Source: a virus. From it: DNA of 36,390 nucleotides. The stretch is taken from positions 1 through 36,390 of IMG/VR virus record IMGVR_UViG_3300006750_000033. The stretch is one strand, 5' to 3'. A program made the position numbers and the translations under genes. How positions within the stretch are numbered: the first letter of the stretch is position 1; the number at the start of each line of letters is the position of its first letter. Positions 1 through 36,390 of the stretch are shown piece after piece. Under the pieces are notes generated by a model. It saw only the letters and a program-made list of their open reading frames with translations, searched no databases and had not been told where the DNA came from.

Positions 1-5
1 CAGCA

Positions 6-1670
6 GTGGATGCCTTCACACCCCAGGCAGCATCCCACCTCCAGCAGTGGCGCGACTACTCGCCCACCTTTGTGCAGTGGCTCAAGGATAACAGGTTGGT
101 CGGCATCATTAATTCCCGCCTTGCCTTCCCCATCCAGCATAACCCCGCCACCCACCTAAATGGTAAGACTGACGGGGCGCACCTCCTGAATCGGGACAGG
201 AACGGGTGGAGTGTCCTGGGCGGTAAGACCATGCCGCTCCTGATTGGGGAGAATACAGTCAACGCTTTTGTGTTTGAGAGTCAGTGGGATGCCTTTGCGT
301 GGATGGACAGAATTGAGTGGTATAAAGACATGGCAGCCACCTCCTGTGTACTCATTACCCGAGGTGCGAGTAACGGTAGGCTTGTTCACGGCTTATTGCC
401 AAGTACAGCCCGAGTCTACCTGCTCCCCCAGAATGATCCCCTTGATGAGAAGGGTGAATCCCCGGCAACCAAGTGGGTTCAATCCATTGCCAAGCTACAT
501 CCACGCTGCCTGATAGTGGCTACCCCGCCGGAGTACAAGGATCTTAATGAGTGGACTACCAGTGGCGCAACCAAGCAGGACTTGGTGACCGCAGGGGACG
601 AGGCAGAGGTGTATGTGGACCCAGATGCCCCCATCCTCCCCAATGCATTCCTTTGGCCTGACCTACTCACCTTCAAGTCTTCCGAGGACGAAGCATCCAT
701 ACTCGGTAACCGCTGGCTTTGCCGGGGCAGTTCCTGCGTCTGGGTCGGTGGCTCGGGCCTTGGCAAGTCAGTCCTCTCCCTCCAGGCAGCCATGCACTGG
801 GCAGCAGGGCAACCCTTCTTCGGTATAGCACCCAAGATGCCCCTTACTAGCCTCATAATAGAGGCTGAGAACGATTTCGGGGACGTTGCCGAGACCGTGC
901 AGGGTGTAAAGACAGGATTGCTCTCAGCGCAACCTACGCTCGATTTCGATCAGGTCACTGAGAGGGTGAAGATATGCCGACTGGTCAATGTCACGGGGTA
1001 CGACTTCATTATTCAGGTCAGGGAACTGATCGCCGACCATCAACCCGACCAGTTGTGGATTGATCCCTTACTCTGCTACCTTGGGGGTGATATTAACTCG
1101 CAGGAGGAGGTTGGTGAGTTTGTCAATCACCTGGGCGAACTTGCCCTCTCCACCGGCACCATCATCCACCTCATCCACCACACCGGCAAGCCCAAGACTG
1201 CCAAGGATACCCGTGGAATGACTGCCGCTGACCTTGCATATGCCGGTATAGGGTCCAGCGTACTCACCAACTGGGCAAGAGCCATTATGGTCCTGCAAAC
1301 AGTGAGGGGTGAGGAGGGTATATTCCAGTTAACAGCCGCAAAGCGGGGTAAGCGGGCCAATTTACAGCACCCAAAGCATGAATTATCCGCTTTATCCATC
1401 TATTTGCAGCATTCTGCCGAGGGATTATGCTGGATTCCCAGCGATTACGAGCCAGAAGAGTCATCAGTTGGCCGCAACAAGGCAGAGATCCCCTTTACCC
1501 GCATCAGGGAAGTCATCCAGCAGGGAAGCCGAACCAAGAACGGAGTCGCTGAACTACTCGCCCAAGAGTTCAATGTGGCGACCAAGACAGCGTCCAGAAG
1601 GCTAGATAATCTCATCGAAAACAACACCGCTGGGACCAACCAGGAGGGTGACTTGATATGGAAGTGTTAA
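6..1670 (+). CDS. Primase-helicase-like protein (TOPRIM plus RecA-like ATPase), probably 5'-truncated
   Basis: Probable replicative primase-helicase or helicase loader. The frame is already open at the window edge (codon 3-5 is GCA). GTG at 6 is only the first possible start, so an N-terminal part, perhaps with a zinc finger, is probably missing. A TOPRIM-like segment lies near residues 80-150, with FESQWDAFAW and the acidic LPQNDP. A RecA/AAA_25-type ATPase follows, with Walker A GGSGLGKS at 248-255, a Walker B-like LWIDP with Asp353, and a following HLIHHTGK. The last 60 residues resemble a winged helix (VAELLAQEFNVATKTASRRL). The gene is followed directly by a dense TGTCCAA site array, which fits a replication role. 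The function comes from motifs and layout; polymerising activity is not shown. Confidence 0.85.
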   Translation: MDAFTPQAASHLQQWRDYSPTFVQWLKDNRLVGIINSRLAFPIQHNPATHLNGKTDGAHLLNRDRNGWSVLGGKTMPLLIGENTVNAFVFESQWDAFAWMDRIEWYKDMAATSCVLITRGASNGRLVHGLLPSTARVYLLPQNDPLDEKGESPATKWVQSIAKLHPRCLIVATPPEYKDLNEWTTSGATKQDLVTAGDEAEVYVDPDAPILPNAFLWPDLLTFKSSEDEASILGNRWLCRGSSCVWVGGSGLGKSVLSLQAAMHWAAGQPFFGIAPKMPLTSLIIEAENDFGDVAETVQGVKTGLLSAQPTLDFDQVTERVKICRLVNVTGYDFIIQVRELIADHQPDQLWIDPLLCYLGGDINSQEEVGEFVNHLGELALSTGTIIHLIHHTGKPKTAKDTRGMTAADLAYAGIGSSVLTNWARAIMVLQTVRGEEGIFQLTAAKRGKRANLQHPKHELSALSIYLQHSAEGLCWIPSDYEPEESSVGRNKAEIPFTRIREVIQQGSRTKNGVAELLAQEFNVATKTASRRLDNLIENNTAGTNQEGDLIWKC

Positions 1671-1678
1671 AAGTAGGT

Positions 1679-1860
1679 GTCCAACCATTTTGTCCAACAT
1701 TTGTCCAACCCAAATTGCACTTTCTAACTATAAAATGACGTTTTTAGGAATGTTGGACAAAATGGAAAATGTATTTTGTCCATACTTTTGTCCAAGTGTT
1801 GGACAAAACACCCCCCCCTATAGGGGGGAGGTGTGTTTTGTCCAACTGTCCAATGTCCAA
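1679..1860. repeat. TGTCCAA site array, candidate replication origin or operator cluster
   Basis: Ten copies of TGTCCAA or its complement lie in 182 bases. Forward copies start at 1679, 1691, 1702, 1778 (last base T), 1789, 1839, 1847 and 1854. Inverted copies are at 1753-1759 and 1799-1805. Several extend to TTTTGTCCAA. The stretch has no convincing gene and follows the primase-helicase. Iteron-like clusters beside replication genes are typical of initiator-bound origins, but a repressor array would look similar. Confidence 0.6.
1799..1845. repeat. Long inverted repeat with C/G-run centre inside the TGTCCAA array
   Basis: The arms TTGGACAAAACAC (from 1799) and GTGTTTTGTCCAA (ending 1845) are perfectly complementary over 13 bases. 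They enclose a second palindrome, CCCCCCTATAGGGGGG, with a few unpaired bases between the two. It could extrude as a cruciform, act as a paired binding site, or terminate transcription leaving the primase-helicase gene. The outer arms are themselves two of the array sites, which favours a protein-binding or origin role. Confidence 0.6.
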
Positions 1861-1941
1861 TGGAGAGAGAGAAGAAGAAGTGAGATATAACCTCCCTTCC
1901 TGGTCGAGAAGGGGAAGGGGTTATTCCACACCACTGAAGAG

Positions 1942-2307
1942 ATGCGAGATACGGTAACATTCATCGAGCGGGAATTTCAGTCCATTAATCACCTTTGGGT
2001 GAAGGGGGAATTCTTCCCACACCTGGCCGATCAGTGGACTGATCCATCCGAGAGGTATTTCCGCACAGACCGGATTGACCCGGAAGAAGGGGATTGGCAT
2101 GAATGGAATGAGTCAGGGAATATACATTCCTGGTCGAGAGATTTAAGGCGAAGCGGTAGCCATACCCCTTTCCGCTCAGTCGTCTACCCTCCCCTGCCTC
2201 CAGATTTTGATGCTGATGCCTGGGAAAGAGAGACTGACCAGGCTTGTGCAGATAACCTGAGAGACGCTTACGAGGCTTCACGGCATCAAAGTACCTCTGA
2301 GGGGTAA
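1942..2307 (+). CDS. Hypothetical protein, 121 aa
   Basis: I do not recognise this family. The ATG at 1942 follows a purine stretch (GAAGAG). The product is acidic and rich in Trp and Asp/Glu, with no signal peptide or membrane segment. The C-terminal half, after a Pro-rich PPLPPDF, looks helical and charged. It lies between the candidate origin array and the small-terminase-like gene, so an early role is possible but not shown. No other frame offers a better gene here, but coding status rests on length and composition only. Confidence 0.5.
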   Translation: MRDTVTFIEREFQSINHLWVKGEFFPHLADQWTDPSERYFRTDRIDPEEGDWHEWNESGNIHSWSRDLRRSGSHTPFRSVVYPPLPPDFDADAWERETDQACADNLRDAYEASRHQSTSEG

Positions 2308-2500
2308 AGAACGCTTACAGGGCATCCTGAGAGCAAAGAGGCTGTGCTGTGTAACGTGTGTAACTCATGCTAATACGGGATTGACAGATATGAGTGGAAG
2401 GTGAAAGTTAAGCCCTTGAACATAGTGCTTAATTGGCCGAAATCATTTCGGTGAATAGATTAGCACGATTATTGTGGGCTTAAATGTAATTGGACGGTTT

Positions 2501-2527
2501 CCAATTAGCCCAATTAGCCCAAATAGG
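2501..2527. repeat. Three tandem 9-bp units before the HTH gene
   Basis: CCAATTAGC, CCAATTAGC and CCAAATAGG lie head to tail and end one base before the ATG at 2529. The last unit supplies the AGG of the ribosome binding site. They may be a binding site or a chance small repeat. The rest of the 2308-2528 gap holds an isolated TTGACA at 2381-2386 without a convincing -10 partner, and a short hairpin CCGAAATCATTTCGG near 2434. I see no gene there. Confidence 0.45.
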
Positions 2528-2528
2528 A

Positions 2529-3062
2529 ATGGCAAAGGCAAAGACAATCAAGATTCTAGCCGGTCAGGAGCGGAAGGCGAAGTCTGCCGAGGCAAGGAAG
2601 TATACTGCGGAGACTATTCCCGAGGATCTCAAGCGGAAGGTCGAGGATGCCTTGTCTGAGTCCACAAGGGGCGTCAAGGATGTAGCTGATGAATTTGGCT
2701 TGTCGGATCACGCGGTCCATAAGATTAGAACACTGGCGGAAGATAAGAATCCTGCTTTCAATATCAAGAGATGGAAACGTCACACTGCCGCTACTCTTGC
2801 CCACTTCACAACTCGGGGAGCAGATCGATTGGTTGCGGAGGTGGATAAGATACCATTGGCCAATTTATGCGTCTCAGTTGCTATCGCGATCGATAAAATC
2901 GCAGCCCTAGCCGATCAACCGACAACTGTGGTCGAACATCGCCTGCGTGTGGATCATGGTGGCGTTGAATCCATGATGAAGCGGGCCCATGCAGAAACAG
3001 CAGATACCGTATCTGATGTTTGTGATGACAAAGTGATCGATATTCCAAATAAAGAGGCTTAA
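2529..3062 (+). CDS. Helix-turn-helix protein, candidate small terminase subunit
   Basis: A 177-residue protein. The ATG at 2529 is preferred over a TTG at 2490 because a purine-rich AATAGGA precedes it and the product then begins with the basic MAKAKTIKI. Residues about 35-75 form a clear helix-turn-helix (GVKDVADEFGLSDHAVHKIRTL) like those of resolvase- or transposase-type and small-terminase DNA-binding domains. The C-terminal half is helical (RGADRLVAEVDKIPLANL) and could make oligomers. It lies about 1.9 kb before the large terminase, where small terminases often occur, with several small genes between. The assignment is by position and fold; a transcription regulator remains possible. 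Confidence 0.6.
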   Translation: MAKAKTIKILAGQERKAKSAEARKYTAETIPEDLKRKVEDALSESTRGVKDVADEFGLSDHAVHKIRTLAEDKNPAFNIKRWKRHTAATLAHFTTRGADRLVAEVDKIPLANLCVSVAIAIDKIAALADQPTTVVEHRLRVDHGGVESMMKRAHAETADTVSDVCDDKVIDIPNKEA

Positions 3063-3238
3063 ATGCACCCTTTTGAGATCCTGCTAACCGATAAGCTACC
3101 GGGAACGTGCCTGGTCGCGCCGTATTTAGCTGAATTAAGTTGTGACGCTGAAAAGGGGGCGGGGGGGGTCTGTTTCTTTTTCGGCGGGGAAATCCCGACG
3201 AGTATAGCTACTAGATTTTTTATTACAAAATACCACCC

Positions 3239-3394
3239 ATGATAACAAAAAAGAAACGTCACTACGCCAACCACTCCCTTACAAAAAATGGCTATTCAAG
3301 AGACGACAGAATCGTTGGCCGCACCACCCGCGAGGTACGCAGGCGTGAGGAGAGGAAACTGCTGAAGGCAGAAAGGCGGGAGCAGGGAGTATGA
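3239..3394 (+). CDS. Small highly basic protein, 51 aa
   Basis: An ORF of 51 residues from ATG 3239 to TGA 3392-3394. Its stop overlaps the start of the next gene in an ATGA, a usual sign of translational coupling. It begins MITKKKRHYANHSLTKNG and ends in a strongly charged helix (VRRREERKLLKAERREQ). No family is recognised. The composition suggests nucleic-acid binding. The 3063-3238 stretch before it is non-coding and contains a G-rich tract near 3156-3170. Confidence 0.55.
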   Translation: MITKKKRHYANHSLTKNGYSRDDRIVGRTTREVRRREERKLLKAERREQGV

Positions 3395-4188
3395 AACCCC
3401 TTACGATCCTCAGTTTAGGAGCAGGTGTACAGTCTACGGCATTGGCATTGCTCTCGGCAAGGGGTGAAGTGGAGAGGGTGGATGCGGCTATATTTGCGGA
3501 TACGATATGGGAACCTCGGGAGGTGTATGAGCATTTGGATTGGCTGGAGGAGGAATTGCCGTTCCCGGTTCATCGCGTCAGTCATGGTGATTTGCGGAAG
3601 GATGTTTTGTTGTCTGCGCGGGAGGGGAAGCGGGTAGCCACTCCCCCGTTTTTTACTGATCAGGGAAATGGCGATGGATTATTACGCAGGCAATGCACCC
3701 AGCAGTACAAGTTGGACCCTTTATTTAAAAAGATAAGGGGATTGCTGGGACTGAAGAAGGGGCAGCGTGTTCCTCATGGGGTTAAGGTGAGGAACCTTAT
3801 GGGGATCAGCCTGGATGAGATTCAGCGAATGAAGGAATCGCCCCATAAATGGATGGAAAACATTTTCCCCTTGGTTGAGAAGCGGATGAGTCGGCATGAC
3901 TGTTTGAGGTGGATGGAGAAGAACGGGTATCCCCGCCCTCCCCGTTCTGCCTGTGTGGGTTGTCCGTATCATTCATTGAAGGAATGGAGGAGCATCAAGG
4001 AAGATCCTGATGAGTGGGATGATGTGGTGAAGTTTGATAAGGAGATCAGGGGCGGACTGAATGGGACGAAATCGGCTTTATACCTCCACCGATCATTAAA
4101 GCCTTTGGATGATGTGGACTTGAGTACGGATGTTGAGCGGGGGCAGCTTACATTCCTGGATGAGTGTGATGGTATGTGTGGGAATTGA
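3391..4188 (+). CDS. PP-loop ATPase, PAPS-reductase-like family
   Basis: A 265-residue member of the adenine-nucleotide alpha-hydrolase-like (PP-loop) superfamily, which activates a substrate by adenylation or handles PAPS. The N-terminus carries the modified PP-loop LSLGAGVQSTAL (residues 7-18), followed by a strand with FADTIWEPREVYEHLDWL, as in phage proteins labelled PAPS reductase/sulfotransferase. Cysteines 102 (RRQCTQQYK), 171, 188 and 191 (CVGCP) could hold a metal or Fe-S cluster. It sits in a coupled string of small genes before the terminase. The substrate cannot be read from sequence. Phage roles suggested for this group include base or RNA modification and sulphur metabolism; none is shown here. 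Confidence 0.8.
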   Translation: MKPLTILSLGAGVQSTALALLSARGEVERVDAAIFADTIWEPREVYEHLDWLEEELPFPVHRVSHGDLRKDVLLSAREGKRVATPPFFTDQGNGDGLLRRQCTQQYKLDPLFKKIRGLLGLKKGQRVPHGVKVRNLMGISLDEIQRMKESPHKWMENIFPLVEKRMSRHDCLRWMEKNGYPRPPRSACVGCPYHSLKEWRSIKEDPDEWDDVVKFDKEIRGGLNGTKSALYLHRSLKPLDDVDLSTDVERGQLTFLDECDGMCGN

Positions 4189-4190
4189 TT

Positions 4191-4568
4191 ATGACCGAGA
4201 AAGACCTGGCAGAGTTATCTGGAGTAGCCCGCATAGAGGTGAAGGAGTTACGCCCACAGCTTGAGAAGGGGGTTGACTGGGATTGGCAGCGGGGTAAGCC
4301 GGTTGAGTATACGCCCCAGGGGGTTCATAAGGTGAAGGAGTTGCTGGGGGTGAAGGGCGAGTTGAGGAGTAATGGCAGGAAGGACAAGGCGATTGTGTTG
4401 CGTAAGTTTGATCCTATCTGGTTGCTGGTGAGGTTTGATGGGGAGAACAGGAAGTGCATGACGAAGGGAACAGAGAACTTTATGCCCAATATGGAGATTG
4501 ATGTGCAGGAACAGGCGCAGGGATTTTTGAAGGTAACACGGCATCCCAGGAGGCCGGGAAGGTGGTAA
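4191..4568 (+). CDS. Small protein with HTH-like N-terminus
   Basis: A 125-residue protein. The ATG at 4191 is preferred over an in-frame GTG at 4176 because GTGTGGGA gives a binding site at good distance and the overlap with the PP-loop gene disappears. The N-terminal 55 residues (MTEKDLAELSGV, then VEYTPQGVHKVKELLGV) look like a MerR- or excisionase-type DNA-binding fold. The C-terminal half resembles a beta-rich nucleic-acid-binding segment (WLLVRFDGENRKCMTKG) and ends basic. It probably belongs to the operon running into the packaging genes. Function unknown. Confidence 0.65.
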   Translation: MTEKDLAELSGVARIEVKELRPQLEKGVDWDWQRGKPVEYTPQGVHKVKELLGVKGELRSNGRKDKAIVLRKFDPIWLLVRFDGENRKCMTKGTENFMPNMEIDVQEQAQGFLKVTRHPRRPGRW

Positions 4569-4569
4569 T

Positions 4570-4785
4570 ATGACGGTGACATTGGATGAGATGGAATTGG
4601 TGGCGACATTCCTGGCGGATGAGCATGAGCGGTTTGTGGATCATTGTGACCGGGAAGGATTGGGGGAGAGTGATGCCCTCAAGTTGATTGAGCGGATTAA
4701 TGATGATTTCAAGGAGGCACTGGATGTGGCCTTTAACTCGGAACTGGGAGGACAACAGGATGCCGGAAGAATCAGGAATAATTAG
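4570..4785 (+). CDS. Small acidic hypothetical protein, 71 aa
   Basis: It starts at ATG 4570, one base after the stop of the upstream gene, with purines (GGGAAGGTGG) in front. The product is acidic and probably all-helical (DEMELVATFLADEHERFVDHC, then DALKLIERINDDFKEALDVAF). The end overlaps the next gene by 26 bases. No family recognised. Tight packing supports it being real. Confidence 0.6.
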   Translation: MTVTLDEMELVATFLADEHERFVDHCDREGLGESDALKLIERINDDFKEALDVAFNSELGGQQDAGRIRNN

Positions 4786-5020
4786 CGTTAAAGAGGTGGT
4801 TACCGTGGAGTTGGGTGACCGGGTGGTGAGGTGTTGGTGTGCGGATGGTTTCCTGGTTGCGGATGTCAGGAAGCGTTGCCGGGAACTTTCAGCGGCACAG
4901 GCATCATCAAGGGATGTGCTGGTGGCGTTATTGGCGATTAAGGGGGTCGAGAAGGTTCGCGTAATGGACAGGTACGGTGGGGGATACGAGGGTGATATTT
5001 CAGGAAGTAAAGAAGGATAA
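4760..5020 (+). CDS. Small hypothetical protein before terminase, 86 aa
   Basis: I chose ATG 4760, with GGGAGGACAACAGG just upstream, over the longer frame from 4688, which would overlap the previous gene deeply with atypical residues. The product has two beta-like stretches (VKEVVTVELGDRVVRCWCADGFLV) and a helix (SSRDVLVALLAIKGVEKV), suggesting a small alpha/beta domain. It overlaps the terminase start by 44 bases if the GTG at 4977 is used. Function unknown. Confidence 0.6.
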   Translation: MPEESGIISVKEVVTVELGDRVVRCWCADGFLVADVRKRCRELSAAQASSRDVLVALLAIKGVEKVRVMDRYGGGYEGDISGSKEG

Positions 5021-6638
5021 TTTAAAGGGGTACGTTCCTACACCGCACCCGATAATCTCTGCTCCGACACCGGAGGATGTGCAGAGGTTTGTGGGGAATA
5101 TTGGTATTGATGAGACGGTGAAGCTGTTGCAGTTGCGCGAGGATAAGATTCTTGCGGAGAGGATGGACCCCTACCGGCACGGGTACGAGCCACCTCACTG
5201 GAAGGATGCTGATGAGTTGCTTAAAGATCCTGAGATCAGTGAGTTTATTATCTTGGGCGGGAATAGGGCCGGTAAGAGTGAGTATGCGGCGAAGCGTGTT
5301 TGCTGGTTGTTGAGTGAGTATGATGAGTGCCGTATCTGGTGCATACATACGACGCACATGAGTTCGGTCCAGATGCAGCAACCGTTGATATATAAATATC
5401 TCCCGGCGGAATATAAGACCGTTAAAAAGACGAAGATCACCAATGTCAGTTATACGCAGAAGAATGGCTTTACCGAGGATACCTTTGTTTTGCCGAACAG
5501 GGCGCAGTGTTTCTTCCTGAACCAGAGTCAGGATATTAAGGTGATTGAGGGTGGGGAAACGGATTTCATATGGATAGATGAGGAAATTAATCACGATTGG
5601 TTGAAGACGTTGCGGTATAGAACGGTTACCCGCGAGGGGAAGATCCTTTTGACGTTCACGCCTGTCAGCGGATACACGCCAGTGATTAAGGAGTATTTGA
5701 GTGGGGCAACCATAACGGAGTGGAAGGATGCGGACCTGCTGAAGAGTGAGATCAATGTGCCTGGGGGGAAGAGGGGTACGATGCCCTATCGGGCAAGGTG
5801 CCACCGTCCTGATTCAGCGGCGATGTGGTTTCATTCAGTAATGAATGAGTATTCACCGTTTGACCAGATAGCCAAGACGCTGAAGGGGCGCGGACCGTAT
5901 GAGGTTAAGATTCGGGCCTATGGCTGGGCGGAAAGTTTGCAGGGAACACAGTTCCCCAGGTTCGGTGACCACAACATTGTCAAGCCCGAGGACATACCGG
6001 AAGAGGGAACCAATTACATGGTTTGTGACCCTGCCGGTGCGCGTAACTGGTTCATGCTTTGGGTGCGTGTAGATCGTGCCGGGAGAAAGTGGGTTTACCG
6101 TGAGTGGCCTGACACAAGCATGGGTGAGTGGGCTATTGCGTCAGCGAAGGCGGACGGTAAACCCGGTGTAGCGCAGACCAACCAGGCTGGAAGAGGCATT
6201 GATGAATACAAGGACATGATCCTGTCTATGGAGGACGGGGAAGAGATTGCCGAGAGATACATTGACCCCAGGAGTGCGGGAACATTGTCAGCGGGAAAAG
6301 CGGGTGGAACGAGCCTATTGGAGTTACTGGAGGAAGATCCCCCGATGTTCTTTACGCCCAGTGCAGGGACAAGGATTGATGAGCGGGTGGGGATTATTAA
6401 CGATTGGTTGGCTTATGATTTGGATGAGCCAATCTGCTCAGTAGTGAATGAGCCGAATCTGTATGTGTCCAATACCTGTGAGAATTTGATCTATAGCATG
6501 AGGGAATGGACGGGGAGAGACGGGCAGAAGGGAGCCAGTAAAGACCCCGTTGATGCGCTGGCATACCTGGCAGTGATGGACCCTGAAGGGGAGGACAAGA
6601 GCGTCTATATGGCGAAGGGTGTAATTGGAAGTTATTAA
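4977..6638 (+). CDS. Terminase large subunit
   Basis: Motor ATPase and nuclease that packages DNA into the prohead. Walker A is GGNRAGKS (94-101), preceded by the strand SEFIILG. The Walker B-like FIWIDEE has Asp201 and the catalytic Glu202/203. The C-terminal RNase H-like nuclease begins at YMVCDPAGARNW with Asp351, and further acidic residues near DPRSAG and DPVDALAYL complete the usual set. The length of 553 fits podoviral terminases. The start is uncertain: GTG 4977 overlaps the previous gene, and no ATG occurs before the conserved region. The portal follows after one small gene. Confidence 0.93.
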   Translation: MGDTRVIFQEVKKDNLKGYVPTPHPIISAPTPEDVQRFVGNIGIDETVKLLQLREDKILAERMDPYRHGYEPPHWKDADELLKDPEISEFIILGGNRAGKSEYAAKRVCWLLSEYDECRIWCIHTTHMSSVQMQQPLIYKYLPAEYKTVKKTKITNVSYTQKNGFTEDTFVLPNRAQCFFLNQSQDIKVIEGGETDFIWIDEEINHDWLKTLRYRTVTREGKILLTFTPVSGYTPVIKEYLSGATITEWKDADLLKSEINVPGGKRGTMPYRARCHRPDSAAMWFHSVMNEYSPFDQIAKTLKGRGPYEVKIRAYGWAESLQGTQFPRFGDHNIVKPEDIPEEGTNYMVCDPAGARNWFMLWVRVDRAGRKWVYREWPDTSMGEWAIASAKADGKPGVAQTNQAGRGIDEYKDMILSMEDGEEIAERYIDPRSAGTLSAGKAGGTSLLELLEEDPPMFFTPSAGTRIDERVGIINDWLAYDLDEPICSVVNEPNLYVSNTCENLIYSMREWTGRDGQKGASKDPVDALAYLAVMDPEGEDKSVYMAKGVIGSY

Positions 6639-6641
6639 AAT

Positions 6642-6839
6642 ATGAATGTCATGGAAGAAAAGCATCCACCCCTTGTGCCGCTTGCGACGGCAAAGGAAAT
6701 CACCGGACTGGGCGACAAGGAATTAAGGTATTTACGCGAGGAAGGTAAATTAAACACATATAAGACTCGCGGGGGATTAAACCGATACTATCGGGACGAG
6801 TTATATAAATTAATAAAAAAGGGGAATAACAATGGCTGA
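6642..6839 (+). CDS. Small MerR/excisionase-type DNA-binding protein
   Basis: A 65-residue protein starting three bases after the terminase stop and overlapping the portal start by 8 bases. The sequence VPLATAKEITGLGDKELRYLREEGKLNTYKTRGGLNRYYRDEL fits the helix-turn-helix-17 / MerR-like winged-helix family, in which the arm after the second helix carries a Gly-Arg-Tyr segment. It is unusual between terminase and portal. It may regulate the late operon or take part in DNA recognition during packaging. Confidence 0.75.
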   Translation: MNVMEEKHPPLVPLATAKEITGLGDKELRYLREEGKLNTYKTRGGLNRYYRDELYKLIKKGNNNG

Positions 6840-9021
6840 TTATAATAATGACGGGGCAGATCAACTGGTTAATGCCAGCAAGAAACCGGATGTGGTTTAT
6901 TTAAATAACGAACTGCAACGCAGTTTGTTTGACTACAATAACTTCGCCCAGGTCAGCAATGCGGACGACATACGTCTATGCCGCTGGACCGGGCAGACTG
7001 ATGACGGGAAGAAGCATTCTGAGGCGATGCCTGACGGGGAACAGGTATTTCCGTTTGAGGGAGCGTCAGATGTTCGCACAAGACTGGTGGACTCAACCTG
7101 TAACGAGTTGAGTTGCCTAATGACCACTGCGTTCCAGCGCAGCAAGGTTAATGTCGGCGGCACTGAGGTGAACGACAGTTCCTCGGCGGCAGTGGCAACC
7201 ACGTTAATGCGCTGGTTGTCCGAGACAAAGATGAGCCAGGAGTTGCTGCGCGAGGCACAGCTTGGATCACAATTCGGGCAGCAGTACGGGTGGAGTATCT
7301 TCCACGTTGGTTGGGACCAGAAGACTGCTGTTCGCAAGCAGAAGATTACGTTTGAGGAAGTTGCGGCCATTGCCATGCAGCAACCTGATTCAATTGTGGC
7401 TACGTTGCCCGAGATGATAATGAACCCCGATGCCGAGGATGAGGCGGCCAACCTGATCAGTGCATCGGTGCCTGACATCAAGGTGAGTGATGCAAGGAAA
7501 CTTGTGCGCGACCTGCGCGAGACGGGTATTGGCGAGATCGATGAGGAGTACCTGCAAAGGAATACCCCGGCAGTGACGGCATTGAAACCGTATCAGGATA
7601 TTGCCATCCCGCCCGAGACAATCGACTTGCAGGATGCCCGCGTTATTTATCGGCGCATCTGGATGACAGAAGTGCAGGTGCGGGCCAAGGAAATTGATGA
7701 GGGTTGGGACAAGGAGTTTGTGGACATGGCAAGCACGATGCAGGGCAAGCAGACATGGTTTGGCATTACGAACGACAACTTCACAATCGAAGATTCGACC
7801 AACGTCATGCGCCAGAGTCATTTGATTGAGATAGTTTATGCGTATGCGCGACAACTGGATGACAAGGGTGTGCCGGGTATTTACTGCACAGTCTTTTGTC
7901 CGGCGGCATCGAGTGAACTTTATGGAAAGCATGAACTGTTAGGCTACGCTCACGGTGAATATCCATTCGTGGAATATCGGCGTGAAAGGATAAGAAGGGC
8001 GATCACCGAGTCAAGGGGGGTTCCGCAGATTGCAGCAACAGACCAGGATGAGATCAAGACGCAGCACGATTCAATTCGTGATTCAACTGCGTTTACGACG
8101 TTGCCGCCAATCAAGGTGGTGAAACGTATCGGGGGAATAAACAAGGTGGGACCGGGAGTACAACTCCCGGTTACCCGCGCTGATGATTACACCTGGATGG
8201 AGCCGCCTGCGCGTCCGCCCAATACTGCGTTTGATTTAATCAGGCGAGTGGAGGCGACCCATGCGGCATACTTTGGCACTGCACACGTTGATGTGCCTGC
8301 GATCAAGACCCAGATGATGCAGCAAAGCCTGGTCAATGTCTGGCTTGAGTCATGGGCGAAGATTTATACGCAAATGTTCAAGCTATGTTTGCAGTATATG
8401 CCGCCCGAGGAGATTGAGAGGGTCACCGGGGGTCAACTTCCGCAAAACATCTCTGAAATTCAGCATATGTTTGATTTCATTGTCCGCTATAACGTGGAGG
8501 AACTCGATACCGACCTTGTTAAAGCCAAACTGGAGGCAATCACGCAGTTTGTGGTGCCTTTGGATACCGGCGGGGTGATTGATCGCAATAAACTGGTGAA
8601 AATCATCATAGAAGCGATCTCACCAGAGGCAGCAAGGGAACTTGTAGTGGACCAGGCGACTGCTTCGCAGTCTCTTTTCAAGGGAGTCCAGAGCGATATT
8701 GGCATGATGATGCTGGGCAATGAACCGCTTTATGTGGAGAACGACCCGGCCGCACAGACCAAGTTGCAATACACGCAAGACGTAATGGGAAAAAATCCAA
8801 AAGCGCAGCAGGCACTCCAGGGAGACGAACTCTTCAGGCGGCTCATGGAAAATTATGTCAAAAATCTCCAATTCTCAGTCACACAGGCAGAAAATTCTCA
8901 AATTGGGCGTGTCGGGGTTTCGCCGGTTTCCGACGAAATGGCGGCAGAAGCGCAATTGCCGCCCCCGGTTGAGGAGAACGTGGAAATGGCACAGGCTGAA
9001 ACCGCACAGGGAGCATACTGA
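6832..9021 (+). CDS. Portal (head-tail connector) protein
   Basis: A 729-residue protein of the size and position of podoviral (P22-type) portals: after terminase and before scaffold and capsid. The N-terminal part has typical portal stretches (LDNELQRS-like YLNNELQRSLFDYN, then GEQVFPFEGASDVRTRLVD). The middle has a long helical region, and the C-terminal third is Gln/Glu-rich and helical, as in portals with an extended barrel. The ring of portal subunits forms the DNA channel and binds terminase and neck proteins. The assignment is from context and family resemblance, without a single diagnostic motif. It is translationally coupled with the next gene. Confidence 0.85.
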   Translation: MADYNNDGADQLVNASKKPDVVYLNNELQRSLFDYNNFAQVSNADDIRLCRWTGQTDDGKKHSEAMPDGEQVFPFEGASDVRTRLVDSTCNELSCLMTTAFQRSKVNVGGTEVNDSSSAAVATTLMRWLSETKMSQELLREAQLGSQFGQQYGWSIFHVGWDQKTAVRKQKITFEEVAAIAMQQPDSIVATLPEMIMNPDAEDEAANLISASVPDIKVSDARKLVRDLRETGIGEIDEEYLQRNTPAVTALKPYQDIAIPPETIDLQDARVIYRRIWMTEVQVRAKEIDEGWDKEFVDMASTMQGKQTWFGITNDNFTIEDSTNVMRQSHLIEIVYAYARQLDDKGVPGIYCTVFCPAASSELYGKHELLGYAHGEYPFVEYRRERIRRAITESRGVPQIAATDQDEIKTQHDSIRDSTAFTTLPPIKVVKRIGGINKVGPGVQLPVTRADDYTWMEPPARPPNTAFDLIRRVEATHAAYFGTAHVDVPAIKTQMMQQSLVNVWLESWAKIYTQMFKLCLQYMPPEEIERVTGGQLPQNISEIQHMFDFIVRYNVEELDTDLVKAKLEAITQFVVPLDTGGVIDRNKLVKIIIEAISPEAARELVVDQATASQSLFKGVQSDIGMMMLGNEPLYVENDPAAQTKLQYTQDVMGKNPKAQQALQGDELFRRLMENYVKNLQFSVTQAENSQIGRVGVSPVSDEMAAEAQLPPPVEENVEMAQAETAQGAY

Positions 9022-9272
9022 TGGATGAGATTGATCCGAGAGTAATCCAGGCGTTTTCCTTCGTTGAGAAAAACGAAATGTGGGACGCAATCAACATCCT
9101 GCTGGATGCGTCGATTGATGTTGAGGTGACCTACGCAATCAGCGGAGACACCCAGGGCGAAGACAGAACCCATGCCGCTGGGCGTGCCAGTGCGTTAACG
9201 GACTTCCATGCACTGCTTCATAATCTACGCAGTCAGGCACGCGAACAGAACGGCATGACTCCACCCAAATAG
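9021..9272 (+). CDS. Small hypothetical protein after portal, 83 aa
   Basis: Its ATG overlaps the portal stop by one base (TGATG). The product looks helical (VIQAFSFVEKNEMWDAINILLDASI), followed by a charged loop and a helix (ALTDFHALLHNLRSQ). It is the last gene before a strong terminator, so it closes the packaging operon. No family recognised. Confidence 0.7.
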   Translation: MDEIDPRVIQAFSFVEKNEMWDAINILLDASIDVEVTYAISGDTQGEDRTHAAGRASALTDFHALLHNLRSQAREQNGMTPPK

Positions 9273-9308
9273 CTGCCGACTCGCGCTGACCCAAGCTGAC
9301 CCAAGCAG

Positions 9309-9342
9309 ACCCCGCACACCTCCGTTGTGCGGGTCTTTTTTT
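9309..9342 (+). terminator. Rho-independent terminator after packaging operon
   Basis: A 9-bp perfect stem GACCCGCAC / GTGCGGGTC (9309-9317 with 9327-9335), a 9-base loop and seven T residues (9336-9342). It separates the packaging and portal operon from the scaffold and capsid genes. A second, weaker hairpin GGTTTTG/CAAAACC lies at 9370-9389. Confidence 0.9.
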
Positions 9343-9429
9343 CGCAGTCTATTCTCATAACAGCTTTCTGGTTTTGGCTTTTCAAAACCTGTCAGTCGTC
9401 TGGATCGACTTAAAACTCCCTGTCTGTTT

Positions 9430-10485
9430 ATGAGCGAAAAAGCAACAGCCGAACTCGGTGCGGCTGAAAAAACATCCACCGTGGAGACAGCAAAACCCAA
9501 AGGCCCAATCGACGGCATCGAACTTGAACAGTTGATGCTTGAACATTTTAAGGCCGAGGAAGGCGAAAAGCCTGCGCCCGAAAAACAGGCAGAGGAACCG
9601 CCGCCCGAAGACCCGGTGAGTGCCGGGGAATCCGAGGACGGCAAAGTTGATCTTTCTCAAAAAGACGAAGAAACGGAATCCACTGAGGAGGTAGAGGGGG
9701 AACCCGAAACCACCGAGGAGGAGGCTGAGACTGCGGAAACGGACGAACAGGACGCGGATCTTTCGGATCGCGCCCAGAAGCGAATCAATCAGCTTGTGCG
9801 CCAGAAAAAGGAGGCACAGGAAGAGAGTGAGGAACTTCGGGCGCAACTCAAGGAAAAGCCTAATGCCGCCGAGCCGATACTAGTTTCAAACGCATTAAAT
9901 CCCTTTTTCAAACTGCAATCACAATCAGAAGTAGAAGCTGAGATAAAGAGGCAGAGGGGAATCAGGGAATTTTGCGAGATGAACCCAGATGGTTCAGACA
10001 AACTTACAGACGAGGACGGCAGGGAGATTGAGTTAAGTGCCGAGGATATCCGACGCCACAAGGTTAATGCAATGAATGCTCTTGAGCAGCACTTGCCCGA
10101 CCAAAAAAAGTACGTTCGTGAATCAAGGGAGTGGAAAGCAGAAACGGAAAAGGTTTTTCCGTTTTGGAAAGACCGTTCTTCCGCAGCCTACCAGGAGGCA
10201 CGGGAATTCTTGGAAAAGGTTCCCGAGTTGCAACGGATGCCCAGTTATCAATATTTAATTGGTGCAACGATGCTCGGGTTAGCCCAGTTGAACAAGGATG
10301 CCAAGGCGGGCCAAAAGCCCAAGAAGGCACCCATCAAGAAGGCACCTGCCGAACCTAAAGCCTCACCCAGTCCGGCACCAGTCTCGAAAGAGACTGCAAG
10401 CCAGCAGGGTGCATATGACCGTTTCGCAAAGTCTGGAGGCGCAAGCGAGAAGGATTTAACCGCTTACATGAAAACACTCATGTAG
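9430..10485 (+). CDS. Scaffolding protein
   Basis: A 351-residue protein between portal and major capsid, the usual place for the scaffold that guides prohead assembly. Residues about 35-115 are extremely acidic and low in complexity (EEVEGEPETTEEEAETAETDE). They are followed by a coiled-coil-like stretch (AQKRINQLVRQKKEAQEES) and an Ala/Pro/Lys-rich linker (about 290-325) before a short helical C-terminus (GASEKDLTAYMKTLM) of the kind that contacts the capsid protein. The region before the ATG has no clear ribosome binding site, which is odd for a gene needed in quantity. Confidence 0.85.
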   Translation: MSEKATAELGAAEKTSTVETAKPKGPIDGIELEQLMLEHFKAEEGEKPAPEKQAEEPPPEDPVSAGESEDGKVDLSQKDEETESTEEVEGEPETTEEEAETAETDEQDADLSDRAQKRINQLVRQKKEAQEESEELRAQLKEKPNAAEPILVSNALNPFFKLQSQSEVEAEIKRQRGIREFCEMNPDGSDKLTDEDGREIELSAEDIRRHKVNAMNALEQHLPDQKKYVRESREWKAETEKVFPFWKDRSSAAYQEAREFLEKVPELQRMPSYQYLIGATMLGLAQLNKDAKAGQKPKKAPIKKAPAEPKASPSPAPVSKETASQQGAYDRFAKSGGASEKDLTAYMKTLM

Positions 10486-10508
10486 GCGCAAAGCGAAAGG
10501 ATAATTCA

Positions 10509-11982
10509 ATGGCTGAATTATTTGAAATTAACCAGGTCGGTAAAAGAGAAGATCTGGCAAACATAGTGGCAATGGTCGATGCGAAAGACACCCCCGTTGC
10601 CAGCATGATCCCGAAAGGGAAAAAACCGGGTAAGGTATTATTGCCCACCCTTTAGGTGACTAGAGGGTAAACATTGCGGAATTAGCCGGGAAACCTAAAT
10701 GAGAAATCATAAGGCAATCCGAACCGAAGATCACGCAAAGCGTGACCAGGGGCAGAGCATAGGGGATGGAATAATTCCCCCAAGAGGCCGCGACTACTCG
10801 CAGGAGTAGAAAAGATATGCCGATCCCCGGTGGAAACGCCGGGAGGTGAGATAAAAAACTCACCGACAGTGTTTGAATACATACCTACAGTGGCAGGCAG
10901 ATAAATTATAATTGTCCACCCGGCAGGTGACTGCCGGGGAAGTATTGCGGAATTAAGCGGGGAATCTAAATGGGAAACCACAAGACAATCCGAACCGAAG
11001 GCGGGCAGGAACACCGTCAGGGGCAGAGCATACCGGGTGAAATAATCCCGGCAAGAGGCCGCGACAACTCTTTGAGTTGAAAAGATATGCCGATACTCCG
11101 TTGAAAAGCGGAGAGGTTGGATAAAAAGCCAACCGTTAACAGTTGAATATGCCAGCCGCAGTCAGCACGGGTAGTGTTGACGGTGTCGATGTAACGTATG
11201 CATCGGACTTTGAGAACTTGAACAGTGGCAGAAAGATTCTGTCAAATTACGTTCAGGTCTTCCAGCGTCCGATTCGCGTTAGCCCACTCTCAGTTGATGT
11301 CAGCATTGTTGCTGGTATCACCAACGAGTTGGCGAACATGACTGCAAAAGGTGTCCGCTTACTCAAGCGAGACATCGAGAAGTCAATCTGCTCGGATAAT
11401 GACGGGCAGGAGGATAACGGTACGCTCCCGTATCTGACCAAAGCGTTGGGTACATGGATCAGCACAACTGGCGGCACCACGCCAGCGGTGGACAGTGATT
11501 ATCGCACGCCAACGGCGAGCATATCGACTACCTCCGCAGCCTTAACAACAGAGACAGTGGTGCAGGACGTTTTAACGTCCATTTACGGGGAGACAGGCAA
11601 GTTTGGCAACTTTGATGCCGTACTGGGAACGACCATGAAACGGGCGTTCACTAACCTGGTCTTCACTACTACCGCAAGCGGGACTGATTCCTATCCTGCC
11701 ATCCGATCCTTTGATCGGGACGCAGCCGATAGTGCCTACAATAGCAATATAACGCTGTTTTCGGGCGATTTCGGCAAGCTAAGGCTTCACGCCTCGGCTT
11801 TTTTGCCTGCGGCAGATGATGGTTACATCCTGGATATGGAACTTCTGGAATTGCGCTACAGCAGTCAACCAGAAGTGACTACGCTGCCTGATTTGGGCGG
11901 TGGTCCAGCGAGGTTACTCAAGGCAGTAGCTGGATTGGTGTGCAAGAACCCTCTGGGTCTTGGCGCACTCCGACCTGCCTAA
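10509..11982 (+). CDS. Major capsid protein, three exons: join(10509-10631, 10876-10902, 11146-11982)
   Basis: Coat protein of the head (HK97-like fold inferred). Read straight through, the gene is broken: ATG 10509 (ribosome site AAAGGAT) runs 41 codons and then meets a stop in intervening sequence. Removing two group I introns joins exon 1 (ending IPKGKKPG), a 9-codon exon 2 (NTYLQWQAD) and exon 3 (beginning NMPAAVSTGSVDGVDV). The result is 328 residues. The join restores the pattern KKPGNT..xWQAD..GxVDGVDV that I know from related podoviral capsid proteins. All three boundaries fall between codons. The exon 3 frame alone (TTG 11143 or ATG 11149) would lack the N-terminal arm. Splicing is inferred from RNA structure, not observed. 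Confidence 0.88.
10632..10875 (+). ncRNA. Group I intron 1 in the capsid gene (IA-like, no ORF)
   Basis: A self-splicing intron of 244 nt, inferred from structure. P1 is GGGUAA/UUGCCC (10628-10633 with 10641-10646), with the splice-site U·G pair at U10631. P2 is an 8-bp hairpin with the GGUGAC loop also present in the phage T4 td intron. P3 is UUGCGG/CCGCGA. P5 is closed by GAAA. P6 is UCACGC/GCGUGA. P7 strands are GGCAGAGCAUA and GAUAUGCC. P7.1 is GGGGA/UCCCC, P8 is CUACUC/GAGUAG, P9 has a 7-bp stem with GAAA loop, and a last hairpin is GGUGAG/CUCACC. The terminal G is 10875. No endonuclease ORF is present. Confidence 0.9.
10876..10902 (+). other. 27-nt exon 2 of the capsid gene
   Basis: Nine codons (NTYLQWQAD) lie between the two introns. 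It begins AAT just after the terminal G of intron 1 and ends GAT, whose U pairs with G in the P1 of intron 2. Its length is a multiple of three and both flanking introns are phase 0, so both inclusion and skipping keep the frame. The encoded WQAD matches a conserved N-arm position in related capsid proteins. Confidence 0.85.
10903..11145 (+). ncRNA. Group I intron 2 in the capsid gene (IA-like, no ORF)
   Basis: A second intron of 243 nt, clearly homologous to intron 1. P1 is GAUAA/UUGUC (10900-10904 with 10912-10916), again with U·G at the splice site and a 7-base loop. P2 is CCCGGCA/UGCCGGG with the same GGUGAC loop. P3 and P7 are unchanged. P5 is UGG-GAAA-CCA, P6 is GGCGG/CCGUC, P7.1 is CCGGG/CCCGG, P8 is AACUC/GAGUU, P9 is CUCCGUU-GAAA-AGCGGAG, and the last hairpin is GGUUGG/CCAACC. 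Almost every stem differs from intron 1 but still pairs. The terminal G is 11145. No ORF is present. Confidence 0.9.
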
Positions 11983-12000
11983 ACTGAACAAAGGAAACTC

Positions 12001-12372
12001 ATGTTGGAAAATCTCCCAGGCGAAGTTCGCGAGGAATTAATCGACGAATTTCGTCTGGGATTCCGACGTGAAGAAATGTTGGCAGGTATTGCGGCAACTG
12101 CCGCAGCAAAAATCTGCAAAAAGGATCATCGTTCAGTTGATGGACTGGGTGAGGCGAGGATGAGTCTCCCGCCTCACCTATTTCACAAATGGGGTCAAAA
12201 GTACGGGTACGCAATCTGGTCAGACGACCAGTTTTTGCGAGAGGCAGAACGCGATAACCCGGCGATGAAAATAGTTTCCAAGGGAACCAAAATCCAGGTC
12301 GGTTATCGCGGTGATGATGCAGAACCGCATGACCGGCCACATCGCTTCAGGAGGTCATATGCGGACAATTGA
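12001..12372 (+). CDS. Hypothetical protein downstream of capsid, 123 aa
   Basis: It follows the capsid gene after 18 bases, with AAAGGAA in front of the ATG. The helical N-terminus (VREELIDEFRLGFRREEMLAG) and central segment (MSLPPHLFHKWGQKYGYAIWSDDQFLREAERDNP) look like a small protein often found next to capsid genes in marine podoviruses. The biochemical role of that protein is not known to me. It overlaps the next gene by 14 bases and probably shares its transcript. It might be a head-completion or minor virion protein. Confidence 0.7.
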   Translation: MLENLPGEVREELIDEFRLGFRREEMLAGIAATAAAKICKKDHRSVDGLGEARMSLPPHLFHKWGQKYGYAIWSDDQFLREAERDNPAMKIVSKGTKIQVGYRGDDAEPHDRPHRFRRSYADN

Positions 12373-13132
12373 TTTTTCAACATTACTTTACCGAACGGCA
12401 ACATTGTGCGGGCTTGATCGCACGGCGATCACCTCATCCACATTCGCCACCCTGCGCGACCTAGCGAATCATCGACTGGCGATGATCTGGGAATCCGAGG
12501 CTTGGCCGCAGTTGGTCAGGGTATCCGATGACCCCGGCGAAACCGTGAGCGAGGCAAGTGACGGCACGCGCACGGTGACATTGGCAAGCACAGTTGGCGA
12601 CCTTTTTGACGTATACAACCAGAGTCCGCGAGTAACCACCCGCGCAAGGCCAATCAAATACTTTTTATACGATAACGGCACCACCCGCTACATCAACGTG
12701 ATGGAAGCGGTGGACTCGGGCGTTTACCTTGAGTGGAGGAACGCCAAACCCCAACTCTTCGGGGATGCCTGGGACAACTCGTTGGCCTATGCGGTAGGTA
12801 CACAGATTTATTTCGATACCAGCACTGACACCGGCAGCTTTGTTCCCTCCCCGAATAATGTAGGCGGGGGAAACTTCTATGACTGCGCGGTGGTGACAAC
12901 GGCGGGCCAATCCCCGACCACCAATGCGGCAAGCTGGACAAAGGTCGATGTACCATACTTTACCGGCGAATACATCACCCGTGGTGTATTGGCTGATTAT
13001 CTGCGGAGTGAAGGACAATACGAGCAGGCATCTGTTGCTGAAGCGGATGCCGAAGGCGTAAGATCACAAGAGGTGGATAAGATTGTTCGCCAGGAGGGTC
13101 AGATCCGCAGAATGAATGTTTACACTTATTGA
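12359..13132 (+). CDS. Putative head-tail connector (neck/adaptor) protein
   Basis: A 257-residue protein. The start at ATG 12359 is fixed by a perfect AGGAGG at 12349-12354, so the longer frame from 12311 is rejected. The N-terminus is helical (STFATLRDLANHRLAMIWESEAWPQ). The middle is beta-rich with WxN-type motifs (DSGVYLEWRNAKPQLFGDAW, then YDCAVVTTAGQSPTTNAASWTKV). The C-terminus is a charged helix (SEGQYEQASVAEADAEGVRSQEVDKI). The position after the capsid genes and this mix fit proteins joining portal to tail. No residue-level signature proves it. Confidence 0.6.
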   Translation: MRTIDFSTLLYRTATLCGLDRTAITSSTFATLRDLANHRLAMIWESEAWPQLVRVSDDPGETVSEASDGTRTVTLASTVGDLFDVYNQSPRVTTRARPIKYFLYDNGTTRYINVMEAVDSGVYLEWRNAKPQLFGDAWDNSLAYAVGTQIYFDTSTDTGSFVPSPNNVGGGNFYDCAVVTTAGQSPTTNAASWTKVDVPYFTGEYITRGVLADYLRSEGQYEQASVAEADAEGVRSQEVDKIVRQEGQIRRMNVYTY

Positions 13133-13137
13133 TTACC

Positions 13138-13434
13138 ATGAATATACAAACAGCAAAATCTAGCCCGAACTCAACAACGTCGCCCGCAACGGCGACCACT
13201 GTTCTGGCGGCAAACCTGGACCGGAAACGGTTCACGATACAATCCCAGGATGACGAGGTATTGTATCTCAAACTTGGCACAGGCGCGAGCAGCAGTGATT
13301 ATCACATTACACTGTCCGCTGGGAGTGGGGCAGCGGACGGCACAGGCGGGATCTTCACCAATGATGGTTACCAGGGAGCAGTGTCCGTTGCGGCATCCGG
13401 TACACCGTCTTACTCGGTAATCGAGTACCAGTAA
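13138..13434 (+). CDS. Small virion-like beta protein, 98 aa
   Basis: The ATG at 13138 is preferred over 13129 because it clears the upstream gene and starts with MNIQTAKSSPNS. The sequence is Ser/Thr/Gly-rich with alternating hydrophobic residues (RKRFTIQSQDDEVLYLKLGTGASS, then YSVIEY), as in small beta-sandwich decoration or tail-tip proteins. The next ORF begins 2 bases after its stop. The function is inferred from location only. Confidence 0.6.
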   Translation: MNIQTAKSSPNSTTSPATATTVLAANLDRKRFTIQSQDDEVLYLKLGTGASSSDYHITLSAGSGAADGTGGIFTNDGYQGAVSVAASGTPSYSVIEYQ

Positions 13435-13435
13435 T

Positions 13436-13555
13436 ATGCGCTGGCTTTTGAACAAGGCGGGAGTCGCAAAGATGCGCCTCGCCAATGCTTTCCTGTTACA
13501 ACAGGACTCAAGCAAGATTCTGTTGCAGGATGGTGGCAGGATAGTTCTAACGTAG
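13436..13555 (+). CDS. Very small protein, 39 aa
   Basis: It runs from ATG 13436 to TAG 13553-13555. The C-terminal half (SSKILLQDGGRIVLT-like: DSSKILLQDGGRIVLT) has the pattern 'ILLQDGG.I.L' common to tiny genes before fibre genes in phages. The next gene follows after 9 bases with GGGGGT before it. The role is unknown. Confidence 0.5.
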   Translation: MRWLLNKAGVAKMRLANAFLLQQDSSKILLQDGGRIVLT

Positions 13556-13564
13556 GGGGTTAAA

Positions 13565-15934
13565 ATGGCTGACAAAAAGATTTCACAATTAACAGAACTC
13601 ACCACTGCTGCTGATGATGATTCACTGGTGATTCTCGACAAGGACGCGGATGTTACCAAGCGAATCGAGGTCAGTAACCTGGTCGGCACCAATGAACTGC
13701 TGCTAAAGACTGCCAGCACGCTGACCAGTTCCCCGCAGGCAGTCCAGTCAGTGGGTGATGAGGTTTCAGCGTTACAGATTTCTTCTGTCGGCGTGAAGTC
13801 GGCAGGAACCCTGACGGCAACAGGGACTTCAACGCTTGCCAGTGCAACACTTTCGGGAACTATGGAAATTGGCGGGAATGGTGTCACGGTAGATACCATC
13901 CTGGATACTGATACGCTCAGTGAGGACGATCCCAATGCTCTCGCCACCCAGCAGAGCATCAAGGCGTATGTCGATACACAGATCTTAACCGAGGACACAC
14001 TTGCCGAACTGAATGACACCAACATATCGGCCCCGGCATCGGGAGATGTAATCATCTATGATGGCAGTGATTCATGGGACAACAAGCAAATCAGCGGTGA
14101 CGCATCGATGGACAACACGGGTGCGGTTGTGGTTGACGGGTTGCAGGGTCGATCCGTTGCGTCCACGGCACCCGCAGATGGTGAATCACTTGCATGGGAT
14201 TCCGGCACCTCGGCCTGGACCCCCTCTTCTGCGGGAACGGGTAGTGTCACCTCTGTGGCTATCTCAGGCTCGGACGGTATTGATGTGGATTCCGGCAGTC
14301 CAATCACATCGACTGGAACGATTGCGCTGGGCTTATCGAACGTGGATGCAACGGTAATTGCCAACGGCACCGTCACTGATACTGAATTTCAATATATTGG
14401 AGGATTAACCTCAGACGCCCAGACCCAGATTGATACTAAAGGTACAGGATCAGTGACCAGCGTAACGGGTGCGGCTGATTCGGGTACTGGAACTGCCATC
14501 ACCACAACTGGCACCCTCACCTTGACCGGCGGAACAGGGGTCACAACGTCTATTACCGGCACAACGGTGACAATTGACAGCGATTCCAATGGCGATGTTG
14601 TCGGACCAGGGAGTGCCGTTGATGCCAATGTGGTTCTGTTTGATACCACCACCGGCAAGCTGATCAAGGACGGTGGACAGGGACTGCCCACTGGCACGAT
14701 TGTTGGCACTAGTGATACGCAGACACTCACCAATAAGACCCTTACCACCCCGATAATTTCCAGTATATCAAACACTGGAACGGTCACGCTTCCAACTAGT
14801 ACCGATACCCTGGTAGGGAGGGCAACAACCGATACCCTCACCAACAAGACTCTCACCAGTCCCGTTTTAACCACTCCGCAGATCAACGATACCAGTGCGG
14901 ATCATCAATATGTGGTTGCGGTAAGCGAACTTGCTGCGGACCGCACCGTAACCCTTCCACTACTGGCGGGGGCAGATGAATTCACTTTCAACGATCATGC
15001 CCAGACTTTAACCAATAAGACTCTCACCAGTCCGACCCTTACAACTCCTGCCATTGGCACTCCTTCTTCGGGGGTGCTTACGAGTTGCACCGGCTATCCC
15101 GGCGACAGTTCCCTGGTGACTACCGGCACTGTTGCGAGCGGCACTTGGAACGGGACAGTAGTAGCCGAGGGATACGGTGGAACCGGACAATCCACATACG
15201 CTACTGGTGATATTCTATATGCGTCCGGGGCAAACACACTTGCGAAGCTAACGGCCGGGTCAGATGCCGATGTGCTGACGCTGGCAAGCGGGGTTCCAAG
15301 TTGGGCGGCAGCAGGCGGCGGCAGCGGCACGGTAACGGAGGTTACAGTTGGAACTGGTCTTGATGTTGCCAATGGCACCACTACCCCGGATGTCACCCTG
15401 AGTTTCGATGAACTTACTGACGATACTGGCACGGATGCAAACGGATGGACTTCCGGTGACTTTCTTACGATTGTCGAAGCGGGTGGGACGGCAAAAAGAA
15501 TCATGCCTCCCGCTGAGATCGGCATTGCCTGTTCGGATGAATCGACTGCCATAACTGACAGCGACGAAGGCGATCTTGCCACCTTCCTTATTCCCCGCAA
15601 GATGATGCTCACTCAAATCAAGTTCAGCTTCACGCTGGAAGATACGAGCAATGATTATTCAATTGATGTCCGTTATACGTCCGACCCCTCCAGCACCGCA
15701 CCGGCATCCGCGAGCAGTCTGCTGGCGAACGGGACTCCCACAACATTCTCATCATATAGCTACAGCACTGAGGTGAGTAGTGGTGGATTTGATGACTCTT
15801 CTCAAACCGGCAGTGGTACGGAGGACTCATTTCAACTCGATGCAGATTCATTTGTTGTCGTCGAACTAGTCACGGCGGAATCAAGCGGTGAGGCAAAGGG
15901 ATTAAAGTGCTGGCTCTTGGGTTATTATAATTAA
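13565..15934 (+). CDS. Tail fibre / appendage protein with TLTNKTLT repeats
   Basis: A 789-residue fibre. The N-terminal segment (MADKKISQLTELTTAADDDSL) is a common adaptor of tail fibres in podoviruses and siphoviruses. The shaft is Ser/Thr/Gly-rich beta sequence in which TLTNKTLT occurs three times, each followed by Ser/Thr-Pro. A further module (AEGYGGTGQSTYATGDILYASG) is also a known fibre repeat. The C-terminal 150 residues are a different beta domain (LTQIKFSFTLEDTSNDYSI and after) that could bind the host surface. The gene has an SD-like GGGGGTTAAA. It is followed after 5 bases by a second adhesin-like gene. Confidence 0.85.
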   Translation: MADKKISQLTELTTAADDDSLVILDKDADVTKRIEVSNLVGTNELLLKTASTLTSSPQAVQSVGDEVSALQISSVGVKSAGTLTATGTSTLASATLSGTMEIGGNGVTVDTILDTDTLSEDDPNALATQQSIKAYVDTQILTEDTLAELNDTNISAPASGDVIIYDGSDSWDNKQISGDASMDNTGAVVVDGLQGRSVASTAPADGESLAWDSGTSAWTPSSAGTGSVTSVAISGSDGIDVDSGSPITSTGTIALGLSNVDATVIANGTVTDTEFQYIGGLTSDAQTQIDTKGTGSVTSVTGAADSGTGTAITTTGTLTLTGGTGVTTSITGTTVTIDSDSNGDVVGPGSAVDANVVLFDTTTGKLIKDGGQGLPTGTIVGTSDTQTLTNKTLTTPIISSISNTGTVTLPTSTDTLVGRATTDTLTNKTLTSPVLTTPQINDTSADHQYVVAVSELAADRTVTLPLLAGADEFTFNDHAQTLTNKTLTSPTLTTPAIGTPSSGVLTSCTGYPGDSSLVTTGTVASGTWNGTVVAEGYGGTGQSTYATGDILYASGANTLAKLTAGSDADVLTLASGVPSWAAAGGGSGTVTEVTVGTGLDVANGTTTPDVTLSFDELTDDTGTDANGWTSGDFLTIVEAGGTAKRIMPPAEIGIACSDESTAITDSDEGDLATFLIPRKMMLTQIKFSFTLEDTSNDYSIDVRYTSDPSSTAPASASSLLANGTPTTFSSYSYSTEVSSGGFDDSSQTGSGTEDSFQLDADSFVVVELVTAESSGEAKGLKCWLLGYYN

Positions 15935-15939
15935 GCAGC

Positions 15940-17190
15940 ATGAGTATAATTAATCCATATCGATTTGCTGCTGCTGCTGATGAACCTTCGATAGCGATTT
16001 CACTCCTCTCTCCTTCTGTTGCGTATGCAGACGGTAGCACTTACACTGATGTTGAGGACGATTGGGGGGAGGTAGACGTAGACACAGAGAAAACTGTTGT
16101 CCTCAAGATTGAGAATACTGGCACTGCTGATCTAACGATTACAAGTGCTGACGCAGTCAATGTCCTTAACTCAGAGAGCCTCAGTCTAACTCCCACTTCT
16201 TCCACCATCTCCGCAAGTAGCAGTACAAATGCTGATCTTGTTTTCACGGCTACTGACACCGATTGCAGGGTGCAAATAACGGTCGAAAGCAACGCCCCCA
16301 GCACGCTCGCCACTTATGTTGTTTATTTTTGGGCTACTGCTGTTGCTGCTAGCAACCCTCCTCCCAGTGTTAATTATCTCATCGTTGCCGGCGGGGGGTC
16401 AAACGGCACTAGTGGAGGTCGCGGTGGAGGTGGAGGTGGAGGCGCATATTTAAGTAGTGACGACGCTGGCACTCAAGACCCTTCCGATACGGAGTGGGTG
16501 ATTGAGATAGGGGCTGGGGGCGCAGCAGCTTCTGGCATCTCTACCAACGGCAGTCAAGGTGGGTCGTCTTATATTTACGATGGTTCCTTTACATACTGGG
16601 GAGACACTGGCACTGGATGGGTTGAGGGGGGTGGTTTTGGCAGTGGAGGCACTGGCGGCGATGGCGGTGATGGCGGCAGCGGCGGTGGTGGTTTATCTTA
16701 TTATGCGACTTCCGGTGGTTCGGGGAATACTGATGGTAGTTGTTTGGTAAACGACGGCGGATCGGGTACGGGGTATGGTTTATATGGTGCTGGAGGAGGC
16801 GGTGGTGCTGGCGGCTCCGGGGGAAGTGGTTCTGGTAATGTCGGCGGCGACGGGGGTGATGCTCAGTCAAGCAGCATAACCGGATCGTCAACCGATTATT
16901 CTGGCGGCGGGGGAGGTGGTTCAACAAGCGGCACACCTTCTGGGGGAGGCACAAATTGCGGAGGATACGGCGGCGGCTCGGGCCAAGATGGCTATGCAAA
17001 TACCGGCGGCGGCTCGGGCGGCGGCGGCGGCTCGGCATTTAATGCTGGCGGCAGTGGAATCGTGGTAATCTCCCATTCTGATTCCTACGACACAGCAACC
17101 TATTCAGCCGCTTGCGCCTTCTCTGAATCGGGCGGCAACAAGATTTACAAGTTCACTGGCGACGGCACGATTGAGTGGGCAGCAGCATAA
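15940..17190 (+). CDS. Glycine-rich adhesin-like fibre protein
   Basis: A 416-residue protein. A short N-terminus (MSIINPYRFAAAADEP) leads into an Ig-like segment (about 30-130) with KTVVLKIENTGTADLTITSADA, like domains of the DUF1573 / choice-of-anchor type. The C-terminal 260 residues start VNYLIVAGGG and hold many poly-Gly runs (GGRGGGGGGG, GAGGGGGAGGSGG, GGGSGGGGGS) before GGSGIVVISH. This is the pattern of glycine-rich phage tip domains. By analogy with poly-Gly adhesins of T-even phages it could pack in polyglycine II layers. It is likely a receptor-binding tip. Confidence 0.8.
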   Translation: MSIINPYRFAAAADEPSIAISLLSPSVAYADGSTYTDVEDDWGEVDVDTEKTVVLKIENTGTADLTITSADAVNVLNSESLSLTPTSSTISASSSTNADLVFTATDTDCRVQITVESNAPSTLATYVVYFWATAVAASNPPPSVNYLIVAGGGSNGTSGGRGGGGGGGAYLSSDDAGTQDPSDTEWVIEIGAGGAAASGISTNGSQGGSSYIYDGSFTYWGDTGTGWVEGGGFGSGGTGGDGGDGGSGGGGLSYYATSGGSGNTDGSCLVNDGGSGTGYGLYGAGGGGGAGGSGGSGSGNVGGDGGDAQSSSITGSSTDYSGGGGGGSTSGTPSGGGTNCGGYGGGSGQDGYANTGGGSGGGGGSAFNAGGSGIVVISHSDSYDTATYSAACAFSESGGNKIYKFTGDGTIEWAAA

Positions 17191-17206
17191 AAAGGGAGAA
17201 TAACAA

Positions 17207-17632
17207 ATGGCACACTTTGCATCACTGGACACAGACAACAGCGTGATTAAGGTTCATTGCGTAAACAACAAGCAACTGCTCGACGTTGACGGCAGTGAAT
17301 CCGAGGAGTACGGCATCATGTATCTCCGCACGCTGCATAAAGGCGGACGATACAAGCAGACTTCATACAACACCCGAGGAGGAGTCCACAAGCTGGGAGG
17401 CACCCCGCTCCGCGCCAACTACTGTGGGAAGGGATGGCACTACGATCCCGATCTAGACATTTTCCATCCCCCACAACCCTACCCGTCATGGACTCTGGAC
17501 ACTGTAAAAGGTCACTGGAATTGTCCAGTGCCTTACCCGGAAATTGAAGTGGTAGAGGGAGAAATGCCACCGAGGTATAGCTGGAATGAGGATGAACAGC
17601 AGTGGGATGAGATGGAGATGCCGAGCGAATGA
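17207..17632 (+). CDS. Conserved marine-phage structural protein of unknown function
   Basis: A 141-residue protein starting after AAAGGGAGA. MAHFASLDTDNSVIKVHCVNNKQLLD, then YLRTLHKGGRYKQTSYNTRGG, and the Pro-rich PYPSWTLDTVKGHW, match a small family I know from cyanophages and pelagiphages near fibre genes. Its members share the 'SYN...R.NYxGxGxxYD...F.PPxPYPSW' pattern. Here that pattern reads RANYCGKGWHYDPDLDIFHPP. Its function is not known. Trp/Tyr/Pro-rich ends suggest binding to fibre or carbohydrate. Confidence 0.75.
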   Translation: MAHFASLDTDNSVIKVHCVNNKQLLDVDGSESEEYGIMYLRTLHKGGRYKQTSYNTRGGVHKLGGTPLRANYCGKGWHYDPDLDIFHPPQPYPSWTLDTVKGHWNCPVPYPEIEVVEGEMPPRYSWNEDEQQWDEMEMPSE

Positions 17633-17784
17633 TTGACCTTGATACAGGCAAAGTGATTGGGGCGGCGACTGGTGGAATAAGTCAGTGGGCTTTGCACATC
17701 GATGTTGTCCTGCATATCTCAATTTCGATGGCAACTTTGATCTATATAATTTTGAAAATAAGAGAACAACTAAACAAAAAATAA
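17629..17784 (+). CDS. Small membrane protein, candidate holin, 51 aa
   Basis: ATG 17629 overlaps the previous stop (ATGA). The product has one hydrophobic segment (VVLHISISMATLIYIILKI) after a soluble N-terminus, and a short basic C-terminus (REQLNKK). That is the shape of a small class III-like holin or a holin partner. The next gene also encodes a membrane protein, so the two may form a holin pair. The assignment rests on hydrophobicity and context. Confidence 0.6.
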   Translation: MIDLDTGKVIGAATGGISQWALHIDVVLHISISMATLIYIILKIREQLNKK

Positions 17785-17785
17785 C

Positions 17786-17986
17786 ATGACAGCAAAAACA
17801 CCAAAACCCGGCTGGAAAACTTCCGAGATGTGGCTATCTGTGGTCGCAATGGCAATTGGCGCACTGGTTGCTAGTGACGTATTTGCCGATGGATCTACCG
17901 GCATGAAAATCACTGCCCTCATCTCCTCTGCACTCGTTGCAATGGGATACACGGGTGCCAGGATGAACATCAAGAAAAACGACTGA
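17786..17986 (+). CDS. Putative holin, 66 aa
   Basis: It begins MTAKTPKPGWKTSEMWLSVVAMAIGALVASDVF and continues with a second hydrophobic helix (ITALISSALVAMGYTGARM), then a basic tail. This two-helix layout with a WKTSE.WLS entry is common in phage proteins annotated as holins. It is separated from the previous membrane gene by a single base, and its stop overlaps the following ATG (TGATG). Confidence 0.7.
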   Translation: MTAKTPKPGWKTSEMWLSVVAMAIGALVASDVFADGSTGMKITALISSALVAMGYTGARMNIKKND

Positions 17987-18141
17987 TGTGGGCGGCAATC
18001 CTGAAAGTATTTTATGAGATCATTGCAACCATCATCAAGAACCAGAGCGGGCCCCTTACTTCAATCGCTGCCCCTGCTGTTCCAAAGGATATTCGTGATC
18101 GCTGGAATAAGCGGGTTAATGATTTCATGCGTGACAGGTAG
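17986..18141 (+). CDS. Small protein of lysis cassette, 51 aa
   Basis: It starts in the TGATG overlap with the holin gene. It has a hydrophobic/amphipathic N-terminus (MWAAILKVFYEIIATIIKNQ) and a charged C-terminus (DIRDRWNKRVNDFMRDR). The following lipoprotein gene starts inside it in another frame. Such nested genes recall Rz/Rz1 spanins, but 51 residues is short for a protein that spans the periplasm, so this is only a candidate. Confidence 0.55.
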   Translation: MWAAILKVFYEIIATIIKNQSGPLTSIAAPAVPKDIRDRWNKRVNDFMRDR

Positions 18142-18316
18142 GCAGGTTGTATTTGTGCCTGAATCGGATGGTTTGGTGAAAATAGGGGACGACATGAGAG
18201 GTCATGTTTATTGGTGGAACAAAGGAACGAGTTCATGGGAACTCAGCAAAGGGAAGGTGAGCCTCCCCGCCGGGTGGTTGGCGGGGAGTCTTCCCGATCC
18301 TGAAAAAGAGGAATAA
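18095..18316 (+). CDS. Putative lipoprotein, candidate outer spanin, 73 aa
   Basis: From GTG 18095 (AAAGGA six bases upstream) the product begins with a short signal sequence, VIAGISGLMISC. Its Cys could be lipidated after the lipobox-like LMISC. The mature part (CVTGRQVVFVPESDGLV, then YWWNKGTSSWELSKG) is beta-rich. A longer in-frame start exists at ATG 18014. The start lies within the 17986-18141 gene in another frame, as in Rz1-type outer spanins. The stop overlaps the next ATG. Outer-membrane location would imply a Gram-negative host, but the lipobox is imperfect. Confidence 0.55.
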   Translation: MIAGISGLMISCVTGRQVVFVPESDGLVKIGDDMRGHVYWWNKGTSSWELSKGKVSLPAGWLAGSLPDPEKEE

Positions 18317-20130
18317 TGGCATTAAGTAACCCAATTGAGGCGGATGGGGAAAACGGGTTCATCGGTTTAGCGAGCCGGGAAAACCCTGTTGCCATTCCGT
18401 CAGGTTATGTTCAGACCGCAAAAAACATCCGGTTTGATCGCGGAGTTGCATCAACGCGTAAAGGCAGTAAACGCCTGACCGCAGGGGATGCCGTTGGTGA
18501 ATCGATATTTGTTTCAGGTGCCTACTCTGGCAGCGACGGGGTGGATAAGGTCGTCCTGGTGGGTGGTGATTCAATTTATATTTACAACACTTCCACTGAG
18601 GCTACCAGCGCAGTCGCATTCCCGACTGGGCGCACCATTGTCTCGTCGGACAAGGTGGACACAATTCAGGCGAATGATCGGTTCTATATCCTGCGCGGGG
18701 AAAGCGATGCAACCGCCCAGGTGGTAACCATCACCAGCAGTTCAACCACTGCGACGGTAACCAAGACCGATCACGGGTACTCAACTGGTGATGAGGTGAC
18801 GATTACCGGCGCAAGCGAATCTGAGTATAACGGCAGCTATGTCATCACCGTGACTGACGCCAATGAATTTACCTATACATTCGCCGGTTCCGCAACCTCC
18901 CCGGCAACGGGAACCATTTACGCGCAGTCAGCAAAACCACCCCTGTACTGGGATGGTGACTCGACCATAACCGTCGTCACGCAGACAGTGACCAGCGGAT
19001 CATCAGCAAACTTTCCCCCATCCGATTTCGGGTTCTATTTTAATAATAGAATCGTTGTCCGAAGGCAGAGGGATAAAATAGCAGTCAGTGACTATTTTGA
19101 TTTCGATACATGGGATCTCACGTTTAACCAGTGGTCAATTAACCTGGGCGCAAATGATTACCTGACCGGGTTTCTGCCGTGGCAGGAAGACAAGTTTGCA
19201 CTGTTTGAACGTAACTCGATTTACTATGCCTATATCGATCCCAACTCCTATGAGTCCAGCCCAGGTGAAGGTAGCTATATCAAGTCGTTAACGAGTGAGA
19301 TCGGTTGCAACGCGACCAAGTCAATTGTCAATGCGGGTGAGAACATTTTCTTCCTGAGCGACCTTGGCGTTTACACATTAACCCCGTCTCTTGACCTCAA
19401 GTTGCTGGGAAATCAGCGTCCATTAAGCGAGCCAATCAACGACATTATTGAGCGGATCAATGTGAATTATGTCCAGAATGCGGTGGGGGCAATCTATAAC
19501 TCGCGGTACTATTTGGCAGTCCCACTGGATTCATCGGTGGGCGCAGGGGATGCCACTACCAACAATGGTGTATTGGTGTACTCGATGCTGAACAATGCCT
19601 GGGAGTCGGTTGATGAGTACCCCAGTGGATTCAGCGTGGATGACTTTGTGATCGCCCTTTACGGGGAACGCAAACGCCTGTACGCGACCAATTCTGAGGG
19701 GGTCTTTCTGCTGGAGGAGGAGTATAAGGATGAGTATTTGCAGACATCGGCCAATCCCCTGCTTCCATTTACATTACCGGCGACGATCAATTCAGAGTTT
19801 GAGCAGACTAATATTGCACCGCAGTTGGTGAGTCGCCGGTATATTTTCAACTCTTACGGAAGCAAGAGGTTCGCATCAGTGCAGGCCAACTTCAACATGA
19901 ACGCGGGCGATGCGGTGAGTGTGACTGCGAACGTGACTGATCCAGATTCCAGTGCCGAGGTTTTGGCGTTTGGCAGCGGGTCGGCGGAAGATTTCACCAA
20001 AAGGGCGAGGATAGGCAAGCAGGGTTATGGTGTGGACCTGCAATTTGACGGCACAACAGGTCGTCCAACGATCAGAGGTTTTCGCGTTGAGGCAACCGTG
20101 CCTGGGCGCAAACTAATTAACGCGGAGTAA
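18316..20130 (+). CDS. Tail structural protein (stabilisation / nozzle-like)
   Basis: A 604-residue beta-rich protein. MALSNPIEADGENGFIGLASRENPVAIPSGYVQTAKNIRFDRGVASTRKG is the typical opening of podoviral tail proteins in which a beta-propeller-like body is built of repeated strands. Later segments such as DFGFYFNNRIVVRRQRDKIAVSDYFDFDTWD and LPWQEDKFALFERNSIYYAY look like propeller blades. A Ser/Thr insert (about residues 135-205, TKTDHGYSTGDEVTITGASE) resembles a ubiquitin-activating-like or Ig-like repeat found in fibre proteins. It probably forms part of the short tail below the portal. Confidence 0.75.
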   Translation: MALSNPIEADGENGFIGLASRENPVAIPSGYVQTAKNIRFDRGVASTRKGSKRLTAGDAVGESIFVSGAYSGSDGVDKVVLVGGDSIYIYNTSTEATSAVAFPTGRTIVSSDKVDTIQANDRFYILRGESDATAQVVTITSSSTTATVTKTDHGYSTGDEVTITGASESEYNGSYVITVTDANEFTYTFAGSATSPATGTIYAQSAKPPLYWDGDSTITVVTQTVTSGSSANFPPSDFGFYFNNRIVVRRQRDKIAVSDYFDFDTWDLTFNQWSINLGANDYLTGFLPWQEDKFALFERNSIYYAYIDPNSYESSPGEGSYIKSLTSEIGCNATKSIVNAGENIFFLSDLGVYTLTPSLDLKLLGNQRPLSEPINDIIERINVNYVQNAVGAIYNSRYYLAVPLDSSVGAGDATTNNGVLVYSMLNNAWESVDEYPSGFSVDDFVIALYGERKRLYATNSEGVFLLEEEYKDEYLQTSANPLLPFTLPATINSEFEQTNIAPQLVSRRYIFNSYGSKRFASVQANFNMNAGDAVSVTANVTDPDSSAEVLAFGSGSAEDFTKRARIGKQGYGVDLQFDGTTGRPTIRGFRVEATVPGRKLINAE

Positions 20131-20133
20131 ATT

Positions 20134-20988
20134 ATGGCACAACTACAGAAAGGCACTACTTATACGACGGGAAGCACCGTAACTGCGGCGAACCTTAATT
20201 CCCATGTATCCGCAGCCATCTTGCTGGATGGAGCAGTCTCCGACCAGACCGCATTGGGTGCCTCACCGGCAAGCGATGATGTGGTTCTGATCTCGGACAC
20301 TGATGCGGCAACGCTAAAGAGCGCGACCACCACTGAACTGCTCGGGACCGAGTTGGCTGCGTGGGTTGGTAAGGGTGCTTCCGGCGGCACAGCAGCACTC
20401 CAGATTGATGGAGTGGATAAACTGTCAGTGGATTCGGGAGGGGATACGACGGTGGCAGGTGACCTTGCCGTGACGGGTGACTTGACGGTGACCGGCGAAG
20501 GCTTGATGCCTGCGGGCGCAATTACGCAGTATGGAGGCGCAGCAGCACCAACAGGATGGTTGCTTTGTGATGGAACAGAGTATCCCGAGGCAAGTTATGC
20601 TGCGCTTTTCACCGCAATCGGTTCGACATATAACACGGGCGGGGAGACGACTGATTACTTCCGGGTGCCGGACTTCAAGGGCAGGGTTGCCGCTGGCGTG
20701 GACAGTTCCGCAGGCAGAATCACCTCTGACAATACGATTGGCGCATCGAGTGGTGAGGAGGATCATACCTTGACCGAGGCGCAACTGGCGGCTCATACGC
20801 ATACGATTAAAACATACACCAAATCCAACAACTCAAACGGGGTTGCTGGGTATGCGCCATCTGGCACAAACCTATCGAGTCCGACTGGTTCAGAGTATTC
20901 TGGCGATTCAGTTCAATCCACTGGCAGTGGCACCGCGTTCAACATCCTGCAACCCTATCTTGTGGTGCAATATATCATAAAGACATGA
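20134..20988 (+). CDS. Tail-collar domain fibre protein
   Basis: A 284-residue protein. The N-terminal half is a short fibre shaft with TTVAGDLAVTGDLTVTGEG. The C-terminal half is a phage tail-collar domain: MPAGAITQYGGAAAPTGWLLCDG, then YPEASYAALFTAIGSTYNTG, YFRVPDFKGRVAAGVD and the His-rich HTLTEAQLAAHTHTIKTY, ending FNILQPYLVVQYIIKT. In this family the HxH residues bind metal in a fibre tip. The next gene overlaps it by 4 bases (ATGA). Confidence 0.92.
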   Translation: MAQLQKGTTYTTGSTVTAANLNSHVSAAILLDGAVSDQTALGASPASDDVVLISDTDAATLKSATTTELLGTELAAWVGKGASGGTAALQIDGVDKLSVDSGGDTTVAGDLAVTGDLTVTGEGLMPAGAITQYGGAAAPTGWLLCDGTEYPEASYAALFTAIGSTYNTGGETTDYFRVPDFKGRVAAGVDSSAGRITSDNTIGASSGEEDHTLTEAQLAAHTHTIKTYTKSNNSNGVAGYAPSGTNLSSPTGSEYSGDSVQSTGSGTAFNILQPYLVVQYIIKT

Positions 20989-21332
20989 AACCCTGGCAGC
21001 AGGCAAAGAAATGGTTCATGGAGAAGTCGCCGGGAGCGTCATTTGAGGCATCCTTGGTGGACTATCTGCGCGACGGTTATGTGTGGAGCGGTGACGATTG
21101 TTTCATCATGGGCAAGCCGGTCTTTTGGGATGGTGAAACGATGTACTCAGGTGATGTCAAGGAGAAGGCAAACACATGGTTTGTGTTTCTTGCCGCCGGG
21201 GAAAACTGCCTGAAGGAATTTTTGAGAAAAGCCCCCTTCAAGCTGAAGTACGTTGCATGGCAGCGACGGGGCAAGGATGAGTATCACGTTCACGAATGGA
21301 AGCGTTATCAACGTCGCGTTAAGAAAGGATAG
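20985..21332 (+). CDS. Hypothetical protein, 115 aa
   Basis: Coupled to the tail-collar gene by ATGA. It is basic and Trp/Tyr-rich (MKPWQQAKKWFMEKSPGASF; DDCFIMGKPVFWDG; FKLKYVAWQRRGKDEYHVHEWKRYQRRVKKG). The position between tail fibres and internal virion proteins resembles small accessory genes of T7-like phages that are needed for morphogenesis. No motif identifies it. An acyltransferase-like or DNA-binding role cannot be excluded. Confidence 0.65.
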   Translation: MKPWQQAKKWFMEKSPGASFEASLVDYLRDGYVWSGDDCFIMGKPVFWDGETMYSGDVKEKANTWFVFLAAGENCLKEFLRKAPFKLKYVAWQRRGKDEYHVHEWKRYQRRVKKG

Positions 21333-21338
21333 AATATT

Positions 21339-22199
21339 ATGGGTACAAAAGTAGAAGCACCCCCACCGAGGGATCTGGGAAAAGAAATGTCAGATACTTT
21401 GTTGAGCCAAATGCAGGCTCAACGTGGAATTGGCCCATTCGCTGAGACGGGTTCAATGATTGACCTGGAGAGGGAGTTCCAACCCCAATATCTTGAGTTA
21501 AATCTACAGAATCTCCAGCAGGCACTGGGCGGGGTTGGGGAGACACCTGGTTTGGTGCAGCAATATGAGGAGGATCTTTATCCTGCGATGAGTCGGATCG
21601 AGGCTGACACCCTCGCCCAGCAACGCGCAGCGGATGTTTCTGCCGTTGAACAATATGGCCCGCGTGCATCGGCGGCATTGCGTTCAGCAGCAGGCAACCA
21701 GCAATTGATCGATGAACTGGGCAGGCAGGCTCTTGAAGAGGTTCAAGCCGGTCAGTCATTGACACCCAGTGAACTACGACGGGCGCAGCAATCCTCCCGT
21801 GCAGCAATGAGTGCAAGGGGATTAGGCATGGGCAACCAGGCAATCGCTGATGAAGTCCTGAAAGGTTATCAGCTTGGACGACAGAGGCAGGCCGAACGCA
21901 GGACATTTGCCGGTGGGGTGGCAGGCTTGCAACAGCAAACCGGGGCAGACCCGTTCATGGCAATCCTTGGCCGCCCATCGCAATCATTTGCATTAGGGCA
22001 AGGTGCAATGGGTCAGGCGGCAGCAACGTCACCTGGGCGTCAATTTAACCCGCTCGACCCGTATGCGGGTAGCCTGTACGCGAGCAACCAGCAGAATGAG
22101 ATGGCAGCAAGGCAGGCAACTGCCGGGAATCGGGCAGGCATAATTGGGGGTGGACTGGGTGCGTTAGGGGGGATTGGCAAGGGAATCTTTGGGGGATAA
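21339..22199 (+). CDS. Internal virion (DNA-ejection) protein
   Basis: A 286-residue protein, mostly Gln/Ala-rich and helical (LNLQNLQQALGGVGETPGLVQQYEEDLYPAMS; AADVSAVEQYGPRASAALRSAAG). It ends in a glycine-rich hydrophobic segment (AGIIGGGLGALGGIGKGIFGG) that could insert into a membrane. It is the first of three increasingly large genes in the place where podoviruses keep the proteins ejected ahead of their DNA. Small Gly-rich C-terminal helices are usual in this class. Confidence 0.75.
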   Translation: MGTKVEAPPPRDLGKEMSDTLLSQMQAQRGIGPFAETGSMIDLEREFQPQYLELNLQNLQQALGGVGETPGLVQQYEEDLYPAMSRIEADTLAQQRAADVSAVEQYGPRASAALRSAAGNQQLIDELGRQALEEVQAGQSLTPSELRRAQQSSRAAMSARGLGMGNQAIADEVLKGYQLGRQRQAERRTFAGGVAGLQQQTGADPFMAILGRPSQSFALGQGAMGQAAATSPGRQFNPLDPYAGSLYASNQQNEMAARQATAGNRAGIIGGGLGALGGIGKGIFGG

Positions 22200-22202
22200 A
22201 CA

Positions 22203-24404
22203 ATGGCAACATTCACAATCGGGGGCGGACAGTCAGGCAACATTTCACCTTTCCTGACGGGGAAGGCAACACCGATGTCTCTGCCGCCGGGATATCTTTC
22301 GGCGGCACAGGCGCAAGCTGCCATGATGCAGAAGGCTATCAGTGGTGTCGGTGCGGATATTGGTGATGCTATTGTTGCTTACAGTAAAAATAAGGAGCAG
22401 GAAGAAGTGCTTGCGGGATCACTTGAGAGGTTGAAACCTCGTCTTGAGGCAGCAGCACAGGCAGGGGCAATGGCTGACCCTTCTAGTGAGGAAAGTGCCT
22501 TGCTCAAGGCTATTGAGAACTTCCCATCCAAGTCACGCGGACAAAAGAAACAGATTCTGGCAGACTCACTAATGTTCCTTGACCGACAGGAAAAGGAGCG
22601 TGACCAGTTGGATACTCGCTACCTGAGAGGCTTGCAGACTGACCTTGTAAAAGGAAAAGTCAGGGAGATGAAGGAAGGGCAATTACTAGGGGATGCCCTT
22701 AATGATTTATCTTGGGATGAAGCAAGTGATTGGGGTGCGAAAAAGGACGCATTAACGTCTACAAGGGAAAAAGCCGAGGCACTTTCACAGAGGCAACAGG
22801 ACACCGCAAGAGCAGGGCAGTATTTGAGTGAGGTGCCAGCAGTCCGCAGGGCAGGAGAGAAGGTAAAGGGAGTCGGCGGCGACATTCTTGAACTGCTGGG
22901 ATTAAGGGAGGGAGAGTATTCAGTTGATGATTATCTGAAGGAGTATGACAGGACGCAGGCGCAGAAAGAAAAGGCCGAAAGTGATTTCAATCAAGAGATG
23001 ATGGAAACTGTCATCATCCCCCACCAGCAACGACAGACATTGGATGCGTTAAAAAACCCTGCGCTACAGCAGGCAGTAAGGGGCGCAGCAGGCGCACTTG
23101 CCGCTCCCTATCAGAAGGCACCCCCTCAAACACCTGAACAGATGTTCCCTGAGTTGAAGGATCTTGATGATGAGCAAAAGGCGGCGATCAGGAATTTTCT
23201 CAACCTGAAGAAACGTCAGCCAGTTGGGCCAGGTGGCTTACCGCAGGGCGACCTTCCTGAACTACCTCCCCTTCCCATGCCTGATGAGAGACTGCGGCAA
23301 CCGTTACCAATGATTGAGGGGGAAGAGGAACTTCAGTTCAAGTGGGATGATCCTCCCACTCCCGCGCAAATGAAACGTGTCAATGAGATTATTCCAGGGA
23401 TTGAGCCACCTGAAGAGGTTGAGGCAGCGGAACCACCCTCACGCTTGACTCAACAAGCTATTGATCAGCAGGAAAAGACTCTCGGGGAGGCAATGGGGCA
23501 TTTGAAATCCACCCTTAAAAATCAAGCGTTAATCGATCAAGTATTAGCACAGCAGAAGGCAACCACACAACCTGCTCCTCCAGAGATTCCTGCCCCAACT
23601 CCTTCCAGGCAAGAGCCTGCATGGTTGAAGCCTTACCAGCAGCAGATGCGTTATCTTGTTGAGAGTAAGGGTCATAAGAGTACCAAGGCACTCCGCGATG
23701 CGGTTAAGGCGGCAGCGATGGAGAGGTTTCCAGAGGGTCTTAAAGAGCATGACACAGGTCATGCTTATGTGGTTACGAATGACGGCAAAGTTGTGTTCCA
23801 GGTTAAGAAGGATATTCCAGAGAAGATTCCAGTGGGCGCACCCATGATTTTTGACCTGCCCAATGGAAGACAGGGGTTCAGGCAGGCCAATGGCAATGTT
23901 GAGTTAATCCCAGAGAAAACCCATAAAGGAACGAAGCCCACGGCAGATCAGTCCAATGCGTATATGTATGGAATGCGGATGCGCGACAACGCCAAGGCAA
24001 TTGATAACCTATTGGCAAAGGGAAGGTACAACCCCGAGGAACTAATCGAGAGAGTGAGAGCGAATGTTGATTGGGACATTGCTGAAATTACCAGATCAGT
24101 GGAGGACAAGGAGTTTCTCTCCGCTTCACAGAACTGGATTGCGGCAGTTCTGCGTAAGGAATCGGGCGCAAGGATTGACCCGAAGGAATACTCAGACGCC
24201 GCTTATCAATACTTCCCGGCACTAGGAGACAGTGAGGGAACGATGAAGAGAAAAGCGCAACTCAGGAAGTTGGTTGAAGAGGTTATGCTCGACGTTGCCG
24301 GGGGCATGACTCTTGAGGAGATAAAGGCAACAACTGAGGGAGGCGCACCAGAGGGTGGCATTAGAGTCCGAAGATTTGGTTCGGACGGCAAGCCAATTCA
24401 GTAA
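22203..24404 (+). CDS. Internal virion protein, 733 aa
   Basis: A large helical protein with Pro-rich linkers (about 300-480). The C-terminal region (NAKAIDNLLAKGRYNPEEL, then FLSASQNWIAAVLRKESGARIDPKEYSDAAYQYFP and GDSEGTMKRKAQLRKLVEEVM) is a segment I recognise from many phage internal or structural proteins. The N-terminus (MATFTIGGGQSGNISPFLTG) is Gly-rich. The stop overlaps the ATG of the giant gene (TAATG). It probably leaves the head with the DNA at infection, together with its two neighbours. Confidence 0.75.
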   Translation: MATFTIGGGQSGNISPFLTGKATPMSLPPGYLSAAQAQAAMMQKAISGVGADIGDAIVAYSKNKEQEEVLAGSLERLKPRLEAAAQAGAMADPSSEESALLKAIENFPSKSRGQKKQILADSLMFLDRQEKERDQLDTRYLRGLQTDLVKGKVREMKEGQLLGDALNDLSWDEASDWGAKKDALTSTREKAEALSQRQQDTARAGQYLSEVPAVRRAGEKVKGVGGDILELLGLREGEYSVDDYLKEYDRTQAQKEKAESDFNQEMMETVIIPHQQRQTLDALKNPALQQAVRGAAGALAAPYQKAPPQTPEQMFPELKDLDDEQKAAIRNFLNLKKRQPVGPGGLPQGDLPELPPLPMPDERLRQPLPMIEGEEELQFKWDDPPTPAQMKRVNEIIPGIEPPEEVEAAEPPSRLTQQAIDQQEKTLGEAMGHLKSTLKNQALIDQVLAQQKATTQPAPPEIPAPTPSRQEPAWLKPYQQQMRYLVESKGHKSTKALRDAVKAAAMERFPEGLKEHDTGHAYVVTNDGKVVFQVKKDIPEKIPVGAPMIFDLPNGRQGFRQANGNVELIPEKTHKGTKPTADQSNAYMYGMRMRDNAKAIDNLLAKGRYNPEELIERVRANVDWDIAEITRSVEDKEFLSASQNWIAAVLRKESGARIDPKEYSDAAYQYFPALGDSEGTMKRKAQLRKLVEEVMLDVAGGMTLEEIKATTEGGAPEGGIRVRRFGSDGKPIQ

Positions 24405-27400
24405 TGGCAATTTATATTGATGTCAACGGGGAGATACTTGAGTTTCCTGATGGAACTCCTGACAGTATAATTGGTGAAACCATTCGACGCGAGTTCCCCC
24501 CTACCGGTGAGGATTACTACAACCTTTCCATGTCCGACCCTGCGGAGGCACTCCGCACAATGGGTCTTCCTGCTTATGCCCAAATGCGGGCGCATGAGGC
24601 AACTGTGCCTGATCCGTCAGTAGCGGAGATGGCAAAGGGTACGGTAGGAACAATATGGGAAGGGTTAAAGGAGTATGCGACCGCCCCGGGCTTTGGTGTT
24701 CTTGGTCAGCTTCAACAGGCAGAGGCAGGGATGCGGGCCTTCGGTGCAGGAACAGGTGACCTTGCCGCAATGGTGACCGATGTCATTCATCCCGACACTG
24801 AAGATACCTACAAGCAATGGTTGACTGAAAATGAGCAGGAAGACTCGGACGAAAACCGGGTGACTTATGTCAATAGATTGGCGGATGACTTCAAGGTGTG
24901 GCAGCAACAGATGGAACACCAGAGAAGGCGCAAGAAGATCGTGGAGGAATCTCCCTTACCCGCAGCAACTGAGGCAGGAAGCTACATCGCTGATCCCGCC
25001 ATGCTGCTAGGCGGCACAGGAGCAGCGGCAAGGCTCCCAAGGATTGCTGCCGGTGCTGCTGCAAGGGGAGCAGGTTGGGCAGCGACAAAAGCAGGCAAGG
25101 CAGCAACCCGTGCAGGGACTATTCCCGAAAGGGCAGCAGGCGCAATTGCGGGGGAAGGTGCAGAGGCAGCGGTCAGGAAAGGAACAAACATCACTGGAGG
25201 CATCGGTGCCGGGGTAATGGCAGCAGGCCAACCTCTTGGGGCAGTAGCCGCACTTCCCGGCGCACTCAAGGCGGCAGGAAGGGGACTCGAAGTTGCCGGT
25301 GACATCAGCACTGCGGCAGGCAAGGCACTGCGCGAGGGTGGTCGTCTGGGAATGATGGAGCGGGCGGCACAGCTTCTTCCGCTTAAATCAGCAGGCCGGA
25401 AAATAGCAGAGGGACTCGCAGTCGTTGACCCACTCATTGCACTGGGAGGCAAGACAGCAACCGGCATGGGAGTTGGCTACGGTGTCGGCGGAACCCTTGG
25501 CGCATTTGCTGGGCGCAAGGAGAATCAATGGCCCTGGGAAGCATGGAACTCGACTGAAGCAATCCACGGCAAAGGCATGGGCCTTGCCCTTGGGGGAATG
25601 GGCGGACTGGCTTTCGGGGGGATTGATGCAGTCACCAAGAGCGGTATGCGCCAAAAGCGGGTGGCAGATGTGGAACGGCACATGGGTCAGTTGCCAGAGA
25701 AGTATCAAGCCCTGTGGCGCGACTATATCGAGGAGCAGGGCATCGACAATGCTGCCACGCTTCTGGATATAGAGAACATTATGAGGGGCGAACTTGGCGA
25801 AGCCAAGGCAATCTATACCAAGGAAGGTGCTGACGCGAGGGGGGTTACCTACGGAGTGGATGAGGCTGGCAACGTCACGGTCAAGATCAACCTGGATAAA
25901 ATGGATGCTGCCTGGACGATGGGACATGAGTTTGGTCATGTTCTGCGTAAGGCTATCCAGCTTGAGCCACAGTATGATGCGGTATTGCAGAAGATTACCG
26001 GGGTTCATGTTGGTGATGAAGTCAAGGTTCCCGGTGTAATTAGTGAGGCTGAAATTGCTGCCCGATTTAATCAATACATTAAGGATTTGGCAGTCACCCA
26101 CCCGCATGAGGCTGGGCAGACGGTGGCTGATTATGGTGGCACCGCAGAAAAACGCGCCCGCTTTGTCGGTGAGGAGATTGTCAGCGAACACCTTGCCGCA
26201 TTGATTCGCGGGTCGGGTACGGACTCAATGTTAAGGGGGTTTGATACGTTCACCCAGAGGAAGCTGGATAATCTCCTGATCCGTAATTCCAGCAATATCC
26301 TGGGGGCAATGGCATCACGATTCACTGACATTGGCCTGAACCCAATGGACTCAATTTCCTTTAAGGGACTTGAAAAAGCATCCCCACTGGTGAATGCCCT
26401 GCTGCGTGACCTTGTTCGCGCACGCAAGAACCTTGGGGAAGAGATGAATTTGTCGGAGGGCAGGAAGAGCGTTGTTATCGACTGGAAGGATCTTGATGCC
26501 TTTGGGCCTGAACTTGAGAGGTTTGGACTGGCAGAAAAAGATCCCGCCACCGGCAAGTATGTCCAAAAGCCACGGGAGGATATGCAGGCAATGGAGGAGG
26601 CATCCCACAAGGCAGTGATGGACATTATCAAGGATGATGATGGTGCCGGGGTGGGGGTGAGGAAGTACACTGATGAAAATGGTAATGTTGTAGAGATCCT
26701 TACCGGCGGCAAGTTTAGTCCTGAACAGATGGCAGCAATCGGGGATAGTGCTGCCATACTGCCCGCAGTGCGGGAAAACCTGAAGGCATTGATAAATCAT
26801 ATGCGCGATGGGGATGTTATAAATTTTGATGGATTGGAAGCTACGGGACGAACAAGGAACCGGCGCACAGGGAAATATCGCAGCACTTACAAGTCTTCAC
26901 TCAAGAAGAGCAATCGAGACGCAGTAATTTATGCCCTTGAGGTGACCAAGGCAGGGAACATCACTGCGAGGGCGATGAACTGGTCAAACGTCAATACTTA
27001 TGCCCGCCAACTGGCGAGCAAGGGTAAACTTGGACCGTGGGGCAATCGTCCCGCTGACTTTATTGCAGACTTGAGGACGTACCTTGAGAATCTGTCATCT
27101 ACTGATCCCGTCAGGACTCGCAAGCTGTTTGCTGATGAGAAGAAGGCTCAAATACTGCATGACTTTGTCCAGGGTCAACGGAAAGGCGGCTCAAAGTTTT
27201 TCAGAACCTACAGGCTTGAGCGGATGGGCAACATTCAGCCCACTTCCGAAAGGGTCAAACTATCTGAGGAAGCAATCCAGTTATCCAAGGCACGCTTCCA
27301 ACCCGACTCCTTCACCCCTGAGAAACTCCCAGGCGGCGAAGCCTTTGTGCATGAGTCTGGTTACAACATTTTACAGAAAGGCCGAGGCAAGTTCCGGGTC

Positions 27401-30400
27401 TACAAGCCTGACGGTGAACTGCTGGGACTGCGTGACACCATGAAGAGTGCCTCTTCCCTAGCCGGGAGAAATTACCGAAAAGGGGAAGCACGGTTCATGG
27501 CAGCGGCAGAGATTGATCCGCTCGGTATGTTTTCAAAGGCTGAAAGTGCTGCATTGGAGTTGAAGCAGGCCAAGGGATCGGGCCAACAGATGCTTGCGAT
27601 GCTGAAGAAGGCTGGAGTTAAGCCCGAGGAGATGCAGTATCTCGGTCTTGATAAGTTCCTTAAAGACAAGAAGTCAGTCACCAGGGACGAGATCCACGAT
27701 CACATTGTCCAGAACCAGATTACTGTTGAGGAGACGGTTTTAGGGCAGAGCAGGGAATTTGCTGCACTGAAAACTGAACAGGATGTATTGCAGCAGGGTT
27801 TTGAGCGTGAGTTTGGTAATGATTGGTTTCCCGAGGCGATGCAAGACCCTCGGTATGCTCGGATTCAGGACGAACTAGAAATTCAGCGGGGGCAGGTAAC
27901 CGACCCCACCAAACACCCCACCCAAGTCGAACCCGGCGCAGTCGAGGGCAGTTACCGGGAGTTGTTGTTACGGTTGCCTGAGAAGACTGACCGGAGCGGG
28001 TTGCCAGAGGGTTACAGTCTTGTTGAGGGAACTGGTCTGAAAAAGTGGGAGGTCTTCGGCCCCGGCACAAGTCGCTACTCATCCGGCCAAACCAAAGCAG
28101 AGGCAATCGGATCGTTTTGGGATATGCACGGCAAGGCAGCCGACTACACCGGAGGCCATTACGGTGAATACCCCAACACCCTCGCCCATATCCGGTTTCA
28201 GGATCGGCAAAGCGAAAAGTATGGCAAGGTGCTGGATATTCAGGAGATCCAATCTGACTGGCACCAGGAGGGACGGAAGAAGGGGTATCAGGGAGGGGAG
28301 ACAGTGGCGGAAGTTCAGAAGTTAGCCCATGCTGACCGGGAAAAGTTCTATAGTGGCAAGGGAAAGATGTCGGATGCCGAGTGGAATGCTTTATCTGAAC
28401 GAGTCAAGCAGTGGGACGAGCGTGAAGCTGCCGCAGCCGGTGCCGTCCCAGACGCACCCTTCAAAACCAGTTGGCATGAACTCGCCATGAAGCGGATGAT
28501 CAAGTATGCCGCTGATAATGGTTATGATGCGATTGCATGGACGAAGGGTGAGACGCAGTTCAGTCGGTACGGTTCGCAGGAGATTGCATGGGTGAAGGAC
28601 GGTGACGGCTGGAACGTCAAGGCCACTGAACAGAGAGGCGGGGAAGCTGGGGGCATTGACATCGAAGGTGCTGCACGGGCAGAGGGTATCCTGAAGGAAG
28701 GTGGCTCGCGCATCACCAGCAAGGAACAGTTGCGCGCCCTAATCAAGAAGACGGTGATGGATCGTGAGCGGGGGCAATGGTCACCGGAGAATTTCGAGAA
28801 GCAGGTTGATAAGCTAACCGACCGCACTTGGGAGAGAATGCAAAACGAGGATGCCGGGACATCGCTACCGCGCAAGGAAGGCATGGAAGGTTTCTACGAC
28901 CGTATGTTACCCAAGATCAAGACCTGGAAGAAACTGGGCCTGAAGGTGGAGGAGGGTGATGTAAATCCGAAGGGGGAGTTTGATCCCGGTCAATTTGAAA
29001 TGATCACAGAGGAGGGTGATAACATCTCGCGCCCCTTCACTCCTGAAACCCCCGCCCACATCGTCCGCCTCTCGCCCGAGGTAAAGGCGAAGGTGGTGGA
29101 GGAAGGGGTGGCACGGTTTCAGCCAGCGGCACAGGAGGCACTTGAGGGCAGGGTTGTTCCCGGCACACCGCTGGCCGGGACAGTTGTTATATCACCTGAA
29201 CTTGCTGCCCGCTTCCAGCCTGCGGTCATGGACCCAGGCTACCAGTCGCCTGAAGGCAAGGTAGCCTTCCCGATGATGGCAGACAGGATGAAGGTGGGAA
29301 CCTATAAGGCGAGAAGTGGCAAGGAATTTGAACTGCGCGGTGGACCTGACCATCCTGACCTGGTGGACAATAAGGGGCTTGTGGCATGGGCAGTTGAGGG
29401 GGGCAATACTGCCACCAAGTTGCAGAAAGCAATCAATGAGACTGACGGTATCGCGTTGGTAACCCTACAGGATGAGGGTGCAGTGTCTGGGAACAAGGAC
29501 TTCAGAAACATCATGCTTCACGAATTAAGGCATGACCAGGCAACCAACAAGAAGGCAGCACGATCACTTCCGCGCAGGATCAGGGAGGCAGCGGCAGCAA
29601 TCAGGAAAACAGCCAAGAAAAAGCGACTGAAGAAACAGGCAGCGGCACCAAAGGGCAAAAAGGTTGCCAAGAGTCAGTGGGAAGATTTCAGGCCAAAGAC
29701 ACTGGACGAACTTGAGGCTACGATGGTTGATATGCCCTTTGAGACAAGGGGCGACGTTCTCAGGAAACTTGCCAGCATAGATTACAAGCGAAAGACCGGC
29801 GGCATATTCTGGCGGGATGTCATGGGGGACACAATCGCATACAAGAATGAGGACGGGTACAGGACTGGTGACATTGTCAAGGTGATCCAGTTTGATCAGG
29901 GTGAAAGCATTGTTAACCCCAAGGACGTTGGAACCCCCGAGCATCCATCCTACAAGTTTGCCGTCAAGGGACGCTCGATCAGCAACATCAAGGGGCGTCT
30001 GAGTGCCTTCCAGGTATTCAGGGATGCGTTTGAGACAATGGGCAAGGAGGCACCTGGACGCGGAGTCTCCCCCGAGGGCAAGGTGGGCGCAAGTGCTTAT
30101 CGCTCAATGATGATGCGTTCCATGACTGACCCAATTTTCCGTGAAGATGTGAGCGGCAAGACCCTTGACGTTAAGGCATACGATGAACCCCTTGAGTTCA
30201 GCGGCAAGACCGGACCCGAACGGGCAGAACTCCAAAGGCGATCAGAAATAAACCGGGAACTGGGCGCACGCTTCCAGCCAGCAGAACCCCTCCTGGGCGG
30301 CACAGCATGGCGCAATGGTGCCGGTTACAATGTTTTACAGAAGGGCAAGCGGGGCAAGTTCAGGGCATACGCACCATCAGGTAAGCTGATCGGGATATAT

Positions 30401-31279
30401 GACCAACTGAAAACTGCACAAAAGGCGGCTATCCGGTTGCAGGAAAAGGACGCTACTGGTAAGGCTAGGTTTATGCCTGCGGGGAAGAAGGTGGCAAAAG
30501 ATATAGAGTTACTGTTGGACAAGTATGACGACGGGGGTCACGGGATTGATACTGTGGAAGATGTTTTGGTTAAGCTAAAAGACATCATTGCCGAGGAAAA
30601 TGTTTACGAAATAGATGATGCCATCACTGCCCTGAACAGAGCAATTGATGATGATTGGGATTCAGCGGGCAGAGGTGGGTTCAAGGAGGAGGGTGAGCAA
30701 AAGTTCCTTGATACGCTTGAGGCTTTTGTAGCGAAAAATAAAAAGCCAAAGAAACCGACGAAAGGTGGCAAGGCAGAGAAGGCAAAGGACTTGCGGGAAG
30801 AGTTAATTCGTAAAGGTGAGGCCGCCAAACAACGCAGGCTTGAAAAAGAGTCAGGCGCAGATCAGGCTAGGTTTATGCCTGCGGAAGATGCAAGAAGTGC
30901 CATAATAAAAAGATACGATGGCCCGACTACTATTGAGGCGGCAGACGTTGATGGGTATGTGAAGTTTGTCGAGGCAAAACAAGATGTACTTTATGAAATC
31001 GATTTACCAGAGGGATGGGAAGTTAATTGGGATAAATCGAACAATCACACAAAATGGGGAACTGCATACTATTCCATCAAAGACCCTGGAGGAGAGTTTC
31101 ACAAAGTAAGGATAGGTGACCATCCAGCCAGTAGAGCGAGGGAAGGTGAACTTGGGGCAAGTGAATATCGATTTGAACTCTCCAAACCCGCAACGCTGGA
31201 AAGCTGGAGTAATGCGGTTGGCTACATTGAGAGTTGGGCCAAAAAGAAAAACGATGAATGGGGATTTGGCCCACAATAA
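24404..31279 (+). CDS. Giant multidomain internal virion / polyvalent protein, 2291 aa
   Basis: The largest gene of the window, probably ejected into the cell with the DNA. A short N-terminal domain (MAIYIDVNGEILEFPDGTPDSIIGETI) is of a kind common in ejected proteins. Ala/Gly-rich hydrophobic stretches follow at about 195-310 and 345-410. HEFGH (508-512) fits a zinc protease motif, and a second HExxH is HELRH (1706-1710). Residues about 1265-1510 (IQEIQSDWHQEGRKKG, VPDAPFKTSWHELAMKR, FYDRMLPK) match a domain of phage and conjugative polyvalent proteins. Seven ARF[Q/M]-type motifs (963, 1029, 1570, 1602, 1955, 2021, 2155) sit between domains. The activities are predictions. Confidence 0.85.
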   Translation: MAIYIDVNGEILEFPDGTPDSIIGETIRREFPPTGEDYYNLSMSDPAEALRTMGLPAYAQMRAHEATVPDPSVAEMAKGTVGTIWEGLKEYATAPGFGVLGQLQQAEAGMRAFGAGTGDLAAMVTDVIHPDTEDTYKQWLTENEQEDSDENRVTYVNRLADDFKVWQQQMEHQRRRKKIVEESPLPAATEAGSYIADPAMLLGGTGAAARLPRIAAGAAARGAGWAATKAGKAATRAGTIPERAAGAIAGEGAEAAVRKGTNITGGIGAGVMAAGQPLGAVAALPGALKAAGRGLEVAGDISTAAGKALREGGRLGMMERAAQLLPLKSAGRKIAEGLAVVDPLIALGGKTATGMGVGYGVGGTLGAFAGRKENQWPWEAWNSTEAIHGKGMGLALGGMGGLAFGGIDAVTKSGMRQKRVADVERHMGQLPEKYQALWRDYIEEQGIDNAATLLDIENIMRGELGEAKAIYTKEGADARGVTYGVDEAGNVTVKINLDKMDAAWTMGHEFGHVLRKAIQLEPQYDAVLQKITGVHVGDEVKVPGVISEAEIAARFNQYIKDLAVTHPHEAGQTVADYGGTAEKRARFVGEEIVSEHLAALIRGSGTDSMLRGFDTFTQRKLDNLLIRNSSNILGAMASRFTDIGLNPMDSISFKGLEKASPLVNALLRDLVRARKNLGEEMNLSEGRKSVVIDWKDLDAFGPELERFGLAEKDPATGKYVQKPREDMQAMEEASHKAVMDIIKDDDGAGVGVRKYTDENGNVVEILTGGKFSPEQMAAIGDSAAILPAVRENLKALINHMRDGDVINFDGLEATGRTRNRRTGKYRSTYKSSLKKSNRDAVIYALEVTKAGNITARAMNWSNVNTYARQLASKGKLGPWGNRPADFIADLRTYLENLSSTDPVRTRKLFADEKKAQILHDFVQGQRKGGSKFFRTYRLERMGNIQPTSERVKLSEEAIQLSKARFQPDSFTPEKLPGGEAFVHESGYNILQKGRGKFRVYKPDGELLGLRDTMKSASSLAGRNYRKGEARFMAAAEIDPLGMFSKAESAALELKQAKGSGQQMLAMLKKAGVKPEEMQYLGLDKFLKDKKSVTRDEIHDHIVQNQITVEETVLGQSREFAALKTEQDVLQQGFEREFGNDWFPEAMQDPRYARIQDELEIQRGQVTDPTKHPTQVEPGAVEGSYRELLLRLPEKTDRSGLPEGYSLVEGTGLKKWEVFGPGTSRYSSGQTKAEAIGSFWDMHGKAADYTGGHYGEYPNTLAHIRFQDRQSEKYGKVLDIQEIQSDWHQEGRKKGYQGGETVAEVQKLAHADREKFYSGKGKMSDAEWNALSERVKQWDEREAAAAGAVPDAPFKTSWHELAMKRMIKYAADNGYDAIAWTKGETQFSRYGSQEIAWVKDGDGWNVKATEQRGGEAGGIDIEGAARAEGILKEGGSRITSKEQLRALIKKTVMDRERGQWSPENFEKQVDKLTDRTWERMQNEDAGTSLPRKEGMEGFYDRMLPKIKTWKKLGLKVEEGDVNPKGEFDPGQFEMITEEGDNISRPFTPETPAHIVRLSPEVKAKVVEEGVARFQPAAQEALEGRVVPGTPLAGTVVISPELAARFQPAVMDPGYQSPEGKVAFPMMADRMKVGTYKARSGKEFELRGGPDHPDLVDNKGLVAWAVEGGNTATKLQKAINETDGIALVTLQDEGAVSGNKDFRNIMLHELRHDQATNKKAARSLPRRIREAAAAIRKTAKKKRLKKQAAAPKGKKVAKSQWEDFRPKTLDELEATMVDMPFETRGDVLRKLASIDYKRKTGGIFWRDVMGDTIAYKNEDGYRTGDIVKVIQFDQGESIVNPKDVGTPEHPSYKFAVKGRSISNIKGRLSAFQVFRDAFETMGKEAPGRGVSPEGKVGASAYRSMMMRSMTDPIFREDVSGKTLDVKAYDEPLEFSGKTGPERAELQRRSEINRELGARFQPAEPLLGGTAWRNGAGYNVLQKGKRGKFRAYAPSGKLIGIYDQLKTAQKAAIRLQEKDATGKARFMPAGKKVAKDIELLLDKYDDGGHGIDTVEDVLVKLKDIIAEENVYEIDDAITALNRAIDDDWDSAGRGGFKEEGEQKFLDTLEAFVAKNKKPKKPTKGGKAEKAKDLREELIRKGEAAKQRRLEKESGADQARFMPAEDARSAIIKRYDGPTTIEAADVDGYVKFVEAKQDVLYEIDLPEGWEVNWDKSNNHTKWGTAYYSIKDPGGEFHKVRIGDHPASRAREGELGASEYRFELSKPATLESWSNAVGYIESWAKKKNDEWGFGPQ
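27290..27500 (+). repeat. Duplicated coding module, copy 1 in the giant gene
   Basis: It encodes about 70 residues beginning ARFQPD and ending GEARFM. The core GYNILQKGRGKFRVYKPDG is followed by LLGLRD. The second copy lies at 30266-30475. The two are similar in protein but diverged in DNA, so the duplication is old. Confidence 0.75.
30266..30475 (+). repeat. Duplicated coding module, copy 2 in the giant gene
   Basis: It encodes ARFQPA, then GYNVLQKGKRGKFRAYAPSG and LIGIYD, ending GKARFM. This is the same order as copy 1 at 27290-27500, about 990 residues upstream. Both copies are bounded by an ARFQP motif on the left and an ARFM motif on the right. Confidence 0.75.
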
Positions 31280-31300
31280 CCACTTTAACAAACCAATAAA

Positions 31301-31435
31301 ATGCCACTAACCAAATCCAAATCAAAGGCAGCGTTCCGTAAGAACGTGAAGACAGAGATCAAGGCAGGGAAACCTCGCAAGCAGGCAGTTGCAATTGCTT
31401 ACTCAGTAAAGAGGAGATCCCGTAATGCGAAGTAA
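31301..31435 (+). CDS. Small basic protein, 44 aa
   Basis: Sequence [20 protein letters not shown], then [19 protein letters not shown]. This short Lys/Arg-rich pattern ('MPL.KSKSK.A...N...E..AGKP.KQAVAIA') recurs in many phages and bacteria as a tiny conserved protein of unknown role. Its stop overlaps the ATG of the phosphoesterase gene (TAATG). It could bind nucleic acid or act as a small virion protein. Confidence 0.75.
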
Positions 31436-32160
31436 TGTCCCTCACCAGATTCATCTTTGCCTCAGATCTCCACGGGGATAAGCAGGACAAGAATGCCGTC
31501 CAGGCTTTACTGGCGGCGACTGAATCTTTCAAGCCACATCACAGGATCTTCGGGGGTGACCTGGTGGATGCCCGCCCTCTCCGGCGCGGGGCAGGAGCAG
31601 AGGAGCGCAGTTCGTCAATGGTGGAAGATTGGCAAAAAGCCCTCGGATTCCTCACCCGGTGGCAACCCACTCACCTTCTCATGGGCAACCATGATAAACG
31701 CCTTTACGACCTGGCAGAAGCAGACAAGGGGATTGAGTCAGACTTTGCATGGAAAGGGGTGAATGAACTGGAAGCACGATTGAAGAAGATCAAGTGCAAG
31801 TGGCGACCATATCATAAGAAGGAGTTTTTTGAGTTTGGTAAACTGCGGATGGTGCATGGGTTCTATGCCGGGGTTTATGCCTCAAGGCAGATGGCGCAGG
31901 TATTCGGAAACGTACTTTACGGACACACACACGCAATCGATGAACACTCAGTCCCCGGTATCGAGCGGAGGATTGCCCGAGGCGCAGGTTGCCTATGCTC
32001 ATTGGACATGGAGTACAATTCGCATATGCCAAACAGCCTTCGGCACGCACATGGGTTTATCCTGGGCGTCTACAACCAGAAGACGGGCAGATTCTGGACA
32101 ATGCAATGCGAGGAGGTGGATGGACTGTGGGTAATCCCCGAAAATCTAAAGACGATCTGA
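31435..32160 (+). CDS. Calcineurin-like metallophosphoesterase
   Basis: A 241-residue enzyme with the full metal-site motif set: D-x-H (Asp11, His13 in ASDLHGD), GD.VD (Asp42 in GGDLVD), GNHD (Asn85, His86), a later His141 (VHGFYAG) and GHTH (His164, His166). Such proteins hydrolyse phosphodiesters or phosphomonoesters with two metal ions. Phage members include nucleases, phosphatases and cyclic-nucleotide-type enzymes. The substrate is not readable. It lies between the giant protein and the attachment region, coupled to its neighbours, so it may be expressed late or be an accessory gene. Confidence 0.9.
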   Translation: MSLTRFIFASDLHGDKQDKNAVQALLAATESFKPHHRIFGGDLVDARPLRRGAGAEERSSSMVEDWQKALGFLTRWQPTHLLMGNHDKRLYDLAEADKGIESDFAWKGVNELEARLKKIKCKWRPYHKKEFFEFGKLRMVHGFYAGVYASRQMAQVFGNVLYGHTHAIDEHSVPGIERRIARGAGCLCSLDMEYNSHMPNSLRHAHGFILGVYNQKTGRFWTMQCEEVDGLWVIPENLKTI

Positions 32161-32384
32161 AGTGGACTGAAATGCTCCACGATGCACGGGCGGAGGAGCA
32201 TGAGCCACCGGGCAAGGAGTGGATTTCCCGGCGCGATATGAAGGCGAAATTCGGCTTTAGCGATGGCCACATGAACAAGATCCTGGCCGACTTGATCGAG
32301 GCGGGAAAGCTGGAACGGAAGATGTTCAAGGTCTGGACAGGGAGTCGGTATTATCCAATGAGTTACTTTCGTGAGATCAAATGA
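32127..32384 (+). CDS. Small winged-helix-like protein, 85 aa
   Basis: GTG 32127 is chosen because GAGGAGG lies at 32110-32116. An in-frame ATG at 32106 and a longer ORF from 31989 run deep into the phosphoesterase gene. The product has a helix-turn-helix-like stretch (ISRRDMKAKFGFSDGHMNKILADLIEAGKLERK), followed by a wing-like YYPMSYF. It may be a transcription regulator. It overlaps the phosphoesterase gene by 34 bases and the next gene by 4. Confidence 0.65.
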   Translation: MGNPRKSKDDLKWTEMLHDARAEEHEPPGKEWISRRDMKAKFGFSDGHMNKILADLIEAGKLERKMFKVWTGSRYYPMSYFREIK

Positions 32385-32617
32385 AACGCCTCCCCAAGAT
32401 TGGTTCCAGGTGCCGCGTTCAGTGGAATGATATTTGCAACTATACCAATGAGAGCCTGTCAGCAGTAAAGCCTGCCGCGTGCTGGACTGAGGGAATTCTG
32501 ATAAAGGCCAACAAGGAAATGGTCGTCCTGATGACCTCGCAGTATGAGGACGGGTCAGGTGACTTCACCGTTTTCCCAAGAGACACCTGCATCCAGTCAA
32601 TCCGCAAGCTGAAGTAG
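32381..32617 (+). CDS. Hypothetical protein, 78 aa
   Basis: Coupled to the winged-helix gene by ATGA. A beta-rich small protein (RCRVQWNDICNYTNESLS, then GILIKANKEMVVLMTSQYEDGSGDFTVFPRDTCI). It resembles an SH3-like barrel in outline but no family is certain. It is the last plus-strand gene before the attachment site. The following 32618-33000 stretch holds no gene, only attP, repeats and a terminator. Confidence 0.65.
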   Translation: MKRLPKIGSRCRVQWNDICNYTNESLSAVKPAACWTEGILIKANKEMVVLMTSQYEDGSGDFTVFPRDTCIQSIRKLK

Positions 32618-32719
32618 GTTGCAGTAAAAGAACATATTTGGGTTAGCTTAACGGTTAGCAAGGGATATTGTTTGGAATAAACCCTCGGTAATGAGGGGTT
32701 CCTGAAAATAAAGCATTAG

Positions 32720-32765
32720 AATCATAATCCGCGTGCCGGGGGTTCGAGTCCCTCCTCCGCTACCA
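32720..32765 (+). other. attP core: 3' half of a tRNA gene with anticodon CAU
   Basis: The 46 bases read as the 3' half of a tRNA. There is the anticodon loop ATCATAA with CAT, the 3' anticodon stem TCCGC, a 5-base variable loop, the T stem-loop GGGGG-TTCGAGT-CCCTC, the acceptor strand CTCCGCT, a discriminator A and an encoded CCA. The 5' half of a tRNA is absent: the bases before the loop cannot pair with TCCGC. It sits next to the integrase gene, so it is the identity segment by which the phage restores the host tRNA-Met or tRNA-Ile2 gene on integration. Confidence 0.88.
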
Positions 32766-32804
32766 ATTTTTTCAACTTCCTAACTGAAAACCCGCAAAAG
32801 GGGT

Positions 32805-32834
32805 AGAACCGTGCAGAACCGTGCAGAACCGTGC
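32805..32834. repeat. Three tandem 10-bp repeats beside attP, likely integrase arm sites
   Basis: AGAACCGTGC occurs three times in direct tandem, followed by a partial AGAAGC. The repeats lie 40 bp from the tRNA segment, on the integrase side. Tyrosine integrases bind such arm-type direct repeats through their N-terminal domain. Confidence 0.75.
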
Positions 32835-32864
32835 AGAAGCAGATTGGGGTTGCTTATCGGTTAG

Positions 32865-32893
32865 CAAAAAAGCCCGGTGCTAACCGGGCCTTT
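32865..32893 (-). terminator. Terminator of the integrase transcript
   Basis: The stem GCCCGG/CCGGGC (32872-32877 with 32884-32889) has a 6-base loop. On the minus strand it is followed by a run of six T (the AAAAAA on the plus strand at 32866-32871). It lies downstream of the integrase. On the plus strand it has only CCTTTG after it, so it may act weakly in that direction too. Confidence 0.8.
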
Positions 32894-32906
32894 GTCGATC
32901 AATCTG

Positions 32907-32924
32907 AGCCGATTATGATCGGCT
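32907..32924. repeat. 7-bp inverted repeat in the attachment region
   Basis: AGCCGAT and ATCGGCT are separated by TATG. A direct repeat TTTGTCGATCA flanks it on either side (near 32891 and 32931). It is a possible site for excisionase, host factor or integrase. Confidence 0.6.
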
Positions 32925-32947
32925 AGAATGTTTGTCGATCATTTGTG

Positions 32948-32985
32948 AGTGCCAACAATTGTTTGTGGAAGTATTTGTTGGCACT
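32948..32985. repeat. 11-bp inverted repeat just after the integrase gene
   Basis: AGTGCCAACAA (32948-32958) and TTGTTGGCACT (32975-32985) are perfect complements with a 16-base spacer. It lies 15 bases beyond the integrase stop. It may stabilise the end of the integrase message or be a protein-binding site of attP. Confidence 0.7.
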
Positions 32986-33000
32986 TCCCTTCCCTTGACA

Positions 33001-34188
33001 TTAAGCCTCCCTTGCCACCTTAACGTCAGGATCAGCGTAGTACCGATCAGTGGTTGAGTAATCCGCATGACCGGCCAGGTGCTGGGCAACATGAATGCCT
33101 GCAACCCTCGCCATGTGGCTGATGTAGTTGGCCCGCAATGCGTGCAGTTTCTTGTTTGAGCCGGTGAGTTTCTTTGTCCAGCCAAGATCAGCCAACCATC
33201 TATTCAGACGGTCAGGAGTGTGGCGCACGCGATCTGTCTTGGTTCCGCACAGGATATGGTCATCCTCATTGCGTCCCTTGGTCAACTCAAGTAACTCCTC
33301 ATAAATGTCTGGGAGCAGCAGCATTTCCCGGTCATGCCCGCTCTTCGTCAAGTAGTCATGGGTTGACTGGATATTGACCTCATGGTCCCCCAACCAAGAG
33401 ATTCGGGCATTGACGATTTCAGACTTACGCAACCCGGCATTGCGGGCCAAGACGTACATCTTGTATGCCTCTGGGTCGGAAGTCTTGAGATCCCTTGCCG
33501 CCGCCTCGGTGCGCCCAGCAAGAGACTTATCCTTGGGTGCCTTGAAGCGAACCGCTCCACCACGTTCCACCTGATACTTGGTAAACTCCTTGAGGTCAGG
33601 CAACGTGATGCAGTGAGGTTCCTCCGAAAAGATTTGGTATGTCTTGGCCGAGAACAATGACTTTGCGTTGATAAAGCGGGTATGGGTGGACCTCTTGATG
33701 GTAACAAGATCCTCCGTACCCTTGGCGCGTGAGCGCATCAGCTTGATGTACTTGCGTATCAGCGCAGCGTCAAGAATGGTCAGTGGTTGCTTGTCCACCA
33801 GTGAATTGCGGGCCTTGCGTTGCTTGGTCTTTAGCCGCAAGCGATTGTTGTTGAAGGAAGGATCAAGGGTCTGACCCACGATGGTGTAAAGGGACATACG
33901 ATAACCGATCCAAGAGTTATGTCGCACACCCGTATCGGTTGCAGTCTTCTGCACGCAAAGTTTCTCATACAGGTCGAGGAACTCCCCAATGGTCAGCACC
34001 TTGGCCTTGCGCTTAACAAGATCAGCGATCTCATCAAACTTACCCTGACGCAGACCGTCGAAGTAAACCTTGGCCCGCGCCTTGGCAGTGCGCTTGTTTG
34101 CCGTGCCGGTATTCCACCATTTCTTCTTGCCGTCGATTGGCTCGATGGCAGTCCAAGTGTCCGATCCTTTTCTCTGTATCAGTGTCAT
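33001..34188 (-). CDS. int: Tyrosine-family integrase
   Basis: A 395-residue site-specific recombinase. The catalytic set is visible: Arg254 (NAGLRKSEI), Lys282 (TKSGHDRE), His349 and Arg352 (HALRANY), His374 (LAGHADYS) and the nucleophile Tyr383 or Tyr384 (TDRYY). The N-terminal 60 residues resemble an arm-binding domain (KKWWNTGTANKRTAKARAKVYFDGL), and residues about 65-190 a core-binding domain. The only other minus-strand gene is an RHH regulator. The gene ends next to attP, and its upstream region holds palindromic operator-like sites, so it is probably under repressor control. Confidence 0.95.
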   Translation of the reverse strand: MTLIQRKGSDTWTAIEPIDGKKKWWNTGTANKRTAKARAKVYFDGLRQGKFDEIADLVKRKAKVLTIGEFLDLYEKLCVQKTATDTGVRHNSWIGYRMSLYTIVGQTLDPSFNNNRLRLKTKQRKARNSLVDKQPLTILDAALIRKYIKLMRSRAKGTEDLVTIKRSTHTRFINAKSLFSAKTYQIFSEEPHCITLPDLKEFTKYQVERGGAVRFKAPKDKSLAGRTEAAARDLKTSDPEAYKMYVLARNAGLRKSEIVNARISWLGDHEVNIQSTHDYLTKSGHDREMLLLPDIYEELLELTKGRNEDDHILCGTKTDRVRHTPDRLNRWLADLGWTKKLTGSNKKLHALRANYISHMARVAGIHVAQHLAGHADYSTTDRYYADPDVKVAREA

Positions 34189-34225
34189 GGTTAATTCTTC
34201 TAGTGGTTAGGAGGGTCGCCCCTCA

Positions 34226-34253
34226 TGCCTAGACAAGGTAACATGTCTAGACA
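34226..34253. promoter_or_regulatory. Two palindromic operator-like sites upstream of integrase
   Basis: TGCCTAGACA (34226-34235) and the perfect palindrome TGTCTAGACA (34244-34253) lie 18 bp centre to centre. On the minus strand a TTGACG sits just upstream of the perfect palindrome, so a repressor here would cover an integrase promoter. A convincing -10 box is not visible. Similar sites recur at 34733 and 34783. Confidence 0.6.
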
Positions 34254-34269
34254 TGCCGTCAATAGAAAA

Positions 34270-34288
34270 CATCAGATTATTTCTGATG
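34270..34288. promoter_or_regulatory. 7-bp inverted repeat in the integrase upstream region
   Basis: CATCAGA and TCTGATG are separated by TTATT. The sequence differs from the TGTCTAGACA sites, so it could be bound by another regulator, for example one of the nearby RHH proteins. Confidence 0.5.
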
Positions 34289-34391
34289 ATTTATTAACGG
34301 GAAAATGTGAATAACCGGGGAATTCCCAGTGAGGTGAAAATAACAACCGTTTCTTCCCCCCCCCCGCAAGAGTTGTACCAATATCGGCGCA

Positions 34392-34643
34392 ATGAACATT
34401 TCATTTACACCCCCGCCCCGCCTGCAACGTCGGCTTGAACGAGCCGAGGAGGATACTGAGATCAGTCAGCAAAAACTATGCGAGGACTCGCTCAAGTCAG
34501 CGAAGGAGATAATCGAGTTGCTTGCGAGCCGCGATCCTGTCTTTTTCTGCCTTCGCGACCACCTTCCCGAGATTCGCGTCAATGGAAAGGGCGATGATCT
34601 CAGTCAAGGTCAACCCCGTCGCCTCGGCGGCAGTGTGGAGTAG
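34392..34643 (+). CDS. Putative ribbon-helix-helix protein, antisense-overlapping
   Basis: The N-terminal 40 residues (MNISFTPPPRLQRRLERAEE, then ISQQKLCEDSLKSAKEIIE) fit an Arc/MetJ-type fold: a beta strand, then two helices. The C-terminal half lies antisense to the 34497-34694 gene and looks less protein-like. The coding part may therefore be real only at the N-terminus, or the gene may be partly degraded. The region before the ATG carries a C-run (from about 34358) and a weak purine stretch. Confidence 0.42.
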   Translation: MNISFTPPPRLQRRLERAEEDTEISQQKLCEDSLKSAKEIIELLASRDPVFFCLRDHLPEIRVNGKGDDLSQGQPRRLGGSVE

Positions 34644-34694
34644 CTTATGCTGCTGGGGAGTTATACGAATGTTTATCTGGCTGGATTTTCTCAT
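34497..34694 (-). CDS. Ribbon-helix-helix regulator, 65 aa
   Basis: Start at 34694 (MRKSSQINIRITPQQHKLLH). The longer frame from 34769 would begin with atypical sequence across the operator sites. The strand SSQINIRIT, helix PQQHKLLHTAAEAT and helix TLTEIIALSIDANLG give a clear RHH fold, followed by a basic helix (KAEKDRIAARKQ). RHH dimers bind short palindromes. Two TGTCTWGACA-like sites lie directly upstream, so autoregulation is likely. A phage repressor or antitoxin-like regulator would both fit. Confidence 0.75.
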   Translation of the reverse strand: MRKSSQINIRITPQQHKLLHTAAEATGLTLTEIIALSIDANLGKVVAKAEKDRIAARKQLDYLLR

Positions 34695-34732
34695 GTGCGC
34701 CTGAGTTACGTTTCTGGGAGTCACTAAATGCA

Positions 34733-34792
34733 TGTCTTGACAAGCATGGCAAGCAGAAAATTCTTGCACTCACTGTCAATCACGCCTAGACA
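34733..34792. promoter_or_regulatory. Divergent regulatory region with two operator-like sites
   Basis: TGTCTTGACA (34733-34742) and CGCCTAGACA (34783-34792) lie between the minus-strand RHH gene and the plus-strand gene at 34801. TTGACA elements occur on both strands, but no strong -10 boxes are seen. The second site shares the 11-mer GCCTAGACAAG with the site at 34226. Confidence 0.6.
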
Positions 34793-34800
34793 AGATTGAT

Positions 34801-34965
34801 ATGGATAATTCAGACCGACCGAACCGCGTGATGGCGGCATGGCGATTCGATCCTGATTGCCTCGCGCAACTCAAGTCATTTGCCAAAAGGAAAAAGACCA
34901 CCCAGACAGGACTGATTGAGGGATGGATCAAGAGATTTTGTAAACCACCAAAGAGGAGGAAATGA
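34801..34965 (+). CDS. Small RHH-like protein, 54 aa
   Basis: It starts eight bases after an operator-like site and ends in an ATGA overlap with the next gene. The product (NRVMAAWRFDPDCLAQLKSFAKRKKTTQTGLIEGWIKRF) has the strand-helix-helix pattern of Arc-type proteins with a very basic end (KPPKRRK). It is the third candidate RHH protein in 600 bases. The absence of a spaced ribosome site suggests a leaderless or weak start. Confidence 0.65.
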   Translation: MDNSDRPNRVMAAWRFDPDCLAQLKSFAKRKKTTQTGLIEGWIKRFCKPPKRRK

Positions 34966-35141
34966 AAACACTATTCACACGAAAGGAAACGGCGGAACTA
35001 CTCGGGATGTCGGTGAGGACCGTTGATAAGCTGACGGCAAGGGGTGAACTGGAGAGGGTCGTTCTAACCCACAAGGCTATCCGAATCACGGGGCGGAGTA
35101 TCAAGAAATTGGTGGGCATTCCTCTTGAAACCGCTGCGTAA
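34962..35141 (+). CDS. Excisionase-like HTH protein, 59 aa
   Basis: Coupled to the previous gene by ATGA, with GAGGAGG just upstream. The sequence LFTRKETAELLGMSVRTVDKLTARGELERVVLTHKAIRITGRSIKKLV is a helix-turn-helix-17 / excisionase-type domain. Beside an integrase, an excisionase (directionality factor) is the natural reading. A general DNA-binding regulator is the alternative. Confidence 0.75.
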   Translation: MKTLFTRKETAELLGMSVRTVDKLTARGELERVVLTHKAIRITGRSIKKLVGIPLETAA

Positions 35142-35328
35142 GAATAGCATTGGTCACTGCTGGGTGTGCGATCAGGAGGCAACATTACTCACCGCTTTTG
35201 ACGATACAGTAACCGGATACATCTGCGTGTCATGCGAGCCACAGAATTACTACATCCACCGATTATTGGAACATATACCGGGGATCAGGCACCCGAAAAG
35301 ATTTGAAACAGATGGGCAAGATCAATAG
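35125..35328 (+). CDS. Small zinc-ribbon-like protein, 67 aa
   Basis: The start is probably TTG 35125, as no ATG or GTG precedes the conserved part. Two CxxC knuckles (CWVCDQEA and CVSCEP) are spaced by about 20 residues, as in a four-Cys zinc ribbon. It overlaps its neighbours by 17 bases on either side, within the early operon leading to nuclease and SSB genes. Role unknown. Confidence 0.6.
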   Translation: MKPLRKNSIGHCWVCDQEATLLTAFDDTVTGYICVSCEPQNYYIHRLLEHIPGIRHPKRFETDGQDQ

Positions 35329-35701
35329 CAGACAAAAAGGGAAGAGGGGAGAACTCGCAGCCTGCTCGGCATGGCGCGAGGAGGGATGGGAGGCAAGACG
35401 TTCCCAGCAGTTCTGCGGTAAGGGAGGAGAGTCAGCAGATATATTGGTGCAGGGTTTGCCTTGCAACCTCCACATTGAAATCAAGGCTGTGGAGAAACTC
35501 AATCTGGAGAATGCAATGGATCAGGCCCGCCGGGATGCTGCCCCAGGCAGCACGCCCATCGTGATGCACAAGCGCAACCATACTCCCTGGAAATGCACAC
35601 TTTTATTTGAGGATTTCTGTTCCCTATTAAGGGGCGATCTCCTTGATGAAACTGAAACAATAGAAGAACCACCTAAAAATGATAACACTAACAGCATCTA
35701 G
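35312..35701 (+). CDS. PD-(D/E)XK nuclease, Holliday-junction-resolvase-like
   Basis: A 129-residue protein from ATG 35312. Motifs: GKRGELAACSAWREEGWEARR with Glu14, SADI with Asp43, and EIK with Glu56 and Lys58. This is the arrangement of Hjc-like resolvases and related VRR-type phage nucleases. It would cut branched DNA in replication or recombination and clear intermediates before packaging. It overlaps the SSB-like gene by 23 bases. The family is well supported by motif order; resolvase specificity is inferred. Confidence 0.8.
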   Translation: MGKINSRQKGKRGELAACSAWREEGWEARRSQQFCGKGGESADILVQGLPCNLHIEIKAVEKLNLENAMDQARRDAAPGSTPIVMHKRNHTPWKCTLLFEDFCSLLRGDLLDETETIEEPPKNDNTNSI

Positions 35702-36254
35702 CGGAAGTGGCAGTTGGGAGAACCCTCCAGCCGGTGACGCAACAGCAGTCCTTTGCGACGTAATATTAAACAAGAACGAACAAACCAGTTTTGGCGAGAA
35801 GGATATGTTGTATCTTGTATTCCAACTGGAATCGACAATGGCAGACGGCAGGCGGCATTCGATCCGCCGTAAGTTCACTGCCTCCTTAAATCCCAAGGCC
35901 AACCTCAACAAGTTCCTAGCCAAGTGGCGCGGCAAGCCGATTGCCGATGGGGAGAGCATTAATTTCAAAGGCATGATCGGCATTGGATGTGTCCTTGAGA
36001 TCGAGCATTCAGAGGGCATGGACGGGAAGATTTGGGCCAACATTGACCGTGCAAGGGCATTGGCGAAAGGCGACTGGATCAAGGTTGACAAGGACTATGA
36101 CCCCCAACGAACCCGCGATTCCATCGCTGATAAGAATCCCGGTTCCACCATCGCGGAAACCACTGAGGCTGCAAAGCCTGAGAAGAAGAAACCCGCGCCC
36201 AAGAAACAACTCAACGTCTCGTCCGCCTCGGATGAGGATGATGTGCCGTTTTAG
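35679..36254 (+). CDS. SSB-like DNA-binding protein
   Basis: A 191-residue protein whose first 130 residues are an OB-fold-like domain of the phage DUF669-type pattern (GDATAVLCDVILNKNEQTSFGEK; YLVFQLESTMADGRRHSIRRKFTASL; GKPIADGESINFKGMIGIGCVLEIEHSEG). A Lys/Pro-rich linker (EKKKPAPKKQ) leads to an acidic tip, DEDDVPF. This closely resembles the SSB C-terminal peptide (DDDIPF) that recruits replication proteins. It probably covers single-stranded DNA in the replication module that continues across the window edge. Confidence 0.82.
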   Translation: MITLTASSGSGSWENPPAGDATAVLCDVILNKNEQTSFGEKDMLYLVFQLESTMADGRRHSIRRKFTASLNPKANLNKFLAKWRGKPIADGESINFKGMIGIGCVLEIEHSEGMDGKIWANIDRARALAKGDWIKVDKDYDPQRTRDSIADKNPGSTIAETTEAAKPEKKKPAPKKQLNVSSASDEDDVPF

Positions 36255-36369
36255 TTAATCTGGGCGCAGCCGGGAAGCATGGCGACCCTCCTTGGGCTGA
36301 CTACACGTCAGTTATCTTCAGCCTACCCGGTTGCGTCCTTTTTCAATGAAAAAGAAAAAGAAATTTACA

Positions 36370-36390
36370 ATGGATAAAGCCACCGAACTC
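36370..36390 (+). CDS. Start of a further gene, cut by the window edge
   Basis: ATG 36370 (MDKATEL) or the in-frame ATG 36346 (MKKKKKFTMDKATEL) opens a frame that runs out of the window. The poly-A-rich AAAGAAAAAGAAA before 36370 could serve as a weak ribosome site. The frame does not continue directly into the primase-helicase frame at the window start, so the two are not simply one gene joined end to end. About 90 bases between the SSB stop and here have no convincing gene. Confidence 0.4.

Follow-up and report, generated by a model that had tools for sequence, protein, structure and literature searches.

We are highly confident that the major capsid pre-mRNA of the phage studied here carries two compact group I ribozymes of IA type that contain no open reading frame (ORF), that it is spliced to an mRNA for a protein of 328 amino acids, and that both introns belong to a mobile family whose members filled their sites separately. 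The window, i.e. the whole stretch of DNA that was analyzed, comprises 36,390 nucleotides (IMG/VR record IMGVR_UViG_3300006750_000033), and the capsid gene, which is of the SU10 type (PF17236), occupies positions 10509-11982 of its plus strand as three exons of one frame. Exon 1 (10509-10631) holds codons 1-41 (MAELFEI...KKPG) and ends in a U, exon 2 (10876-10902) consists of 27 nt that encode NTYLQWQAD, and exon 3 (11146-11982) holds codons 51-328 and the stop (NMPAAV...). Between them lie intron 1 (10632-10875) and intron 2 (10903-11145), both on the plus strand and both with G as last base. The preliminary description of this DNA had reported interruptions of 244 and 243 nt in the capsid frame, and these lengths are exactly as given there. 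The gene structure is near certain, and splicing of both introns is very likely, judging from the sequence.

The exons, when joined, form 987 nt that encode 328 residues plus the stop, with residues 10-325 of the product matching PF17236 (SU10_MCP) at 130.2 bits in a profile search, where the curated cut-off is 24.1. The joined protein aligns from end to end with 17 uninterrupted relatives at 61-69% identity, and the residues of exon 1 run without a break in them. Nearly all residues of exon 2 are invariant in the intronless relatives; N42-T43 and L45-Q46-W47-Q48-A49-D50-N51-M52-P53 are identical in all 17, which covers both junctions, as are the junction residues KPG-N and QAD-NMP. The earlier expectation that splicing at the predicted points restores the frame and the conserved N-terminal arm thus holds. 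The stretch with both interruptions contains stop codons in all three frames, so the inserts are not inteins. The existence of continuous relatives would also suit inserts bypassed by ribosomes as hop elements, a reading to which, together with the intein, we give practically no chance, as the inserts are 243-244 nt long with a covarying group I core. The hop of T4 gene 60 is short, unlike such inserts.

The reading as introns is best judged from relatives with empty sites, the relatives compared being IMG/VR contigs. Two of these from two other IMG/VR sample numbers (L001 and L002) are 99.9% identical to the window over 2.4 kb, both introns included, so misassembly of a single record does not account for the arrangement, and a further contig with 92% nucleotide identity (L004) also has both introns. 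In L003, intron 1 is present and site 2 is empty, with GCAGAC continuous with AATATG. In L025, site 1 reads CCGGGGAATACATACC without an intron, so that exon 2 is fused directly to exon 1; intron 2 is kept, and extra introns are found at codons 11/12 (217 nt) and within codon 123 (243 nt). The intron sets are therefore {A, 2, 3} in L025 and {1, 2} in the window. After splicing in silico, 20 of the 987 nt distinguish the two genes; 19 of these differences are synonymous and 327 of 328 residues are identical, which means that one protein is encoded under two intron sets. In our view, these natural empty alleles settle the interpretation of the capsid gene as intron-bearing. Seven of the 20 differences lie no more than 15 nt away from one of the three polymorphic sites (p = 0.0014), a clustering that would fit an exchange of flanks along with the intron. 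As a separate observation, the window is 87% identical to L025 upstream of position 10542, where L025 has its first extra intron, and about 98-99% identical downstream of it, which looks like the beginning of a recombination track. The SU10 genes with introns all fall into a single close clade, made up of the window and five contigs; the more distant SU10 loci, 72 of 77, have no introns.

Both introns fold into P2 (GUGA loop), P3 (UUGCGG/CCGCGA), P7 (GCAUA/UAUGC), P7.1, P8 and P9 (GAAA loop), and all helices of a group I core were found, namely a P4-P6 domain and a P3-P7-P8 domain with the P3/P7 pseudoknot. In intron 1, the 5' strand of P3 lies at 10674-10679 and its partner at 10788-10793, with covariation in the alignments A4 and A5; the 5' strand of P7 (10757-10761, partner 10816-10820) forms the pseudoknot with P3 and is drawn from fold and covariation. 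The fold as first described was correct for P2, P3, P7, P9 with its GAAA loop, the U·G splice pair and the terminal G. It erred in giving P7 a GAAA loop, as P7 is a pseudoknotted core helix without a loop of its own and the GAAA loops are on P9 and P5a.

This fold is not due to chance, as follows from the folding z-scores of the two introns (-5.9 and -5.1) and from covariation above shuffled controls. In A4, a sequence-only alignment of nine cores on which the group I structure was drawn by hand, 94.0% of the pair cells are formed, compared with 31-40% after sliding of the partners; changes on both sides are seen in 27 of 48 pairs, compared with 12.8 after shuffling. The covariation is 0.422, versus 0.151 for shuffled and 0.04-0.11 for slid controls, and four of five measures lie above every shuffle. 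P3, P4, P6, P7 and P7.1 are paired in every member (P3, P4, P6 and P7 to 100%), and in one phage contig (L116) P3 has changed from UUGCGG/CCGCGA to UUGGAG/CUCCAA. A set of 108 introns, whose alignment was fitted to the model, gives 96.9% paired cells versus 31-45%, with 38 of 43 pairs changed on both sides. Together with the intron-free alleles, this covariation bears out the original proposal that the major capsid gene is interrupted by two group I introns.

With splice points taken from the comparison with empty alleles, an exon-end U paired to a guide G and a terminal intron G are found in both window introns and in both extra introns of L025. At site 1, homology alone leaves a play of 1 nt, and the rule of a preceding U and a terminal G picks 10632-10875. 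Intron 2 pairs with its exon in a short P1 of 3 bp plus an extension. The lengths of the P1 and P10 helices were considered as proof of the splice sites and rejected, as they do not single them out. Subgroup IA has extra hairpins between P7 and P3 (P7.1, P7.2); P7.1 is present in every aligned member, with P7.2 not identified among them, which makes an IA architecture probable and leaves IA2, the subgroup of td, as a possible assignment. The label "td-like" is apt for the architecture, with its group IA features, and inapt for the sequence, since the family model built from these introns (R1) finds nothing in T4.

The scores against general models need to be read with care. The preliminary description had looked to an RF00028 match over both introns; at the gathering score (50), neither is matched, and a whole-window Rfam scan at E<=0.1 lists neither of them and no other structured RNA. 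A local scan with RF00028 does recover both, full-length, on the plus strand and below threshold, at 23.3 bits (intron 1) and 14.9 bits (intron 2). Among control phage introns, that of T4 reaches 105 bits, the LittleE capsid intron 30.7, SPO1 25.6 and one Twort match 22.7. Verified phage introns thus score about as low, so that a weak RF00028 score is not evidence against a group I intron, and the gathering score is a database cut-off rather than a defining trait of these introns. Within the window, R1 finds both introns (cores 10674-10843 and 10945-11113) and nothing else, at 193 bits each, a score that is not independent because R1 was built from them; the uninterrupted relatives give no match. 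T4, SPO1, SPbeta and LittleE were considered as members of the family, and R1 finds none of them and matches Twort only weakly (14.6 bits), which sets the introns apart as a separate sequence family. A blastn search for the introns in named phages gave no match.

In the proposed mechanism, the end of the 5' exon would pair in each intron with an internal guide to form P1, with the U·G pair at the splice site, and a guanosine would bind at P7, upon which cutting and joining of the exons would follow, presumably independent of proteins. The product would be an mRNA for the full SU10-type capsid protein. We regard it as very improbable that splicing has been lost, leaving a broken gene or a 48-residue N-terminal peptide plus a shortened capsid protein that starts near 11143/11149. 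Exon 3 by itself is a 279-codon ORF that still matches PF17236 (95.5 bits), and there are reports of split phage genes whose introns fail to splice, such as Aeh1 nrdA in the literature cited in PMC7344957. However, exons 1 and 2 are still conserved, 19 of the 20 differences from L025 leave the protein unchanged, and the intron helices are preserved through compensatory changes. A start at 11149 is itself unlikely, because no ribosome-binding-site-like sequence stands ahead of it, whereas AAAGGA (10496-10501, plus strand, read from the sequence) precedes the start codon at 10509.

Alternative splicing from the 5' site of intron 1 to the 3' site of intron 2 is a somewhat unlikely addition to the full splicing preferred here, which it would accompany and not replace. 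It would yield an in-frame capsid protein without nine near-invariant residues, since the length of exon 2 is a multiple of three, and the guide of intron 1 (GUAUU) can form 5 bp with AAUAU in the 3' exon of intron 2. Phage group I introns are known to skip exons, as described in PMC11878797 for SIOphi and, in its account of earlier work, for the three introns of Twort orf142. The product would probably be non-functional because the skipped residues are nearly invariant. Exon skipping, if it occurs, is directly testable, as the middle exon is so short and in frame.

Besides full splicing of the capsid gene, the mobility of the intron family is the second part of our proposal. The core motif was found in at least 119 contigs in viral_contigs and at 18 loci in bacterial or archaeal genomes, mostly Bacillota, with ribonucleotide reductase as a frequent host gene. 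Among the matches listed, 44 of 89 distinct viral contig groups contain a major capsid gene of one of two families, SU10_MCP or phrog_267/Phage_capsid_4, and the exons adjoining the intron belong to phrog_267/Phage_capsid_4 in 42 loci. As these listed matches are a sample selected by the motif, they offer no more than a lead towards a preference for capsid genes. The distribution within either capsid family is sporadic and most genes are intron-free; about 77 of 80 near relatives of L095, for example, have none. L116 has four introns (minus strand, cores 2104-2257, 1754-1911, 1351-1525 and 606-792) within its phrog_267-type capsid gene or at the end of it, and there are four hits in the full record of L128 and three each in L125 and L091. 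The capsid introns examined measure about 240-270 nt and are too short for an endonuclease ORF; where the family occurs in other genes, HNH or GIY-YIG ORFs lie next to the core. Among the ORFs scanned in the window there is no homing endonuclease. New is a compact intron family that is often found in capsid genes, with up to four members per gene and in two capsid families. One family intron stands beside a terminase-looking gene in L164, a contig of an archaeal MAG assigned to Candidatus Heimdallarchaeota; L164 is probably a phage contig binned with that MAG.

A tree built from 108 cores requires at least four separate placements for the introns of this capsid gene in the window and its relatives, with the site-1 introns beside introns of phrog_267 capsid genes and the site-2 introns beside L109. 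As the introns at the four sites are not one clade, they appear to have been acquired separately, and the four sites were most likely filled independently. Intron 2 was also considered as a local copy of intron 1, their guides being one base apart, and this reading was rejected because the tree separates the two. The family would move between phage genes, with its presence varying among near-identical phages. It may do so by reverse splicing, by recombination of the flanking DNA, or by homing or recombination that uses an endonuclease provided in trans. An identical P6a stretch, GGCCGACAAGAATACGGTC, is shared by introns at different sites (L003:3124-3367 and L025:3579-3821), the remainder of which differs, and this suggests recombination between introns.

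Placement of the phage itself by its terminase was given up, as this gave only "Phage C75C1" (31% over most of the protein). It may be temperate, given an integrase-like gene (phrog_1) at 33001-34188 on the minus strand. A gene at 3391-4188 resembles phosphoadenosine phosphosulfate reductase (phrog_424, 8e-46) and is a possible auxiliary metabolic or DNA-modification gene. The window also contains a single ORF of 2291 codons (24404-31279), unusually long for the genome.

The preliminary description took two introns in one major capsid gene to be unusual, which is only partly right, as capsid introns and capsid genes with several introns have already been reported. The mycobacteriophage LittleE has a self-splicing intron, most likely of group I, in its major capsid gene, likewise with a U before and a G at its end, and splicing was demonstrated by RT-PCR and N-terminal sequencing (Pope et al. 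2013, PMC3706429). That case differs in being a single intron of 820 bp whose opposite strand carries an endonuclease ORF, in another phage lineage and without a match to R1. In the Zeta-group crAss-like cMAG OLRF01000054, the capsid ORF is broken into five fragments and three segments are of group I type, and introns are typical of the capsid gene in the Delta group, according to the relevant passages of Yutin et al. 2021 (PMC7886860). In these passages, which concern large gut phages, the introns are recognized mainly via encoded domains such as endonucleases, and near-identical empty alleles are not described. Twort orf142 (tail tube), as summarized in PMC11878797 from Landthaler & Shub 1999, is alike in having several group I introns in one structural gene with exon skipping, and differs in being a tail gene that R1 matches only weakly. 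The three RF00028 matches found in Twort at 16606-17506 presumably are its introns. Jug phages also have small group I introns, with a mean of about 206 nt and 37 of 76 backed by metatranscriptome reads, but these are huge gut phages and the host genes named are terL, nrdD and DNA polymerase (PMC12363816).

Among the known capsid genes and multi-intron structural genes, the capsid gene of the window is a well-resolved further case. Automated annotation tends to overlook such genes, and here the N-terminal 50 residues would go missing. A 2025 study of Bastillevirinae asked why the only genes colonized by introns are those for nucleotide and DNA metabolism (PMC11878797); against that pattern, one compact family sits here in what are normally among the most heavily used late genes. 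It is tempting, though we consider it unlikely, to suppose that an ORF-less group I family, still on the move and common to unrelated phages, favors major capsid genes, where it can reach four introns per gene, and that capsid production is controlled at the step in which several ribozymes splice out of a single late transcript. Near-identical phages that carry unlike intron sets and encode the same protein constitute a natural experiment on the gain and loss of introns.
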